Positions 1 through 64,000 of a stretch of 64,000 nt of DNA are shown in pieces. The translations under genes and the position numbers were made by a program. Location: positions 1,674,001 through 1,738,000 of the forward strand of contig CP082844.1 of assembly GCA_019930625.1 (NCBI GenBank). The letters are read 5' to 3'. The number at the start of each line of letters is the position of its first letter. Within the stretch, counting starts at the first letter, position 1. Source of the stretch: Nocardia asteroides (GTDB lineage Bacteria; Actinomycetota; Actinomycetes; Mycobacteriales; Mycobacteriaceae). The notes beneath the pieces were generated by a model. It had not been told where the DNA came from. It ran no database searches and was given only the letters and a program-made list of their open reading frames with translations.

Positions 1-350
1 GCGCACCGGACCCGGGAACCAGTGAGCAGGCGTTCGTCGAACGTCAGATGAATCCGCTGGAGCCGACGCCGGTCTCGGCGAGCTTCAAACTCCTTCCGGC
101 CGACGGCGACCGGACCCGCGTCGTGATGTCCTGCAGCTATCCGCCGGGCGAGCAGTTGCGCTACGACTGGAACCTCGCGCTGTACGTCACCCGCGCCGAC
201 GGGCAGCAGCAGCAACTCGACCAATGGCCCGCGGGCCCCGGCACCGAGCTGACCATCGACCGGACCATCGACGGCCCGCCCGACCAGGTCCGCTCGGTCG
301 AGATCCGCGCGGCGAACTCCGGGAAGGTGCTGCTCGTCGGCACGGTCTGA
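1..350 (+). CDS. 3' end of an unidentified gene (partial)
   Basis: The reading frame is already open at base 3 and runs to a TGA at 348-350, so this is the C-terminal ~116 residues of a gene entering from the left. The first in-frame ATG (48) has no ribosome binding site in front of it, so I do not take it as the start. The visible part is soluble, without a membrane segment, and has alternating hydrophobic/polar stretches that suggest beta strands. It vaguely recalls the outer domain of anti-sigma factors in this order, but I do not recognise the family and assign no function. Confidence 0.6.
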   Translation, partial: APDPGTSEQAFVERQMNPLEPTPVSASFKLLPADGDRTRVVMSCSYPPGEQLRYDWNLALYVTRADGQQQQLDQWPAGPGTELTIDRTIDGPPDQVRSVEIRAANSGKVLLVGTV

Positions 351-426
351 CCGGTTGAACGACCTCCGGGGCATTGTCCGCGGGGGTCGTCGGTCCGGCA
401 CCTGACGCTCGGGGCGGGCGCGGCGG

Positions 427-957
427 CTAGATGTCCAAGTCCTCGATCTTCGGCCCCTCGGCCAGGTCCACCACCCGCCGATAGAGCATGTCGGGCAACT
501 GCCCCTTCAACTCGTCGAGCGAATCCACGACGACGAAGATGAACTCACCCCAGTCCTGCTGCCCGAGACCGAGCAGGCGCCGCCAGCTTTTCGGGTCCTT
601 CCAGTCCTTGAGCCAGCTCGTACCGGCGTCGGCGGGGTATTCGTCCCAATTCGAATACTGAGCGTGCATCACATACTTGCCCTTGCGCGTGCGATAGACC
701 CGGACATGCTCGATCCGCGTATCGTTGACATCGCGCCACTCTCCGAGCAGGGTGCCGGAGAAGCGCACCTGTCGGACACCATCGCGACCGACCCCGAGCA
801 CGACCTCGTCGTAGCCTTCCAGCCGGCCCTCCTCGAGTTCGATGAACCGGCGCAGTGCCGTGACCACCGCCCCCGAGAGGTTGCCGCCGACGAGTTCCTG
901 CGCACGCTGGAAGAGCGGCAGGTCGTCATCGGCAACATAGATCGTCTTGTTGGGCAT
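427..957 (-). CDS. EXLDI-family protein
   Basis: A 176-residue soluble protein ending in KIEDLDI, the C-terminal signature that names the EXLDI family (TIGR04342). The family is sporadic and, as far as I know, has no assigned function. The N-terminal half (residues ~1-45) looks like a short strand-helix-helix unit such as those in small DNA-binding or antitoxin-like proteins; this is a guess. I chose the ATG at 957 (MPNKTIYVADDD) over the longer frame to 996, because a promoter with a -10 box at 964-969 places the transcription start on this ATG, giving a leaderless mRNA. It is divergent from the ThDP-enzyme operon at 1096. Confidence 0.8.
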   Translation of the reverse strand: MPNKTIYVADDDLPLFQRAQELVGGNLSGAVVTALRRFIELEEGRLEGYDEVVLGVGRDGVRQVRFSGTLLGEWRDVNDTRIEHVRVYRTRKGKYVMHAQYSNWDEYPADAGTSWLKDWKDPKSWRRLLGLGQQDWGEFIFVVVDSLDELKGQLPDMLYRRVVDLAEGPKIEDLDI

Positions 958-963
958 GCCCCA

Positions 964-992
964 ACTATACGTAGATGTATACGTACACGCAA
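964..992 (-). promoter_or_regulatory. Leaderless promoter of the EXLDI gene with overlapping direct repeats
   Basis: Read on the minus strand, TTGCGT (987-992) and TATAGT (964-969) are separated by exactly 17 bases, with 6 bases between the -10 box and the ATG at 957. The spacer holds two copies of the octamer TATACGTA (plus strand 966-973 and 978-985), 12 bp apart, one of which overlaps the -10 box. A protein bound there would block or adjust transcription; its identity is unknown. Confidence 0.6.
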
Positions 993-1095
993 GCACGGCA
1001 GTCTCGCCCGCTGATCACCCGTTGAACCGTTCGGCGGCCGACTCCGTATCACTCATATACGCAGTCGAGTTTTCGTCAGCGGGGAAGGAGTGCCG

Positions 1096-2784
1096 ATGCG
1101 GACTCGGGTCGTGGATTATCTGGTGCGAGCGGCTTCGACGCTGGGGGTGCGGCACATCTTCGGGGTGGACGGCGCCAATATCGAAGATCTGTACGACGCG
1201 ATCTTCGACGCGCCGGGCGACGTGACGGGGGTGGTCGCCAAACACGAGTTCTCCGCGGCCACGATGGCCGACGGCTACGCCCGCACCACCGGCGGATTCG
1301 GCGTGGTCGCGGCGACCTCCGGCGGTGGCGCGATGAATCTGGTCGCCGGACTCGCCGAATCGTTCGCATCGCGAGTGCCCGTACTCGCGTTGGTCGGGCA
1401 GCCCCCGACCGCCTTGGAGGGCAGCGGCGCGTTCCAGGACACCAGCGGACGCGCGGGCGCCATCGACGCCGTCCGCCTCTTCGGTGCGGTCAGCACCTAT
1501 TGCGCGCGGGTGGAGAACGCCGCCGACCTGCCCGATCAGCTCGACAGGGCGGTGACTGCGGCTCGGCGCGGCGGGCCGGCGGTACTGCTGCTGCCCAAAG
1601 ACGTGCAGCAAGCCGATATGGGCGAGGTGGAGCCATTCCGTCCCAGCCCTAGGACGCATCGGTCCGATCACGCGGGAATCGCCCGCGTGCGCGCCGCGCT
1701 CACCACTGCCAGGCACACCGGGAAGATCGTGATCGTCGCGGGCGATCAGGTCGCGCGCGACGACGCTCGCGCCGAGCTGGCTCGCCTGGCCGCCGCACTG
1801 GACGCCACCGTGGGTGTCGCGCCGGACGCGAAGGACACCTATGACAACACCGATCCCGCTTTCTGCGGTGTCACGGGCAGCATGGGTCATCCCGAACTGG
1901 CCGCGGCCATCCGGTCCTCGGCGCTGTGCCTGCTGATCGGCACCCGATTGCCGGTCCCCACCCGCGCCGGCTTGGAGACTTCGCTCGCCGAGTGCACGGT
2001 GGCGAGCATCGGCGTGGCGCCGCCGTACCTGCCCGCCATCCACGCGACCAGTACCGATCTCTCCCGCACGCTCGCCGGCCTCGCCGACGAACTGGATGAC
2101 GACAGCGCCGGATCCGAACGCGTCCGCGCGGCGCGACCGCCGACTGTCCTCCGCGTGCCGACCTCCTCCGGTCCCGGCCTGCGTTACCGGGATCTCGTCG
2201 AGACGATCGACGCCGCGTTGCCGGAAGGCACCGACGTCTTCGCCGACGCAGGCAATACCGGCGCGGCCGTCGTGCACCATCTCCAAGTCCCACGGGACGG
2301 ACGGTTCGTGGTCGCGCTCGGCATGGGCGGGATGGGTTACGCGTTCGGCGCGGGCATCGGATCCGCGTTCGCGCGGCACGCGCGGACGGACGGCGTACGG
2401 CGCACGGTGGTCATCGCCGGGGACGGCGCGTTCTACATGCACGGCATGGAGCTGCACACCGCGATCGAGCATGCCCTGCCGGTCACCTTCGTCGTGCTGA
2501 ACAACAACGCGCATGCGATGTGCGTGACCAGGGAGCAGCTGTACTACCGGGACCGCTACAGCTTCAACCGATTCCGTCCGGCCTATCTCGGGGCGGGCGT
2601 CGCCGCGATGTTCCCCGAACTGCCCGCGTTCTCGGTGCACACCGTCGGCGATCTCGCCGCCGCGCTACACCACTGCCTGGAGATCGAAGGGCCGTCGTTC
2701 CTTTCGATCGAATGCGACCCCGACGAGGTCCCTCCGTTCCTGCCGTTCCTGACCACCATCGAGCAATCCAGGAACCCCGGATGA
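1096..2784 (+). CDS. ThDP-dependent carboligase (acetolactate-synthase-like)
   Basis: A 562-residue thiamine-diphosphate enzyme of the acetolactate synthase/benzoylformate decarboxylase fold. It has an N-terminal PYR domain with the cofactor-activating Glu at ~51 (AKHEFSAA), a central domain, and a C-terminal PP domain with the GDG...NN ThDP/Mg motif at about residues 441-471. The ATG at 1096 follows AAGGAG (1085-1090) with 5 bases between; the GTG at 1090 is too close to that site. It is the first gene of an operon with a START-domain protein, a KASIII-like enzyme and an aminotransferase. In carbazole pathways a ThDP enzyme of this kind (NzsH type) joins indole-3-pyruvate to pyruvate; that role here is inferred from the neighbours. 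A housekeeping acetolactate synthase is less likely because no small subunit or ilvC is adjacent. Confidence 0.8.
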   Translation: MRTRVVDYLVRAASTLGVRHIFGVDGANIEDLYDAIFDAPGDVTGVVAKHEFSAATMADGYARTTGGFGVVAATSGGGAMNLVAGLAESFASRVPVLALVGQPPTALEGSGAFQDTSGRAGAIDAVRLFGAVSTYCARVENAADLPDQLDRAVTAARRGGPAVLLLPKDVQQADMGEVEPFRPSPRTHRSDHAGIARVRAALTTARHTGKIVIVAGDQVARDDARAELARLAAALDATVGVAPDAKDTYDNTDPAFCGVTGSMGHPELAAAIRSSALCLLIGTRLPVPTRAGLETSLAECTVASIGVAPPYLPAIHATSTDLSRTLAGLADELDDDSAGSERVRAARPPTVLRVPTSSGPGLRYRDLVETIDAALPEGTDVFADAGNTGAAVVHHLQVPRDGRFVVALGMGGMGYAFGAGIGSAFARHARTDGVRRTVVIAGDGAFYMHGMELHTAIEHALPVTFVVLNNNAHAMCVTREQLYYRDRYSFNRFRPAYLGAGVAAMFPELPAFSVHTVGDLAAALHHCLEIEGPSFLSIECDPDEVPPFLPFLTTIEQSRNPG

Positions 2785-2840
2785 ACACCCGCTTCGCCGG
2801 CAACGGTGCCGCGCCCATGCCAGCCAAGAGGAGTATCACC

Positions 2841-3500
2841 ATGACCACCAGTTCTGCCCCCGCCCTCGGTGACATCCCGGAAGGAGGGTTGCCGGGTGTG
2901 CTGCGCATCGAGAACTCCGACAAGGACGCGACCGAGCCGATCATCATCGACATGCTTCGGTCGGTGTATCCGCACGACCAGATCTACGGCGAATACTGTC
3001 CGGTGCAGGGATACATCGAGGCGCCGCCGCGAGAGGTCTACGAATACCTCGCCGACCCCCGGTCGATGGAGGAGTGGACCTACGGCCTGCGCGGGTTCGT
3101 CGAGACCGACGAACCAGGACTGTGGCTGGCCTACGACCGGCTCGGCGCGGAGACCAAGATCTACACCCGTACCGTCGCGAACCCCGACGCGATGACGGTC
3201 GACTACCACTGCGCGTGGGACCAGTCGAAACACCTGTGGATGATCTACCTGCTGCGCGTGATCGATGCGCAGGTGGTGTTCGACAGGCCGGGTTCGGTGG
3301 TGCTCTGGGTGAACTGCAAGCACCCCTTCTATGACAACAACCCCTTCCCCGAGACCGCGCCACCGGAGCGGCCGGAGTGGGTCGGCGACTTCTGGGAGAT
3401 GTTCTCGGCAGGTCACCAGCTGGAGATGGACAACCTCAAGGCCATCTGCGAGTACCGGGCCGCGCACGGCCTGCCCGTCAAGCCCGACTGGATGAAGTGA
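2841..3500 (+). CDS. START/SRPBCC-fold protein, putative cyclase
   Basis: A 219-residue soluble protein. From about residue 55 (VQGYIEAPPREVYEYLADP) it follows the pattern of the START/SRPBCC fold, whose deep cavity serves aromatases, cyclases and lipid binders. The ATG at 2841 has a good AGAGGAG (2827-2833) with a 7-base spacer. An in-frame ATG at 2781 overlaps the stop of the upstream gene (ATGA) and would add 20 residues, so coupling from there is possible. Between a ThDP carboligase and a KASIII-like enzyme, the best model is the oxidative cyclase CqsB2 of carquinostatin biosynthesis, also START-type. The match is by context and fold, not by alignment. Confidence 0.65.
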   Translation: MTTSSAPALGDIPEGGLPGVLRIENSDKDATEPIIIDMLRSVYPHDQIYGEYCPVQGYIEAPPREVYEYLADPRSMEEWTYGLRGFVETDEPGLWLAYDRLGAETKIYTRTVANPDAMTVDYHCAWDQSKHLWMIYLLRVIDAQVVFDRPGSVVLWVNCKHPFYDNNPFPETAPPERPEWVGDFWEMFSAGHQLEMDNLKAICEYRAAHGLPVKPDWMK

Positions 3501-3507
3501 GACGCCC

Positions 3508-4554
3508 GTGAACACCCCCATGCACCAGAACATGCCCGGCCTGCCGCCGGTCAGTCTCGTCGACGTGGCGAGCTACCTGCCCGGCGAGCCGGTCGGCACC
3601 GAGTACTTCACCCAGTTCGCGCGCTCGGACCGGATGGCGAAGAACGTCATGTTCCGCGCGCCCAAAGGCCGCCATCACGCGGCGCGCGACGAGACCGCGG
3701 TGGACATGGTCGAACGCGCAGTCGCGCCGCTGATCGAACGCAACGGCGCCGACGCCATCGCCGAGGTCGACGTTCTGATCACCCACACCCAGCTGCCGGA
3801 CAATCCGGTGCTCGGCTGCGGGCCCGAGGTCGCGCGACGGCTCGGTATCCGTCCCTCGTTCGTCTACGACGTGCACAACAGCGGGTGCGCGGCGTTCGTG
3901 CACATGATGGCGATGGCCCGGATGATCCTGCAGAGCACCTCCGCCCGCACCGCGCTGATCGCGGCGACCCAGAACTGCGCGGGATCGGTGTTCACCCAGA
4001 CCGAGATCCGCAAGCTGGCCCAGGCGCCGGTACCCGGCGACGGCTGCGGTGTGGGACTGCTCCGCAAGGACGACAGCGCGCCGATTCTCGACATCGAATG
4101 CCGTACCTATCCCGAATTCGCCGGCGACATGGCGTTTTCCACCCATGGCGTGCGCAAGTACTGGGAGCCGGGCGAGGGCCAGGCCAGCGTCAGCTTCACC
4201 GAGTCCAAGGTCGCCAAGGTGTTCTCCCGCGGCAACCGGCTGGTTCCGGAAGTGGCTCTCGCGGTGTGCGATCGGATCGGCGTGCGGGGACGTGACGTCG
4301 ACACGTTCGTCACCAACCAACCCAACCGGCTGTTCCTGCGCAACTGGCACGACGCGCTGGAGCTTCCGCCGCAGCGGCATCCCGACACCTTCGACTCCTG
4401 CGGGAATCTGTTCGCCGCCGGTATCCCGGTGACCCTGGACGTGGAGAACCGGGCGGGACGGCTACCCAACGGATCGCTGGTTTTGATGGCGGCGTTCGCG
4501 CACGCGGGCGACTTCGCGGGCGCGGCCGCCGTCCGCTGGGGAGCGGCGCGATGA
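3508..4554 (+). CDS. KASIII-like condensing enzyme
   Basis: A 348-residue thiolase-fold protein of the FabH/KASIII superfamily. The nucleophilic Cys is at 127 in HNSGCAAF and the family Asn at 300 in SCGNLFAAG. The catalytic His that normally opens the HQAN motif is Asn here (N270 in TNQPN), so the enzyme may not follow the standard decarboxylation mechanism. The start is GTG at 3508, 7 bases after the upstream stop; ATG at 3520 is an alternative. In the carbazole pathway CqsB1 condenses a hydroxy-keto acid with 3-hydroxybutyryl-ACP; the operon context suggests a similar carbon-carbon bond here. No carrier-protein gene is in the window. Confidence 0.8.
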   Translation: MNTPMHQNMPGLPPVSLVDVASYLPGEPVGTEYFTQFARSDRMAKNVMFRAPKGRHHAARDETAVDMVERAVAPLIERNGADAIAEVDVLITHTQLPDNPVLGCGPEVARRLGIRPSFVYDVHNSGCAAFVHMMAMARMILQSTSARTALIAATQNCAGSVFTQTEIRKLAQAPVPGDGCGVGLLRKDDSAPILDIECRTYPEFAGDMAFSTHGVRKYWEPGEGQASVSFTESKVAKVFSRGNRLVPEVALAVCDRIGVRGRDVDTFVTNQPNRLFLRNWHDALELPPQRHPDTFDSCGNLFAAGIPVTLDVENRAGRLPNGSLVLMAAFAHAGDFAGAAAVRWGAAR

Positions 4555-5585
4555 GCGTGCACGTCATCGACGGCACCCGGCCCTCCACCCGCCGGACGAC
4601 CCGGGTGCCGCCCCGATTCGACCTCTCCCTGAGCGAAAATCCGTTCCCACCGCTGCCTTCGGTGCTGCGGGCCGTGCACATGACGCTCGCTCAGGCCAAC
4701 CGGTACCCGGAGTTCCTCCCGCGGCGGCTGCCGACGCTGATCGCGGGCCACGTGGGCGTGCGGGCGGAGCAGATCGTGGTCGGTTCGGGCGCGACCGGCG
4801 TGGCGCTGCAGATCATGCAGACGTTGACCACGCCGGGAGCGGAGATCGTCTACAGCTCGCCGACATTCGACGGGTACCCGATCATGGCCGAGATGACCGG
4901 CCTCACGGCCGTGCCGGTGCCGCTGGACCCGACAGGCAAGCAGGACCTGCGGGCGATGCGCCGCGCCATCAACCGGCGAACCGCCCTGGTAGTGGTGTGC
5001 CGTCCGCACAACCCCACCGGAACGGTGATTCCGGCGGACGAGCTGAAAGCATTCCTGTCCGACGTGCCGACCCGCGTTCCGGTGATCCTGGACGAGGCAT
5101 ACGTCGAATTCCTCGGCGCCGCAGAACACGCCGACCCGCTGGCGCTGATCGCGAAGCATCCCGATCTGCTGATTGTGCGCACCTTCTCGAAGGCGTATGG
5201 CTTGGCAGGTCTGCGCATCGGCTACGCCGTCGGCCGAGCCGAGCTGATCGCGCGCGTCAACCGGCTGCAACTTCCTTTCGGGGTGGGCGCGGCGGCGGTG
5301 GCCGCGGTCGCGGCTTCCTACGCCGCCGAACCAGAACTCGCCGCACGAACCCTTCGCATCACCGAGCAGCGAGACGCGCTCCGCGGCGCACTACTGGCTC
5401 GCGGGTACGCGATACCGGAGAGCCACGCCAACTTCCTGTACGTCCCCGGCCCCGGCGCGACCACCGCCCTGCGCCGCGCGGGCATAGCCGCGAAGTCCTA
5501 TCCCGACGGCAGTGCCCGGATCGCCGTCGGTGACCTCTCCGCCGACCATGCGGTCCTCCAAGCCCTCTCGACACGCACTCCTTGA
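4551..5585 (+). CDS. PLP-dependent aminotransferase, HisC/aromatic type
   Basis: A 344-residue fold-type I aminotransferase of the histidinol-phosphate/aromatic subgroup. Visible residues are N154 in PHNPTG, D181 in DEAY, the Schiff-base Lys 214 in RTFSKAYGLAG, and an Arg-Ile-Gly-Tyr stretch just after it. Its ATG overlaps the KASIII stop (ATGA, 4551-4554), so the two are translationally coupled. No other histidine-biosynthesis gene is nearby, so a role in the operon is more likely than in histidine synthesis. If the operon makes an indole-derived compound, this enzyme could interconvert tryptophan and indole-3-pyruvate; that substrate is inferred. Confidence 0.8.
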   Translation: MSVHVIDGTRPSTRRTTRVPPRFDLSLSENPFPPLPSVLRAVHMTLAQANRYPEFLPRRLPTLIAGHVGVRAEQIVVGSGATGVALQIMQTLTTPGAEIVYSSPTFDGYPIMAEMTGLTAVPVPLDPTGKQDLRAMRRAINRRTALVVVCRPHNPTGTVIPADELKAFLSDVPTRVPVILDEAYVEFLGAAEHADPLALIAKHPDLLIVRTFSKAYGLAGLRIGYAVGRAELIARVNRLQLPFGVGAAAVAAVAASYAAEPELAARTLRITEQRDALRGALLARGYAIPESHANFLYVPGPGATTALRRAGIAAKSYPDGSARIAVGDLSADHAVLQALSTRTP

Positions 5586-5688
5586 CCGGGGTTGGACGAC
5601 AGTTCTTCACACTCCAGGCGTCGTATGCGCCAGACTCCCGTGCGCGCGCGTTCGCCGTTTGAGCAGCCAGGCATGAGGTGGTTCGATC

Positions 5689-6078
5689 GTGAAGGTGTGG
5701 CGCGAATTCGAGGCCAACGCGGCGCCTGCCCGAGGGACGGCGAGTCGTGTGCTGTTCCGGTTCGCCGTGGGGCGGTGGGCGTTCATCCTGCGTCAAACGG
5801 TCATCGAGCCCGGCGGCAGCAGCGGATGGCACTATCACGACGGGACACTGTTCGTGCTGGTCGCACGGGGGACCCTCGATCATCCGGGCGCGGATTGCGC
5901 GCCGGTCACCTACCGGCACCTGCGAGTCTTCCGTGAACCGAGTGGTCCGCGCTATCCGCACGTGGCGCGCAACCTCGGGCCGGTGCCGGTACTGCTTTGC
6001 GTGCTCTACGTCACCCCGGTCGGCAGCCCGCTGTCACGCGGTGTCGCGCCGCCGGAGTGCGCGCGAGACGCGGAGTGA
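5689..6078 (+). CDS. Cupin-domain protein
   Basis: A 129-residue small beta-barrel protein. The first cupin motif is visible as GWHYHDG followed by a conserved Gly after the barrel turn, so the His-x-His pair is present, but the usual acidic metal ligand a few residues later is not. A ThDP operon lies 103 bases upstream on the same strand, so it may be a fifth member. The start is GTG at 5689 behind GAGGTGG (5675-5681) with a 7-base spacer. Possible roles are a tailoring isomerase or oxygenase, or simple ligand binding; the sequence does not decide. Confidence 0.65.
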   Translation: MKVWREFEANAAPARGTASRVLFRFAVGRWAFILRQTVIEPGGSSGWHYHDGTLFVLVARGTLDHPGADCAPVTYRHLRVFREPSGPRYPHVARNLGPVPVLLCVLYVTPVGSPLSRGVAPPECARDAE

Positions 6079-6120
6079 ACGCCCGCGCGCTCGAACCGGA
6101 CCAGACCCGGCCGATCGGCG

Positions 6121-6528
6121 TCAGCCCGCGGGCTGGCAGGCGTCGCGAAGTGAGCAGGCGCCACAAGAGTTGCCGCATCCGCCGGTAGCGGGCGGCGGGG
6201 CGATGACTTCGGCCGCCTGCGCGGCGGCATTCGCGCCCGCGCCGAGGGTGAACAGCGCTATCACGGCGGCTCCAGCCGCGACCACGAGTCCGGCGATCCC
6301 GCCCGCGACCAGCGCGACGAGGCCACCGGCGAACAGCAGCGCCCCCGCCCCGATCGAGGTGGGAGCGGCGACACGGTTGGCGACGCGGAACGTCTCGTCG
6401 GTGGACAACGCGGCCTCGGTGTGGACCCCGAAGAAACGATTGCGGGGCAACCGGCCGATCAGTCCGAGTGCGCCGGTTGTGACGGCCACGACAGCCGACA
6501 CGAACAGGACGAGAGCGACGACGAACAC
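6121..6528 (-). CDS. SdpI-family membrane protein with Cys-rich tail
   Basis: A 135-residue protein with three hydrophobic segments (about residues 3-25, 53-75 and 77-100) and the middle loop typical of the SdpI/YhfL family (GRLPRNRFFGVHTEAAL). SdpI is known in Bacillus as an immunity protein and signal receptor; actinobacterial members are mostly uncharacterised. The C-terminal tail (residues ~115-135) carries four Cys in a C-x3-C-x2-C-x5-C pattern, unusual for the family and able to bind metal or form disulfides. The GTG at 6528 lies 6 bases after a TAGCCT -10 box (plus-strand 6535-6540), so the message is probably leaderless. Confidence 0.75.
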   Translation of the reverse strand: MFVVALVLFVSAVVAVTTGALGLIGRLPRNRFFGVHTEAALSTDETFRVANRVAAPTSIGAGALLFAGGLVALVAGGIAGLVVAAGAAVIALFTLGAGANAAAQAAEVIAPPPATGGCGNSCGACSLRDACQPAG

Positions 6529-6690
6529 CCATGCAGGCTAGCGCATCGGTGCCGACCGGCCACCGACGGGCGGCCCGTCGGCGAACCGGCCGGAAGTCCA
6601 GGCCAGCCCGATTTCCGGTCCAGCCGAGGGGACGTTCTACCCTGATAGACGAAGTTTGTCGGGGATCGGCGACCACAAGAAGGCAGGACC

Positions 6691-9537
<2,847 letters not shown>

Positions 9538-9542
9538 GGCGT

Positions 9543-9579
9543 TCCGGTCACCGTGAGCGGCGTGCCCGCGGTGACCGGA
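9543..9579 (+). terminator. Hairpin terminator after leuS
   Basis: Perfect 10-bp inverted repeat TCCGGTCACC / GGTGACCGGA (9543-9552 and 9570-9579) starting 5 bases after the leuS stop. There is no T tract. The rest of the convergent gap to 9750 shows nothing else. Confidence 0.65.
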
Positions 9580-9750
9580 TCGGCAGCGTTCGTCCGCACG
9601 CGAACCCGCTTGTCCGCTCGAACCTCCGCAACGGGGAGCGGCGGAACCCGGACTCGCATCGGGCGTTCACAGGCCGCGACGGTGAGCCGACCTCGCACCG
9701 CCGCCCAGTTCGGCGCGCGCCCGTGGACGGAAGCCTGGTGGCGTCGGTGT

Positions 9751-10440
9751 TCAGTACGGCCGGAGTACGACCTCGGTGGGGTGCGCGTCGCGCGGGGTGT
9801 CGATGGCGCAACGCACCGCGTAAGCCACCGTCTCGGGTGTGAGGAACTCCTCGGCCCGGTACTCACGCCCCTCGCCCGCGATGATCTCCCGCTGCATGTC
9901 GGTGTCGATGCGCCCCGGATGGATCGAGGTCACCCGCAGTCGCGGCTCCTCGAGCCGCAACGCGTCACCGAAAGCGCGCAGCCCGAACTTGCTCGCCGCG
10001 TACGAGGCCCAGCCCGCGTTCGCGCGCAACCCCGCGCCGGAGTTGATCAGCACCACGTGGCCATCGCCCGCCCGCAGCGCGGGCAGCAGCAACCTGGTGA
10101 GCTCGGCGACCGCGATCAGATTGGCTTCCAACGTATTCCGCCACTGCTCGACGGTGGATTCCGCGATGGTGCCGAGGTCGGCGATGCCCGCATTGTGCAC
10201 CAGCACGTTCAGGTTGCGAATCGGCGCGACCGCATCGGCCAGGGCCTGGTAATCGGTCAACTCGACCGGCCAGCCCTGCGCACCGGGCAACTCCGCCAGG
10301 ACGCCGCGCAGCGACTCCCCCGATCGCGCACCGAGCAGCAGGTCGTGCGTGGGTGCGAGTTCGCGGGCGATCGCGGCGCCGAGGCCGCGGCTGGCGCCGG
10401 TGATCAACGCGGTCGGTTTCGGGGTCGCGGCGGAAGTCAT
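9751..10440 (-). CDS. Short-chain dehydrogenase/reductase
   Basis: A 229-residue classical SDR that uses NAD(P)H to interconvert a carbonyl and an alcohol; the substrate cannot be read from the sequence. The cofactor motif is TGASRGLG (14-21), the NNAG-equivalent is HNAG (82-85), and the catalytic residues are S134, Y147 and K151 (YAASK). I chose the ATG at 10440 because it begins directly with the Rossmann strand; the longer frame to 10653 adds unrelated sequence. TACGGT (minus strand, 10448-10453) lies 7 bases before this ATG, which suggests a leaderless transcript. Confidence 0.88.
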   Translation of the reverse strand: MTSAATPKPTALITGASRGLGAAIARELAPTHDLLLGARSGESLRGVLAELPGAQGWPVELTDYQALADAVAPIRNLNVLVHNAGIADLGTIAESTVEQWRNTLEANLIAVAELTRLLLPALRAGDGHVVLINSGAGLRANAGWASYAASKFGLRAFGDALRLEEPRLRVTSIHPGRIDTDMQREIIAGEGREYRAEEFLTPETVAYAVRCAIDTPRDAHPTEVVLRPY

Positions 10441-10667
10441 GGGCCCCACCGTAACCAGGTGCGTGAGTAAGGCGTAAAAACCGGTAGCACTGGACGAATG
10501 ACTAGCGATGCGGGCTAAATCGACCGAGAATCTCGAGCAACCAATCAGGGACGGGGCATTCGAGAGTGAGAACCGCCGAACACGATCCGGCCACGGGCCG
10601 AGGGGATGGGGCCGAAACGGACACCGCTGAGCGGGCATATCTGCGGGTGACATCGCAGAATAGGGGG

Positions 10668-12005
10668 ATGGCGCATCCGGGCTTCACCCCCACCCAGCTC
10701 GCGGCCCGTGCTGCCTACCTGCTGCGCGGCAACGACCTGGGCACGATGACCAGCGCGGCGCCACGGCTGTACCCGCACATGTGGAGCTGGGACGCGGCCT
10801 TCGTCGCGGTCGGGCTGGCGCCGCTGAGCGTGGAGCGGGCGGTGGTCGAGCTGGACACTCTGCTCTCGGCGCAGTGGAAGAACGGCATGATCCCGCACAT
10901 CGTCTTCGCCAACGGCGTGGACGGTTACTTTCCCGGCCCGGCCCGGTGGGAATGCCGGAAGCTGGCGATCAACGCGCCGGACGGCCCGGACACCTCGGGG
11001 ATCACCCAGCCGCCGGTGCACGCCATCGCGGTACAGCGGATTCTCGACCACTCGCGCAGGCACGGCCGCAGTACCAGGGCGGTGGCCGAGGAGTTCCTCA
11101 ACCGGCGCTGGCCGGACCTGGTGCGCTGGCACCGCTGGCTGGCGCACGCCCGCGATCCCAAGGAGACCGGCCGCATCACGCTGTATCACGGCTGGGAGTC
11201 CGGGATGGACAACTCGCCGCGCTGGGATCGCGCCTACGAGCACGTGGTCCCCGGCGACCTGCCGCCTTATCGCCGCGAGGACGTGCTGGTGGTCTCCGAT
11301 CCGAGCCAGCGGCCCACCGATCGCGAGTACGACCGCTACCTGTGGCTGGTCGAGCAGATGCGTCGCGCCGGCTACGACGACTATCAGCTCGCCTCCACCA
11401 TGAGCTTCGCGGTCGAGGACGTGTTCGTCACCGGGATCTTCGCGCTGGCCTGCGAAGTCCTGGCCAATATCGGTGAAGAGTACAAGCAGCCCCACGCCGA
11501 CGTACGCGATCTCCATGCGTGGGCCGACCGGTTCCGTGCGGGCGTCGTCGCGACGGCCGACGCCCGCACGGGCGCTGCCCGTGACTTCGACGTGCGGTTA
11601 CAGCGGTGGATCAACACCGAGACGCTCTCGATGTTCGCGCCGCTGCTGTGTGGCGGCCTGCCCCGCGACACCGAGCGCAGCTTGCTGCGATTGTTCGAAG
11701 GCCCGCGCTTCTGCGGGCATCCGGATCTGCGCTATGCGCTGCCGCCTTCGACTTCGCCGGTGTCCAAGGACTTCCGTTCCCGGGAGTACTGGCGCGGCCC
11801 GGTATGGCCGGTGATGAGCTGGCTGTTCTCCTGGGTCTTCGCCAGGCGCGGTTGGGCCGAGCGCTCGTTCATGCTGCGTGCCGAGGGCCTGCGCCAGGCC
11901 AGCGACGGCAGCTTCGCCGAGTACTACGAGCCGTTCACCGGCGAACCACTCGGCAGCATGCAGCAGTCGTGGACGGCGGCGTCGGTCCTGGATTGGCTCG
12001 GGTGA
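10668..12005 (+). CDS. ggh: Glucosylglycerate hydrolase (GH63)
   Basis: A 445-residue (alpha/alpha)6-barrel glycoside hydrolase. It is recognisable as the mycobacterial glucosylglycerate hydrolase first described in M. hassiacum, with stretches such as FTPTQLAARAAYLLRGNDLG near the start, YPHMWSWDAAFVA, YHGWESGMDNSPRWD and a C-terminal SFAEYYEPFTGEPLGSMQQS. The enzyme splits glucosylglycerate, a compatible solute that accumulates under nitrogen starvation, into glucose and glycerate, allowing its reuse when nitrogen returns. The ATG at 10668 gives the family's usual N-terminus; the frame is open upstream to 10566 but without family resemblance. No glucosylglycerate synthesis genes (gpgS, gpgP) are in the window. 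Confidence 0.93.
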   Translation: MAHPGFTPTQLAARAAYLLRGNDLGTMTSAAPRLYPHMWSWDAAFVAVGLAPLSVERAVVELDTLLSAQWKNGMIPHIVFANGVDGYFPGPARWECRKLAINAPDGPDTSGITQPPVHAIAVQRILDHSRRHGRSTRAVAEEFLNRRWPDLVRWHRWLAHARDPKETGRITLYHGWESGMDNSPRWDRAYEHVVPGDLPPYRREDVLVVSDPSQRPTDREYDRYLWLVEQMRRAGYDDYQLASTMSFAVEDVFVTGIFALACEVLANIGEEYKQPHADVRDLHAWADRFRAGVVATADARTGAARDFDVRLQRWINTETLSMFAPLLCGGLPRDTERSLLRLFEGPRFCGHPDLRYALPPSTSPVSKDFRSREYWRGPVWPVMSWLFSWVFARRGWAERSFMLRAEGLRQASDGSFAEYYEPFTGEPLGSMQQSWTAASVLDWLG

Positions 12006-12088
12006 CGGACTCCGGACAGTTCTGACACCCCGTCGACCACACGGGTCACAGTGGTCACAGTTAGAGCAAAAAGCTATCGTCGTTCGGC

Positions 12089-12838
12089 ATGGACACCTGG
12101 CGATCGACCCTCCGCGGCACGGCGCTGTCGCTGATCACGCTGTCCGGCATCCTCACCGCCACGCTGCCCGCGAACGCCGCGCCGACCGGACCGGACGTCT
12201 CCTCCTGGCAGCACACCGACGGACGCCTGATCGACTGGTTCGCGGTCAAGCGTTCCGGCCACGACTTCGCCATGGTCAAGGCCACCGAAGGGCTCGGCTA
12301 CATCAATCCCTACTTCGTGCCCGACAGCCTGTTGATGCGCGCGGCGGGCATGGCGCGCGGCACCTACCACTACGCCCGGCCCAACCTGCCGCCGGAACCG
12401 CAGGCCGCGATGTACGCGGCGGTGGCGCTCGGGCAGAACGGGCCGCTCGACCTGCCGCCGGTGCTGGACCTGGAGGACTCCGGGGGACTCGGGCCGGCCG
12501 CCCTGATCGACTGGACCCGCCGCTATCTCAGCACCGTGCAAGCACTCACCGGCCGTGTCCCGATCGTCTACACCTATCCCAACTTCTGGCGCACCGCGAT
12601 GGCCGACACCGCCGAGTTCGCCGGATATCCCCTGTGGATCGCCGACTATCGCGGCAACGACCGACCCGAAGTCCCCGGCGGCTGGAGCACCTGGACGTTC
12701 TGGCAGACCACCGACCGCGGCGCCATCCCCGGCATAGCGGGCCGCGTCGACCTCAACGTCTACAGCGGAGCCCAGGGCGATTTCGCCCGATACGCGAACA
12801 TGGGAGGGAGTGGAGCCGCTACCCGCCCAGTCGAGTAG
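12089..12838 (+). CDS. Secreted GH25 lysozyme-like muramidase
   Basis: A 249-residue exported protein with a classical signal peptide (residues 1-30, cleavage probably after ANA). The rest is a glycoside hydrolase family 25 domain: D36 in the first strand (PDVSSWQ), ATEGLGYINPYF, then the catalytic D127-x-E129 pair in LDLED, and a C-terminal WTFWQTT strand. GH25 enzymes cleave N-acetylmuramic acid bonds in peptidoglycan; here it would act outside the membrane in cell-wall turnover or against other bacteria. TATCGT (12075-12080) 8 bases before the ATG is a possible -10 box. The 3' end forms one arm of the terminator hairpin. Confidence 0.88.
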   Translation: MDTWRSTLRGTALSLITLSGILTATLPANAAPTGPDVSSWQHTDGRLIDWFAVKRSGHDFAMVKATEGLGYINPYFVPDSLLMRAAGMARGTYHYARPNLPPEPQAAMYAAVALGQNGPLDLPPVLDLEDSGGLGPAALIDWTRRYLSTVQALTGRVPIVYTYPNFWRTAMADTAEFAGYPLWIADYRGNDRPEVPGGWSTWTFWQTTDRGAIPGIAGRVDLNVYSGAQGDFARYANMGGSGAATRPVE

Positions 12839-12847
12839 CGGCTCCAC
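12810..12847 (+). terminator. Hairpin overlapping the GH25 stop codon
   Basis: Perfect 13-bp arms GTGGAGCCGCTAC (12810-12822) and GTAGCGGCTCCAC (12835-12847) with a 12-base loop. The stop codon TAG (12836-12838) is inside the right arm, so the last nine codons are part of the stem. Confidence 0.65.
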
Positions 12848-12915
12848 CCGTGGGGAGAGCCGCGGGTGGTGGTCGGGCCTGGTTACAGGAGGCCGGTGGC
12901 GCGGCGGCTGCGGTC

Positions 12916-14982
12916 TCAGGCCCCGATGCGGCCGCCCGCCTTCTTCCACACCGCCACGACCGAGGGGCGGGGCTGGGCTGTGCCGCCGTCGGGCCAGTGC
13001 GACAGGGGGTTGTCGGGCGTGGCGTCGTCGGCCTCGCCGGGGTGCTGCACGCACACGATCACTCGCGATTCGGTGACCACCGGGCCGCAGGTCTCCGCAC
13101 CACGGGGGACAGTGAGGAACTGTTTGGTCTGGCCGCGGTTCGGCCCGTCGAGCACCACCGCGAACAAGCCGTCGTTCGACTTCAGCGCGTTGCCGTCGGT
13201 GGAGATCCACAGGTTGCCGTACGGGTCGAAGGCCAGGTTGTCCGGGCAGGAGATCGGGCTGACTGCGGACTTGTCGTATCCCGCGAAGTAGGTATCGGCG
13301 GCCGCCGGATCGCCGCAGACCAGCAGCAGCGACCAGGTGAACGCGGTACCGGTGTGGTCGTCGTCGATCTCCAGGATCTGGCCGTTCTTGTTGAGCTTGC
13401 GCGGGTTCGCCTCGTCCGGCCCCTGCTTGCCTTCCGCGCCGCGGTTGTCGTTGTTGGTCAGCGCCACGTACACCTTCCCGGTGTAGGGGTTGGCCTCGAA
13501 GTCCTCCGGGCGGTCCATCTTGGTCGCGCCCACCTTGTCGGCGGCCAGGCGGGTGAAGACCGCGACCTCTTCCGCGCTCATCCCCTCGACCAGCGACTTG
13601 CCCTTGCCGTCCGCGCCGGTTTCCAGCAGCGGGATCCACTGGCCGGTACCGGTGAAGCCCTTGTCCGACGGCTTCGCGCCGGTGCCGTCGATCTTGTCCG
13701 GATGGTCGCCGGTGAGCTTGGCGACGTACAGGGTGCCCGCGTCCAGGATGGTCAGGTTGTGCCGCATGCTGGCCGCGCCGGTGCCCGGCTGGATCTTGCG
13801 CGAGGACACGAACTTGTACATGTAGTCGAACTTCTCGTCGTCCCCGGTATAGGAGACGACGTCACCGTTCTTCGTGACGTAGATGTTGGCGCCCTCGTGC
13901 TTGAGCCGCCCCATCGCGGAGTGCTTGATCGGCGTCGAGTTCGGATCCCACGGGTCGACCTCGACCACGTAACCGAATCGGTTGGCCTCGTTGGGTTCCT
14001 GGGCCAGGTCGAAACGCTTGTCCGCACGCTCCCACAAGTTGGCGGTCTTGCCGGTGGGGAACCCGTAGCGCTTGATCCGCGCGGCGGCGACGGGGTCGGT
14101 CACCTTGTCGCCGTTGGCGAAGTAGCCGTTGAAGTTCTCCTCGCCGGAAAGCACGGTGCCCCAGGGCGTCATGCCACCGGAGCAGTTGGCGAACGTGCCC
14201 AGCACCTTGGTGCCGGTGGGGTCGGCCGAAGTCTTCACGAAGCCGCTGCCCGCGGCGGGACCGGTCAGCTTGAACTCGGTGGTCGTGGTGATCCTGCGGT
14301 TGTACCTGCCGAAGGCGGGGACCAGCTTGCCCGAGCCGGGTTCACCCTGGACCTCGACGACGGTCAAGCCATGGGCTGCCATGGTGACCGCGAGCTGCTC
14401 GTCGGTCGGCGCGTCCTTGTTGTAACCCCGGAACATATGCGGGCTGGTGGTGTACTCGTGATTGACCACGAGCAGGTATTTGTTGGCCTGGCCCTCGATC
14501 GGCAGCAGAGCGGCGAAATCGTTGTTGTAGCCGAACTGTTTCGCCTGCGCGGCGGCGGTCTGCTTGTCGAAGTCGAAGGCGGGCGCGTCCGGGAACAACG
14601 GATCGCCCCAGCGGATCACGACGGACTGCTCGTAGCCGTCCGGGATCACCACGGCGTCTTCGGTGTTAGGCGCGACGGCAGTGAAGTCGGTGCCGGTTCC
14701 GGGCGGGCCCGCAGGCTTTGTGGACACCGCGGCGGTCGGCTCGTCGTCGTCACCGCAGGCCGCCAGGACGCTGCCCGCACCGACCGCGAGCACGGCGGCC
14801 GCACCGCCCTTGATCAGCCCGCGCCGGTTCAGCGAGCTGACGATGTCACCGAAGTAGGCTCCCGCGGACGTGTTCGGCGCTTCGTGGAAGCACGCGTTCG
14901 CGCACTTGTACTCACAGGTGACCGCGGCGCGCGACGATTGTCCGTCGTGCTGAACGAATAGGGCGAGTGGCTGAAGACTCAC
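12916..14982 (-). CDS. PhoX-type (DUF839) alkaline phosphatase, Tat-exported lipoprotein
   Basis: A 688-residue protein of the PhoX/DUF839 family, beta-propeller phosphatases that use Ca2+ and Fe3+ and release phosphate from esters outside the cell. A cytoplasmic-looking leader of about 50 residues with three Cys (23, 27, 31) precedes a twin-arginine motif (NRRGLIKGG, R53-R54), a hydrophobic stretch and a lipobox LAAC (C76). After an Asp-rich linker comes the propeller with NHEYTT, CSGGMTPWGT and SGEENFNGYF motifs. The GTG at 14982 follows AGGAG (plus 14988-14992) with a 5-base spacer. A phosphate-scavenging role is inferred from the family; no clear Pho box was recognised. Confidence 0.88.
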   Translation of the reverse strand: MSLQPLALFVQHDGQSSRAAVTCEYKCANACFHEAPNTSAGAYFGDIVSSLNRRGLIKGGAAAVLAVGAGSVLAACGDDDEPTAAVSTKPAGPPGTGTDFTAVAPNTEDAVVIPDGYEQSVVIRWGDPLFPDAPAFDFDKQTAAAQAKQFGYNNDFAALLPIEGQANKYLLVVNHEYTTSPHMFRGYNKDAPTDEQLAVTMAAHGLTVVEVQGEPGSGKLVPAFGRYNRRITTTTEFKLTGPAAGSGFVKTSADPTGTKVLGTFANCSGGMTPWGTVLSGEENFNGYFANGDKVTDPVAAARIKRYGFPTGKTANLWERADKRFDLAQEPNEANRFGYVVEVDPWDPNSTPIKHSAMGRLKHEGANIYVTKNGDVVSYTGDDEKFDYMYKFVSSRKIQPGTGAASMRHNLTILDAGTLYVAKLTGDHPDKIDGTGAKPSDKGFTGTGQWIPLLETGADGKGKSLVEGMSAEEVAVFTRLAADKVGATKMDRPEDFEANPYTGKVYVALTNNDNRGAEGKQGPDEANPRKLNKNGQILEIDDDHTGTAFTWSLLLVCGDPAAADTYFAGYDKSAVSPISCPDNLAFDPYGNLWISTDGNALKSNDGLFAVVLDGPNRGQTKQFLTVPRGAETCGPVVTESRVIVCVQHPGEADDATPDNPLSHWPDGGTAQPRPSVVAVWKKAGGRIGA

Positions 14983-15107
14983 GGTGACTCCTGGGTTGGG
15001 CCGACGGCCGCACGGTAAACCATCCGGACAATCCCGAATAGACGACAAAGTGAACAGCCGCCCAATTAGGTAACCCTCAGATTGCCGGGCCGCCAGAGCT
15101 GGGAACA

Positions 15108-15154
15108 ACGAATGCCGCGCCGACTCGATGATCTCGAATCGACGCGGCATTCGT
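15108..15154 (-). terminator. Hairpin after the membrane-protein gene
   Basis: Perfect 12-bp arms ACGAATGCCGCG (15108-15119) and CGCGGCATTCGT (15143-15154); the 23-base loop contains a further TCGAT/ATCGA pair. It lies between the stop at 15216 and the PhoX start, so it should end transcription of the upstream minus-strand gene. Confidence 0.7.
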
Positions 15155-15215
15155 CTCTCCAGGCGGCTGCCTCGAGTTCGATCGGCCCGGCCGCGGAATT
15201 CATCCGGCTCGCCCA

Positions 15216-16016
15216 TCAGGCGTTGACCGGAAGGGCAATGACGACCTCGCTCTCTTTCTCCGGCAGGTAGTGCGCCCGGAGCACGCGGCCCACCTGCACT
15301 TGGCCGACCCCGGCGGGTGCGAGGAACTTCGTCACCCGGGTGGCGAAGGTCGATCCGTCCGGCCGGGTGACCACCAAGCCGAGCTCGACCTCGGAGTGCC
15401 CCTCGCGGATCGTGCCGGTGACCGACAGCGACTGCACCACCGCCTGGGTGGCGATGCCGCGCTCGGCGATGTCGAGCTTGTGCCGGGTGGTCATGCCCTT
15501 GCGGATCAGGGACTCGTTGATCGCGTGCTGCGCGGCGGACGCGTCGCCGGACAGGTCGACCTCGACCTTGTCGGTCCGCCCGGGCAGGTAGCGCACCGGA
15601 AGCACCACCCCGGCGCGCAGCAGGGCCAGTTCGGTGAACGGCACGATCATCTTCGCGGAGGAGTGGAAGATCTTGCCGTCCGCGCCTTCGACGCTGAACT
15701 CGATGTGCACCTGCGGCTGGTCGTTGACGGTGACGCCGGTCTGCCGCACCGATCGGACCGTGCCGAGACCGGTGAGACCGGCACGGAACTCCGCGCTGTT
15801 GCGGCCGGTCAGTGCGATCATGATGCCTTCCCCGGTGAAGGCGAAGACCATGATGACCATGGTGACCGCGAGAATCGGCAGCGCCATCTCGATGCCGAGC
15901 CAGCCCATCCCGGAGGGCTCGTATGCACTGGTGGGGACGTAGGTTACGGCGCGGTAGACGTAGAGGCCGATCGCCGCGGCGGCGATAGCGAGGGCGGCGA
16001 GACGGATCTTGTTCAT
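15216..16016 (-). CDS. Membrane-anchored protein of unknown function (DUF3592-like)
   Basis: A 266-residue protein with two hydrophobic helices near the N-terminus (about residues 5-25 and 40-66). It continues with two similar beta-rich halves (about 82-160 and 170-262), each containing a pattern of the type T/S-V-x-S...V-x(E/L)-x-L-V...G-V-x-L-P-V-R/H-Y-L-P. That layout is like DUF3592 proteins, where the soluble part faces outside or sits at the membrane. I cannot assign a function. It sits between an LpqH-like lipoprotein and a PhoX phosphatase on the same strand, but strong hairpins on both sides suggest it is its own transcription unit. Confidence 0.7.
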   Translation of the reverse strand: MNKIRLAALAIAAAAIGLYVYRAVTYVPTSAYEPSGMGWLGIEMALPILAVTMVIMVFAFTGEGIMIALTGRNSAEFRAGLTGLGTVRSVRQTGVTVNDQPQVHIEFSVEGADGKIFHSSAKMIVPFTELALLRAGVVLPVRYLPGRTDKVEVDLSGDASAAQHAINESLIRKGMTTRHKLDIAERGIATQAVVQSLSVTGTIREGHSEVELGLVVTRPDGSTFATRVTKFLAPAGVGQVQVGRVLRAHYLPEKESEVVIALPVNA

Positions 16017-16054
16017 GACATTTCCTTTTCGGTGCGAGATTCGGGTTCGCCGCG

Positions 16055-16089
16055 CCCCGTCATCCCGGTAGCTGACCGGGATGACGGGG
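16055..16089 (-). terminator. Strong hairpin after the LpqH-like gene
   Basis: Perfect 15-bp arms CCCCGTCATCCCGGT (16055-16069) and ACCGGGATGACGGGG (16075-16089) around a 5-base loop, 24 bases past the stop of the lipoprotein gene. It has no T tract, as is common in actinobacteria. Confidence 0.8.
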
Positions 16090-16112
16090 GCGGATCGGGG
16101 GACATGCGGTGA

Positions 16113-16643
16113 TCAGGCGCCGACGATGGACGAGCAGGCGAAGGTGATGTCGAACTTCGACGTCTTCGGCCCCGCCAGCGGGTTGGTCAGGTCGGGGGCG
16201 CCCACGCCCTCGCCGGTGATCTTGTAGGTGTTGCCGTCCTTCACGACCGCGGCGGAGCCGCCCGGCATGCCGTTGCCGAAGCCGACCGCGTAGGGCAGGC
16301 CGTTGTCGCCGCCCTTGCTGCCCGCGATCCCGACCGCCTGCACGGTGTCGGCGTCGGTGATGGTCGCGCTCACCGAGAGGTTGCCGTAGGCGGGGTTCTC
16401 GGCGTCGGTCAGCGCCAGCGCCAGGGTGCCGCCCTGCTTGGCGCAGGTGGTGGTGAACTTCGCGTCGAAGGCCTTGCCGTCGACCGAGGCGACCGACTTC
16501 CCCGCCGGGGCGGCCGGCTGCGCCGAAGAGGGCGCGGGCGCGGCCGGGGAGCTGCCCTTGCTGTCACCGCATCCGGTGAGCACCGCGACGGCGGCGGTGG
16601 CGGCGAAAGCGGCTGCGGCGAAGCGGAGCGAAGTGGCGTTCAT
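16113..16643 (-). CDS. LpqH-family (19 kDa antigen type) lipoprotein
   Basis: A 176-residue exported lipoprotein. It has a signal peptide with lipobox LTGC (C25), a Ser/Ala/Pro-rich linker (~30-50), and then a compact domain with two Cys (residues ~66 and 171) that probably form a disulfide. The order and motifs (A-G-K...V-D-G...C, NLSVSATITDADTVQAVGI) match the mycobacterial LpqH/LppE family, surface lipoproteins sensed by TLR2 whose primary function is unsettled. The ATG at 16643 starts directly at the signal peptide; the open frame upstream to 16799 is not family-like. Confidence 0.85.
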   Translation of the reverse strand: MNATSLRFAAAAFAATAAVAVLTGCGDSKGSSPAAPAPSSAQPAAPAGKSVASVDGKAFDAKFTTTCAKQGGTLALALTDAENPAYGNLSVSATITDADTVQAVGIAGSKGGDNGLPYAVGFGNGMPGGSAAVVKDGNTYKITGEGVGAPDLTNPLAGPKTSKFDITFACSSIVGA

Positions 16644-17022
16644 GATGTGTCCTTGTCGTCGGTGGGGCGGCGCCCCTGGTTCTTTTTCCCGGCCTTCGTG
16701 TTGGGCCGATGAGAGAAAGGTAGGAACGATTCGCGCTCTACCGATCCCAGGTTTCCGGCATTTACGCAGGTAGATGACTTGCGGCTGCACCTGACACAAC
16801 CTGGACCCCGCGTCCCGAACGCGGCGACACCTGCCGCTCGCGGGGCCGGGTCAGAACGCAGAAGGACCGGCCGCTCGGACCGGCCCTCTGGGTTCACTCG
16901 ACAGAGACAACGAGGACGGCCCGGCTCAAATGTGATGCAAATCACGTCCGATTTGTCCGATTACCGGTGCTCGCGGGTCAGTGATGATGCCTCACGTATT
17001 CGATCCACGAAACGGAGGACAT
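16644..17022. other. Divergent intergenic region with one imperfect hairpin
   Basis: This 379-base gap separates the LpqH-like gene (minus) from the MFS gene (plus) and must hold both promoters. I see no small gene. The only structured part is an imperfect inverted repeat at 16854-16895 (GAACGCAGAAGG... paired with ...CCTCTGGGTTC, two mismatches in the outer stem), with GGACCGGCC repeated directly inside. It could be a terminator remnant or a regulatory hairpin. Confidence 0.45.
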
Positions 17023-18435
17023 GTGACGACGGAGCGAGAAGTGACGTCCTGGAGAGAATTCCGAGACCACCTCGGCGTGGCGATCGTGCTGGCGGGCGGA
17101 GTGCTCGTCGGTGCGATCAACATCTATCTGGTAGGGAGCTTGTTGCCGAGCGCGGTCGCCGACATCGGCGGCGACAGGCTGTACGCGTGGAGTACGACGA
17201 TCTTCTCGGTCGCGCAGGTGGCCGGCACACTGGCGGTGAGCCGGATGCTGTCTCTTCGCGGCACGGTCGGCTCGTATCTGATCGGATTCGGGGTCTTCGC
17301 GGCGGGTTCGGTGGTGTGTGCGGTGAGTCCTGTCATGGCGGTGTTCCTGATCGGCCGCGGGGTCCAGGGGCTGGGCGCGGGACTGCTCACCGGATTGGGT
17401 TTCGCGGCAGTGTATGTCGCACTGCCACAGTCGCTGTGGGTACGCGGGACCGCATTGATCTCGGCCATGTTCGGCGTCGGCACCATCGTCGGCCCGGCTA
17501 TGGGGGGATTGTTCGCCCAGGTCGGTTTGTGGCGAGCCGCGTTCGTCGTCCTCGCCGTTGTGGGTGTGGCGGCAGCAGGTTCCGCGCCACGGGTCCTGCC
17601 CAAGAGTGACGACCGCCAGACCCCAGCACCGGTTCCGATCGTATCGCTGGCGCTGGTGGTCGGTGCCGCCACGGCGGTGAGCGTGGCCGGTGTTGTCTCA
17701 GGTGTCGCGGTGATGACGCTCGCGCTCGCGGTGGCCGTCGCTTCCGTGCTCGTGTTCCTGGCATGGGAAAGGCGTGCGGGGCAACGGATTCTCCCGGTCG
17801 CGACGTACCGCTCGGGCAGTCCGTTGCGGTGGGTGTATCTGACGATCGTCGTGCTGTCGGCCGGTGTGGGTGTGGAGATGTTCCTGCCCTTGTTCGGGCA
17901 ACGCCTGGCCGGCTTGCCTCCGGTCGTGGCCGGATTCTTCGGTGCCGCCTTGTCTCTGGCCTGGCCGGTGAGTCAGATGCTCGTCGCATCGGTGCAGCAG
18001 GAAGCCACGATCCGGCGACTTCGAGTTGCCGGTCCGCTGCTGCTGGCGACCGGATTCCTGGGCCTGGCGTTGCTACAACGCAGCCAGGTCTCCCTGCCGA
18101 TGATTCTGGCCTGGTTGCCGCTGCTTTTCCTGGCCGGGGCCGGCATCGGCATTGCCTGGCCACACTTGTCGGTGGCCGCGATGACCAGCGCTGCGGACCC
18201 AGAAGAAGGCCAGAAGGCCGCGGCAGCGATTGCAACGATCCTGACCATGTCGACAGCCTTCGGAGCCGCCGTCGCCGGTCTGCTGGTCAACCTCGGTGGA
18301 TCCTCGCTGGTCGACTCGGCCCGCTACCTACTGGTGGGATTCACCGCCATCGCCGCACTCGGCATCCTGACAGCACTTCGCGTGAACCACACGCCACATA
18401 TACCGGACCCCCGCAAAGACACCACTACGGTATAG
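17023..18435 (+). CDS. MFS transporter
   Basis: A 470-residue integral membrane protein of the major facilitator superfamily, with about 12-14 hydrophobic helices. The motif-A/B region is visible as GRGVQGLGAGLLTGLGFAAVY, with GTIVGPAMGGLFAQ (motif C, typical of drug/proton antiporters) after it. This suggests proton-driven export of a small molecule; the substrate is unknown. The GTG at 17023 is preceded by GGAGG (17014-17018) with a short 4-base gap; an ATG at 16981 is in frame but has no binding site. It stands alone between hairpins, so it is probably monocistronic. Confidence 0.85.
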   Translation: MTTEREVTSWREFRDHLGVAIVLAGGVLVGAINIYLVGSLLPSAVADIGGDRLYAWSTTIFSVAQVAGTLAVSRMLSLRGTVGSYLIGFGVFAAGSVVCAVSPVMAVFLIGRGVQGLGAGLLTGLGFAAVYVALPQSLWVRGTALISAMFGVGTIVGPAMGGLFAQVGLWRAAFVVLAVVGVAAAGSAPRVLPKSDDRQTPAPVPIVSLALVVGAATAVSVAGVVSGVAVMTLALAVAVASVLVFLAWERRAGQRILPVATYRSGSPLRWVYLTIVVLSAGVGVEMFLPLFGQRLAGLPPVVAGFFGAALSLAWPVSQMLVASVQQEATIRRLRVAGPLLLATGFLGLALLQRSQVSLPMILAWLPLLFLAGAGIGIAWPHLSVAAMTSAADPEEGQKAAAAIATILTMSTAFGAAVAGLLVNLGGSSLVDSARYLLVGFTAIAALGILTALRVNHTPHIPDPRKDTTTV

Positions 18436-18527
18436 CGCCAGCACAAAGCGGTACTTGAAGGTTCAGCGCATCGGTTGGTTTCTTGCCCTGCCGACGTGCA
18501 TAGCTCGTTCGGCAGCGAGCGATTTTG

Positions 18528-18560
18528 TTACCCCGGATAACGTGCTGTTATCCGGGGTAA
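18528..18560. terminator. Bidirectional hairpin terminator
   Basis: Perfect 14-bp arms TTACCCCGGATAAC (18528-18541) and GTTATCCGGGGTAA (18547-18560) with a 5-base loop, in the 324-base convergent gap between the MFS gene and the secreted-protein gene. I see nothing else in that gap. Confidence 0.8.
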
Positions 18561-18759
18561 TCCCGCCTGCGGCGATCCCGCCGCGGCCCGGGCGGTGAAG
18601 AACTCATCCCGTGCACCCTGTTCGGCTATCATCGCTGCCCGCAGGAGCGCGGGTCGCGACCGTTCGACACGACTCGCGAGTGATCCGCCAAAATCACCCC
18701 TGACATGCACTTTCACGCGCTCTGGCGATGTGCGGGGTTCGCTGGGAGACCAGCGTATT

Positions 18760-19263
18760 TCACCTGCCCTGGTTGGTGACGAACGCCTGTACGGCATCGA
18801 GGAACTCCGGGCCGCCCGCGGCGTATCCGCCGACGGTTCCACCGATCAGCACACCCACGGGGATGCTGACGCCCCATATCAGGGGCAGGCACGCCCCGAG
18901 GAGGCCGCCCACGATGGCACCTCCGACGACGCCGGGCATGTTCTTGTTGATCTGCTCCTTCAGCCGGTCGTAGGAGCTGATGTCTTCCAGCTGCGCGATA
19001 TCGTCTGCCGTCGGGGTCGAGGTCAGGGTGCCGCCGTCCGCATCGATGTGCTGCGCAATCGCGAGTGAACTCCCGTCGACGGCATCCCCTTGCGGCACTT
19101 CGGCGACCGCCGCTCCGTCGCCGGACTCGAGCACCACCACACCGTTCTCGGTCACCGCAGTCGGCTGCGTCGTTACGCTCGGCTCCGCATGGGCGCTTGC
19201 CGCAGTGATACCCACGGCCGCGATGGCCATGAAAGCGGCAGCAGTGATTCTCTCGAACTTCAT
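18760..19263 (-). CDS. Small secreted protein with glycine-zipper segment
   Basis: A 167-residue protein with an export signal (residues 1-26, cleavage after AHA), an acidic, Thr/Val-rich middle (27-95), a short charged helix (~96-110) and a hydrophobic Gly-rich segment (about 113-150: VVGGAIVGGLLG, VLIGGTVGGYAAGG) that could insert into a membrane or oligomerise. Similar small exported proteins are frequent in Nocardia and Rhodococcus without known function; glycine zippers occur in pore formers and outer-membrane proteins. No partner gene is evident; the divergent neighbour begins the CHAT operon. Confidence 0.7.
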   Translation of the reverse strand: MKFERITAAAFMAIAAVGITAASAHAEPSVTTQPTAVTENGVVVLESGDGAAVAEVPQGDAVDGSSLAIAQHIDADGGTLTSTPTADDIAQLEDISSYDRLKEQINKNMPGVVGGAIVGGLLGACLPLIWGVSIPVGVLIGGTVGGYAAGGPEFLDAVQAFVTNQGR

Positions 19264-19333
19264 TCTTCGAATCCCTCCACTCAGCTGCCCCTGATGGGCG
19301 GACCGATTCAGACCTTAGGCGTCGAATCCGATG

Positions 19334-19353
19334 GTGTGTGGTACGCCACACAC
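19334..19353. promoter_or_regulatory. Palindromic candidate operator in a divergent promoter region
   Basis: GTGTGTGG-TACG-CCACACAC: perfect 8-bp arms around TACG, in the 222-base gap between the secreted-protein gene (start 19263, minus) and the CHAT operon (start 19486, plus). It could bind a dimeric regulator of either or both; no regulator gene is adjacent. Confidence 0.4.
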
Positions 19354-19485
19354 GGTTCGGAGTCACTGCATTCCTGTGACCGGCTGGAGCAGTACTCCGC
19401 GCATGCAGTGCGACAGCGCCGAAGAATCCGCCATGAGCGGGCCGTGAACCCGCCGGGACCGAGGCGCGGCAAATACACTGCACGC

Positions 19486-20871
19486 ATGCGACGACCGCGC
19501 GCCATGGTGCTCGATGAGGTGTGGCGCAAGCTCGGCGGTGTCGAACCGCTCAGCGGCCCGCACGGCGGTCCGCTGCGCCGGACCGTGAAGCTTCTGCTCG
19601 ACCCGCTGGTGATCCGTCCCGTGCAGAATCCACTGTGCGCGGGGCCGATCCTGACCGCCGACGGCGCGGTGTTGCTGGAGGCGCGCATCCAGGCGGCGGC
19701 CGATGTGTTGCGGGCGACGGCGGCCTGGTTCACCGTGCTCAAGCAGGTGCGGCGCACGCTGCGGATCACCGAGGGGCATCCGCAGGATCTGTATTTCCAG
19801 CGTTGTTTCGAGTTGGCGACCACCATGGGAATGCCGGATCCGGCGCGGGCGCGCGCGGTCGCGGAGGACGCGTTGCGCGAGATCCACGAGTACACCGCGG
19901 GACGCACCACGCAGGCGCTGAAGGAGTACCTGACCGACCGCGCACGGGAGCGCGAGTTGGCCGGGTTACTCGAGCTGGCCTGGCGGCGGCGCCCACCGAC
20001 CGTGCCGCAGGGCGCCGACCACGCCGCCGAGGTGGACGCCCTGCTGGAGGCCTGCGCGACGGCACGCCTGGGCCGGGACGCCGCCGACGGACAGCCCGCA
20101 CTGGACCGGCTGGTGGCCGACCATGCCGGTACACACACCGGAATCCGGCTGTGGCAGGACACCTCCGGCCGTTCGGCTCAGGAACTGGGTCTGACCGCGC
20201 ATCCGGTGCCGCTGCGCCCGGCGATCGGCTCCTCGGCCTCCAAATCGACCCTCGGGCTCCCCTTCGATCGCACCGTGTACGAGCGCGTGTTCACCGTGCT
20301 GCAGGCCTCCACCGACCGCGCGGAGCTGCCGCCGATCCCCGAGCTGGTCGACGCCGAGATCGCCCGGAGCTGTGCACCGTGGGCGCTGCTGGACGAGTCG
20401 CTGCGCGTGGCCGCGACGGCGGGAACCGCGCTGGCGACCGGCTTGGCGCCCATCGATCACCACCGCGAGCCGACGAGCCGACCGCGGCCGCGTCCGGCCG
20501 AAACGGAATCGGGCGCGGCACGATCCACGGCGCACCAGGCGGTCAACAGCCGCTGGCAGCGGGAGGCGTACGTCCTACAGGCCCGGCGACTGGTGGTGTG
20601 CGCCGACGCCGCCGAGCCGCCGACGGGTCCGCTGGCCGCCATCGCCGCCGAGCTGATCACGCCGTGGCGGCCATATCTGCGCCGGTTGTGGGTTCGCCTG
20701 CACGGCAGGGATGTCCGGGAATTCGCGATCTACGATCCGGACGAGCTGTGGGATCTGCTCGACGGCGTGGCGCGGTCGGTCATCCTGGACCATCGCACGC
20801 GAGTCAAGCGGGCGCTGAGCGTCCGGGTGAACGCGGGTGAGCCGGACGCGGCGGAATCGAAGGCGAGCTGA
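19486..20871 (+). CDS. Unknown protein, first gene of the TPR-CHAT operon
   Basis: A 461-residue soluble protein I do not recognise. It is rich in Ala, Leu and Arg and looks almost entirely helical, with a Pro/Arg-rich break near residues 325-340 and no membrane segment or signal peptide. ATG 19486 lies 6 bases after TACACT (19474-19479), consistent with a leaderless start; ATG 19504 is an alternative. Its stop overlaps the next start (TGATG), so it is the head of a four-gene unit with a second unknown protein, a TPR protein and a CHAT protease. In such a unit it may be a sensor, target or adaptor for the protease; this is inference. Confidence 0.75.
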   Translation: MRRPRAMVLDEVWRKLGGVEPLSGPHGGPLRRTVKLLLDPLVIRPVQNPLCAGPILTADGAVLLEARIQAAADVLRATAAWFTVLKQVRRTLRITEGHPQDLYFQRCFELATTMGMPDPARARAVAEDALREIHEYTAGRTTQALKEYLTDRARERELAGLLELAWRRRPPTVPQGADHAAEVDALLEACATARLGRDAADGQPALDRLVADHAGTHTGIRLWQDTSGRSAQELGLTAHPVPLRPAIGSSASKSTLGLPFDRTVYERVFTVLQASTDRAELPPIPELVDAEIARSCAPWALLDESLRVAATAGTALATGLAPIDHHREPTSRPRPRPAETESGAARSTAHQAVNSRWQREAYVLQARRLVVCADAAEPPTGPLAAIAAELITPWRPYLRRLWVRLHGRDVREFAIYDPDELWDLLDGVARSVILDHRTRVKRALSVRVNAGEPDAAESKAS

Positions 20872-21893
20872 TGAGCACCACCGTACGCATCCGCCGTCGA
20901 AACGACCTGTGGATCATCGCGCCGGACGACGCTCCTACCGTCGTGGACGACACGGCCGGGATGGACGTACTCATCCTCGAAGTGGCGGGCGGGCATTTGA
21001 CCTGGAGCCTGCTCGCCGGGCAGCCGACCCCGGCGGCGGTGATCGATGATCTCGTCCTCGCACAGGAGTGGATCTGGGCGGTGTACGGCCCGGAGGTGTC
21101 CCTCGCACTCGACGAAACACCGGGCGATGAAGGGGAATACCCGGCCGAACCCGCGCTGCCGGACATCACCGCGCGCGCTTGGCGGCTCGGCTACGCCCGT
21201 TGGGCGGCGCGCTGGTGGCCCGCATCGACATTGGACGGCATCGCCCCGCTGGACGAGCGCCTGCTGGAAGACGAGATCGCCGCCTTGAGCGAGGAATGCG
21301 ACTTGATCGTCGACGGGGCCGACGCCGTGGCCGAGGAGCGCACATTCGTCGAGACGCTCGGGCGCGCGGAGGACTACGCGCTGGCCGCCGGACCGGCCAC
21401 GGCCGTCGCGCCCGGCGCGCTGGTCGTGGCCAGAGGCACCGCGGGGTGGGACTGGAATCGCTGCCCGCCAGGTCTGCTCGACGCCTCGGAACGCGCCGTG
21501 TCCTGGGAAGTGGTGCGCGAGGCCGGTGCGACGATCGTGCGGGTGAGCGCGGTCGCCGCACCGTTCTCGGTCGCGGACGTCCCCGCGCACCTGCACCCCC
21601 GGGCCGGAATCCGCACCGCGGCCGACGCCGTCGACGTGCCATTGCTCCGCGATGGCGATCTCTGGCAGGCCGAGACCGCGGCTCCGGCCGGTGCGGAAGC
21701 GGGCGTCACCGTACGCGTCTACGTGCCGGGCGTCGGCGTGGACGAGCCGGAGCCGGATGCCGCGTCCCGCCGGGCACGGATTCGCGAGCTGGTCACGGCG
21801 CGGCTGCGCCGGACGGCCGACGCACCCGGCAACCCCGTCGACACGCTTCTGCTGGCGGAAATCGCCGCAGCAGCATCGGATTCGGATTTCTGA
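20871..21893 (+). CDS. Unknown acidic protein, second gene of the TPR-CHAT operon
   Basis: A 340-residue acidic, Trp-rich soluble protein with no recognised domain. The N-terminal ~75 residues form a possible alpha/beta unit (RIRRRNDLWIIAPDD, then WSLLAGQPTPAAVIDDLVLA). The middle is helical (~95-175), and the C-terminal third looks beta-rich with a short helical tail. No signal peptide or membrane segment. Its ATG shares one base with the upstream TGA, and the next start follows its stop by 1 base, so it is co-translated with its neighbours. Function unknown. Confidence 0.75.
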   Translation: MSTTVRIRRRNDLWIIAPDDAPTVVDDTAGMDVLILEVAGGHLTWSLLAGQPTPAAVIDDLVLAQEWIWAVYGPEVSLALDETPGDEGEYPAEPALPDITARAWRLGYARWAARWWPASTLDGIAPLDERLLEDEIAALSEECDLIVDGADAVAEERTFVETLGRAEDYALAAGPATAVAPGALVVARGTAGWDWNRCPPGLLDASERAVSWEVVREAGATIVRVSAVAAPFSVADVPAHLHPRAGIRTAADAVDVPLLRDGDLWQAETAAPAGAEAGVTVRVYVPGVGVDEPEPDAASRRARIRELVTARLRRTADAPGNPVDTLLLAEIAAAASDSDF

Positions 21894-21894
21894 C

Positions 21895-23421
21895 ATGGCC
21901 GACGAGACCCCCGACGACGGCCGCGAACTGCTCGCCGCGGGCGCGGCCGCCTACACCCGCGGGGACACGGCCGAGGCCCAACGCCTGTTCGAGGACGCCG
22001 CCGAGCGAACCACCGGCGACATCCGGCTCGGCGCGATCATCAACGCCGCGAGCATGGCCGACGAACTCGGCGACCACGCCGCCTCGCTCGCCCTCTACCG
22101 CTCGGCGCTGGCCGAAATGCCGGAGCACGCACCGCGATTGCGGCCCAACGCCCTGGTCAACATGTCCCAGGCGCTACAACACCTCGGTGAACTCCACCAA
22201 GCGCAGGCGGCGCTGGAGCAGGCGCGGGCCTTGCTCGCCGATAACACCGACGCCGACCTGGGCGTGCTGCGCGTTGCTTGTTCGCTCTCCCTGACCGCCG
22301 TCGCGTTGCACCGGCAGAACTGGGCCTACGCCGCCGAACTGGCCACCGAATCGCTGGAGGCGGCGCGTCGTTTCGCGCCGCAACTGGCCGGCCATCCGCT
22401 GATGAATCTCGCGGCCACCTACTTCGAGACCGGACGCCACGACTTGGCCGTCGATTTCGCGCGGCAGGCGCTTGCCGCGTTCGAGTCGGCGGGCGATCGC
22501 AACGCGGTCGCCGAGACCGAACAGAATCTCGCCACCATGCTCGTGCGCCTCGAGCGGTACGACGAGGCACAGGCCCCGCTGCGATCCAGTCAGCGATATT
22601 TCGAACAGGCGGGGCTCGCGCACCGAGCCGGAATCGGTCTCAAGACCATCGGATTTCTGGCTGAGGGCCGCGGCGAACTGACGGATGCGCGGGATCTCTA
22701 CGCGCGGAGCCTGGCGTATTTCATCGAGTCGGGCGCCGTGCTCGACGCGGCCGATCTGCGCATCCGTTCGGCCACCGCGGCTTTCAAGACGGGCCGAGTA
22801 GGCGAATGCGAGCAACTGCTGGCGGAAGCGTTCGCGATCTACGCCGAGCGCGGCCTCGGACTGCACTGCGCCCAGCTCGATTTCTGGCACGCGACGCTGC
22901 TGGAAGGCGCGATCGAAGCGGCCGAAGCGCCGACGGCACAGCTGCTCACGCAAGCGGTCGGCATCGCCGTTCCGGCCGCGCTGGCCATCGACGCCGTGCG
23001 CTACACGCTGCCGAACGGCACGCAGCGCGAACAGTGGAAACGCCGGATCGCCGACCCGGCGATGCGGTTGGCCTTCCGCTTCGCCTATCTGTCCGGCAAC
23101 GGGCTCCTTGTCGCCGATCTGATCGAGACACAGAGTGCTGGAACGGCTTTAGCGCTCGATCGGGCCGAGCGGGTGACCCCTGCGCGGCTACCGCTCGAAT
23201 TGCCGGACCCGCCCGAGGACTTCACCGATCATCCCGGCAGCGCCGCACTCCAACTGGGCGCCGCCCTGGCCGAGGTCGCCGCCGAGGTGGGCCTGCCGGT
23301 CGCGCCGCCGCCGCGCCTGGCACTGGCCGCGGAGGGACGGATCGCACTCGAACCGTTCATCGCCGCCGCCGAACAGCGTTACGGCCGGGTGATCCGCGAC
23401 GATCGGGTGCTGACGGTATGA
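21895..23421 (+). CDS. TPR-repeat protein
   Basis: A 508-residue soluble protein made mostly of tetratricopeptide helices. Repeats are visible through at least residues 10-340 with the usual A-x-x-x-G/Y-x-x-G...A pattern, for example LLAAGAAAYTRGDTAEAQRL, LATMLVRLERYDEAQAPLR and GRGELTDARDLYARSLAYF. The last ~110 residues are Pro/Ala-rich and less regular. TPR solenoids bind peptides or whole proteins. The stop overlaps the start of the CHAT gene (ATGA, 23418-23421). TPR proteins paired with CHAT proteases commonly hold or activate the protease, as in the type III-E CRISPR Craspase and several Aravind-lab conflict systems. Here it is the obvious regulator or sensor candidate. Confidence 0.88.
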   Translation: MADETPDDGRELLAAGAAAYTRGDTAEAQRLFEDAAERTTGDIRLGAIINAASMADELGDHAASLALYRSALAEMPEHAPRLRPNALVNMSQALQHLGELHQAQAALEQARALLADNTDADLGVLRVACSLSLTAVALHRQNWAYAAELATESLEAARRFAPQLAGHPLMNLAATYFETGRHDLAVDFARQALAAFESAGDRNAVAETEQNLATMLVRLERYDEAQAPLRSSQRYFEQAGLAHRAGIGLKTIGFLAEGRGELTDARDLYARSLAYFIESGAVLDAADLRIRSATAAFKTGRVGECEQLLAEAFAIYAERGLGLHCAQLDFWHATLLEGAIEAAEAPTAQLLTQAVGIAVPAALAIDAVRYTLPNGTQREQWKRRIADPAMRLAFRFAYLSGNGLLVADLIETQSAGTALALDRAERVTPARLPLELPDPPEDFTDHPGSAALQLGAALAEVAAEVGLPVAPPPRLALAAEGRIALEPFIAAAEQRYGRVIRDDRVLTV

Positions 23422-24674
23422 CGCGACCGACCGTGCACATCCGCATGGCGGACGCGGGAGACGTCTACGTGTCGTGGCGGTGGACCGATGACAACGCGCC
23501 CCGCGGCGTGGGCGTGCTGCCGGAGGAGGCGGTCGTGCGGGCGGTCGGACTGCTCGCCGACGCGCTTCCACGACCCGCCGAGTCCGGTGGTCTCGAGCAG
23601 GCTCTCGCCTCCGGCGCATTCGCCGACTATGAGCGTGAGTACTCGATGGCACAGGCGCTTTCCCGCGCGCTGCTGCCCTACGGCCTGGCCGCGCAGCTCT
23701 ACGAACTGTGGCAGCGCGGCGTGCGCCCGCACATCCGGTTGCAACCGTCACCGCGTCTTGCCCAGGTGCCGTGGGAACTCATCGCGCCGGACCGCGACGT
23801 CCGGCTGATCGACATCGCCGACGTCAGCCTGGTCGCTCCGGCGAGTGTCGTGCAGGCGCCGGGACGGATCGCGCGCACATGGGCCGAGACCGCCGCGAGC
23901 CCGGTCGTCGCGGTGCTGGATCCGCGAGTTCCCGGGTTCCGCGCCGATTCCACGCTCGGCTCGGTACTCGGCCGGATGACCGCCGAGGCGCCACTCGCGC
24001 AACGGATGGCCGGTTACGCCGCGAACGATCGACTGCGGCCCGCGGTGCGAAGCCCGGTGGACGCCTTCCGGCGCACCGATGTCGACCGCGTCTGGCTCGG
24101 CGCCGCCCTGCGCGCCGGCGCGAGTCGCTTGATCTACGTCGGGCATGTCACCGCCGCCGCGCCCGAATCCGGCCGTAGCGAGGACGCCGAATTGCACCTC
24201 GCCTGCACCGCCGACGCCATCGGCTTCGCCGAGCCATCCCGCACGCACCGCCCGCTCTCGGCCAAGGACCTGCTGCTCGGCACGTACACCCTCGACACCG
24301 ATCCCGTGGCAGGAGCACAACTGTGGCCGATGCCGAGCCGGGTCGCGCTGATCGCCTGCGAGAGCGGCGGCGACCTGCGCTTCAGCGAGGCGCTGGGCCT
24401 GACTGCCGCGATGATCACCGGCGGCGCGGAACTGGTCACGGCCAGCAGATGGGCACTGCCTACCGATTTCGCCTTCCAGCGCATCGCGGGCGCACCGCCG
24501 CAAGCGCGGCCGCTCCAGGAGGCGGTCTGCGCCATCGACGGGTCGCACGAACAACCCGACCCGGTCACCGCGCTCGCCCAGTGGCAGCGCGGACGGCTTG
24601 CGGCGTGGCGTGACACCGGTGAAATCGAGTACTCCCCCGTGCTCTGGGCGGCATTCGCCACCGTGTGCGCCTGA
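23418..24674 (+). CDS. CHAT-domain (caspase-like) protease
   Basis: A 418-residue protein whose C-terminal two thirds match the CHAT clan of cysteine proteases. A LAQVPWELI strand is at ~114-122, the catalytic His is at 243 in LIYVGHV, and the catalytic Cys is at 314 in VALIACESGG, followed by LGLTAAMITGGAELVTASRWALP (~327-348), the usual core continuation. Both dyad residues are intact, so it is probably an active protease. The first ~110 residues are a separate helical domain. Translation is coupled to the TPR gene by a 4-base overlap. CHAT proteins are known in programmed cell death and antiphage systems; the target here is unknown. Confidence 0.88.
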   Translation: MTRPTVHIRMADAGDVYVSWRWTDDNAPRGVGVLPEEAVVRAVGLLADALPRPAESGGLEQALASGAFADYEREYSMAQALSRALLPYGLAAQLYELWQRGVRPHIRLQPSPRLAQVPWELIAPDRDVRLIDIADVSLVAPASVVQAPGRIARTWAETAASPVVAVLDPRVPGFRADSTLGSVLGRMTAEAPLAQRMAGYAANDRLRPAVRSPVDAFRRTDVDRVWLGAALRAGASRLIYVGHVTAAAPESGRSEDAELHLACTADAIGFAEPSRTHRPLSAKDLLLGTYTLDTDPVAGAQLWPMPSRVALIACESGGDLRFSEALGLTAAMITGGAELVTASRWALPTDFAFQRIAGAPPQARPLQEAVCAIDGSHEQPDPVTALAQWQRGRLAAWRDTGEIEYSPVLWAAFATVCA

Positions 24675-24893
24675 CCCGGGCAAACCGCACCCCAGTGCTT
24701 CCATATACCTCTCTACGTGCGGCGATGCCGTGAAAGCCGATCTAAATCGGGTAACGCTACTACTGCGCAAACTGACACTCGGCATCGAACGTGTGGATAA
24801 GCTCGAACGCCGTCACCCATCACGAGTTCTGATCAGGAGAAGTAGCTACACCAGTCGGATGACCGTCTCGACCGGCCTCTGAGGAGCCCACCA

Positions 24894-25151
24894 ATGCGCT
24901 ACTACGCCGTCTACGACAACGACGGAAACATCGCCACCATCCTCGGCCAACCCGACGACGCGCCGCCCCTGCGCCCCGCCGCCTTCGACCGGGGACAGCG
25001 GATCATCGAACTGGTTCTACCGGAAGGGGTCCTGGACCCCGCCGACCCGGACAACCTGACCGCCCTGCTCGCCCTGGTCGCGGACCGCCGAGCCGAGGCG
25101 ACGGCTTCGCACCGGCCTTCCCGCACCCCTACCGACATGGGCGCCCGCTGA
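24894..25151 (+). CDS. Small hypothetical protein
   Basis: An 85-residue soluble protein beginning MRYYAVYDNDGNIATILGQP, a beta-hairpin-like start, followed by a Pro-rich middle and a helical C-terminal part. The ATG is preceded by GAGGAG with a good spacer. It lies 219 bases after the CHAT gene on the same strand, far enough for its own promoter; I see no other gene in that gap. Function unknown. Confidence 0.6.
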   Translation: MRYYAVYDNDGNIATILGQPDDAPPLRPAAFDRGQRIIELVLPEGVLDPADPDNLTALLALVADRRAEATASHRPSRTPTDMGAR

Positions 25152-25186
25152 TCGCGGGCCGATAGACGCGCGGCATCGCCGCCTGG

Positions 25187-25591
25187 TCACGCCCGCGTGA
25201 GAGCGACCACCGGGATGACGCGCGAAGTCTTCATCTCGTGTTCGGCGAAGAACGGATAGGCGTTCTTCAGCATGGCCCAGGTGCGGGCCCGGTCGTCGCC
25301 GGTGAGTGGTGTGGCCAGCGCCGAATAGGTCTCGTCGTCCACCTCGACGGTGACGTGCGGGTCTTTTCGCAGGTTCAAGTACCAGTCGGGGTGTCGGGGG
25401 GCACCGATGTTCGAACCGACGACCAACAGGCGATCACTCTCGCGGTGGAACATCATCGGGGTGGTGTACGGGGCGCCGGTTCTGCGGCCGATCGTGGTCA
25501 GCAGGACGAGACGGTCGCGGCGCATGCCGTCGATCTCGCCGCCCGCTCGGAATTGAGCGATGGTTCGCCGATTGATCTCCTTGACGTCCAC
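25187..25591 (-). CDS. DDN-like nitroreductase/deazaflavin-dependent oxidoreductase
   Basis: A 134-residue split-barrel protein of the F420-dependent FDOR family related to mycobacterial Ddn. Typical signatures are LLTTIGRRTGAPYTTPMMF, LLVVGSNIGAPRHPDWYLNL and DPHVTVEV. Members use reduced F420 to reduce quinones or nitro compounds, often at the membrane. The GTG at 25591 is preceded by an excellent GGGAGGTGA. A hydrolase gene lies 96 bases upstream on the same strand; co-transcription is possible. The specific substrate cannot be inferred. Confidence 0.88.
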   Translation of the reverse strand: MDVKEINRRTIAQFRAGGEIDGMRRDRLVLLTTIGRRTGAPYTTPMMFHRESDRLLVVGSNIGAPRHPDWYLNLRKDPHVTVEVDDETYSALATPLTGDDRARTWAMLKNAYPFFAEHEMKTSRVIPVVALTRA

Positions 25592-25687
25592 GGTTCACCT
25601 CCCTTGCTGTGGGGACGAGGCTCAGCTTTCCCTCCGGCCGCGCGCGCTGTCCGGGGAACGCCGGGATCAACGGCGCCGCCTGCGCGT

Positions 25688-26527
25688 TCAGTCGCGATGG
25701 GCGAGCAGGTGCTGCATCAGCAGCCGGGTCAGCGCCTCGGACGCCTCCTCCGGAACCCAGTGCGAGACGTCCTCGAGCATTTCGAATCGGTACGGACCGG
25801 ACACGTATTTCCCGGTGGCCAGTGCCGCGGTGGACCCGAAAACAGCGTCCTCGGTGCCCCACACGTACAGGGTGGGAACGCACGCCGGGCCGATCGAACC
25901 CGCGAGAGGCATGGCGCGATACCAGTTCAGTGCCGCGGTGAGGGCGCCCGGCAGCGCCAACCTGCGTACATACTCCTCGACGCGTTCCTCCGGGATCTTC
26001 CACTCGAAGATCCGGCGCAGCGCGGCACCGTCGTCGGCGAGTAAGCCGCGCTCCGCGGTGCGCGGCTGACGCAGCGTCGTCAGGTGGTGGGACCGCTGCG
26101 CTTGGTCCTCGTCCTCGGCGATCGCCTGCTGGAGCGCGGCCGGGTGCGGATGCGACACCGCGCTGAACGTACGGACCCGCTCCGGCAGCTCGGCCGCCGT
26201 CGCCCATCCGACCTGCGCGCCGCAGTCGTGCCCGATCAGGTCGAAGCGCTCCCACCCCAGCGCGTCGGCGATCGCCACCACGTCACCGACCAGTTCCTCC
26301 AGCCGGTACTCGGCGGCTCGCTCGGGTCGCACCCCGGGTGAGTATCCACGCTGATCGGGCGCTACGGCGTGGCACCCGCCGCCGCCCAGTGCGCCGAGCT
26401 GGAACTCCCACTCGCGCGCGCCCTCGGGAAACCCGTGCAGCAACAGCACCTCCCGGCCGCCGGGGGCGCCGGCGGCCAGTACGTCGAAGGTTCCCGCCGC
26501 GGTGCGAATCTCGAGTTCGTCGATCAC
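25688..26527 (-). CDS. Alpha/beta hydrolase, epoxide-hydrolase-like
   Basis: A 279-residue alpha/beta-hydrolase. The oxyanion-hole motif HGFPEG (31-36) and a nucleophile elbow with Asp instead of Ser (GHDCGAQ, D101) point to the epoxide hydrolase/haloalkane dehalogenase branch. WGTEDAVF (C-terminal third) would supply the acid and the His in EDVSHWVPEE the base of the triad. The likely reaction is addition of water to an epoxide through an ester intermediate; the substrate is unknown. It stands upstream of the DDN-like gene and may be transcribed with it. Confidence 0.85.
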   Translation of the reverse strand: MIDELEIRTAAGTFDVLAAGAPGGREVLLLHGFPEGAREWEFQLGALGGGGCHAVAPDQRGYSPGVRPERAAEYRLEELVGDVVAIADALGWERFDLIGHDCGAQVGWATAAELPERVRTFSAVSHPHPAALQQAIAEDEDQAQRSHHLTTLRQPRTAERGLLADDGAALRRIFEWKIPEERVEEYVRRLALPGALTAALNWYRAMPLAGSIGPACVPTLYVWGTEDAVFGSTAALATGKYVSGPYRFEMLEDVSHWVPEEASEALTRLLMQHLLAHRD

Positions 26528-26560
26528 CCGCCCGACTCTAGAACCGGGTACCGACGGTCG

Positions 26561-26857
26561 TCAGTGCTCGTCGAAGTGTCCGTCGTGGGGGGCGTGGCGG
26601 TGGCCGTCGTGCACGTAGTCGACATGATCCCCGTGCTGGACGGCCTCGTGACCGCAGTTGGGGCCGTGCTGATGCGGATGATCGGAGCACTCGGTATGCC
26701 CGGACCGCTCGCATTCGTCGTAGTGACCTTGGTGTTCGCGGTGCAGATGACCATCGTGGGCGTAGTCGATGTGATCGCCGTGCTGGAACGCCGTGTGCCC
26801 GCAGTCGGGGCCGTGGACATGATCGTGGCCGGTGTGCTGCGCATGTGCTGTGGTCAT
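26561..26857 (-). CDS. His-rich metal-binding protein
   Basis: A 98-residue protein in which about a quarter of the residues are His. It consists of two near copies of one unit: HGPDCGHTAFQHGDHIDYAH at ~15-34 and HGPNCGHEAVQHGDHVDYVH at ~64-83, joined by DGHLH/DGHRH stretches. The density of His, Cys and Asp implies binding of zinc, nickel or copper; related proteins are widespread in actinobacteria as small unnamed metal binders. It is soluble with no signal peptide, so storage or buffering in the cytoplasm is likely. AGAGGGG precedes the ATG. A 10-bp palindrome lies upstream. Confidence 0.85.
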   Translation of the reverse strand: MTTAHAQHTGHDHVHGPDCGHTAFQHGDHIDYAHDGHLHREHQGHYDECERSGHTECSDHPHQHGPNCGHEAVQHGDHVDYVHDGHRHAPHDGHFDEH

Positions 26858-26915
26858 CGAATTCCCCTCTTTCCTGGCGCGGACAGCTGGAATCGTGATG
26901 AGGAATACATTAGCA

Positions 26916-26925
26916 GATGCGCATC
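26916..26925. promoter_or_regulatory. Palindrome upstream of the His-rich gene
   Basis: GATGCGCATC is a perfect 10-bp palindrome 59 bases before the ATG of the His-rich gene, in an otherwise AT-richer stretch. It could be half of a metal-regulator site; it does not match the mycobacterial Zur box that I know. Confidence 0.25.
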
Positions 26926-26957
26926 AATAGCGATTACCCAGCGAGTGCTGACACGCC

Positions 26958-27683
26958 TCAGAGCACCTGGGACAGAAACCTCTGCAGTCTCGGCGTCTGC
27001 GCGTCGCCGAACAGGGCGTCGGGCGAGCCGGTTTCCACGACCTGCCCTTGATCCATGAAGACGACGCTGTCGGACACGGTGCGGGCGAAGCCCATCTCGT
27101 GCGTCACCACGACCATCGACATGCCGCCGGAAGCGAGGTCGGCCATCAGGGCGAGCACCCCCTTCACCAGCTCGGGGTCCAGGGCCGAGGTGGCCTCGTC
27201 GAAGAACATGATCTCCGGCCGCATCGCCAGCGCCCGCGCGATGGCGACACGCTGCTGTTGCCCGCCCGACAGATTGGCGGGCCGGGTATCGGCCTTGTCG
27301 GCCAAGCCGACGATCTCCAGTTGCTCGACCGCCAACGCCCGCGCCTGGTCCTTGGACAGGCCGCGCAACTTGCGTGGACCGAGCGCGACGTTCTCCGCGA
27401 CGGTCTTGTGCGGAAACAGGTTGAATTGCTGGAACACCATGCCGATGCGCTGACGCAGCCGGTCCGGGTTCTCGGTGAGCACGGACTTGCCGTCCAGCAG
27501 CACGTCGCCCTGGTCCGGCTCGTACAGCCGGTTCAGCACGCGCAGCAGGGTCGACTTCCCCGACCCGGACGGCCCGATGACGGTGGCGGTCTTGCCCGCG
27601 TCGACGTGGATGTCGATCCCGCGCAGCACGTGGTTGTGCCCCAACGTCAGATGCAGTCCGGTACCGGTGAGGGAGGCACTCAT
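26958..27683 (-). CDS. Amino-acid ABC transporter ATPase (GlnQ-like)
   Basis: A 241-residue ABC ATPase of the polar amino-acid uptake group. It has Walker A GPSGSGKST (~37-45), the Q-loop FQQFNLFPHKTV, the signature LSGGQQQRVAIARAL (~138-152), Walker B IMFFDEATSALD, and the H-loop VVTHEMGF. It powers import by the fused binding protein/permease encoded directly upstream: the stop TAG of that gene is followed at once by this ATG. Length and motifs are complete. Confidence 0.93.
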   Translation of the reverse strand: MSASLTGTGLHLTLGHNHVLRGIDIHVDAGKTATVIGPSGSGKSTLLRVLNRLYEPDQGDVLLDGKSVLTENPDRLRQRIGMVFQQFNLFPHKTVAENVALGPRKLRGLSKDQARALAVEQLEIVGLADKADTRPANLSGGQQQRVAIARALAMRPEIMFFDEATSALDPELVKGVLALMADLASGGMSMVVVTHEMGFARTVSDSVVFMDQGQVVETGSPDALFGDAQTPRLQRFLSQVL

Positions 27684-29480
27684 CTATCCGCGCCCTTCCG
27701 TGATCGTGGCCGCCTCGACCTGGTCCAGCGGCCGGTCGGGTCGGCCGGTCCGCATTCGGCGGTCGATGTAGTTCACCAAGTGGGTGAGCGGGACGGTCAG
27801 GACCAGATAGACCAGTCCGGCGGCCACCAGTGGCGAGAGATTCCCGGTCTGCGCGTTGAGATCGCGGCCGACGGCGAACAGCTCGCGCTGGGTGGCGAGC
27901 AGGCCGAGGAAGTAGATCAGCGAGGAATCCTTGATGAGGGCGATGAACTGGTTCATCAAGGCCGGCAGCACCCGGCGCACCCCTTGCGGGATCACCACCA
28001 GCGTCATCGACTGGCGGTAACCGAAACCGATGGCGCGCGCCGCCTCCAGCTGACCGGCCTCGACGGATTGGATGCCGGAGCGGAAGATCTCGCCGATATA
28101 CGCCGAGGCGAGCAACGCGAGCGCGACCGCACCGAGCCAGTACGGATTGTTGCCGGTGAGGTTGCGCACCACCGGGCCGACACCGAGACCGATCAGCAGG
28201 ATGATCACCACGGCGGGCAGGCCGCGGAAGATGTCGGTGTACACCCGTGCGGGCCAGCGCAGCCACCGGGTTCGCGAGATACCGGCGACCGCGAGCAGCA
28301 TGCCGATGGCGGTGCCGAGCGCACCCGAGACCACCGCCAGGATCAGCGTGTTCGGCAGGCCGGTCTTGATCAGTTCGGGGAAAGCCTTGCGGTACAGCGA
28401 CCAGTCGAAGAACGTGTCCTTCAACTGCCGCAAGGTGGATTTCGGCGCGTTCTGCGCGAGCCGTCCCGGTTGCTCGTCCGCGGCGAGCGCGGCGAAGTCC
28501 GGCAGCTGCGGTGCGGGTGCGGCCTTGGAACCGGGCTTCCAGCCCGGAGGCAGCTGCCGTGGCACCCAGTCGCTGTAGAGCTTGGCGTAGGTGCCGTCCG
28601 CGATCACCGCGTCCAGGCCGCTGTTGAGCGCATCGATCAGCGGTTGGTTGTTCTTGGCGACCGCGTATCCGACGAAGTTGTCCAGGCTGAAGGTGTTCTG
28701 CGACACCGACGTTCCGTCACCCGGCTCGATCGCGCCTTCCGCTTGGGCGGACGGTGCGACCCATGCGTCCACCTGACCGGACTTCAAGTTCGCATAGGCG
28801 GTGTTGTAGTCCGGGAACTTCACCGGATCCAGCCCCAGCTGGTTCACCACGAACTCGTCCTGCACCGTGCCCTGGACCACGGCGATCCGAGTGCCCCGAT
28901 CGAGATCGGAGAACTCCTTGATCGGGCTGCCGTTCGCCACCACCAGGGAGAAGTAACCGAAGTCGTAGCCGTTGGTGAAACCGACCAGCTGCCGCCGCGC
29001 GTCGGTGGTGGTGATGTTGGAGGAGCCGACGTCGAAGCGGCCGCCGGACACCTGGGCGAGCAGCCCGGCGAACTCCGTGCCGGAGAACTCCACCTGGAGA
29101 CCGAGCTTGGCGCCGATCGCCTTCAGCAACTCGTTGTCGAAACCGGTGAACGCGCCCTGCCGGTCGACGCAGATGCTCGGCGGGGCGTCCGACAGCGTGC
29201 CGACGCTGAGCTTTCCGGGCGTGATCAAGCCGAGCTTCGAGACATCGATCGAGTTCAGCGGCACGGTGCTCGCCGTGGTGTAGCGGTCGCTGCCCGCGGC
29301 GGCCGAGGAGGCCAGGTTGGTGGGCGCGGCCGAGGCGGCGGCCAGGCCGGGCGGTGCGCAGAGATTGCGCTCCGTCGCCGAGTCCTCGGAGCCGGAGCCG
29401 CACGCCGTCGCGCTGAGACCGACGGCAAGCAATATCACGGCGATCAACGCACGAGAACGCACAACGGGCACAACAGCCAT
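27684..29480 (-). CDS. Amino-acid ABC transporter, fused binding protein and permease
   Basis: A 598-residue fusion. Residues ~1-27 are a lipoprotein signal (LLAVGLSATAC), ~85-320 a periplasmic-type binding protein family 3 domain (GKLSVGTLSDAPP, GFDNELLKAIGAKLGL, FDVGSSNITTT), and ~390-585 a five-helix permease with the EAA-type loop EAARAIGFGYRQSMTLVVIP. Such fusions tether the solute receptor to its own pore. The substrate is probably a polar amino acid. I chose ATG 29480 over TTG 29489; TAGGGT 8 bases before it could be a -10 box. The ATPase follows back to back. Confidence 0.9.
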   Translation of the reverse strand: MAVVPVVRSRALIAVILLAVGLSATACGSGSEDSATERNLCAPPGLAAASAAPTNLASSAAAGSDRYTTASTVPLNSIDVSKLGLITPGKLSVGTLSDAPPSICVDRQGAFTGFDNELLKAIGAKLGLQVEFSGTEFAGLLAQVSGGRFDVGSSNITTTDARRQLVGFTNGYDFGYFSLVVANGSPIKEFSDLDRGTRIAVVQGTVQDEFVVNQLGLDPVKFPDYNTAYANLKSGQVDAWVAPSAQAEGAIEPGDGTSVSQNTFSLDNFVGYAVAKNNQPLIDALNSGLDAVIADGTYAKLYSDWVPRQLPPGWKPGSKAAPAPQLPDFAALAADEQPGRLAQNAPKSTLRQLKDTFFDWSLYRKAFPELIKTGLPNTLILAVVSGALGTAIGMLLAVAGISRTRWLRWPARVYTDIFRGLPAVVIILLIGLGVGPVVRNLTGNNPYWLGAVALALLASAYIGEIFRSGIQSVEAGQLEAARAIGFGYRQSMTLVVIPQGVRRVLPALMNQFIALIKDSSLIYFLGLLATQRELFAVGRDLNAQTGNLSPLVAAGLVYLVLTVPLTHLVNYIDRRMRTGRPDRPLDQVEAATITEGRG

Positions 29481-29629
29481 GACGGACAACCCTAGCCGTG
29501 AAAATCTGCTAATCCACAGCTACCCCTGGGGTCGGGCCGCGATCAGCCATGCCCGCGCGGTGGGTCGCCGGTTTCGATCATCCTGAGCCGAACTCCATGC
29601 GGGCCGCGCTCCGGTCGGCGGCAATCCGC

Positions 29630-30424
29630 TCAGGCCAGTCCACTGAGCGGTTCCGGATTGACCTCGTCGCGCCACCGGACGGCGGTCTGGACTTCGGCCA
29701 GGTCGTAGGCCGGTCCACTGATCCCGATGGTGAACGTCGTCACGCCCGCGTCGACGAAGGCGGGCGCCTTCTCCAAGCCGGGCCACTGCACGGAGCGCTC
29801 GATGCGCGCCTGGTCGGTGCCGACGGCGGCGCAGTGCTCGGCGAGCACCTTGTTCTTGCGCGCGAGCACGTCCAGGTCGGCGAAGGTGTGCCACATGTCG
29901 GCGTACTGCGCGACCAGCCGCAACGTCTTCTTCTCACCGCCTCCCCCGATCAGGATCGGCAGGTCGCGGATCGGGCGCGGCTCGAGTTTCGGGAGCCGGG
30001 CGCTGACCCGGGCCAAGGTCTCCTTCAACAGCGCCAGCCTGCTACCCGGGGTGCCGAAGTCGTAGCCGTACTCGTCGTAGTCCTTTTGGAACCAGCCCGC
30101 GCCGAGCCCCAGAATCAGCCGGCCGCCGCTGATGTGGTCGACCGTGCGCGCCATATCGGCCAGCAGGTCCGGATTGCGGTAACCGCCGCCGGTGACCAGC
30201 GCGCCGATCTCCACGCGCTCGGTCTGCTCGGCGAACGCGCCCAGCATCGTCCAGCACTCGAAGTGCGCGCCGTCGGGATCGCCGGTGAGCGGGTAGAAGT
30301 GGTCCCAGTTGAACACGATGTCGACACCCGCGTCCTCGCAGCGCAACACCGCGTCGCGGATGAGCCCGTATTCGGGCGCGTGCTGCGGCTGGAGCTGGAC
30401 TCCGATACGAACTGGACGACTCAT
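29630..30424 (-). CDS. LLM-class F420-dependent oxidoreductase
   Basis: A 264-residue TIM-barrel protein of the luciferase-like monooxygenase superfamily, F420 branch. Marks are IRIGVQLQPQ-like first strand, FNWDHFYPL, ISGGRLILGLGAGW (~97-110) and the C-terminal VTTFTIGIS. It would move hydride between F420 and an organic substrate that cannot be named from the sequence. The ATG at 30424 is preceded by GAGGAG with a 6-base spacer; a GTG one codon upstream is also possible. It is divergent from the PucR-type regulator at 30580. Confidence 0.88.
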   Translation of the reverse strand: MSRPVRIGVQLQPQHAPEYGLIRDAVLRCEDAGVDIVFNWDHFYPLTGDPDGAHFECWTMLGAFAEQTERVEIGALVTGGGYRNPDLLADMARTVDHISGGRLILGLGAGWFQKDYDEYGYDFGTPGSRLALLKETLARVSARLPKLEPRPIRDLPILIGGGGEKKTLRLVAQYADMWHTFADLDVLARKNKVLAEHCAAVGTDQARIERSVQWPGLEKAPAFVDAGVTTFTIGISGPAYDLAEVQTAVRWRDEVNPEPLSGLA

Positions 30425-30579
30425 CACATGCTCCTCGTCGCTCGGCCTGCCCCCGTCCCGAGGCTACCGGCGCGGTCTGGTTCCCGCAGGCAGGCGCCCG
30501 CTGCCTCCGGCACGCGACGACGCGCCCGGCGCGGGCTAGGTTGGGGAGGCGATGCCCAGCCTGCGGAGGAGGTGTCGGG

Positions 30580-31833
30580 GTGGCCGACCGCGATGACGAG
30601 GTGGTTCGCGCGGTCGTCTCGGCGATTCTGCGTGATCGCGAGCAGCTGATCGCCGAGTTGTCGGCGATCATCCGCGCACAGGTCGAGGCGCTCGACCTGG
30701 ACGCCCGGCTCCGCGATCTGTTCGAAGCGGGCACCACCGACAATTTGAAGTCTGTTCTCGACTTCGTCCAGAACGACGCCGCCGAGCACGAGGTGCACGC
30801 CCCGGCCCGAGCGCTGGTGTACGCGCGGACCCTCGCCCAGCGTGATGTCCCGTTGTCGGCGCTGATTCGCGCGTACCGCGTTGGGCAGGCCGGTTTTCTC
30901 GATCTCGCGATGCGCTACGCCGTGGACCTGGGCGGTCCCGACAGCGCGGCGGCCATCATCCGGATCGTCAACCGCACGGCGGTGTACATCGACCGGGTCT
31001 GCGAGCACGTCGGGGTGGCGTACGAACAGGAACGCGACCGGTGGGTGGGCAGTCGCAGCGGACTGCGACAGGAATGGGTGGCCCGGGTACTCGACGGCTC
31101 GGCCGACGACATCGGCCAGGCCGAGCAAGTGCTGCGCTATCCCCTCACCGGCCACCACGTCGCGGTGAACGCCTGGACCGACCCGCAGCTGTCGGCACGG
31201 ACCGCGTTGGATGTCCTCGATGCCGTTCGCGCGGCGCTGGCTCCGCTGTTCGGCAACCCGCGCAGGGCGTTGCTGGTGCCGACCGACGAACGGGAAGTTC
31301 GGCTGTGGTTCTCGGCTTCCCGTGACCTGAAAATCGATGCCGACGCCATCGAGAGCTCGCTGGCGGCCATGTCGCTGCCGGTCCGGGTGGCGGTAGGCGG
31401 GCTCGGCGCAGACGTGGCGGGTTTCCGTCGCAGCCTGCGCCAAGCCGACCGAGTTCGCGAACTCGTGCTGCTCGCCGGTCCGGGGGCGCCCCGGGCGGTG
31501 TCACACGATCAGGTGGCAGCCGTCGCGCTGATGAGCGGCGACATAGAGGAACTGCGTCGATTCGTGGCCGACTGCCTGGGTGAGCTGGTCACCGACGACC
31601 AACGCAATCTCTGGCTGCGCGAAACCCTGCGTGTGTTCCTCGCCAACAACCGCAGTTACGCCGCGGCGGCCCAGGAATTGGCCGTGCACCGCAACACCAT
31701 TCAGTACCGGGTGCGGCAGGCGCTCGACCTGATCGGTCACACCTTCGACGATCACGACCGCACGCTCCATCTGCACCTGGCGTTGCAGGCCGCGCGCTGG
31801 CTCGGGCCGGCGGTACTGCACCGAGTTCATTGA
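30580..31833 (+). CDS. PucR/CdaR-type transcriptional regulator
   Basis: A 417-residue regulator. The N-terminal ~150 residues are a helical sensor region, the middle (~165-290) resembles the GGDEF-like domain of CdaR/PucR proteins, and the C-terminus has the PucR helix-turn-helix: LRVFLANNRSYAAAAQELAVHRNTIQYRVRQ with the invariant HRNT-x-x-YR core. GTG 30580 follows GGAGGAGG (30565-30572) with 7 bases. Members control catabolic genes next to them, so the phosphotriesterase 131 bases downstream is the likely target. Confidence 0.88.
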   Translation: MADRDDEVVRAVVSAILRDREQLIAELSAIIRAQVEALDLDARLRDLFEAGTTDNLKSVLDFVQNDAAEHEVHAPARALVYARTLAQRDVPLSALIRAYRVGQAGFLDLAMRYAVDLGGPDSAAAIIRIVNRTAVYIDRVCEHVGVAYEQERDRWVGSRSGLRQEWVARVLDGSADDIGQAEQVLRYPLTGHHVAVNAWTDPQLSARTALDVLDAVRAALAPLFGNPRRALLVPTDEREVRLWFSASRDLKIDADAIESSLAAMSLPVRVAVGGLGADVAGFRRSLRQADRVRELVLLAGPGAPRAVSHDQVAAVALMSGDIEELRRFVADCLGELVTDDQRNLWLRETLRVFLANNRSYAAAAQELAVHRNTIQYRVRQALDLIGHTFDDHDRTLHLHLALQAARWLGPAVLHRVH

Positions 31834-31869
31834 TCCGAGCCGCGCCGCTCTGTGCGCTGCGCACGAAAG

Positions 31870-31898
31870 TTGTACATAGTTTCAGCGTCAGCGAATAT
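31870..31898 (+). promoter_or_regulatory. Candidate promoter of the phosphotriesterase gene
   Basis: TTGTAC (31870-31875) and GAATAT (31893-31898) are 17 bases apart in the gap before the phosphotriesterase gene, giving a leader of about 60 bases with AGGAG before the GTG. Confidence 0.4.
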
Positions 31899-31964
31899 GG
31901 CCTGCCTCACATTCCGGTTCGTAGCATTCCTCCGAACAGGCAGCTGAGATGAGGAGAAACCGCT

Positions 31965-32951
31965 GTGTCAACGCTGGAAACCGCGCGCGGGCCGATCGAC
32001 ACCACCGACCTCGGGGTGACGTTGATGCATGAGCACGTCTTCGTGCTCACGGGGGATATCCACCAGAACTATCCGGCCGAATGGGGCTCGGAAGAAGAAC
32101 GTATCGCCGACGCCGTGCGGCGGTTGCGGGCCGCGTACGACGCGGGCGTCCGCACGGTCGTCGATCTGACGGTGGTCGGGCTGGGTCGCTACATTCCGCG
32201 GATTCAGCGGATCGCCGAGCAGTTGCCGCTGAACCTCGTGGTCGCGACCGGGGTCTACACCTATGACGATGTCCCCTTCTTCTTCCACTACCGCGGGCCC
32301 GCGTTGAACGAGATCGTCGGCGCGCAGGTCCCCGACCCGATGGTCGACATGTTCGTCGGCGACATCCGCGACGGCATCGCGGGCACGGGGGTGAAGGCGG
32401 GCATGCTGAAGTGCGCGATCGATCGGCAAGGGCTGACCGCGGGCGTCGAACGGGTGATGCGCGCGATCGCCAGGGCCCATCTCGAGACCGGCGTTCCGAT
32501 CACCGTGCACACCCATCCGGAGTCGCGGACCGGGCTCGACGTCAAGCGCGTGATGTGCGACGAGGAAGGCGTCGACCCGGGCCGCATCGTGCTCGGTCAC
32601 AGCGGCGACACCACCGATTGCGATCACCTCGCCGAGTTGGCCGATGCGGGCTTCGTCCTCGGCATGGACCGCTTCGGCATCAACCTCGACACCACCTTCG
32701 AAGCCCGCGCGGACACCCTGATCGAGATGGTGCGCCGCGGCTACACCGACCGAATGGTGCTCTCCCAGGACGCCAGCTGCTACCTCGACTGGATCGAGCC
32801 CGCCGCCATGGCCGCCCTGCCGCAATGGCACTACACCCACCTGTTCGACGACGTGTTCCCCTACGTGCTCGAACGCGGCGTCACCGAGAAACAGATCGAC
32901 ACCATGCTCGTCGACGTCCCGCGCGCGTTCTTCGAGGCGCGAACACGCTGA
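31965..32951 (+). CDS. Phosphotriesterase-family metal hydrolase (Php-like)
   Basis: A 328-residue amidohydrolase-superfamily enzyme with a binuclear metal site. H22 and H24 (MHEHVF), the carboxylated Lys at 149 (AGMLKCA), H182 (VHTH), H212 (LGHSGD) and D269 (LSQDAS) are all in place. It closely follows the M. tuberculosis Php protein in sequence landmarks such as TARGPID at the start, IVVATG-type strand, YTYDDVPFFFHY and PQWHYTHL. Family members are mostly lactonases with side activity on organophosphates. The start is GTG 31965. The PucR-type regulator upstream probably controls it. Confidence 0.9.
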   Translation: MSTLETARGPIDTTDLGVTLMHEHVFVLTGDIHQNYPAEWGSEEERIADAVRRLRAAYDAGVRTVVDLTVVGLGRYIPRIQRIAEQLPLNLVVATGVYTYDDVPFFFHYRGPALNEIVGAQVPDPMVDMFVGDIRDGIAGTGVKAGMLKCAIDRQGLTAGVERVMRAIARAHLETGVPITVHTHPESRTGLDVKRVMCDEEGVDPGRIVLGHSGDTTDCDHLAELADAGFVLGMDRFGINLDTTFEARADTLIEMVRRGYTDRMVLSQDASCYLDWIEPAAMAALPQWHYTHLFDDVFPYVLERGVTEKQIDTMLVDVPRAFFEARTR

Positions 32952-33042
32952 CGTGGCCCGTCCCCGACCGGCCGGATAGTATCGCCGGACCCTTACTCGG
33001 ATCGTCCGGCACGTTCCTGCCGGGATGGGATGTGAATTCGTC

Positions 33043-34119
<1,077 letters not shown>

Positions 34120-34133
34120 GCACGCCGCCGAGA

Positions 34134-34168
34134 GGCCCGCTCCTCAGCCGAAGCGCGGTGAGCGGGCC
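34134..34168. terminator. Hairpin between convergent genes
   Basis: Perfect 9-bp arms GGCCCGCTC (34134-34142) and GAGCGGGCC (34160-34168) in the 57-base gap between the sugar-ATPase gene and the HxlR gene. Confidence 0.55.
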
Positions 34169-34176
34169 CGCGGCGA

Positions 34177-34737
34177 TCAGGGCGTCGCGTCCGTTCGGCG
34201 GCCTTTCTCCGCTTCGGCATCGCCCGAGCGACGTTCGCGCGACTGCTGGACGTACTCCTGGTTGAGCCGCACGCCCAGTTCCTCGAGTTCGAGTTCGCGG
34301 CCGGATTCGCTGCGCACCTGAACCCGCACCGGAGCGCCGGTCGCCTCCTCGACCAAGAGCAGCGGCGCCGGCCCCGGCTGCAAGTAGGCATCGCCCCACT
34401 GCATGAGCGCGAGCACGGCGGGTAGCAGATCCCGTCCCATCCGGGTGAGCACGTATTCGTGCCTAGTGCGCTTGCCTTCCTCTTGGTACGGCTGTTTCGC
34501 CAGCACACCCGCCTCGGTGAGGTTGCGCAACTGGGCGGCGGCGGCCGCGTCCGTGATTCCGACCCGGCTGGCGAAACCGTCGAACCGCCGGGTCCCGTAG
34601 TACGCCTCGCGCAGGATGAGCACCGCCGAACGGGTGCCGACGATGTCGAGCGCTTTGGCGATCGAGCATTCCTCGGCTTTCCACGAACTCAGATCGGCCA
34701 ACGGTCCTTCCATCACTGCTGCCATGACGAACATCAT
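34177..34737 (-). CDS. HxlR-family transcriptional regulator
   Basis: A protein of about 186 residues with an N-terminal winged-helix domain of HxlR type. CSIAKALDIVGTRSAVLILREA carries the typical Cys (redox-sensitive in some relatives) and is followed by GTRRFDGFASRVGITDAAAAAQLRNLTEAG and the wing RTRHEYVLT. The C-terminal ~75 residues are charged and helical. The start is uncertain: ATGs at 34737, 34734, 34725 and 34713 are all possible and none has a clear binding site. It is divergent from the thiolase gene at 34836 and probably regulates it. Confidence 0.85.
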   Translation of the reverse strand: MMFVMAAVMEGPLADLSSWKAEECSIAKALDIVGTRSAVLILREAYYGTRRFDGFASRVGITDAAAAAQLRNLTEAGVLAKQPYQEEGKRTRHEYVLTRMGRDLLPAVLALMQWGDAYLQPGPAPLLLVEEATGAPVRVQVRSESGRELELEELGVRLNQEYVQQSRERRSGDAEAEKGRRTDATP

Positions 34738-34835
34738 AACCGACCTGACTTGCTTCAACTATTGCCAGGTGTACTCTGACTATGTGTTGATAGAGCCAGG
34801 CATGGTGGCCGGGCTCTCCTCCGGAAGGAAGCACC

Positions 34836-36005
34836 ATGAGAGACGCGGTGATTGTCGAGGCGGTACGGACCCCGATCGGCAAAGGCAAGCCGAACGGCGC
34901 ACTGCACAACGTCAACGCGGTGGATCTGCTGGCCCACAGCCTGCGCGAGGTGGTGGACCGCAGCGGCATCGATCCCGCACTCATCGACGACGTGATCGGC
35001 GGCGTGGTCACACAGTTCGGTGAGCAGGGCGCGAATATGACCAGGCGGGCCGCGCTGGCCGCCGGCTATCCCGAATCCGTCCCGGCGACCACGGTCGACC
35101 GGCAGTGCGGCAGCAGCCAGCAGGCGATCCACTTCGCCGCGCAAGGCGTGATCGCGGGCGCTTACGACATCGTGGTCGCCGCGGGCGTGGAGTCGATGGG
35201 CCGGATTCCCATGGGCGCCAACCTGGTCGGCGCGCAGGACATCTCCGGGGTCGGTTTCGCCGAGCGATACCCGGAGGGCCTGGTGTCGCAGGGCATCAGC
35301 GCCGAGCTGATCGCCGCCAAGTGGGGCCTGACCCGCGGCCAACTGGACGAGTTCGCGCTCGCCAGCCACGAGAAGGCGGCGCTGGCCACCAAGAACGGGC
35401 TGTTCGCCAAAGAACTCGCGCCGATCAACGGACTCGCCACCGACGAGGGCATCCGGGTCGGCAGCACCTTGGAGACGCTGGCCGCACTCCGCCCGGCGTA
35501 TTACGACCCGGCCATGGCCGCCCGCTTCCCGCAGATCGGCTGGGAGATCACGGCCGCCTCCGCCAGTCAGGTCAGCGATGGCAGCGCGGCGGTGCTCATC
35601 ATGACCAGCGAGCGCGCCGAGCAACTCGGGCTGAAGCCGCTCGCCCGGCTGCACAGCTTCGCGGTGGCCGGTGACGACCCGCTGTTCATGCTCACCGCGG
35701 TGATCCCGGCGACCGAGAAAGTGTTGCGACGCGCCGGTCTGCGACTGTCCGACATCGACCTGTTCGAGATCAATGAAGCTTTCTCCCCGGTAGTGCTGGC
35801 CTGGGCGCACGACACCGGCGCAGACCTGGCGAAAGTCAACGTCAACGGCGGCGCGATCGCCATCGGACACCCGCTCGGAGCGTCCGGCGCCCGCCTGATG
35901 ACCACCCTGGTGCACGCCATGCAGGACCGCGGCGCCCGCTACGGCCTGCAAACCATGTGCGAGGCAGGCGGTCTGGCGAACGCCACCATCATCGAACGAA
36001 TCTGA
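34836..36005 (+). CDS. Acetyl-CoA acetyltransferase (thiolase)
   Basis: A 389-residue degradative-type thiolase. The acylated Cys is in DRQCGSSQQA (C91), the active-site His in GGAIAIGHPLGASGAR (~345-360), and the second Cys near the end in MCEAGG. NEAFSP is the third family block. It cleaves or forms 3-ketoacyl-CoA; the subgroup resembles FadA enzymes of steroid and side-chain degradation in actinobacteria. GGAAGGA precedes the ATG. The HxlR gene 98 bases away and divergent suggests local control. Confidence 0.92.
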   Translation: MRDAVIVEAVRTPIGKGKPNGALHNVNAVDLLAHSLREVVDRSGIDPALIDDVIGGVVTQFGEQGANMTRRAALAAGYPESVPATTVDRQCGSSQQAIHFAAQGVIAGAYDIVVAAGVESMGRIPMGANLVGAQDISGVGFAERYPEGLVSQGISAELIAAKWGLTRGQLDEFALASHEKAALATKNGLFAKELAPINGLATDEGIRVGSTLETLAALRPAYYDPAMAARFPQIGWEITAASASQVSDGSAAVLIMTSERAEQLGLKPLARLHSFAVAGDDPLFMLTAVIPATEKVLRRAGLRLSDIDLFEINEAFSPVVLAWAHDTGADLAKVNVNGGAIAIGHPLGASGARLMTTLVHAMQDRGARYGLQTMCEAGGLANATIIERI

Positions 36006-36011
36006 GTGGTC

Positions 36012-36043
36012 GCGTGGTACCCGTCCCGGGACGGGTACCACGC
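36012..36043. terminator. 32-bp perfect palindrome, bidirectional terminator
   Basis: Two 16-bp arms, GCGTGGTACCCGTCCC (36012-36027) and its exact complement (36028-36043), meet without a spacer. It fills the space between the thiolase stop (36003-36005) and the stop of the convergent membrane-protein gene (36044-36046). Confidence 0.8.
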
Positions 36044-36382
36044 TCAAATCGATACGAGCACTATGGCGATCAGGAAGCCGAGCAGCCAGCATTCGAGGAT
36101 CAGCGGTACGGCGATGAGCGGGGTCCAGGCGATGGGCCTGCCGTGGCGCACTTTCTCCAGCGCCGAGACGACCGCCGCGAGAACCGATGCCGCTATGCCT
36201 GCCCAGGCGAGGACCTGCGCCCAGGGCAGATACCCGACGCCGCGGCCGTCGCGGCCGTCGCGTGCGAGCACATCGTAGAGCGGAACGAAAGACGCGATCA
36301 GCCAGGCGAGTCCGAAGACGATCACCCAACCCAGCGCCACGCGCAGGGCATCGGTCATTCGCCGCCGGAACTGCCGCGCCAT
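36044..36382 (-). CDS. Small membrane protein
   Basis: A protein of about 112 residues with three hydrophobic helices (roughly residues 16-38, 52-75 and 85-110) and a basic N-terminus. The start could be ATG 36382 or ATG 36358; neither has a convincing binding site. No family recognised. It ends directly at the palindromic terminator and lies 45 bases downstream of another small membrane protein on the same strand, so the two may be one transcription unit. Confidence 0.55.
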   Translation of the reverse strand: MARQFRRRMTDALRVALGWVIVFGLAWLIASFVPLYDVLARDGRDGRGVGYLPWAQVLAWAGIAASVLAAVVSALEKVRHGRPIAWTPLIAVPLILECWLLGFLIAIVLVSI

Positions 36383-36427
36383 ACCTTCAGCATGACGGGC
36401 CTTCGCCCGCATGGCATCTCGACAGGC

Positions 36428-36826
36428 TCAGTGTCCCGTGTGCACCTGGGACGCCAGCGCCAGGCCACCGCAGAACGAGGCGACGATCAGCGCCATCGCG
36501 AGCATCGGCCAATACCACATGTACCAGCGCTTGACCGCGGCCACGATGAGCATCGCGGTCACGCCGACAATCGCGAACGCGGTGCCGCCCCAGGACACCG
36601 CGAACGCCCAGCCGAGGTAGTCGGTGCGACAGTTGTCCGGACCGCACGGATCGGTGGCGAAGGCGAAGAAGACGGTGAAGTAGGCGGCGGCCAAGCCGAG
36701 CGCCGCCGCGACGCAGTACAGCGAGACCGCGAGCACGACATCCCAGGTCCGCACCGGCTGCCGCGCGCCGGGGTGCGCGGGCATGCCGTGCTGCGGCCAG
36801 GGCTGCGGGGTACCGGTCTGAATCAT
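36428..36826 (-). CDS. Small membrane protein with a Cys-containing loop
   Basis: A 132-residue protein with a Pro-rich cytoplasmic N-terminus (1-25) and four hydrophobic segments (about 28-50, 70-92, 94-104 and 107-126). The loop DPCGPDNCRTDY between the first two has a Cys pair that could form a disulfide outside the membrane. Unknown function. It is divergent from menC. Confidence 0.65.
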   Translation of the reverse strand: MIQTGTPQPWPQHGMPAHPGARQPVRTWDVVLAVSLYCVAAALGLAAAYFTVFFAFATDPCGPDNCRTDYLGWAFAVSWGGTAFAIVGVTAMLIVAAVKRWYMWYWPMLAMALIVASFCGGLALASQVHTGH

Positions 36827-36930
36827 GCTCTGACGATCCCGCTCAGCACGCGATGGCGCCTGCGGGAAAGTACTCGAGTCCGCATGCGCAATCCCCGATC
36901 CGCGGCAGCGGCCGAATAGGCTGGGTGGCG

Positions 36931-37914
36931 ATGAGCGACTCCGCAGCGCAGAACATCGTCTACGCCATTCCGATGCGCACCCGTTTCCGTGGCATCACGG
37001 TGCGCGAGGGAATGCTGATCCGGGGACCGCTCGGGTGGGGTGAATTCTGCCCGTTTCCCGAATACGACGATCGGGAGGCCGCCGCCTGGTTGTCCACCGC
37101 CTTGGAGCAGGTGACGACAGGCTGGCCCGAGCCGGTGCGGGATCGGATCCCGATCAACTGCACCGTGCCTGCCGTGGACGCGGAGCAGGCGCACGCGATC
37201 GTGGCCCGCTCCGGCTGCCGCACCGCCAAGGTGAAGGTCGCCGACCACCCCGAATCGCTCGCGGAGGATCTGGCCCGGGTGGAGGCGGTGCGCGACGCGC
37301 TCGGCTCCGGCGGCGCCATCCGGGTCGACGCCAACGCGGTCTGGGATGTCGACACCGCCGTGCGCCACATCCAGCGGATCGATAAGGCCGCGGGCGGGCT
37401 GGAGTACGTCGAACAGCCGTGCCGGACCATCGAGGAACTCGCCGCGGTGCGCCGCCGCGTCGACGTCCGCATCGCCGCCGACGAATCCATCCGCCGCGCC
37501 GAAGACCCGCTGCGGGTCGCGGTCGCCGGGGCTGCGGACATCGCCGTCCTCAAGTGCACGCCGCTGGGCGGCGTCCGCCGCGCCCTCCAGGTGGCGGAGG
37601 CGGCGGGACTGCCCTGCGTGGTCTCCTCCGCCTTGGAGACCAGCGTCGGCCTCGCCGCGCAACTGGCGCTGGCCGGCGCGCTTCCCGAACTCGATTTCGC
37701 CTGCGGTCTGGGGACTTCGAGTCTGCTCACCGGTGACGTGACGCCGGGATTGCTGCGCCCCTCGGACGGTTATCTCCCGGTCCTGCGCACCCCGCCCCAG
37801 CCTGACCCCGAACTGATGGAACATCACCGTCATCCCGACCCCGCGCGCACGGCGTGGTGGCGGGAGCGGTTGGCCCGCGTCACCGCCTTGGTCGCACCGG
37901 CCCCGCCTCCCTGA
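36931..37914 (+). CDS. menC: o-Succinylbenzoate synthase
   Basis: A 327-residue enolase-superfamily enzyme that dehydrates SHCHC to o-succinylbenzoate in menaquinone synthesis. It has the catalytic Lys pair AKVKV (~98-102), metal ligands in RVDANAVWD, EYVEQP and AADES, and the second catalytic Lys in VLKCTPLGG. The length equals that of mycobacterial MenC. ATG 36931 fits; a TAGGCT box (36917-36922) 8 bases before it suggests a very short or absent leader. No other men gene is in the window. Confidence 0.92.
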   Translation: MSDSAAQNIVYAIPMRTRFRGITVREGMLIRGPLGWGEFCPFPEYDDREAAAWLSTALEQVTTGWPEPVRDRIPINCTVPAVDAEQAHAIVARSGCRTAKVKVADHPESLAEDLARVEAVRDALGSGGAIRVDANAVWDVDTAVRHIQRIDKAAGGLEYVEQPCRTIEELAAVRRRVDVRIAADESIRRAEDPLRVAVAGAADIAVLKCTPLGGVRRALQVAEAAGLPCVVSSALETSVGLAAQLALAGALPELDFACGLGTSSLLTGDVTPGLLRPSDGYLPVLRTPPQPDPELMEHHRHPDPARTAWWRERLARVTALVAPAPPP

Positions 37915-38034
37915 CAGCGCGAGAATCGCCCACCAACGGCAACACACGCCGGCCTGTGACGCCGGTCGTCGTTCCGGTCAGCGCGTCGCGCCACACACCA
38001 TCGGTCCGAGACTCGGCGATGCACCGGCGGTCGC

Positions 38035-38547
38035 TCACCCGATTCGGACGCCGCAGCCGAGCATCGTCGTCCGCAAGAGCAACGCCGCCTCCGGGCCGAC
38101 GACGCCGTCCACCAGTTCCACGTATCGGTCGCAGAATTCGGGGTCGTGCGCGGCCGCCGACCCGGGGACCGATTCCAGATGGTGCGCCAGTTCGTGCAGG
38201 ATGACCAATTCCCGCAGCGCCCAGGCGGTGCCGCCGGTGTGCAGCGGAACCGCGAGGACGCCCTCGGCCGCCTCGTAGTGCGCAGCGGTGCTCCCCGCAC
38301 GCGAGCGGACGCGCACGGCCACCGCGGCCCGTTCCCAGCGCGCCCGCACCCAATTGAGCGCCAGCACCTTGTCGGTATAGCTCTGCACGGATTCCACCGA
38401 CGCGAAACGGCGCTCGATCGGCAAGGTGAGCTGCGAGCCGTAGAGCTCGACGGTGCGCACACCGTGCTCGTCTGCCCGATCGAACACCCCGCGGACCAGC
38501 TGCTCGGCGTCGTAGACCTTGGCGCGCTGGCTGTCGCGCACGGTCAT
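38035..38547 (-). CDS. Putative zinc metallohydrolase (TIGR04338-like)
   Basis: A 170-residue soluble protein with a zincin-type motif LHELAHHLE (H118, E119, H122) and a further His at 134 in AAAHDPEFC, fitting a metal site. The pattern fits the TIGR04338 family of small putative metallohydrolases from Mycobacteriales. The substrate is unknown. The gene is downstream of, and on the same strand as, the DUF2786 gene (109 bases between), an association I recall for this family; the pair may function together. Confidence 0.82.
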   Translation of the reverse strand: MTVRDSQRAKVYDAEQLVRGVFDRADEHGVRTVELYGSQLTLPIERRFASVESVQSYTDKVLALNWVRARWERAAVAVRVRSRAGSTAAHYEAAEGVLAVPLHTGGTAWALRELVILHELAHHLESVPGSAAAHDPEFCDRYVELVDGVVGPEAALLLRTTMLGCGVRIG

Positions 38548-38656
38548 CGCCGCGACGCCGCTCTCGCGGCGAGCATCAGCCGGTTGCCGAGCTGCGCCGA
38601 CCGCGCCGCGTGCGGGCCACCCGATCGCCCAGTCCAGCTCGTGATATCCACGCTGG

Positions 38657-39562
38657 TCAACCGCCCTCGGAGGAGGTCAACTTCCTACGGGCGGCCGGAA
38701 GCTCGGGCGCGGTCCCGATTCGGGCGGCCCGGCCCGCGCGATCCCCCGCCGCCCGCGCCGCCGCCGAATGTCCCGCCGACGTCTGCGGCCCGCGCCAGGT
38801 GCCGCGCGCCTCCGACGTCCGGGCGTAGAAATCTGTGAGCTCGATCTCTTTGTCGCGCAACGCGAGCGCGGTGCCGACCACTTCGGTGTCGGCCGGCAAC
38901 ACCTGCGCTTCGACCTCCGCCTTTTCGACCTCCGCCTTTTCGACCTCCGCCTTTTCGACCTCCGCCTTTTCGACCTCCGCCTTCACCTCGGCCAGCCGCC
39001 GCCCGATCCGCGCCGCGAACGCCATCTGGAAGTTCAGCCGCGCCGTCACGCCCGCGACCGGCGCCTGCACCCGGCGCCGGACCTGGCGACCCCACCGCTT
39101 CTCCACCACGATCTTCTCGACGGTGGCCGATCGGTAGGCGCCGGACTTGATGTACTGGTCGGACGCGCGCACCATCTGCACGAGCAGACTGGCGTAGAGC
39201 GCCTCGCAAGTATCGATGTCGGAGTCGAATCCATAGGCGTAGACCTGCGTCGAAGTCCTGGCGACATCACAACGCACGTCGTTGGCCGCCGCGATCGCGA
39301 CGAACAACTGCACGTAGGTGCGCAAGCCGCGCTTGCCCGGCTCGCCGATCGGGATGATCCGCTGCACCGGGGTGGGCCTGCGCTCGCGTCCCACGAAATG
39401 CGCCCGCGCCACCGCGAGGTCGATGGACGACTTCGTGGCCAGTCGCTGAGCCGCGGCGAGGAACGCTTCGGCCTCGTGCTCGTTGTCGGTGGACTCGGCC
39501 TTGCGCAGCAGCCCGCCGATACGTGTGAGCATCCGGTCGGGTACCGCGTTCGGCGAAGTCAT
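38657..39562 (-). CDS. DUF2786 protein with a VEKAE repeat tract
   Basis: A protein of about 301 residues. The N-terminal ~45 residues are the DUF2786 motif (LTRIGGLLRKAEST...EAFLAAAQRLAT), a helical element often found with nucleic-acid or peptidase-related proteins. The central part (~70-190) is conserved-looking. A pentapeptide repeat of the type EVEKA follows, encoded by a perfect 15-bp tandem repeat (38911-38985), then an Ala/Arg-rich tail. I place the start at ATG 39562 because the frame beyond it crosses the divergent promoter region. Function unknown; the neighbour is a putative metallohydrolase. Confidence 0.78.
   Translation of the reverse strand: MTSPNAVPDRMLTRIGGLLRKAESTDNEHEAEAFLAAAQRLATKSSIDLAVARAHFVGRERRPTPVQRIIPIGEPGKRGLRTYVQLFVAIAAANDVRCDVARTSTQVYAYGFDSDIDTCEALYASLLVQMVRASDQYIKSGAYRSATVEKIVVEKRWGRQVRRRVQAPVAGVTARLNFQMAFAARIGRRLAEVKAEVEKAEVEKAEVEKAEVEKAEVEAQVLPADTEVVGTALALRDKEIELTDFYARTSEARGTWRGPQTSAGHSAAARAAGDRAGRAARIGTAPELPAARRKLTSSEGG
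38911..38985 (-). repeat. 15-bp tandem repeat inside the DUF2786 gene
   Basis: Four identical 15-bp units CGACCTCCGCCTTTT (plus strand, 38911-38970) and a fifth that differs in its last two bases (38971-38985). Each unit is five codons, so copy-number change keeps the frame and alters the length of a charged, probably coiled-coil segment. Confidence 0.95.
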
Positions 39563-39683
39563 CACGGCCAAGCGTAGCGAGCACTTCCCGCCACTCTCCC
39601 GCACGCCGTATCGACACCATGTATCTTGCCTTGTGCACCGGCAGGGTGTGCTGCCGCTCACGAATGATCCTGGAGTGTTTGCG

Positions 39684-40985
39684 ATGGCTGTGAAGAAGGT
39701 GTCGTCTCTACGTTCGTCGCTCGTGCCACGGGCCGCGGTCGCGGTCGCATCGGTCGGGCTGCTGACCGCGACGTTCACCAGTGCCTGCTCCAGCGACAGC
39801 GGCGGCAGCCCGACCAGCCAGAACCTGACCGGGCGCGGCCCGATCACCTACGTCGAGGGCAAGGACACCACCGAGACCGGCGCGGTCAAGCAGCTGATCG
39901 AGCGCTGGAACGCCGCGCACCCGGACGAGCCGGTGACGTTCAAGGAGCAGTCGAACGACGCCTCACAGCAGTACGACGACCTGGTCGAGCACATGCGCTC
40001 CAAGCAGTCCAACTACGACGTGGTCGCCCTGGACGTGCCGTGGACCGCCGAGTTCGCCGCCAAGGGCTGGCTCCAGCCGCTGAAGGACTCCTTCGCCATC
40101 GACACCAGCGCGCTGCTGTCCCCGCCGGTCGCCAGCGCCACCTACAACAACACGCTCTACGCCGCGCCGCGCAACACCAACGGCGGCCTGCTGTTCTACC
40201 GCAAGGACCTGGTGCCGAACCCGCCCAAGACCTGGAGCGAACTGCTGGCCCAGTGCCCCATCGCGCGCCAGCAGAACATCGGGTGCTACGCGGGCCAGTT
40301 CGCACCCTACGAGGGCCTGACCGTGAACGCGGCCGAGGTCATCAACGCCTACGGCGGCAGCTTCGTCGGCGCCGACGGCAAGACCCCCACGGTGAACAGC
40401 CCGCAGTCCCGCTCCGGACTGAAGGTCCTGGTCGACGCGTACAACAACGGCGACATCCCCAAAGAGGCCATCACGTTCAAGGAGCCGGAATCCAGCAACG
40501 CCTTCGCGCAGGGCAAGCTACTGTTCCTGCGCTCGTGGCCGTCCACCTTCGGTGACGTCGGCGGCGAGGCCTCCGCCGTGAAGGACAAGTTCGCGGTCGC
40601 TCCGCTGCCCGGCGAGAACGGCGTCGGCGCCTCCACCCTCGGCGGCTACAACGCGGGGATCAGCGCGTACTCCAAGAACAAGGCCACCGCGCTGGACTTC
40701 CTGCGCTTCCTGATCAGTGAGGACGCCCAGCACATCGTCGCCTCCGGCGCGCTGCCCTCGGTGCGCGCGTCCATGTACGACGATCCGGCGCTGATCGCGA
40801 AGATGCCGTACCTGCCCGCGCTCAAGGACTCCATCGCCAGCGCGGTGCCGCGCCCGGTCACCCCGTTCTATCCCGCGGTGTCCAAGGCCATCCAGGACAA
40901 CGCTTATGCTGCGTTGAACGGAACCAAGTCCGTCGACGACGCGATCACGGGTATGCAAAAGGGCATCGAGACCGCCGGATCGTGA
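39684..40985 (+). CDS. Sugar ABC transporter substrate-binding lipoprotein (LpqY/ThuE-like)
   Basis: A 433-residue extracellular solute-binding protein family 1 member. It has a signal peptide with a lipobox ending at about C35 (TSACSS), then the two-lobed receptor with landmarks YDVVALDVPWTAEFAAKGWL, NTNGGLLFYRKDL and the C-terminal LPSVRASMYDDP. These strongly recall mycobacterial LpqY, the trehalose receptor. With the two permeases downstream it would import trehalose or a maltose-type disaccharide. ATG 39684 has GGAG 8 bases upstream. It is divergent from the DUF2786 gene. Confidence 0.9.
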   Translation: MAVKKVSSLRSSLVPRAAVAVASVGLLTATFTSACSSDSGGSPTSQNLTGRGPITYVEGKDTTETGAVKQLIERWNAAHPDEPVTFKEQSNDASQQYDDLVEHMRSKQSNYDVVALDVPWTAEFAAKGWLQPLKDSFAIDTSALLSPPVASATYNNTLYAAPRNTNGGLLFYRKDLVPNPPKTWSELLAQCPIARQQNIGCYAGQFAPYEGLTVNAAEVINAYGGSFVGADGKTPTVNSPQSRSGLKVLVDAYNNGDIPKEAITFKEPESSNAFAQGKLLFLRSWPSTFGDVGGEASAVKDKFAVAPLPGENGVGASTLGGYNAGISAYSKNKATALDFLRFLISEDAQHIVASGALPSVRASMYDDPALIAKMPYLPALKDSIASAVPRPVTPFYPAVSKAIQDNAYAALNGTKSVDDAITGMQKGIETAGS

Positions 40986-41034
40986 GCCGTTGAGCACAAC
41001 GGACCCGACGAACGAACCCGCAGGAGAGAGAACG

Positions 41035-42060
41035 GTGTCGGATCCTTCGGGAACGGCGGCCAGCGTGCCGAAAGACGAGTTCATTCCGGCCGAGCGTGGC
41101 CGAGCCGCGACGATAGCCTCGGAGTTGCGGCGTTCCGGGAAAGCCTGGCTCTTCGTCACGCCCGTGCTGATCGCGCTGGCGGTCGTCATCGGATATCCCG
41201 TGTTCCGGGCGCTGTGGATGTCCTTCCAGAAGGACGCCGGGCTCGACCCCGCGACCGGCATGTTCGTCGAAGGCGGCAACGCCGGGTTCTCCAACTACAC
41301 GCACTGGCTGCTGCAACAGTGCCAGGTCGTCACGGGCGGGACCGTGCCGTGCCCGACCGGCAACCTCGGCTCGCAATTCTGGATGGCCATCGGGATCACG
41401 CTGTTCTTCACGGTCGTGACCGTCGCACTGGAAGCGACGCTGGGCCTGGGCATGGCCATGGTGATGGGCAAGACCTTCCGCGGCAGGGCGCTGCTGCGCG
41501 CCGCCGTGCTGATCCCGTGGGCCATCCCGACCGCCGTCACCGCGCGGTTGTGGGAGTTCATGTTCCAGTACGACGGCGTGGTGAACCGCGTGCTCGGCAC
41601 GCACATCCTGTGGACCTCCGACGCGTGGCCGGCCCGATTCGCGGTGATCGCGGCCGACGTATGGAAGACCACGCCGTTCATGGCGTTGTTGCTGCTGGCC
41701 GGTCTGCAAGTGATCCCGGCCGACGTGTACGAGGCGGCTCGCGTCGACGGCGCGTCGGCCTGGCAGCGGTTCACCCAGATCACGCTGCCGCTGCTGAAGC
41801 CCGCGCTGCTGGTCGCGGTGCTGTTCCGGACCATGGACGCGCTGCGGATGTACGACCTGCCCGCGATCATGACGCTGGGCAACCCGTCCACCCGCACGGT
41901 GTCGATTCTTGTGGTCGATCAGGTCCGGCAAGGCCCCAACAGCGCGGCCGCGTTGTCGACGATCACCTTCCTTTTGATTTTCGCCGTGGCGTTCGTGCTG
42001 GTGAAGATTCTGGGCGCCAACGCCGTTCGCACCCAGGAAGAACAGCGGGAGGCGCACTGA
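41035..42060 (+). CDS. Sugar ABC transporter permease (SugA/MalF-like)
   Basis: A 341-residue permease with six to seven membrane helices. An N-terminal helix at ~45-67 is followed by a long extracellular loop with two Cys, and the EAA loop DVYEAARVDGASAWQRFTQITLPLLKP marks contact with the ATPase. It pairs with the next permease. I chose GTG 41035 because AGGAG (41022-41026) lies 8 bases upstream; TTG 40990 is an alternative. The stop overlaps the next start by one base (TGATG). Confidence 0.9.
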   Translation: MSDPSGTAASVPKDEFIPAERGRAATIASELRRSGKAWLFVTPVLIALAVVIGYPVFRALWMSFQKDAGLDPATGMFVEGGNAGFSNYTHWLLQQCQVVTGGTVPCPTGNLGSQFWMAIGITLFFTVVTVALEATLGLGMAMVMGKTFRGRALLRAAVLIPWAIPTAVTARLWEFMFQYDGVVNRVLGTHILWTSDAWPARFAVIAADVWKTTPFMALLLLAGLQVIPADVYEAARVDGASAWQRFTQITLPLLKPALLVAVLFRTMDALRMYDLPAIMTLGNPSTRTVSILVVDQVRQGPNSAAALSTITFLLIFAVAFVLVKILGANAVRTQEEQREAH

Positions 42061-42953
42061 TGTCCGTGCAGACGGCGGAGAAGCCCGTGACCGACAAGCC
42101 CGTCGCGCAGCCGGTTTCATGGACCAAGCGCTTCGGCTCGGTGCGGCTGTATCTCGGCGCGCTGATCGTGCTCGTCTGGGGGCTCGCGCCGTTCTACTGG
42201 ATGGCGGTGACCGCCTTCCGCGACCCCGACTACACCTTCGACAACACCCCATGGCCGACGCACATCACGTTGGAGAACTTCCGCAACGCGTTCGACACCA
42301 GTCGCGGCAACAACTTCGGCAAGGCGCTGGTCAACAGCATGATCCTCGGCTCGATCACCACGGTGATCGCGCTGGTGATCGGCGTGTTCGCCGCCTACGC
42401 GCTGGCCCGCCTCACCTTCCGCGGCAAGTACGTGGTGTCCGGACTGATCCTCAGCGCCTCGATGTTCCCGGTCGTCGTGCTGGTGACCCCGCTGTTCCAG
42501 CTCTTCACCAGTCTCGGCTGGATCGGCGAGTACCAGGCGATGATCATTCCGAACATCTCGTTCGTGCTGCCGATGACGGTCTACATCCTCGCCTCCTTCT
42601 TCGCCGAACTGCCGTGGGAACTCGAAGAAGCCGCGCGAATCGACGGCGCCACCAAGATGCAGGCGTTCCGTCTGGTCATGCTGCCTTTGGCCGCCCCCGC
42701 CGTATTCACCACCGCGATCCTCGCGTTCATCGCGGCGGTCAACGAATACCTGCTGGCACGTCTGCTTTCCAGCGACAAGACCGAACCGGTCACCGTCGCG
42801 ATCGCCCGCTTCTCCGGCAACAATCCGCTGGTGCAGCCGTACGCCGCGATCATGGCGGCGGGCACCATGGTCACCATCCCGCTGGTCATCATGGTGCTGC
42901 TCTTCCAGCGCCGGATCATCTCGGGGCTCACCGCAGGCGGCGTCAAGAGCTGA
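42060..42953 (+). CDS. Sugar ABC transporter permease (SugB/MalG-like)
   Basis: A 297-residue permease with six membrane helices and the EAA loop ELEEAARIDGATKMQAFRLVMLPLAAP. Together with the SugA-like protein it forms the translocation pore. Its start shares a base with the upstream stop. No ATPase gene follows; transcription seems to end at the hairpin 26 bases downstream, so the ATPase must come from elsewhere, most simply the gene at 33043. Confidence 0.92.
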   Translation: MSVQTAEKPVTDKPVAQPVSWTKRFGSVRLYLGALIVLVWGLAPFYWMAVTAFRDPDYTFDNTPWPTHITLENFRNAFDTSRGNNFGKALVNSMILGSITTVIALVIGVFAAYALARLTFRGKYVVSGLILSASMFPVVVLVTPLFQLFTSLGWIGEYQAMIIPNISFVLPMTVYILASFFAELPWELEEAARIDGATKMQAFRLVMLPLAAPAVFTTAILAFIAAVNEYLLARLLSSDKTEPVTVAIARFSGNNPLVQPYAAIMAAGTMVTIPLVIMVLLFQRRIISGLTAGGVKS

Positions 42954-43389
42954 GTTTTCGGCCGCGCGGGCGCGGCGGGTTCGCGGCCCCCTTGTGGCTC
43001 GCGGGCCGCGAACGGGACAATGCTCGATCTCGCTTCGCTCGAAACCGGGAGCTGGGCCGGAGTGGTTGCGTTTTGGGGAACCGCGAACACAAGGCTTCGC
43101 GGTTTCGTAGGAAACCGGCCGAGTGGTGCGTGTCCTTGGCCACGAACACCGCCCCAGACACCGCCACGGGCACGGGCAAGCACGGCGACTATCCCGGGTG
43201 TGGGTTGGGGCCGTCAAAGGATCGCCCGACGCGAGTGAGTGTCGGCGCACCGGCTGTTCTCGGGGGCGTGTCAACAGCCCGGAAAGTGGAAAGTCCGCGT
43301 GTGATGAACGGGGTAAACTTCCCTTCTCGATGCTCTTTTCCGTTCGTTCGTGCAGGTGAGTTCGTCCGACGCTCCGGGAGGAGATGATC
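42954..43389 (+). other. Long intergenic region with two hairpins
   Basis: This 436-base gap holds the terminator at 42979-43013, a second inverted repeat AACCGCGAA/TTCGCGGTT (43079-43087 and 43096-43104) and, near the right end, an AT-richer stretch (43290-43350) that is probably the promoter of the PBP gene. Short frames inside lack ribosome binding sites and typical codon use. I see no gene or RNA I can name. Confidence 0.5.
42979..43013 (+). terminator. Hairpin after the sugar importer operon
   Basis: Perfect 11-bp arms GTTCGCGGCCC (42979-42989) and GGGCCGCGAAC (43003-43013) with a 13-base loop, 26 bases past the SugB-like stop. Confidence 0.7.
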
Positions 43390-45660
43390 GTGAGCTCGTT
43401 CCGCAAACCGCGAGAACGTAGACGCGGCGCCAAGGGGACACCCCCTACCGCACCGTATGCCTCGATCGCCGGCTGGACCGAGCGGCCGAATGCGGCGAGA
43501 CCGACCGCGCGGACTCGGCGCGAACGCATGGCGGCCCGCCGGAAGGCGAACGCGCCCACCGCGCGCCCGGCGGCGCCGCCGAATCGGCCGCCGCGCAGCA
43601 GGGCCGAACGTGTGCGCCGCCTGCTGCTCGCTTTGTTCATCATCTTCGGGGTGCTGCCCGCACTGCTGTCGGTCCTGGCGTACTGGAGCGCGGAGATCCC
43701 CGATCCCGATGCGGTACAGACGAATCAGACCGCGACCATCTTCGCCGCCGACGGCAGCACGGTGATCGCGAAAATCGTGCCGCCGGACGGGAACCGGACA
43801 CCGGTCCCGTTGTCCGACGTGCCGCAGCCCGTGCGCGACGCGGTGCTGTCCGCGGAGGACCGCAATTTCTACACCAATCCCGGTTATTCGACTTCCGGTT
43901 TTCTGCGCGCCGTGCGAGACAATCTGCTCGGCAAGGACAACGCGGGCGGCGGCTCCACGATCACCCAGCAGTACGTGAAGAACGCGTTCCTCGGCTCGGA
44001 GCGCACGGTCACACGCAAGATGCGCGAGCTGATCATCGCGGCGAAGATGGCGCGGCAGTGGAGCAAAGACGACATCCTCGCCGCCTACCTCAACACCATC
44101 TACTACGGCCGGGGGGCCTACGGCATCGCCGCGGCGGCCAAGGTCTACTTCGACAAACAGGTGAACCAGCTGACCCTCGCCGACGGCGCGGTGCTCGCGG
44201 CGCTGATCCGTACGCCCTCGATCCTGGACCCGGAAACCCATCTCCCGCAGTTGAAGGAGCGCTGGCGGTACGTGCTCGACGGGATGGTGGAGATGGACGT
44301 GCTCGCGCCGGGTGATCGAGACGCGACCACCTTTCCGCCGATCATCCCGCTGACGCAGATCCCGGACGACGACGTGGCCCGCGGACCGGAGGGCCTGATC
44401 CGCAACCAGGTGGTGCGCGAGTTGCGCGACTCGGGCATCAGCGAACGCGAGTTGAACAAGGGCGCTTTACACATCACCACCACCATCGACGCGAAGGCTC
44501 AGCAGGCGGTCCTGGGCGCGGTGCGCGACCGGCTCGGTCCGCAGCCACCGGAATTGCGCGCCGCGGTGGTGTCGATCGATCCGCGCTCCGGTGCGGTGCG
44601 CGCCTACTTCGGCGGCTACGACGGCATCGGCTTCGACTTCGCCCAGGCGCCGTTGCAGACCGGCTCGGCGTTCAAGGTCTTCGCGGCGATCGCCGCGCAG
44701 CAGCAGAGCATTCCGCTGTCGCGTGTACTCGACAGCTCGCCGGTGAGCGACCGCGGTACCCGGATCACCAACGTGGACGGCGAATCCTGCGGCAAATGCA
44801 CCATGGCCGAGGCGCTGAAGCGGTCGCTGAACACCAGCTTCTACCGGTTGACCATGACGATGTTCGACGGGCCGCAGGCCATCGCGGACGCGGCGCACGC
44901 GGCCGGTATCCCGGAAGAACTGCCGGGCGTGCCTGGTAAGACGCTTACCGAGGACGGCGGGAAACCGCTGAACGGGATCGTCCTCGGGCAGTATCTGGTC
45001 CGGCCCATCGACATGGCCTCGGCCTACGCCACGATCGGCGCCTCAGGTGTGTACCACCGCCCCTATTTCGTGCAGCGGGTGGTGACCGGCGACGGACGAG
45101 TGCTCCTGGATCGCGGTGATCAACACGTCGGCGAGCAGCTTCCCGGCGGCGAACAGCGCATCCCCCGGACGATCGCGGAGAAAACCGTCGAGGCGATGCT
45201 CCCGATCGCGGCGTACTCCAACGGGCACGCGCTGAAGAACAACCGGCCCTCGGCCGCCAAGACCGGTACCACGCAGCTCGGCGAGAGCGACCTGAACAAA
45301 GACGCGTGGATGATCGGTTTCACCCCGTCGCTGTCCACGGCGGTGTGGATCGGAACCGAGCGCTCGCAACCGATCCGCACCGCACGCGGCGCCGACATCT
45401 ACGGCTCCGGCCTGCCCGCCGACATCTGGAAGCAGGTCATGGACGACGCACTCGACGGCACACCCATCGAACAATTCGCTGGGACGCAGGCCCCGGCCCG
45501 GCCGAATCAGAGCAAGACGCCTTCCGGCGGGCCCTACGACATCCTCAATCCTCCGCAGCGGTCACCGCAGCGCGAGCCCGGAGTCGACATCCCGCCCAGC
45601 GCGCAACCGCCTAGAGAGGTGGAGATTTTTCCGGGACTGAGCATTCCGGTTCCTGGATAG
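43390..45660 (+). CDS. Class A penicillin-binding protein (first copy)
   Basis: A 756-residue bifunctional peptidoglycan synthase. It has a basic cytoplasmic N-terminus (1-75), one membrane helix (~80-100), a GT51 glycosyltransferase domain (EDRNFYTNPGYS, GGGSTITQQYVKN, RKMRELIIAAKMA), and a transpeptidase domain with the SxxK serine in TGSAFKVF, SLN in RSLNTSFY and KTGT in AAKTGTTQ. It ends EIFPGLSIPVPG without the Pro/Gln tail of the second copy. GTG 43390 follows GGAGGAG by 6 bases; ATG 43384 is too close. It polymerises and cross-links the cell wall outside the membrane. Confidence 0.92.
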   Translation: MSSFRKPRERRRGAKGTPPTAPYASIAGWTERPNAARPTARTRRERMAARRKANAPTARPAAPPNRPPRSRAERVRRLLLALFIIFGVLPALLSVLAYWSAEIPDPDAVQTNQTATIFAADGSTVIAKIVPPDGNRTPVPLSDVPQPVRDAVLSAEDRNFYTNPGYSTSGFLRAVRDNLLGKDNAGGGSTITQQYVKNAFLGSERTVTRKMRELIIAAKMARQWSKDDILAAYLNTIYYGRGAYGIAAAAKVYFDKQVNQLTLADGAVLAALIRTPSILDPETHLPQLKERWRYVLDGMVEMDVLAPGDRDATTFPPIIPLTQIPDDDVARGPEGLIRNQVVRELRDSGISERELNKGALHITTTIDAKAQQAVLGAVRDRLGPQPPELRAAVVSIDPRSGAVRAYFGGYDGIGFDFAQAPLQTGSAFKVFAAIAAQQQSIPLSRVLDSSPVSDRGTRITNVDGESCGKCTMAEALKRSLNTSFYRLTMTMFDGPQAIADAAHAAGIPEELPGVPGKTLTEDGGKPLNGIVLGQYLVRPIDMASAYATIGASGVYHRPYFVQRVVTGDGRVLLDRGDQHVGEQLPGGEQRIPRTIAEKTVEAMLPIAAYSNGHALKNNRPSAAKTGTTQLGESDLNKDAWMIGFTPSLSTAVWIGTERSQPIRTARGADIYGSGLPADIWKQVMDDALDGTPIEQFAGTQAPARPNQSKTPSGGPYDILNPPQRSPQREPGVDIPPSAQPPREVEIFPGLSIPVPG

Positions 45661-45911
45661 CGACAATGCTGTGACCTTCCGTCGCCCGGTGGAACGCATG
45701 ACGTGGCAGCATCGTTTGCCAGAGTGAGAGCGAACAGCGAGTGTGTCGGCACGGGCCGACGCCGAAACCGCGCAAACGATGCGGAAGGATATGCGCTCGA
45801 GCGACGACAGCGCGGCGCGAGCGACGGGCCCGGAGGCGGTAGCCTGCGTCACCATGGAGGGCACCGGGAGCGACGCCGATTGAAGACAGACGAGACATAG
45901 GGGCTACGCCG

Positions 45912-46370
45912 GTGGATTTCAATGTCGTTGACCAACCCGAGACGCTGGTGGCGGGAACAGTGCTTCGCAGCCCCGCGCTCGCGGTCGAGGGGCCGCGCCG
46001 CGCGAAAGTCGAAGAGGCGTGGAAGCGCAACCTGGCCCGCAAGCTGCCCGGACCGCCGACCACGGCGTATGTCGACCACGCGCCGGAGATCAATTCGTAC
46101 CTGACCCATATCGTCGGCTACCGCTGCCACAGCCTGGCCGACCTGCTGCCCGGCGACGTGCTCGCCCGGGTGCCCGCCGGGCGCTTCGCCCGGTTCATCG
46201 CCAGCGGCGACAATCTCGGCGACACCATCGTGAGCATCTGGCGAGCGGTGTGGGACGCGGAGGCCGCGGGGCGGCTCGTGCGCGCCTACACCGGCGACTG
46301 GGAACACTATCCCGACGCACGGACGGTGGAAGTCTTCGTGGCATTGGCAGACGATCAGGGCAACGGGTAG
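45912..46370 (+). CDS. GyrI-like effector-binding protein (copy 1)
   Basis: A 152-residue protein starting with GTG 45912 (MDFNVVDQPETLVAGTVLRSP). The order of beta strands and the end pattern ...GDWEHYPDARTVEVFVAL match the GyrI-like/AraC effector-binding fold, a pocket domain that binds small hydrophobic or drug-like ligands. No DNA-binding domain is attached. It lies 9 bases before a paralogue of the same length class and is surely co-transcribed with it. Ligand unknown. Confidence 0.78.
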   Translation: MDFNVVDQPETLVAGTVLRSPALAVEGPRRAKVEEAWKRNLARKLPGPPTTAYVDHAPEINSYLTHIVGYRCHSLADLLPGDVLARVPAGRFARFIASGDNLGDTIVSIWRAVWDAEAAGRLVRAYTGDWEHYPDARTVEVFVALADDQGNG

Positions 46371-46379
46371 GAACAGACA

Positions 46380-46805
46380 GTGGACTTCGAGATCGTCACA
46401 TTGCCGCAGAGCATGGTCGCGGGCCTGACCGTGCCGTTGGCAGGCCGTGAGGTGACCGCGCGTGACCTCGACCTGGTGAACTTCACCTGGGATCGGTATC
46501 TGGCACGGGAGAAGAACGTGCCGCGGGTGGCCGCCTACATCGGCCAGAACGATCACGCCGTCGCGGTACTCGGCTACGAGATCGGCTCGATGGAGGAGCT
46601 GGACGACGGCGACGTGCTCACCATCATCCCGCAGGGCCGCTACGCCAAGTTCGTCGTCGCCGACAAGCCCTACGACCTGCTGCGCACCGCCTGGGCGCAG
46701 GTGGCGAAGGCCGAGAACGCGGGAACCATCACCCGCTCGCACACCGCCGAGGTCGAGCGCTACACAGGCCCCGCCTCGGTGGAGGTCTACGTCTCGCTGG
46801 ACTGA
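46380..46805 (+). CDS. GyrI-like effector-binding protein (copy 2)
   Basis: A 141-residue paralogue of the upstream gene (GTG 46380). It shares the pattern D-F-x-V/I-V...V-A-G...V...Y and the end SHTAEVERYTGPASVEVYVSLD, and has the clearer family form (GYEIGSMEELDDGDVLTIIPQGRYAKF). Stand-alone GyrI-like proteins can sequester drugs or hydrolyse reactive compounds; which applies here is not visible. Confidence 0.8.
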   Translation: MDFEIVTLPQSMVAGLTVPLAGREVTARDLDLVNFTWDRYLAREKNVPRVAAYIGQNDHAVAVLGYEIGSMEELDDGDVLTIIPQGRYAKFVVADKPYDLLRTAWAQVAKAENAGTITRSHTAEVERYTGPASVEVYVSLD

Positions 46806-46816
46806 CGCACACTGAT

Positions 46817-46839
46817 GTGTACACGATCACGTGTACACT
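46817..46839 (+). promoter_or_regulatory. Operator and leaderless promoter of the toxin-antitoxin pair
   Basis: Two copies of the palindrome GTGTACAC (46817-46824 and 46831-46838) lie 14 bp apart. The second overlaps a TACACT -10 box (46834-46839) placed 6 bases before the antitoxin ATG at 46846, so the mRNA is probably leaderless. Binding of the antitoxin here would repress its own operon, the rule for this class. Confidence 0.65.
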
Positions 46840-46845
46840 TCAGGT

Positions 46846-47103
46846 ATGTCGGAGATCAGTATCCGGGAGCTGCGCGCCAACCTCGCCGCTCACATCCGTG
46901 AAGCCGAATCCGGCGAGCAGGTGATCATCTTGCGAGACGGCGCGCCCGCCGCGGCGCTGGTGCCGTTGTCCATGGTCGAGGCGTTCGATGCGGCCGAGGA
47001 CGAACTTCTCGCGCGTGAAGCCGAGGTCAGGCTCACGGCCGACGAGCGGACCTTCACCATGGCGGAGGTGCTGGCCGAGCTCTTCGAGGACGACCCGAGG
47101 TGA
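46846..47103 (+). CDS. Phd/YefM-type antitoxin
   Basis: An 85-residue protein with the Phd/YefM N-terminal DNA-binding fold (MSEISIRELRANLAAHIREAESGEQVIILRDGAPAAALVP) and an acidic C-terminal tail that would bind the toxin. The start is ATG 46846 on the probable transcription start. Its stop overlaps the toxin start (GTGA, 47100-47103), so synthesis is coupled. It should neutralise the RelE-like toxin and repress the operon. Confidence 0.9.
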   Translation: MSEISIRELRANLAAHIREAESGEQVIILRDGAPAAALVPLSMVEAFDAAEDELLAREAEVRLTADERTFTMAEVLAELFEDDPR

Positions 47104-47369
47104 AGTACCGCTTCCGCTTCCTGGAGTCCGCGCGCCGAGAACTCCGCGCCATCGAGCGTCCGGACGCGATGCGGATCCTGACCGCGCTCACAGCACTCGG
47201 CGATGACCCCTACGCTCCCGGGCTGGACGTGAAGAAGTTGTCGGGCCACGATGACCTGTTCCGCCTGCGGGTCGGCAGATATCGGGTCGCCTACCGGGTG
47301 GACAACGGCGTGCTCGTGATCCTCGTGGTGAAGGTCGGCTGGCGAAAAGACGTCTACCGCGGCCTGTAG
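47100..47369 (+). CDS. RelE/ParE-superfamily toxin
   Basis: An 89-residue toxin with GTG start. The RelE core is clear: YRFRFLESARRELRAIERPD, LDVKKLSGHDDLFRLRVGRYRVAYRVDN, ending VVKVGWRKDVYRGL. RelE enzymes cut mRNA in the ribosomal A site, and the C-terminal Arg/Lys/Tyr needed for this (RVGRYRVAYR, RKDVYR) are present. The gene is intact, so the pair may be functional. It ends near a strong bidirectional terminator. Confidence 0.9.
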   Translation: MKYRFRFLESARRELRAIERPDAMRILTALTALGDDPYAPGLDVKKLSGHDDLFRLRVGRYRVAYRVDNGVLVILVVKVGWRKDVYRGL

Positions 47370-47377
47370 ATCGAGGG

Positions 47378-47414
47378 GAGGTCGGCCGAGAGCATTTAGC
47401 CTTCGGCCGACCTC
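47378..47414. terminator. Bidirectional hairpin between toxin and ino1
   Basis: Perfect 12-bp arms GAGGTCGGCCGA (47378-47389) and TCGGCCGACCTC (47403-47414) with a 13-base loop, between two convergent stops. Confidence 0.8.
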
Positions 47415-47431
47415 GTGCCCTGGTGCGGTGC

Positions 47432-48532
47432 TTATTCCGCGCCGATGATGAACGCTTCCAGTTGGGTGCGCGCGATGTCGTCGGCGAGCTGCTGGGGCGG
47501 GGACTTCATCAGGTAGGCCGAGGCCGGGATGACCGGTCCGCCGATGCCGCGGTCCTTGGCGATCTTCGCCGCGCGCACGGCGTCGATGATGATGCCAGCG
47601 GAGTTGGGCGAGTCCCACACCTCGAGCTTGTACTCCAGGTTCAGCGGCACGTCGCCGAAGGCGCGGCCCTCGAGGCGGACGTATGCCCACTTGCGGTCGT
47701 CGAGCCAGCCGACGTGGTCGGACGGGCCGATGTGCACGTCGTTGGCGCCGAGTTCCTTCTTCAGGTTGCTGGTGACGGCCTGAGTCTTGGAGATCTTCTT
47801 CGACTCCAAACGCTCACGCTCGAGCATGTTCTTGAAGTCCATGTTGCCGCCGACGTTGAGCTGCATGGTGCGGTCGAGCTGCACACCGCGATCCTCGAAC
47901 AGCTTGGCCATCACGCGGTGGGTGATAGTCGCGCCGACCTGGCTCTTGATGTCGTCACCGACGATCGGCACACCGGCATCGGTGAACTTCTGCGCCCAGA
48001 CCGGGTCGGAGGCGATGAACACCGGCAGCGCGTTGACGAACGCGACGCCCGCGTCGATGGCGCACTGCGCGTAGAACTTGTCGGCCTCCTCCGAACCCAC
48101 CGGCAGGTAGGACACCAGCACGTCGACGTTGTTGTCCTTCAGCACCCGCACCACGTCGACCGGCTCGGCCTCCGACAGCTCGATGGTCTCCGCGTAGTAC
48201 TTGCCGATGCCGTCGAGGGTCGGACCGCGCTGCACGACGACGTCGCTGGGCGGCACGTCGGAGATCTTGATCGTGTTGTTCTCGCTGGCGAAGATCGCCT
48301 CGGCCAGGTCGAAGCCGACCTTCTTCGCGTCCACGTCGAACGCGGCGACGAACTTGACGTCGCGGACGTGGTAGGGCCCGAACTTCACGTGCATCAGGCC
48401 GGGAACGGTCGCGGACTCGTCCGCGTCCCGGTAGTACTGCACGCCCTGGACCAGCGAAGAGGCGCAGTTACCCACACCTACGATGGCGACGCGAACCTCT
48501 GTGGCGTTGTCAGCCTTCTCGATGTCACTCAT
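47432..48532 (-). CDS. ino1: Inositol-1-phosphate synthase
   Basis: A 366-residue NAD-dependent enzyme converting glucose-6-phosphate to myo-inositol-1-phosphate, the source of phosphatidylinositol, mannosides and mycothiol. It has the Rossmann motif [16 protein letters not shown] (~16-31), [18 protein letters not shown], the core [13 protein letters not shown], and a C-terminus [14 protein letters not shown] 48532 is used: AGAGGGA precedes it and the coding sequence of the upstream PadR gene overlaps it by 8 bases. Same gene order as M. tuberculosis Rv0046c-Rv0047c. Confidence 0.97.
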
Positions 48533-49082
48533 GGCCGATATTTCCCTCTTTCTGTGGTGCCGCCTTCGTCGATTGCTCCGCCGCAATCAACTCGTTGAGC
48601 CAGCGCACTTCGCGCTCGCTTGATTCGAGCCCGAGTTGATGAAGCTGCCGGGTGTAGCGATCCAGCGACCCGCTGGCTTTCTTTATCGCCTCCCGGAGCC
48701 CCTCTCGGCGCTCCTCGACTTGACGCCGCCTGCCCTCCAGGATCCGCATCCGCGCTTCCGCGGGAGTGCGGCTGAAGAAAGCCAGATGAACGCCGAAGCC
48801 GTCGTCGGTGTAGTTCTGCGGTCCGGTGTCGGCGAGCAGCTCGCTGAACCGCTCCCGCCCGGCCGGAGTCAGTTGGTAGACCCGTCGCGCACGGCGTGTC
48901 GTCGCGCCCGCGGGGATCTCCTCGGCGATCAGCCCGTCCGCCTGCATCCGCCGCAGCGTCGGATAGAGCGATCCGTAGGAGAAGGCCCGAAACGCCCCGA
49001 GCAGGCCGGTCAGCCGCTTGCGCAGCTCGTACCCGTGCATGGGCGCCTCGAGGAGCAGCCCGAGGATTGCCAATTCGAGCAC
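48525..49082 (-). CDS. PadR-family regulator, coupled to ino1
   Basis: A 185-residue regulator with the PadR winged helix at the N-terminus ([23 protein letters not shown], then [18 protein letters not shown]) and a helical dimerisation arm. It is the orthologue by position and sequence of Rv0047c, which represses ino1 in mycobacteria as far as I recall. GTG 49082 gives the family N-terminus; GTG 49091 is an alternative. The stop lies inside the first codons of ino1, so both are made from one mRNA. Confidence 0.9.
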
Positions 49083-49133
49083 GGGCTTCACCCCCTGACT
49101 GTGTTCAGACCTAACCGATGGATACGACTTCCC

Positions 49134-49162
49134 ACTATATCGGAGCGATACATCTGTGCACA
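49134..49162 (-). promoter_or_regulatory. Candidate promoter and operator of the PadR-ino1 operon
   Basis: On the minus strand TGTGCA (49157-49162) and TATAGT (49134-49139) are 17 bases apart. An inverted repeat TATCG-GAG-CGATA (plus 49138-49150) sits in the spacer and touches the -10 box, a fitting place for autorepression by the PadR protein. Confidence 0.5.
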
Positions 49163-49192
49163 GTCGTCGTCCACGGGTGGACGCCGTACGGG

Positions 49193-49990
49193 TCAGCGAG
49201 AGGGCGGAAAGACTCCGAGCGGCTCGCCCGCGAAGTCGACCTCCACGTACCCGGATACGCCGCCTTTGTCTTTGACGTAGATATTCAGCACAGGACCGTG
49301 GTCGATCGTGCCGAGCGAGTCGAATTCCACGATGATGTGGGTGATCACGCCGTCCGGGGACTTCACCGTCTGCGGCGCGCCCGCCAGCAGCCGGGCGATC
49401 ATCGGCACGTCGACGGTGGCGAGGTCGAAAGTGCGAGTCCCCGGTTTGCGCTCGGAGGTCGACGAGGCGCGAAAGCCGCCGTTGTAGCGATAGTCGCTGG
49501 TCTCGGAGGCGCGGCCGGGTGTCTGCCGATCCACCAGCGCGTACTCCGGATACAGCGTGACCTCGTCGGCGACCAGATCGCCGAACTCGGCTCGGTACTC
49601 CGCGAGGAAATGTGCCAGACCAGCCCCGGTGGTCAGATCGGGAACGTTCTCCGAGGACCCGGGCAGACCGACGCCGCAACGGCTGATCGCCCCGACCATC
49701 GCTCCCGCCACCAAGGCGGCGGTGATCATCGAGACCGGCGCCATCCAGCGCCGCGGACGACGCCGGTCCACGCGGACCACCGGGGCGTTCGCCAGTTCGT
49801 CCGGAATCTGCAGATCACCGATCAACGCGTCGAGGTCGCCGAAGGACTTGGCGCGCATGGCCTCGGCAGTCCGCGCCGCGTGCTCGTCGGCGGTGAGCTG
49901 TCCCTCGGCCAGCGCCGTGTCGAGCAGTCCGCACACGTCGGCGCGGTCGGTGTCGCGGGCGCGGATGCCGCTGTATCGGGTTGTCGCCAT
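49193..49990 (-). CDS. DUF1707 membrane protein
   Basis: A 265-residue protein. Residues ~5-62 are a DUF1707 domain (IRARDTDRADVCGLLDTALAEGQLTADEHAART), a small helical domain typical of actinobacteria; one membrane helix follows (~86-104); the rest (~120-265) is an extracellular beta-rich domain. It lies in the position of M. tuberculosis Rv0048c. The upstream neighbour (4 bases away) has the same layout with two DUF1707 copies, so they are duplicated genes in one operon. Function unknown. Confidence 0.82.
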   Translation of the reverse strand: MATTRYSGIRARDTDRADVCGLLDTALAEGQLTADEHAARTAEAMRAKSFGDLDALIGDLQIPDELANAPVVRVDRRRPRRWMAPVSMITAALVAGAMVGAISRCGVGLPGSSENVPDLTTGAGLAHFLAEYRAEFGDLVADEVTLYPEYALVDRQTPGRASETSDYRYNGGFRASSTSERKPGTRTFDLATVDVPMIARLLAGAPQTVKSPDGVITHIIVEFDSLGTIDHGPVLNIYVKDKGGVSGYVEVDFAGEPLGVFPPSR

Positions 49991-49994
49991 TGCC

Positions 49995-51107
49995 CTATCC
50001 CTCGAACGGCCAGACGCGGCGAACCTCGCCCGCCGGGGTCATCATGAAGTGGCCGTTCTCCTTGACGGAGTTGCTCACAAAGACCTCGATGATGGGTTGC
50101 CCGGCGGGAATGCCGTACTGGCCGTAGTACCTGACGTCGTTCACGCTCACCGCGAAATGCGATACGGCGCCGCCGGGAACCCGGGTGATGGCGGCCGCGT
50201 CCGCGAGCGCTCGACCGATCGCCTCCACGTTCAACAGGCCCAGATCCACCGACGGGGTGTCGGCCTTGCGCGTGGTGATCTCGCGGGACTGCGTGAAACC
50301 TCCGCGATAGTCGTACTCGACCTTCCGGTTGGGTTGGCCGGGCACCGCCCGGGCGAACGAGGCGTGCTGGGGGTGCATGGTCAGTTCGTCTACTCGGAGG
50401 TCCCCGAACTTCCGCTGGTAGTTACGCAGGAAGACGGCGACCCCGTCGGCGGTGACCAAACTCGGCGTTTCGATCACCAGCGGCTCTACCGCCCCGAGGT
50501 TCATCGCGGGCACGGCTTGCGCGGCGTGGCTCGGTTCCTCCGCCGCCCGGGTGACGGCGAGAAATCCGGCGCAGGCCGCCAGGACCGCGGCCACCGTGAC
50601 CGTGCCCAGGTACCACTGGCGGCGGCGTGAACGCGGCGGACGGGGCACGGGAGCGACCTTGCCGGGTCGCTGCAGGTCGGCGACCAGATCCGCCAGGTCC
50701 CCCAGGGTGCGCGCCTCCGCGGCGAGTTCGGTGAGCGTGTCGTGCTCTTCCTCGGACAGCTGGCCGTCGGCGCGGGCGAGGTCGAGCAGCTCGCGAGTAG
50801 TGGCGCGATCGGCATCGCGCGCCCTGGTGTGACCGGGATAACTTCCTTTGGATCCCTGGGGGCGCAACGTTTTTCGCGTGGGCGATGAGCGATCCGCGGC
50901 GAACCCCCCGGCGGCGGCGGGGGTTTGCAGGTCGGCGGTGAGCGCGGCCAGTTCGCCGAGCGTTTTCGCCCCTGCGGCCTGCGCGATTCGGTCGTGGTAC
51001 TCGTCGGCGCCGAGCTGTCCCTCGGCGTAGGCGGCATCCAGCAGACTGGACGCGCCTGCGCGGTCGAGGTCACGCGCTCGCGTGCGCCCGGATGCTGCGG
51101 TGGACAC
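49995..51107 (-). CDS. Protein with two DUF1707 domains and a membrane anchor
   Basis: A 370-residue protein with two DUF1707 domains (about residues 8-62 and 94-148), a membrane helix (~165-186) and an extracellular domain (~200-370) paralogous to that of the next gene (YRGGFTQSRE versus YNGGFRASS; both end in a short ...G-E-x-x-V-F/W-P motif). The stop is 4 bases before the next start, so they are co-translated. Unknown role, perhaps in the cell envelope given the ponA1 neighbourhood. Confidence 0.82.
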   Translation of the reverse strand: MSTAASGRTRARDLDRAGASSLLDAAYAEGQLGADEYHDRIAQAAGAKTLGELAALTADLQTPAAAGGFAADRSSPTRKTLRPQGSKGSYPGHTRARDADRATTRELLDLARADGQLSEEEHDTLTELAAEARTLGDLADLVADLQRPGKVAPVPRPPRSRRRQWYLGTVTVAAVLAACAGFLAVTRAAEEPSHAAQAVPAMNLGAVEPLVIETPSLVTADGVAVFLRNYQRKFGDLRVDELTMHPQHASFARAVPGQPNRKVEYDYRGGFTQSREITTRKADTPSVDLGLLNVEAIGRALADAAAITRVPGGAVSHFAVSVNDVRYYGQYGIPAGQPIIEVFVSNSVKENGHFMMTPAGEVRRVWPFEG

Positions 51108-51220
51108 AGTCGGATGGTAGTCCTAGCAACGGCGCGACGCGCCGCTTCGCGGCTCGATCCGAAGCGGTCAATCCGCACAGCCAGGGGCGGCCCGATTCCA
51201 ACACCGCTACTCTGGTTCTC

Positions 51221-51640
51221 GTGCGAATTCAGCGGCAAGTGGTCGACTACGCCCTCCGGCGCCGGTCGCTGCTGGCTGACGTCTATGCGGGCCGGGTCGA
51301 TGTCGCCGAGGTGTGTGATGCGAATCCTTATCTCCTACGTGCGGCGAAGTTCCATGGCCGGGGGAGCGAGGTCACATGCCCCATCTGCCGGAAAGAACAA
51401 CTGACCCTCGTATCCTGGGTCTTCGGCGACGGCCTCGGCCCGGTCGCCGGGTCGGCTCGCACACCCGAGGAGCTGGTGCGCCTCGCCGAGACTCGCGAGG
51501 AGTTCTCGGTCCATGTCGTCGAGGTATGCCGGACCTGCAGCTGGAATCATCTGGTGCAGTCCTATGTGCTCGGTTCCGCGCCGGCGCCGCCGCGCCGCCG
51601 CACCGGGACACGCGTGAACCGGCGCACTGCCGCCGAATGA
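51221..51640 (+). CDS. DUF5318 zinc-ribbon-like protein
   Basis: A 139-residue soluble protein, positional counterpart of Rv0049. It has RIQRQVVDYALRRRSLLADVYAGRV at the start, a CPIC pair in the middle and a CRTC pair later (C-x2-C ... C-x2-C), which should bind one zinc ion, then a basic tail. GTG 51221 is 7 bases after TACTCT (51208-51213), a probable leaderless start; the frame further upstream has no family character. It may share transcripts with ponA1. Confidence 0.85.
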   Translation: MRIQRQVVDYALRRRSLLADVYAGRVDVAEVCDANPYLLRAAKFHGRGSEVTCPICRKEQLTLVSWVFGDGLGPVAGSARTPEELVRLAETREEFSVHVVEVCRTCSWNHLVQSYVLGSAPAPPRRRTGTRVNRRTAAE

Positions 51641-51752
51641 AGTGCCTGGTCATCTGTCCCTCGGGTGACTCGCGCAGCCGGCCTGCGTCCGCCGCGGTGT
51701 CGACTACCGCTGATAGCCACCTGGACCGCTACGAGTTATGGAGATCTTGTCA

Positions 51753-54548
51753 GTGAATTCGCCCTACGAGACTTCCCCCTACGGCGATGAGCCACATGGC
51801 GGCCGTCCTCCACGGAGTTCACAACCAAGTCCCAACCCGTATCAGAATCCCCGACCCGGGCCCCCGCCCGGCGCACGTCCGGGTCCGCCGCCCGGTAGAC
51901 GTCCCGCCGGTCCCCCCTTGCCCGGTGAGCCGCGCGGTCCGCAACCGCCGCGCCGACCCGGTCCTCCGCCGCAGGGGCGGCCGCCGCAGGGCGGTCGTCC
52001 ACCTCAACCCGGCCGACCGCCGCAACCTGATCGCGGCGTGCCCAATGGCGGCGCTCCCGGGCCGCAGCCGACCAAGAAGATCCAGCACCCCGGCTCGTCG
52101 ACCGAGGCAGTGGCCGAACGCAACCGCCGCGGCCCCGCCACCGGGCCGCGGCCGGTCACCGGTGCGCGTCCGGCGCTGGACCGCGACGGGCGTCGCATCC
52201 CCGGCAACGGACCCACCACCGGCGAACGCAGGCGCACTGCGGGCGGTCCCCCCTCCGGCCCGCCACCGCGCCGTGGCGGCGGCAGTGGTGACGGCTCCGA
52301 CGGGCCGGGCAGGCGGCGGCCCGCCCCGCAGAAGAAGAAGTCGCCGTGGCGCATCGTGCGCCGCACCCTCTACGTCCTGGTCGCGTTGGCCATCCTCGTG
52401 CCCAGCGGCATCTTCCTGGCCGCGTACACCACGGTGTCGGTGCCGCAGCCGGGCGACCTGAAGACCAACCAGGTGGCGACCATTCTCGCCTCCGACGGCA
52501 CCACGGTGCTCAGCAAAGTAGTGCCGCCGGAAGGCAACCGGACAGACGTCACCATCGAGCAGATCCCGCCACACGTGCGCAACGCGGTCATGGCGGCCGA
52601 GGACCGGGACTTCTACACCAATCCCGGCTTCTCGATCTCCGGCTTCGCGCGCGCGGCCAGGGACAACATCCTCGGCAAGGAGAGCGCGGGCGGTGGCTCG
52701 ACGATCACCCAGCAGTACGTGAAGAACGCGCTGGTCGGTGACGAGCGCTCGCTGACGCGCAAGATGCACGAGCTGGTCATCTCGGCCAAGATGGCGCGGC
52801 AGTGGAGCAAGGACGAGATCCTCGCGGCCTACCTCAACACCATCTACTTCGGTCGTGGCGCCTATGGAATCGACGCGGCGTCCAAGGCGTACTTCGGCAA
52901 GCCGGTGCAGGAGCTGACCGTCGCCGAGGGCGCGGTGCTGGCCGCCACCATCCAGCTGCCCTCCAGCCTGGACCCGGAGAAGAACCCCGAGGGCGCGAAG
53001 ACCCGGTGGAACTACGTGCTCGACGGCATGGTCTCCGGCGGCAACCTGAGCGCGGGCGAGCGGCAGGGCTTGCAGTACCCGCAGGTCGTCCCGCTCGCAT
53101 CGACCCGGGACAAGGAACAGGACTCCGGCCCCGAGGGCTTGGTCAAGACTCAGGTGCTCAAGGAACTCGCCGCGGCCGGCATCAGCGAGCAGCAGCTGAA
53201 CACCTCGGGTCTGCAGATCACCACCACGATCGACCCGAAGGCGCAGCAGGCGGCCATCGACGCGGTCACCAAGAACATGGACGGCGAGCCGGAGAACCTG
53301 CGCACCGCCGTGGTCTCCGTCGATCCGCGCACGGGCGCCGTGCGGGCGTACTACGGCGGCAACGACGGCCAGGGGTACGACTTCGCGAACGCCGGCCTGC
53401 AGACCGGTTCCTCGTTCAAGGTCATCGGCCTCGCGGCCAACCTGGAGATGGGTATCCCGCTGTCGCAGCTGTACGACAGCTCACCGCTGACGGTGAACGG
53501 CATCAAGATCACCAACGTCGAAGGTGAGCAGTGCGGCATGTGCACCATCGCCGAGGCGCTGAAGCGTTCGCTGAACACCAGCTTCTACCGGATGCAGCTG
53601 GACATGCAGAACGGTCCGCGCAAGATCGCCGACATGGGTCACAAGCTGGGCATTCCGGAGACCATCCCGGGTGTGGGCAAGACGCTCACCGAGCCGGACG
53701 GCTCCGGCCCGAACAACGGCATCGTGCTCGGTCAGTACCAGGCCCGACCGCTGGACATGGCCTCCGCGTACGCGACGCTTGCGGCCTCCGGCGTCTACCA
53801 TGCGCCGCATTTCGTGTCGAAGGTGGTGACCGCCGACGGTCAGGTTCTGCTCGACCGCGGTGAGGTGGCCGGCGAGCAGCGCATCTCCGCCGCGGTGGCC
53901 GACAACGTCACCGCCGCGATGAAGCCCATCGCCGGCTACTCGCGCAACCACGGCTTGGCGGGCGGCCGCGAGTCGGCAGCCAAGACGGGCACCGCGCAGC
54001 TCGGCGACACGGGTGAGAACAAAGACGCGTGGATGGTCGGTTACACCCCGTCTTTGTCGACCGCAGTCTGGGTCGGCACCGAGCAGGGCGATCGACTGCG
54101 CAACGCCAGTGGCGGCATGATCTACGGATCGGGCCTGCCGTCCGATATCTGGAAAGCCACCATGGACGGTGCGCTGAAGGGCAGCTCCAACGAGACCTTC
54201 CCGAAGCCCGCGCCGATCAAGGGGCAAGCCGGTGTGCCGGAGTGGTCGGCGCCGTATACCCCGCCGTCCACGGTTGATACTCCGCTCCTGCCCCCGGTGG
54301 TGGTCGCGCCGACGCAGGTGGAGATCCTGCCCGGCATCACCATCCCGGTCCCCGGCGTGCAGCCCGCTCCGCAGCAGCAGCGGCCGCAGCAGCAGCGTCA
54401 GCAGGATTCGGGTCCGATGCCCGGCCAGCCGGTCGCACCGACGGATGGCGCGTCACCGACGGCCACCGGGCAACCCCGGCCGGGCACCCAGCGCAGTGAT
54501 GACGACTCCGGTCAAGAGAACGAGACACCGCCGACACGTAGCAGATAG
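51753..54548 (+). CDS. ponA1: Class A penicillin-binding protein (PonA1 type)
   Basis: A protein of about 931 residues by position the counterpart of Rv0050. It has a long Pro/Gly/Arg-rich cytoplasmic N-terminus (1-195), a membrane helix (~208-228), a GT51 domain (EDRDFYTNPGFSISGFARA, GGGSTITQQYVKN), a transpeptidase domain with SxxK in TGSSFKVIG, SLN in RSLNTSFYR and KTGT in AAKTGTAQ, then a Pro/Gln-rich extracellular tail. GTG 51753 has GGAGA 8 bases upstream; ATG 51738 is possible. It builds and cross-links peptidoglycan at the growing pole. Confidence 0.93.
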   Translation: MNSPYETSPYGDEPHGGRPPRSSQPSPNPYQNPRPGPPPGARPGPPPGRRPAGPPLPGEPRGPQPPRRPGPPPQGRPPQGGRPPQPGRPPQPDRGVPNGGAPGPQPTKKIQHPGSSTEAVAERNRRGPATGPRPVTGARPALDRDGRRIPGNGPTTGERRRTAGGPPSGPPPRRGGGSGDGSDGPGRRRPAPQKKKSPWRIVRRTLYVLVALAILVPSGIFLAAYTTVSVPQPGDLKTNQVATILASDGTTVLSKVVPPEGNRTDVTIEQIPPHVRNAVMAAEDRDFYTNPGFSISGFARAARDNILGKESAGGGSTITQQYVKNALVGDERSLTRKMHELVISAKMARQWSKDEILAAYLNTIYFGRGAYGIDAASKAYFGKPVQELTVAEGAVLAATIQLPSSLDPEKNPEGAKTRWNYVLDGMVSGGNLSAGERQGLQYPQVVPLASTRDKEQDSGPEGLVKTQVLKELAAAGISEQQLNTSGLQITTTIDPKAQQAAIDAVTKNMDGEPENLRTAVVSVDPRTGAVRAYYGGNDGQGYDFANAGLQTGSSFKVIGLAANLEMGIPLSQLYDSSPLTVNGIKITNVEGEQCGMCTIAEALKRSLNTSFYRMQLDMQNGPRKIADMGHKLGIPETIPGVGKTLTEPDGSGPNNGIVLGQYQARPLDMASAYATLAASGVYHAPHFVSKVVTADGQVLLDRGEVAGEQRISAAVADNVTAAMKPIAGYSRNHGLAGGRESAAKTGTAQLGDTGENKDAWMVGYTPSLSTAVWVGTEQGDRLRNASGGMIYGSGLPSDIWKATMDGALKGSSNETFPKPAPIKGQAGVPEWSAPYTPPSTVDTPLLPPVVVAPTQVEILPGITIPVPGVQPAPQQQRPQQQRQQDSGPMPGQPVAPTDGASPTATGQPRPGTQRSDDDSGQENETPPTRSR

Positions 54549-54560
54549 TCGACATCCGAA

Positions 54561-54595
54561 GATCGGGCCGGTCACATCGTGGCCGGCCCGATCTC
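54561..54595 (+). terminator. Strong hairpin after ponA1
   Basis: Arms of 16 bp (54561-54576 and 54580-54595) with one mismatch and a 3-base loop, 12 bases past the ponA1 stop; the outer 12 bp AGATCGGGCCGG pair perfectly. Confidence 0.85.
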
Positions 54596-54656
54596 GTTCG
54601 AGCCCGGATCGACTCGGTCTCCTACCGGTCCCACAGCCCAGGTAGCCTCGGGTTCC

Positions 54657-56387
54657 GTGACCGATCAGCAGCTGGTGGAGCCGCAGAGGAACCGGAGGGT
54701 GCCACTATCGGACCAGGCGGGGTTCGGCGGGGCGTATTACGCCGCCCCGGCGCCGCTCGCCTCTGATCTCCGGTCGGCGGACGCGCGGGACCGGCCGAGT
54801 CGCAACGACTCCCTCACCGCGCAATTGTCCACGGTGATCGGCGGTCCGGTCGGTGATCACGCCCTGATCGGGCGGGTGCGGTTCTGGACGCCCATGCGGG
54901 TGCTGCTGGCCTTCGCGGTGGTGTTCCTTGCGCTCGGCTGGTTCGGCAAGGCAGGTTGCATCCAGCAGACCACGGGCCCGGACGGTCCCACGCTCGACTG
55001 GAACAACGGTCGCCAGTACGTCGCGATGTGCTACTCGGACACCGTGCCGCTCTACGGCGCGGAACGACTGAACGAGGGCGCCTTTCCGTACAAGAAGCAG
55101 TGGACCGAGCAGACCCCCGACGGTGGCCGCGAGACCCGATACATGGAGTATCCGGTGCTCTCGGGCCTGTACCAGTACCTCGCGATGCGGATCGCCAAGA
55201 GCTGGGACGCGTCGCCGCTGCCCGGCGCGCTCCAGGTGGTGATCTACTTCAACGTCGTCGCGTTCGGTCTCGCGGTCGCCTGGCTGATCACGGTGTGGGC
55301 GTCCGCCCTGCTGGCCGGCCGCCGGGTCTGGGACGTGGCATTGATCGCCTGTTCGCCTTTGGTGCTTGTGCACGCGTTCACGAATTTCGACGCGCTCGCA
55401 ACAGCCTTCGCCGCGACCGGCTTGCTCGCCTGGGCCCGGCGCAAACCCGTGCTGGCGGGGATACTGCTCGGTCTGGGCGGCGCGGCCAAACTCTATCCGC
55501 TACTGCTGCTGGGCCCCATCGTCGTGCTGTGCCTGCGCACCGAGACGATGCAGCGCACACCGCGCACGCACCTGGGCCTGCGCATCCGCGACATCGACGG
55601 CTGGCCGACCTTCCTGGCGTGGGTGCGTGAGACGCCCTACCGCGTCCAGTTCCTCAGCGCCCGTCCGCTCGGCGCCGCGGCTGTCACGGTGGGCGCGACC
55701 CTGGCGACCTGGCTGGCGGTGAACCTGCCGATCGCCGCGCTGTTTCCCAACGGCTGGCGAGAGTTCTTCCGGCTCAACACCACCCGGCACGCCGACCCGG
55801 ACTCGATCTACAACGTGATCTCCTCGTTCACCGGCTGGCGCGGCTTCGACGGCGTGCTCGCGCACGGGGAGCAGCCCGCCGTCCTGAACGCCGTCTCGCT
55901 GCTGGCGTTCGTCGCGGCCTGCGCGGTGATCGCCTACATCGGTCTCACCGCGCCGCAGCGGCCGCGGCTGGCGCAGCTGTGCTTCCTCGTGGTCGCGGCG
56001 TTCCTGCTGACGAACAAGGTGTGGAGTCCGCAGTACTCACTGTGGCTGGTGCCGCTCGCCGTCCTGGCGCTGCCGCACCGGCGCGTCCTGCTGGCCTGGA
56101 TGACCGTCGACGCGCTGGTCTGGGTGCCGCGCATGTTCTACTACCTCGGCTTGGACCGCAAAGGCCTGCCCGAACAGTGGTTCACCGGCACCGTGGCGCT
56201 GCGGGACCTCGCGGTGGTCGGGCTGTGCGCCCTGATCGTGCGCCAGATCTACCGCCCGGAGGAGGACTTGGTGCGACGCGACTTCGTCGACGATCCCGTC
56301 GGCGGGGTCGTCGATCGCACGCCGGACCCGCTGCTGCCCTGGCTGCCGGAGCCGCTGCGGCCGCGAGTGGCGGTCGCACGCGGCTGA
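54657..56387 (+). CDS. GT87 (DUF2029) polyprenol-linked mannosyltransferase-like membrane protein
   Basis: A 576-residue multi-spanning protein with roughly ten or more hydrophobic helices between residues ~75 and 535. It shows the GT-C character (KLYPLLLLGPIVVL, an extracellular Tyr/Glu-rich loop after the first helix) and is the positional counterpart of Rv0051. GT87 enzymes transfer mannose from polyprenyl phosphate to outer-membrane-leaflet glycolipids or glycans in mycobacteria. GTG 54657 follows TAGCCT (54643-54648) closely; it has its own promoter after the ponA1 terminator. Confidence 0.85.
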   Translation: MTDQQLVEPQRNRRVPLSDQAGFGGAYYAAPAPLASDLRSADARDRPSRNDSLTAQLSTVIGGPVGDHALIGRVRFWTPMRVLLAFAVVFLALGWFGKAGCIQQTTGPDGPTLDWNNGRQYVAMCYSDTVPLYGAERLNEGAFPYKKQWTEQTPDGGRETRYMEYPVLSGLYQYLAMRIAKSWDASPLPGALQVVIYFNVVAFGLAVAWLITVWASALLAGRRVWDVALIACSPLVLVHAFTNFDALATAFAATGLLAWARRKPVLAGILLGLGGAAKLYPLLLLGPIVVLCLRTETMQRTPRTHLGLRIRDIDGWPTFLAWVRETPYRVQFLSARPLGAAAVTVGATLATWLAVNLPIAALFPNGWREFFRLNTTRHADPDSIYNVISSFTGWRGFDGVLAHGEQPAVLNAVSLLAFVAACAVIAYIGLTAPQRPRLAQLCFLVVAAFLLTNKVWSPQYSLWLVPLAVLALPHRRVLLAWMTVDALVWVPRMFYYLGLDRKGLPEQWFTGTVALRDLAVVGLCALIVRQIYRPEEDLVRRDFVDDPVGGVVDRTPDPLLPWLPEPLRPRVAVARG

Positions 56388-56412
56388 CCGGCGGCCGCGG
56401 CGGATCAGGCGT

Positions 56413-57990
56413 TCATTTGGTGCGCAGGAAATGCGCCTGACGTTCCGGCTCCTGCGGCAACATGTCCAGATCGAGCTGCCACGCGCTGCCGGTCCACGGA
56501 TCGAACAGCGGTGTGCCGCCGACCGTCGGCAGATGACGGCACGACTGTGACACCATCGCCACGGTGGTGTCGGCCGAATCGGATTCGTTGGCGCCGACGA
56601 TCACCACGGACAATCCGATCAGCTCGCCGCGCGTGATCAACGCGCCGATCCGCTGTGCGTCCGAGCTCTGGTAGCCGTGCGGGAAATCCGCGGCCAACAG
56701 GACCCGATGCTCGCTGGGCGGCGTGAACGCACCACTCGTGTAGGCCAACTCGGCCAGCTCGGCCGCATCCACCAGCGCTTGCAACCGCGCCGAGATGTCG
56801 GCGTGGTCGGTGATCGGCGGGCCGTTCAGCACGGGAGCGAGCAGGCCGGTGAAGCCGCTGAACGCGTCGGTCAGGTCGATGATGTCCAGCAGCGTCCGCC
56901 GCTGCGGCGCCGTGGCCAGCAGCCGCGCCAGCAACGCGCCCACCACGGGCGCGACCGCACGGGTCGATTCGGTATCGATCCACAGCGGCCGATTCAGCGG
57001 AATCGGAACGCAATACGGAATGCGCAGCGGCCCCCGGTCGAGCGCGTACAACTCGCCGAGACGGATGCCGTCGCTCGGCGCGGACGGCTTGTCCCAGGCG
57101 GGCGAGTCCCAGGAGGCCAGAGCGGGCGGCAGTACCTGGTCCGCCTCGGCGAGCTCACGCATCAGTTGCTCGGCGTCGCGCTGGTGGTTGCGCTCGGCGA
57201 TGTCGATCAATTCGTCGTGGCGTTGCTGCGCGTCACGACGTGCCTGCTCGGCTGCCGGAGTGTTCCTGGTCGCCGGATCGGACACCGCCAGCGACAGTTC
57301 GTGATCCAACCGCTTGGCCGCGTACTCGCGCGCCGAGGTCAGCGCGGCGGCCGACCGCGCCGCGTCCTCGAACACCATCCACAACCGTTCCAACCCGTGA
57401 CCGACTTCCAGCGGCACACCGGCGGTGGCGATCTGCGCGTCACCCGCCAGGGGACCGGCCATGGTGTGCGTACCGGGCTGGTCGGATTGCTCCGGCTCCG
57501 GGGACGCATCGTCGATCTCCACACCGTGGGCCGTGAGCAGCACGGCCAACCCACCCGCGTAACCCTGGCCGACGGCCCGCAGCTTCCAGGCGGGGCCGCG
57601 CCGGTACACCTCGAGGCAGATCAACGCCGTCTCACCGGACGACGGGGTGATCGCGAATTCGGCGGTCACACTGTCGTTCTCGGACAGGGCCGCCGTAACC
57701 GGCCCGAGTCCCTCGGCCCGCGCGGGCGCGGCCGGGTCAGCGCTGACCACCAAGAGCACGGCCTTCGCGTCGGCGCGCACCTCGGTGAGCGTGATCGTGA
57801 CCCCGTCGGCCGCCAAGGCGACCCCCGGCGTGGCGGGCTGGTTGTAGAAGACGAAATCGTCGCTGGAGAACACCTTCAGGTTCTCCGCGACCACCAGCGC
57901 GGAAACATCGAGGGCCGCCTCGGCTTTCGCGCTGAAACGAACGACCTCACCGGTCAGCGGGATGTTCTGACCGGCTCTCAGTTGAATCAC
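56413..57990 (-). CDS. TerD-domain protein with a large C-terminal extension
   Basis: A 525-residue protein. Residues 1-170 form a TerD/CABP domain (IQLRAGQNIPLTG, DDFVFYNQPATPGVAL, CLEVYRRGPAWKLRAVGQGYAGGL), the calcium-binding unit of tellurite-stress systems. A helical/coiled-coil region (~215-320) and a domain (~335-515) follow that recalls the FtsK-like ATPase modules described in Ter systems (RIPYCVPIPLNRPLWIDTE) but without a Walker A motif that I can see. GTG 57990 lies 28 bases after the upstream TerD stop; both are one operon. Confidence 0.82.
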   Translation of the reverse strand: MIQLRAGQNIPLTGEVVRFSAKAEAALDVSALVVAENLKVFSSDDFVFYNQPATPGVALAADGVTITLTEVRADAKAVLLVVSADPAAPARAEGLGPVTAALSENDSVTAEFAITPSSGETALICLEVYRRGPAWKLRAVGQGYAGGLAVLLTAHGVEIDDASPEPEQSDQPGTHTMAGPLAGDAQIATAGVPLEVGHGLERLWMVFEDAARSAAALTSAREYAAKRLDHELSLAVSDPATRNTPAAEQARRDAQQRHDELIDIAERNHQRDAEQLMRELAEADQVLPPALASWDSPAWDKPSAPSDGIRLGELYALDRGPLRIPYCVPIPLNRPLWIDTESTRAVAPVVGALLARLLATAPQRRTLLDIIDLTDAFSGFTGLLAPVLNGPPITDHADISARLQALVDAAELAELAYTSGAFTPPSEHRVLLAADFPHGYQSSDAQRIGALITRGELIGLSVVIVGANESDSADTTVAMVSQSCRHLPTVGGTPLFDPWTGSAWQLDLDMLPQEPERQAHFLRTK

Positions 57991-58018
57991 GTTGTCTGCC
58001 CTGCTGTCGCGCTGCGGG

Positions 58019-59434
58019 TCAACCGTTGACGAGGAACCGGCCGAGCTGCGGCACCGCCTCGCCCGGATGCTTTGCCTGGAAACCCTCGCCGAGCGCCTGC
58101 AATTTCCAGTCGCTGCCCACCCGGTACAACTTGGACATCGCCATCGCGGTGAACGGCATGCCACCGGCCAGCGTGTATCTGGCCAACTCGCCGTTGTTCG
58201 TCCCGTCGACCAGGCGGCAGAACGCGTTCTGCACCTGCTCGAAGGTGTGGCCCTTGTAGGAGGTCACGACGAACACCAGCGTGGTGATGTGCGGGGGGAT
58301 GCGGGTCAGGTCGACCAGGATCATCTCGTCGTCGCCCGCGCCCTCGCCGGTGAGGTTGTCGCCCTGGTGGCGGATGGAGCCGTCCTTGGACGTCAGCTGA
58401 CCGTAGTAGGCGACGTCCACCGGGTTCATGTCGGCGAACATGATGACCGAGGCGTCGAGGTCGATGTCGACCGTGCGGTTGCCGAACATGCCGCGGCTGC
58501 GCACCGGGTCCCAGCCGAGACCCATCTTGACGAAGGTGAGCGCGGCGCCTTCCTTGCGCAGCGTGACCCGCTGACCCTTGACCAGGCTGACCGGGCGGTC
58601 CTTGCTCAGGCTGACCTCGGCGGGCGCCTGCTGCGGCTGCGGCGGCGCGGGCTGGCCGGGCGGCGGGTAACCGGGGCCGGGGCCGGGCGGCGGCGGGTAA
58701 CCCGGACCGGGCGGTGGGTAACCCGGGCCGCCTTGTGGCGGTTGACCCGGCCCACCCTGCGGCGGATACCCGGGACCGGGCGGCGGCGGGTATCCACCGG
58801 TCGGCGCGTACTGCGATGCCTGCGGCTGGGTCGGGTACGCCGGGGTGGTCGGCGGCTGCTGCACCGGCGGCTGCTGTACCGGCGGCGGAGGCGGCGGGGC
58901 CTGCGCGGGCTGCGGAGCCTGGGCGGGGGAATCGTCGACGGTGACGCCGTGATCGGTGACCAGCGCGGCGAAACCGCCCGCGTAGCCCTGTCCGACCGCA
59001 CGCACCTTCCACGAGCCCTGGCGACGGTAGAGCTCGAGCGCGATCACGATCGACTCGGTGTTCAGCCCTTCGATCCGGTACTCGTACAGCTGGTTACCGG
59101 CCGCGTCCGACACGATCGCCGTGGGGGCGGGGAAGCTGCCGAAATTGCTGTTCGCGTCGTCCAGCGTGATCACCGCGCGAATCTGGTCGATGTCGGCGGG
59201 CACCGCGTTCAACGACACCGCCAGCGACGCGGGCTGGCCGGCGGGTGCGGGCTGAAGGTTGACGCCGGGGCCGCTGGGCTGGTTGAAGAAGACGAAGTCG
59301 GCGTCGGAACGGACCTTGCCCCGCTCGGTGACCAATAGCGCCGACAGATCCGCCGGCGCCGAGAGCTGGATGGAGATCACCACGTCATTGGTGGCCAGTG
59401 GACCGTTCTGACCCTTGGCGAGTGTTGCGGACAA
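58019..59434 (-). CDS. Double TerD-domain protein with proline-rich linker
   Basis: A 471-residue protein with two TerD domains. The first (~1-165) has DADFVFFNQPSGPGVNL and LELYRRQGSWKVRAVGQGYAGGF. A linker of about 100 residues (~180-285) is made of Gly-Tyr-Pro-Pro repeats, and the second TerD domain (~295-471) has DASVIMFADMNPVDVAYYGQL and DDEMILVDL. TTG 59434 (LSATLAKGQNGPL) is the family N-terminus, with GAAGGG just upstream; the longer frame adds nothing recognisable. It is divergent from three AIM24 genes, with 147 bases between. Confidence 0.85.
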   Translation of the reverse strand: MSATLAKGQNGPLATNDVVISIQLSAPADLSALLVTERGKVRSDADFVFFNQPSGPGVNLQPAPAGQPASLAVSLNAVPADIDQIRAVITLDDANSNFGSFPAPTAIVSDAAGNQLYEYRIEGLNTESIVIALELYRRQGSWKVRAVGQGYAGGFAALVTDHGVTVDDSPAQAPQPAQAPPPPPPVQQPPVQQPPTTPAYPTQPQASQYAPTGGYPPPPGPGYPPQGGPGQPPQGGPGYPPPGPGYPPPPGPGPGYPPPGQPAPPQPQQAPAEVSLSKDRPVSLVKGQRVTLRKEGAALTFVKMGLGWDPVRSRGMFGNRTVDIDLDASVIMFADMNPVDVAYYGQLTSKDGSIRHQGDNLTGEGAGDDEMILVDLTRIPPHITTLVFVVTSYKGHTFEQVQNAFCRLVDGTNNGELARYTLAGGMPFTAMAMSKLYRVGSDWKLQALGEGFQAKHPGEAVPQLGRFLVNG

Positions 59435-59581
59435 GTTCGACCCTTCGCTTGTCGGTGCGTTCGCCTGACACTCTACGAGAAACGCGCCGCGCGCCGCTTG
59501 TACTGAACGGACGCGCTGCCCCGACACCCCCGTGAGTATCGGTTAGGGTGACGGCACGCAAATGGAATGCGGCGATCCCCC

Positions 59582-60238
59582 GTGTTCCCGATCAAGACAG
59601 CAGGCAAACACTCCATGGCGCAACTGTTCGAGCAATCGAAGAAGGTGATCGAGGCTCATCTGGCCGGAACCAGCCTCCGCGCGATCTCCGGTTCGATGAT
59701 TGCCTACGAAGGAAACGTGCAGTTCAAGGCGGCCGGTTTCGGCGGAGGCGATGGTGTGGTCGCCGGGCTGAAGCGCAAGGCCACCGGTGAGAAATTGTCG
59801 CTGATGGAGTGCGGCGGTCACGGTCGGGTGTTCTTCGCGGTCAACGGCCAGAACGTCACCGTCGTCGACTTGAACAACGAGACGTTGCAGGTGGAGTCGC
59901 AACAACTGCTCGCGTTCGCCGGAAACCTGCGCACCGACGTGCGTTTCGCCGGATTGCGCGGTGCGTCCAGCGGGCAGGGCCTGTTCACGACGACCGTGTC
60001 CGGCCAGGGGCAGGTCGCGCTGCTCTCCGCGGGCGGTCCGCTCATCCACCTGGAGGTTTCCCCGCAGTACCCGCTGATCGTGGATCCGGACGCGTTCGTC
60101 GCGGCGCGCGGCAACCTCAACCAGTCCTTCGTCTCGGACGTGTCGTGGCGCAGTTTCGTCGGCCAGGACGCGGGTGAGGCGTTCTCGCTGCGCTGGGACG
60201 GTCAGGGCGTGGTGTTGATCCAACCGGCGGAACGGTAG
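59582..60238 (+). CDS. AIM24-family protein (copy 1)
   Basis: A protein of about 218 residues with the beta-sandwich of the AIM24/TIGR00266 family (FAGNLRTDVRFAG, FTTTVSGQGQVALLSAGG, PLIVDPDAFVAARGNLNQSF). The human and yeast relatives are mitochondrial; bacterial members often lie with ter genes. The start is uncertain: GTG 59582 (MFPIKTAG) or ATG 59567; no clear binding site. TAGGGT at 59544-59549 may be its -10 box. Confidence 0.82.
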   Translation: MFPIKTAGKHSMAQLFEQSKKVIEAHLAGTSLRAISGSMIAYEGNVQFKAAGFGGGDGVVAGLKRKATGEKLSLMECGGHGRVFFAVNGQNVTVVDLNNETLQVESQQLLAFAGNLRTDVRFAGLRGASSGQGLFTTTVSGQGQVALLSAGGPLIHLEVSPQYPLIVDPDAFVAARGNLNQSFVSDVSWRSFVGQDAGEAFSLRWDGQGVVLIQPAER

Positions 60239-60246
60239 GGCGAGCG

Positions 60247-60948
60247 GTGTTCGAAAAGGTCAACAGCAAAGTCGTCAAAGTAAACGTCGGAATGGCGGGC
60301 GGGGTGGTCGCGCGCAACGGCGCGATGCTGTTCTACACCGGCGATATTTCGTTTGCGCCCCACCAGATTCCGGGAGCGCAGGGTATGGGCGGCATGGGCG
60401 GGCTGATGGGTCTCGCGGGCCGCGCCATGGCAGGCGAGCACGAGCGCACCATGTTGGCGCAGGGCAACGGCGAGGTGCACTACGGATTCGCTGGGCTGGA
60501 GGTCCAGGTGGTGCACATGCAGCCGGGCGCCGCGTTGCGGGTCGAGGCTTCGCGCCTGCTGGCCAACACCGCCGGGTTGCAGAGTTCGGTGGTCTCGGTG
60601 ATGAGTTCGGGCGGTGGAAGCGGTGGTGGCGGCGGCCTGATGGGAGCGCTGCGTGGCGCCGCCTCAGGGGCGTTGACCGGACAGGGCATGTTCACCACCC
60701 AGCTGTCCGGGCAGGGCGCGGCGGTGCTGCTCGCGCACGGCGGATTCCTGGAACTGCAAGTGGGCGGCCCGAATCCGATCGTGGTCGACCCGCAGGCTTT
60801 CGTCGCCGCCTACGGCAACGTGCAGACCGAGCTCAAGACGGCGCTGAGCTGGCGAGACGCCGTGGGCCGCGGTTCCGGCGAGGCCATGCAGTTGCATTGC
60901 ACCGGGCAGGGCGTCGTTTACGTGCAGGCCTCCGAAGAGAAGTTGTGA
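60247..60948 (+). CDS. AIM24-family protein (copy 2)
   Basis: A 233-residue AIM24 protein starting with GTG 60247, 8 bases after copy 1. The shared core is visible (MLFYTGDISF, MFTTQLSGQGAAVLLAHGG, PIVVDPQAFVAAYGNVQTEL). It has inserts rich in Gly and Met (~43-60 and ~118-140). Its stop overlaps the start of copy 3 (GTGA). Confidence 0.88.
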   Translation: MFEKVNSKVVKVNVGMAGGVVARNGAMLFYTGDISFAPHQIPGAQGMGGMGGLMGLAGRAMAGEHERTMLAQGNGEVHYGFAGLEVQVVHMQPGAALRVEASRLLANTAGLQSSVVSVMSSGGGSGGGGGLMGALRGAASGALTGQGMFTTQLSGQGAAVLLAHGGFLELQVGGPNPIVVDPQAFVAAYGNVQTELKTALSWRDAVGRGSGEAMQLHCTGQGVVYVQASEEKL

Positions 60949-61721
60949 GCAGGGGTATGTCCCAGATCCTCAATCCCATGAATCTCGGTGAGAGCGACAA
61001 CATCCCGGGAAACAGCTACGCGTACTGCATCGACCTGAACAAGCCGTGGTTCATGCGTAAGGGCGCGATGATCGCCTACTACGGCGACATGCGGTTCCAG
61101 GTGCTCTCCCACGGGTTGCAGGGCGGCTTGCTGCACATGGTGTCGCAACAGTTCTCGGCGCCGCTGTTCACCGGCGACTACGTCGTCGCCGAGGGCCACG
61201 GCAAGCTGATCATCGGCGACCGCGGCTACGACATCAATTCCTATGACCTCGAGGACAACGGCAACCTGACCATCCGGGCGGCGAACCTGCTGGCCTTCGA
61301 GCCGGGGTTGTCGCTCAACCAATCCATCGTGCCCGGGTTCCTCACCCTCATCGGCACCGGCAAGTTCCTCGCCTCGTCCAACGGGCCGGTCATGTTCGCC
61401 GAGCCGCCGCTGCGCGTGGACCCGGAATCGCTGGTCGGCTGGGCGGACTGCCCTTCCCCGAGCCATCACTACGACCAGCGGTGGGTCACCGACTTCCTGG
61501 CCGCCGGTGCGGCGCGCCTCGGCGTCAACTCCGGTGAGGAGCGTCAATTCGAGTTCACCGGCGCGGGCACCGTACTGATCCAGTCCAGCGAGAAGGTGCT
61601 CAGCGACTCGATGCTGGTGCGCACCATCGAGGGACAGATCCAGAGCGGCATCACCGTCGGTGGCCTGCAACGACTGCAAGGGCTCATCGCGCAGCAGTTG
61701 GCCGGGCAGCAGCAGTACTGA
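60945..61721 (+). CDS. AIM24-family protein (copy 3)
   Basis: A protein of about 258 residues with the same fold (YYGDMRFQVLSHGLQGGLLHM, VVAEGHGKLIIGDRGYDIN, PLRVDPESLVGWADCPSP) and a Gln-rich helical end. GTG 60945 overlaps the previous stop; ATG 60957 is the alternative. Three consecutive paralogues suggest a hetero-oligomer made from one mRNA. Confidence 0.85.
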   Translation: MSRGMSQILNPMNLGESDNIPGNSYAYCIDLNKPWFMRKGAMIAYYGDMRFQVLSHGLQGGLLHMVSQQFSAPLFTGDYVVAEGHGKLIIGDRGYDINSYDLEDNGNLTIRAANLLAFEPGLSLNQSIVPGFLTLIGTGKFLASSNGPVMFAEPPLRVDPESLVGWADCPSPSHHYDQRWVTDFLAAGAARLGVNSGEERQFEFTGAGTVLIQSSEKVLSDSMLVRTIEGQIQSGITVGGLQRLQGLIAQQLAGQQQY

Positions 61722-61908
61722 AACGCGTGGAACATGCGCGGCGGACTCGTGTCCGACGGCGGGTGAATCTCCGTGAGCGGGCGAACCGCGTCAGAACAAC
61801 CAGCGCTCGCGGGCGGATCACATACGGACAGCAAAGGATTCGCGACGGAACGGTGAACTCGTCCCGATCCGCACCGGCGCCGGGCCACGGTCGGCGCAGA
61901 ATCGGGTC

Positions 61909-62757
61909 ATGGCTGACGTGGCGCTCTCGCCGCAGCGTCGCACGGCGCTGACGAACCTGGTCCAGGACGAATCCACCTTCGCGACGGCGTATCCGCGAGT
62001 GGCCGACTATTGGTCCACCGCATGCGGGTTGCCCGGCACCGGAGACGACATCGCCGACGCCACGTTCGACCTACACCTGCTGCACTACTTGACCGGCGGC
62101 GCCAGCACGAATCCCTACTGGGACATCGTCGCCGCCGCGGTCTCACCCGGGCCGCGGGAGCGTGCCAACCGTCCGGAGGTGAACTGCGGAAACCCGAAAG
62201 GCAGTGCGCGGCTGGCCTATGCGCAGATCGTGTTGCAAGCGGCCTACGCCTACGCGATTCCCTCTCCGGCGACATTGCGCTGGGTAGCGGATGTCGCGCA
62301 AGGCAGGCCCGTGCTGGAAATAGGTTCGGGTCGCGGCTATTGGGCGCATCAGCTCTCCCGAATCGGCGTTCCGACCAGCGCTTTCGACTCGCACCCACCG
62401 GATCGCGCGATCAACGCGGCGTTCCCTGCCGCCGCCGGGCAAACCGCGACGTGGCATCCCACCGCCACGCCGCCTTCCTCCACGGCGGATCTCGTCGCCG
62501 CCCATGCCGAAGACGTCTTGTTCCTCTGCTGGCCGCCCGGCTGGGAAAACCCCATGGCCTCGTCGTCTCTCACTGCCTACCAGGAGGCAGGTGGCTCACT
62601 GCTGCTCTACATCGGCGAACCACGCGGCGGGCGCACGGCCGACGAGACCTTCTTCGACACGTTGGAGGCCGGATGGACCCTGCTCGACCAGGACCCGGAC
62701 TACGTCTCGTGGTGGAATCTCGGCGACACGGCACAGTGCTGGCAGCGGCGACGGTGA
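61909..62757 (+). CDS. SAM-methyltransferase-like protein
   Basis: A 282-residue soluble protein with a class I methyltransferase glycine motif PVLEIGSGRGYWAHQLSRIGV (~130-150, motif I) and a later LLLYIGEPRGG strand, preceded by a helical domain of ~120 residues. The usual acidic end of motif II is weak (AFDSHPPD), so SAM binding is likely but not certain. Methyl acceptor unknown. It lies 187 bases after the AIM24 genes, a gap in which I see nothing else. Confidence 0.7.
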   Translation: MADVALSPQRRTALTNLVQDESTFATAYPRVADYWSTACGLPGTGDDIADATFDLHLLHYLTGGASTNPYWDIVAAAVSPGPRERANRPEVNCGNPKGSARLAYAQIVLQAAYAYAIPSPATLRWVADVAQGRPVLEIGSGRGYWAHQLSRIGVPTSAFDSHPPDRAINAAFPAAAGQTATWHPTATPPSSTADLVAAHAEDVLFLCWPPGWENPMASSSLTAYQEAGGSLLLYIGEPRGGRTADETFFDTLEAGWTLLDQDPDYVSWWNLGDTAQCWQRRR

Positions 62758-62764
62758 CCCCACG

Positions 62765-63562
62765 TCAGCGGAGGCGCTGGAATTCCCAGGGATCGTGCGC
62801 GCTGATCAAGGTGACTTCGTGACCGTGATCGCGGCGTAGTTCGCGCAACCGTGCCTGGGTGCCCACTCGCAGATCGTGATGGACCTCGGAGGAGGTCTGC
62901 ACGATGTCCAGGATCGGGTGCGGCTGCGGCCGCGCGTCGAGTTCGCGGTGGTAGTAGTAGGCGTCGCCACAGTGCAGCAGCCAACGTTCCCCGTCGCGGA
63001 CGGCGACCCCGGTGTGGCCCGCGGTATGGCCGCCCAGCGGGATGAGCTGGAAGTCATCGGGCAGGTCTTTCGGCTGGATCGCGTTGAAGCCGAACCATTG
63101 TCCGGTCGGGTCCGAGGGGTAGGTGACCCAGTGCGGATCGTGTGCCCAGTGCGCGGGCCGGTAACGGAAGTTCGGAGCTTCCGCTTTCGCCGCCGCGAGT
63201 TCGGCGGCGAGGACATGGACCCGCGCGTGCGGGAAGTCGGGCAATCCGCCGCAGTGATCCACGTCGAGATGAGTGAGGATGACGTGCCGCACGTCTTCGG
63301 GGTCGTAACCGAGACGCCGCACCTGCCGGACGGCGGTCTCGTCCTCGGACAGGACCGGCTGCGACAGCGCGACCCAGTCGGCGCCGAGCGTGCCCGCCGG
63401 GTCGCGGACGTCCTCCAGTCCGATGCCCGTCTCGACCAGCACCAGACCCGCGGATGCCGTCTCGACCAGCAAGCAGTGGTTCACGGCGTGGGCGGGCGCG
63501 GGTCCGTCGTAGGTGGGCTCGATCTGCCGTACCGATCCGCAATTGAGGTGATGAACTGTCAT
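62765..63562 (-). CDS. MBL-fold metallo-hydrolase
   Basis: A 265-residue metallo-beta-lactamase-fold hydrolase. The metal motif is THLDVDHCGG (~97-106, H98-x-D100-x-D102-H103), followed by HTAGHTGV, HCGDAYYYH and a C-terminal SAHDP. Asp in the second position of the motif is a variant seen in lactonase-like members. A lactone, glyoxalase-type or similar ester substrate is possible. The start is ATG 63562 on the probable transcription start. It is controlled, by layout, by the divergent MerR regulator. Confidence 0.88.
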   Translation of the reverse strand: MTVHHLNCGSVRQIEPTYDGPAPAHAVNHCLLVETASAGLVLVETGIGLEDVRDPAGTLGADWVALSQPVLSEDETAVRQVRRLGYDPEDVRHVILTHLDVDHCGGLPDFPHARVHVLAAELAAAKAEAPNFRYRPAHWAHDPHWVTYPSDPTGQWFGFNAIQPKDLPDDFQLIPLGGHTAGHTGVAVRDGERWLLHCGDAYYYHRELDARPQPHPILDIVQTSSEVHHDLRVGTQARLRELRRDHGHEVTLISAHDPWEFQRLR

Positions 63563-63569
63563 GCGGGCT

Positions 63570-63600
63570 AGTCTGTGACTTGAAGCGCGGTTCAAGTCAA
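63570..63600 (-). promoter_or_regulatory. MerR-type promoter/operator of the MBL gene
   Basis: Minus-strand TTGACT (63595-63600) and CAGACT (63570-63575) are 19 bases apart, the long spacer that MerR proteins correct by bending DNA. GACTTGAA-GCGCGG-TTCAAGTC (63577-63598), a perfect 8-bp inverted repeat, lies between them. Seven bases separate the -10 box from the ATG. Confidence 0.75.
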
Positions 63601-63609
63601 GGAGAATCG

Positions 63610-64000
63610 ATGACCGACCTGCTCGATATCGCCGAGGTCGCCGACCACGCCGGCCTCGCGCCCTCCGCACTGCGTTTCTACGAGAAGCGCGGGCTCATCG
63701 CCGCCACCGGCCGCAATGGCCTGCGCCGCACCTACCACCCCGACATCCTCGGCCGCCTCGCCCTGATCGCCTGCGCCCGCGGCGCCGGTTTCACCCTCGC
63801 CGAGATCGCCCGCTTCCTGCGCGCCTCCCCCTCCGACGCCGAACTACGCACCCGCATGGCGCAGAAAGCACAGCAACTCGACGACGACATCACCCGCCTC
63901 ATCCGCATGCGCGACAGCCTCCGCCACGCCTCCACCTGCACCCACGACCCCCTCGTCGAATGCCCGAACTTCAAATCCACCTTCGACAGCGCCGCCGACT
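63610..64000 (+). CDS. MerR-family regulator (partial, runs off the window)
   Basis: The first 130 residues of a MerR regulator with no stop before the right edge. ATG 63610 follows AAGGAG (63599-63604) by 5 bases. The winged helix is typical (LLDIAEVADHAGLAPSALRFYEKRGLI), a coiled-coil dimer helix follows, and near residue 112 there is C-THDPLVE-C-P, a C-x7-C loop spaced like the metal loop of CueR. It may sense a metal or redox state and activate the divergent MBL gene. Confidence 0.88.
   Translation, partial: MTDLLDIAEVADHAGLAPSALRFYEKRGLIAATGRNGLRRTYHPDILGRLALIACARGAGFTLAEIARFLRASPSDAELRTRMAQKAQQLDDDITRLIRMRDSLRHASTCTHDPLVECPNFKSTFDSAAD

What the first reader, a model, noticed from the sequence alone, without database searches (positions are those of the whole stretch)
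19486..24674. Four-gene TPR-CHAT protease operon with two unknown proteins
Seen: four plus-strand genes joined by a 1-base overlap, a 1-base gap and a 4-base overlap, ending in a TPR protein and a CHAT protease with intact His243/Cys314. Known: CHAT proteases paired with TPR proteins act in regulated death and antiphage systems, including Craspase and conflict systems catalogued by Aravind and colleagues. Inference: the two unrecognised upstream proteins (461 and 340 residues) are target, effector or sensor, which would make this an undescribed caspase-like switch.
Basis: partly seen in the sequence, partly recalled or inferred. Interest (0 to 1): 0.85.

Follow-up and report, generated by a model that had tools for sequence, protein, structure and literature searches.

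The report
Envelope-linked caspase-like protease module in actinobacteria
Nocardia, Rhodococcus-like genera and many mycobacteria share a conserved gene module in which a caspase-like protease and three partner proteins inside the cell are inherited, and apparently switched on, together with a surface lipoprotein and a membrane protein, which suggests a so far undescribed protease switch tied to the cell envelope.

Summary
The four genes are exactly as described, and the CHAT peptidase is real (PF12770, 6.3e-8; His243/Cys314 kept in 117 of 117 sequences). The unknown proteins U1 (helical) and U2 (beta-rich, aromatic C-terminal residue in 113 of 113) are obligate partners: of 36 same-genus genomes, 28 hold all four and 8 none. 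Mycobacteria keep the four in permuted order. Both sit divergently upstream, displaced here by an insert. In 9 of 20 Nocardia stretches no other window neighbour is shared, yet the lipoprotein stays beside U1. A 12-bp element, CTACCGATCCCA, marks the module's promoter regions (exact in 102 of 114 loci; shuffled cores 0) and recurs upstream of a DUF4870 membrane gene. I read this as a co-regulated, envelope-linked TPR-CHAT switch, like Craspase in logic but without CRISPR. A divergent U1/U2 pair beside a C14 caspase and an E1-like protein supports a link to caspase-type proteases. Signal, substrate, regulator and any anti-phage role are unproven.

The parts
19486..20871 (+). U1, 461 aa, all-helical protein of unknown family; disordered stretch 331-343
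   Evidence: start supported by a conserved ATG and a TANNNT-like box 6 bases before it in relatives
20871..21893 (+). U2, 340 aa, beta-rich protein of unknown family; disordered stretch 153-175
21876..21890 (+). U2 C-terminal tail SDSDF; last residue Phe or Tyr in 113 of 113 relatives
21895..23421 (+). TPR protein, 508 aa
23418..24674 (+). CHAT peptidase, 418 aa, His243 (24144-24146) and Cys314 (24357-24359)
16113..16643 (-). LpqH-family lipoprotein, 176 aa
   Evidence: PF05481 1.8e-24; LpqH structures 4zjm 1.7e-6 and 7fds 2.9e-6; same 28 of 36 genus genomes as the operon
15216..16016 (-). M266, 266 aa, two hydrophobic segments near the N-terminus, rest probably cytoplasmic (inferred)
   Evidence: no Pfam match
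16719..16749 (+). Shared promoter-region element GGTAGGAA-N10-CCTACCGATCCCA (1 mismatch; 12-base core exact at 16738-16749)
19474..19479 (+). TACACT, -10-like box 6 bases before the U1 start (leaderless transcript suspected)
   Evidence: the analogous TAACCT-like box is conserved in 17 aligned Nocardia gaps
16750..19473 (.). Stretch with an MFS transporter (17023-18435 +) and a small exported protein (18760-19263 -) that separates the element and the lipoprotein from U1; not part of the module

Best explanation
A six-gene, co-regulated module that couples the cell envelope to a TPR-gated CHAT protease. Shown by the data: U1, U2, TPR, CHAT and an LpqH-like lipoprotein (and nearly always M266) are inherited together within the genus; the His/Cys dyad is invariant; one shared element sits at the promoter regions of the module in Nocardia, Rhodococcus-like genera, mycobacteria and Streptomyces megaplasmids. 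Inferred: TPR and CHAT act as one enzyme of the Csx29 type (they are one frame in two loci). U2 docks through its invariant acidic-aromatic C-terminus, plausibly in the TPR groove. U1 is the core scaffold or substrate, with a cuttable disordered linker. An envelope signal passed on by the lipoprotein and M266 relieves inhibition, CHAT makes one or a few cuts in U1 or U2, and this changes expression of the element-marked envelope genes and/or arrests growth.
For: Co-occurrence 28/36 with, 8/36 without for all four proteins, lipoprotein in the same 28, M266 in 27 of the 28 and 0 of the 8. Permuted gene order with the same set in mycobacteria (75 of 80, the other 5 cut by contig ends); CHAT 94 and U1 98 of 148 Mycobacterium genomes, the 94 all among the 98. 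In 9 of 20 Nocardia stretches that share no other gene with the window's neighbourhood the lipoprotein is still beside U1. Dyad 117/117, U2 aromatic terminus 113/113. TPR-CHAT in one frame in L068 and L156. Element: exact core in 102 of 114 loci, 112 with one mismatch, 0 of 114 for ten shuffled cores; in mycobacteria at LpqH (77 of 78) and at U1 (86 of 89). U1/U2 relatives beside a C14 caspase in L175. Craspase precedent: passages of PMC10028731 and PMC9729208.
Against: No experiment. No substrate, signal or regulator identified. U1 and U2 have no recognisable fold relative. M266 relatives were recognised in only 37 of 89 mycobacterial loci and LpqH homologues in 0 of 3 Streptomyces loci, so the envelope partners vary. 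In this very strain the element is 2.7 kb from U1. Some mycobacterial copies are broken or reduced to remnants, so the module is dispensable.
Confidence: 0.4

Rival explanations
1. An anti-phage abortive-infection system: U1/U2 sense infection, CHAT is unleashed and kills or stops the cell; the envelope proteins are sensors of entry or effectors.
For: CHAT and caspase proteases act in defence (recalled; Craspase passages). A divergent U1/U2 pair lies with a C14 caspase (PADLOC caspase 7.2e-13) and an E1-E2 type protein (7.5e-21) beside a conjugation-gene fragment. Patchy presence and remnants; different neighbours in 9 of 20 Nocardia stretches; Streptomyces megaplasmids.
Against: No PADLOC match for the four proteins nor a telling one for ten neighbours (only an ABC ATPase gene matches ATPase models). 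No viral contig encodes a U1 relative, no phage record a CHAT relative. Shared regulation with a lipoprotein and a DUF4870 gene points to the envelope. Shared neighbours in 11 of 20 Nocardia stretches.
Confidence: 0.22
2. U1 (alone or with U2) is the transcription regulator of the CTACCGATCCCA element and also the CHAT substrate, so the module is a self-contained protease-gated regulon.
For: The element goes with the module into Streptomyces megaplasmids (3 of 3 loci read), where only U1, U2, TPR and CHAT are recognisably shared with Nocardia. U1 is helical with many invariant Arg/Lys. CASP is a precedent for a locus-encoded sigma factor with sites in its own locus (passages of PMC10028731).
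Against: No DNA-binding domain recognised. A regulator or sigma factor encoded elsewhere explains the element equally well. Only two genomes without the module were scanned (G010, G018), and only with the exact 13-base pattern.
Confidence: 0.15
3. A housekeeping envelope-assembly or lipoprotein-processing set in which CHAT is a maturation protease for the lipoprotein or M266, without any death or alarm function.
For: Strong conservation of U1 (mean identity 0.69 across 21 Nocardia loci) and linkage to the lipoprotein and M266.
Against: Absent from 8 of 36 genus genomes and about a third of 148 Mycobacterium genomes. CHAT has no signal peptide or membrane segment, so it would not meet the exported lipoprotein.
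Confidence: 0.15

Closest known systems
Craspase / CASP (type III-E CRISPR: Cas7-11, Csx29 TPR-CHAT, Csx30, Csx31, CASP-sigma)
   Same: TPR plus CHAT with a His/Cys dyad; neighbouring genes of unknown kind as candidate substrates; DNA elements inside the locus itself. Known side from passages of PMC10028731 and PMC9729208.
   Different: TPR and CHAT are mostly separate genes here; no CRISPR repeats and no gene of Cas7-11 size among the 60 called in the window; no sigma-factor gene recognised; linked to a lipoprotein and membrane proteins.
CHAT or caspase plus bacterial gasdermin cell-death operons (recalled)
   Same: A small operon with a caspase-type protease next to possible substrates.
   Different: No gasdermin match in PADLOC scans of the four proteins and ten neighbours; I did not check that the library holds a gasdermin model.
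NTP-dependent conflict systems of Kaur et al. 2020 (PMC7159879)
   Same: Several co-operating proteins with protease, TPR and unknown domains in actinobacteria; L054, a relative of the CHAT gene, has AAA+, radical SAM and FHA genes beside it.
   Different: No vWA, MoxR, STAND or GTPase gene among the four proteins and ten neighbours scanned. The word CHAT does not occur in the main text of that paper (passages only).
LpqH / 19-kDa lipoprotein family (PF05481)
   Same: The upstream lipoprotein is a clear member.
   Different: This subfamily is tied to a CHAT module; I found no such link described.

Membership tests
CHAT peptidase (PF12770) | Profile match above the curated cut-off | tested here: met
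   32.8 bits against 24
CHAT peptidase (PF12770) | Catalytic His and Cys | tested here: met
   117 of 117 sequences
CHAT peptidase (PF12770) | Proteolytic activity | not testable with these tools
   needs purified proteins
Craspase / type III-E CASP | TPR-CHAT protein (Csx29) | tested here: inconclusive
   adjacent TPR and CHAT genes, one frame in L068 and L156; no sequence match of CHAT to any solved chain at E<=1, so no detected link to Csx29 by sequence
Craspase / type III-E CASP | Cas7-11 (gRAMP) and CRISPR array nearby | tested here: not met
   two repeat families without regular spacing in window 8000-34000; 60 gene calls in the window, longest 948 aa
Craspase / type III-E CASP | Csx30, Csx31 and sigma factor | tested here: inconclusive
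   U1 and U2 match no Pfam or NCBIfam family; not compared directly with Csx30 or Csx31
Bacterial gasdermin operon | Gasdermin gene next to the protease | tested here: inconclusive
   no match in PADLOC for 14 proteins, presence of a gasdermin model in the library not checked
vWA-MoxR / GTPase-centric conflict systems | vWA plus MoxR, or GTPase, core genes | tested here: not met
   none among the four proteins and ten neighbours scanned with Pfam
LpqH (Myco_19_kDa) family, for 16113-16643 | PF05481 domain | tested here: met
   1.8e-24; LpqH chains 4zjm and 7fds
LpqH (Myco_19_kDa) family, for 16113-16643 | Lipobox | tested here: met
   LTGC near the N-terminus, read from the sequence; motif rule recalled

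The most novel reading that the evidence does not exclude
A self-contained, protease-gated envelope regulon: U1 (perhaps with U2) is both the regulator acting at CTACCGATCCCA and the CHAT substrate, so that an envelope signal passed on by an LpqH-like lipoprotein and M266 triggers caspase-like cleavage of the regulator and reprogrammes the envelope. It would be a bacterial caspase-type signalling pathway across Nocardia and Mycobacterium, with a sister version built on a true C14 caspase and an E1-like protein.
Probability: 0.13. Interest if true: 0.92.

Novelty: new variant of a known kind. Interest (0 to 1): 0.72.

Why it matters
LpqH-type lipoproteins are well-known mycobacterial antigens whose own job in the bacterium is unclear (recalled). 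Tying a subfamily of them, by genome-for-genome co-occurrence and a shared promoter element, to a caspase-like protease with two unknown protein families gives a concrete pathway to test in a large group of soil and clinical bacteria. It also offers a CRISPR-free TPR-CHAT system with ready candidate substrates and a short DNA element that reports on its regulon.

Tried and rejected
Four-gene boundary: rejected. 'Fixed chromosomal site' as an argument against defence: weakened. Of 20 Nocardia stretches, 11 share at least one non-module gene with the window's surroundings and 9 share none; in mycobacteria single flank genes of three reference loci recur in 1 to 44 of 89 loci. I therefore raised the defence rival somewhat and do not claim vertical descent beyond the correlation of the four genes with each other.

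Relation of U1/U2 to the two unknown genes beside the divergent CHAT relatives in L053 and L054: none for U1 (hhalign E 0.51); for U2 a weak local hit (93 columns, P 0.0086, score 28.2 against at most 19.25 in 30 column shuffles), suggestive only.

Naming the regulator: the literature search for the element gave three unrelated papers. In 9 genomes the exact 13-base pattern gave 14 hits: 5 at the module, 5 upstream of a DUF4870 gene, 4 scattered; the reversed-pattern control gave 1. The Mycobacterium genome in that set (G456) gave 0; mycobacterial sites read have G where the pattern has its first C, so this zero says nothing. The two genomes without the module gave 1 scattered hit (G010) and 0 (G018). 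The wider regulon could not be scanned.

Limits of counts: (M266 in the 8 genomes) had no positive control by itself; one search supplied it. Gene calls in fetched loci come from my own script, so starts are approximate and some genes were not called. Within the 94 CHAT-positive mycobacteria some copies are in pieces (for example U1 in G478 and G492, U1 and CHAT in G576). Notebook entry 5 first says 6 module sites; the right count is 5, also given there.

Papers: outline and passages of PMC7159879, passages of PMC8195603, PMC10028731 and PMC9729208; all other papers only as search listings. Only open-licence papers could be searched.
Full report
What is there. Pfam recognises TPR repeats and a CHAT peptidase (PF12770, 6.3e-8) and no accepted family for U1 or U2; NCBIfam and PADLOC add nothing for U1, U2 and CHAT. 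The host is very probably a Nocardia: the closest named relatives of U1 are Nocardia proteins, and the window is G000:C1:1674001-1738000 of a 7.4-Mb genome.

The four are one unit. The same 60 genomes were searched with each protein. Of 36 genomes of the genus, 28 carry all four and 8 (G010, G012, G013, G018, G019, G022, G028, G035) lack U1, U2 and CHAT; three of these 8 show only short weak TPR matches of the kind also seen in other genera. None of the 24 genomes of other genera carries U1, U2 or this CHAT. In 20 Nocardia stretches read gene by gene the order is always U1-U2-TPR-CHAT; in L068 the last two share one frame. Pairwise identities of the four genes over 21 Nocardia loci correlate at r 0.86-0.91, as expected if they are inherited together.

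Wider distribution. A U1 profile matched 11 of 396 genomes drawn over the phylum, in 2 of 236 genera, and 108 of 401 genomes of the family, in 7 of 31 genera. The second genus is Mycobacterium: a scan of named genome contigs found 463 stretches that encode a relative; the 80 kept are all Mycobacterium, Mycolicibacterium, Mycobacteroides or Mycobacteriaceae records. There the order is permuted, TPR-CHAT-U1-U2, in 75 of 80 loci; in the other 5 the contig ends near the missing gene. Among 148 Mycobacterium genomes U1 is matched in 98 and CHAT in 94, all 94 among the 98. The four with U1 only are an 84%-complete assembly (G455) and three with a part of U1 (G546, G547, G571), where only fragments remain in the stretches fetched. 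Some of the 94 are themselves in pieces (G478, G492, G576). Of plasmid records six match U1: one Nocardia farcinica record and five Streptomyces megaplasmids. Three of the five were read; they have the Nocardia order, with TPR and CHAT in one 978-aa frame in L156. No viral contig encodes a relative of U1 and no phage record one of CHAT.

The unit is larger than four genes. In 20 of 22 Nocardia loci (one record counted twice) an LpqH-family lipoprotein gene lies divergently upstream of U1 (window 16113-16643, PF05481 1.8e-24; LpqH structures). It is followed by a 266-aa membrane protein, M266. In the 36 genus genomes the lipoprotein occurs in the same 28 as the operon and in none of the 8 others; M266 in 27 of the 28 and none of the 8. 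In the two loci without a lipoprotein in the stretch (L055, L056) it lies farther off on the same contig. Other neighbours are far less constant: 11 of 20 Nocardia stretches share at least one non-module gene with the window's surroundings, 9 share none, yet all 9 keep the lipoprotein beside U1. The module therefore moves or persists as a block. In mycobacteria the LpqH-like gene is upstream of TPR on the same strand in 77 of 89 loci, overlaps in one, and was not found in 11, eight of which lie near contig ends. An M266 relative lies on the opposite strand between CHAT and U1 in 37 of 89. Loci from other genera of the family keep the lipoprotein too (L171-L174 and L176-L182). The three Streptomyces loci have neither by these profiles, but have other small membrane proteins nearby (DUF3592, marginal in L155; DUF6585).

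A shared promoter-region element. Aligning 17 Nocardia lipoprotein-U1 gaps shows GGTAGGAA-N10-CCTACCGATCCCA and, at U1, a TAACCT-like box 6 bases before a conserved ATG. The window has the element at 16719-16749 with 1 mismatch (expected 0.00). The core CTACCGATCCCA is exact in 80 of 89 mycobacterial, 19 of 22 Nocardia and 3 of 3 Streptomyces loci, and within one mismatch in 88, 21 and 3; ten shuffled cores gave 0 of 114 loci. In mycobacteria it is upstream of LpqH in 77 of the 78 loci where that gene was called, and a one-base variant (CTACCGAACCCA) lies about 44-120 bp upstream of U1 in 86 of 89; the reversed pattern gave 0 in 1.54 Mb. So both halves of the permuted locus carry it. In 9 genomes scanned with the exact 13-mer, 14 hits fell 5 at the module, 5 upstream of one orthologous DUF4870 membrane gene and 4 elsewhere, with 1 hit for the reversed control. 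Two of three decayed mycobacterial loci still hold the core.

Anatomy. His243 and Cys314 are present in 117 of 117 CHAT sequences. U1 is predicted all-helical (pLDDT 86.8), with a disordered stretch at 331-343 inside a region whose length varies strongly between relatives. U2 is beta-rich with an Ig/FnIII-like part and a disordered stretch at 153-175 (pLDDT 86.2). U2 ends in Phe or Tyr in 113 of 113 sequences, mostly ESDY or DSDF: a free acidic-aromatic C-terminus under constraint. TPR proteins that bind C-terminal peptides are known (recalled), so docking to the TPR partner is a reasonable, untested idea. Hydropathy finds no membrane segment in U1, U2 or CHAT (TPR scores just above the threshold in two places, inside its repeats or helices, and is read as soluble) and two strong ones near the N-terminus of M266.

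Relatives with other partners. Three Nocardia genomes hold a second CHAT gene, 44-45% identical: L052 with a TPR gene only; L053 and L054 with two other unknown genes, L054 also beside TPR, AAA+, radical SAM and FHA genes. In L175 (G786, another genus of the family) relatives of U1 (67 bits) and U2 (84 bits) follow a C14 caspase gene (PF00656 1.1e-5; PADLOC caspase 7.2e-13). A ThiF-type E1 protein lies downstream (E1-E2 7.5e-21; its JAB-like part is below the Pfam cut-off) and a conjugation-gene fragment upstream; no CHAT or TPR gene was recognised there. U1/U2 thus accompany two families of the caspase-type fold (that CHAT and C14 share it is recalled), which argues that they work with such proteases.

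How it probably works. Shown: an obligate gene set, an intact dyad, shared promoter elements with envelope genes. Inferred: a TPR-gated CHAT protease with U1/U2 as sensor and substrate, responding to the envelope. The nearest worked-out logic is CASP/Craspase, where activated Csx29 makes one cut in Csx30, an inhibitor of a sigma factor that has binding motifs in its own locus (PMC10028731, passages; see also PMC9729208, passages). Here there is no CRISPR part, and neither regulator nor substrate is identified. Anti-phage defence remains a live rival.

Novelty. I found no description of this set or in the passages. CHAT and TPR-CHAT are known kinds; the six-gene envelope-linked module, the U1 and U2 families and the element are, as far as I could see, undescribed.

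Noticed in passing
L175:6285-15292 (genome G786): Cassette of C14 caspase, U1-like, U2-like, two further unknown proteins, a 267-aa protein and a ThiF-type E1 protein, beside a conjugation-gene fragment: a possible second type of caspase module.
   Followed up: partly
L054:4201-15758 (genome G008): Divergent CHAT relative with a TPR gene, two unknown genes and downstream AAA+, radical SAM and FHA genes.
   Followed up: partly
L184, L185, L186 (Mycobacterium genomes G571, G546, G547): Decayed copies of the module, reduced to fragments of U1, U2 or TPR; two of the three still carry the promoter-element core.
   Followed up: partly
L189, L191, L192, L199, L200 (five Nocardia genomes, this one included): The 13-base element also lies upstream of an orthologous DUF4870 membrane-protein gene, so the module may belong to a small envelope regulon.
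   Followed up: partly
L180:10474-15937 and L181:1509-6973: In two genomes of genus g276 an AhpC-like peroxiredoxin gene and a flavin reductase gene sit between the TPR and the CHAT gene (families named for L180; L181 judged by gene lengths only).
   Followed up: no
window 16750-19473; genomes G007 and G025: The insert between lipoprotein and U1 in the window has even longer counterparts in the two closest relatives searched (lipoprotein and U1 about 12 kb and 7 kb apart by the coordinates), so U1 is cut off from the element in this clade.
   Followed up: partly
window 24894-25151: An 85-aa reading frame downstream of CHAT has a match in three close relatives (L055-L057); no Pfam match.
   Followed up: no
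window 56413-60948: A run of genes whose starts look like tellurium-resistance TerD proteins (recognised from memory, not scanned).
   Followed up: no
NZ_LN868939.1 (L158): A 2.66-Mb Nocardia farcinica record labelled plasmid 2 carries the module beside a 686-aa gene and the lipoprotein and M266 genes, as in chromosomes of relatives; it may be a piece of chromosome.
   Followed up: no
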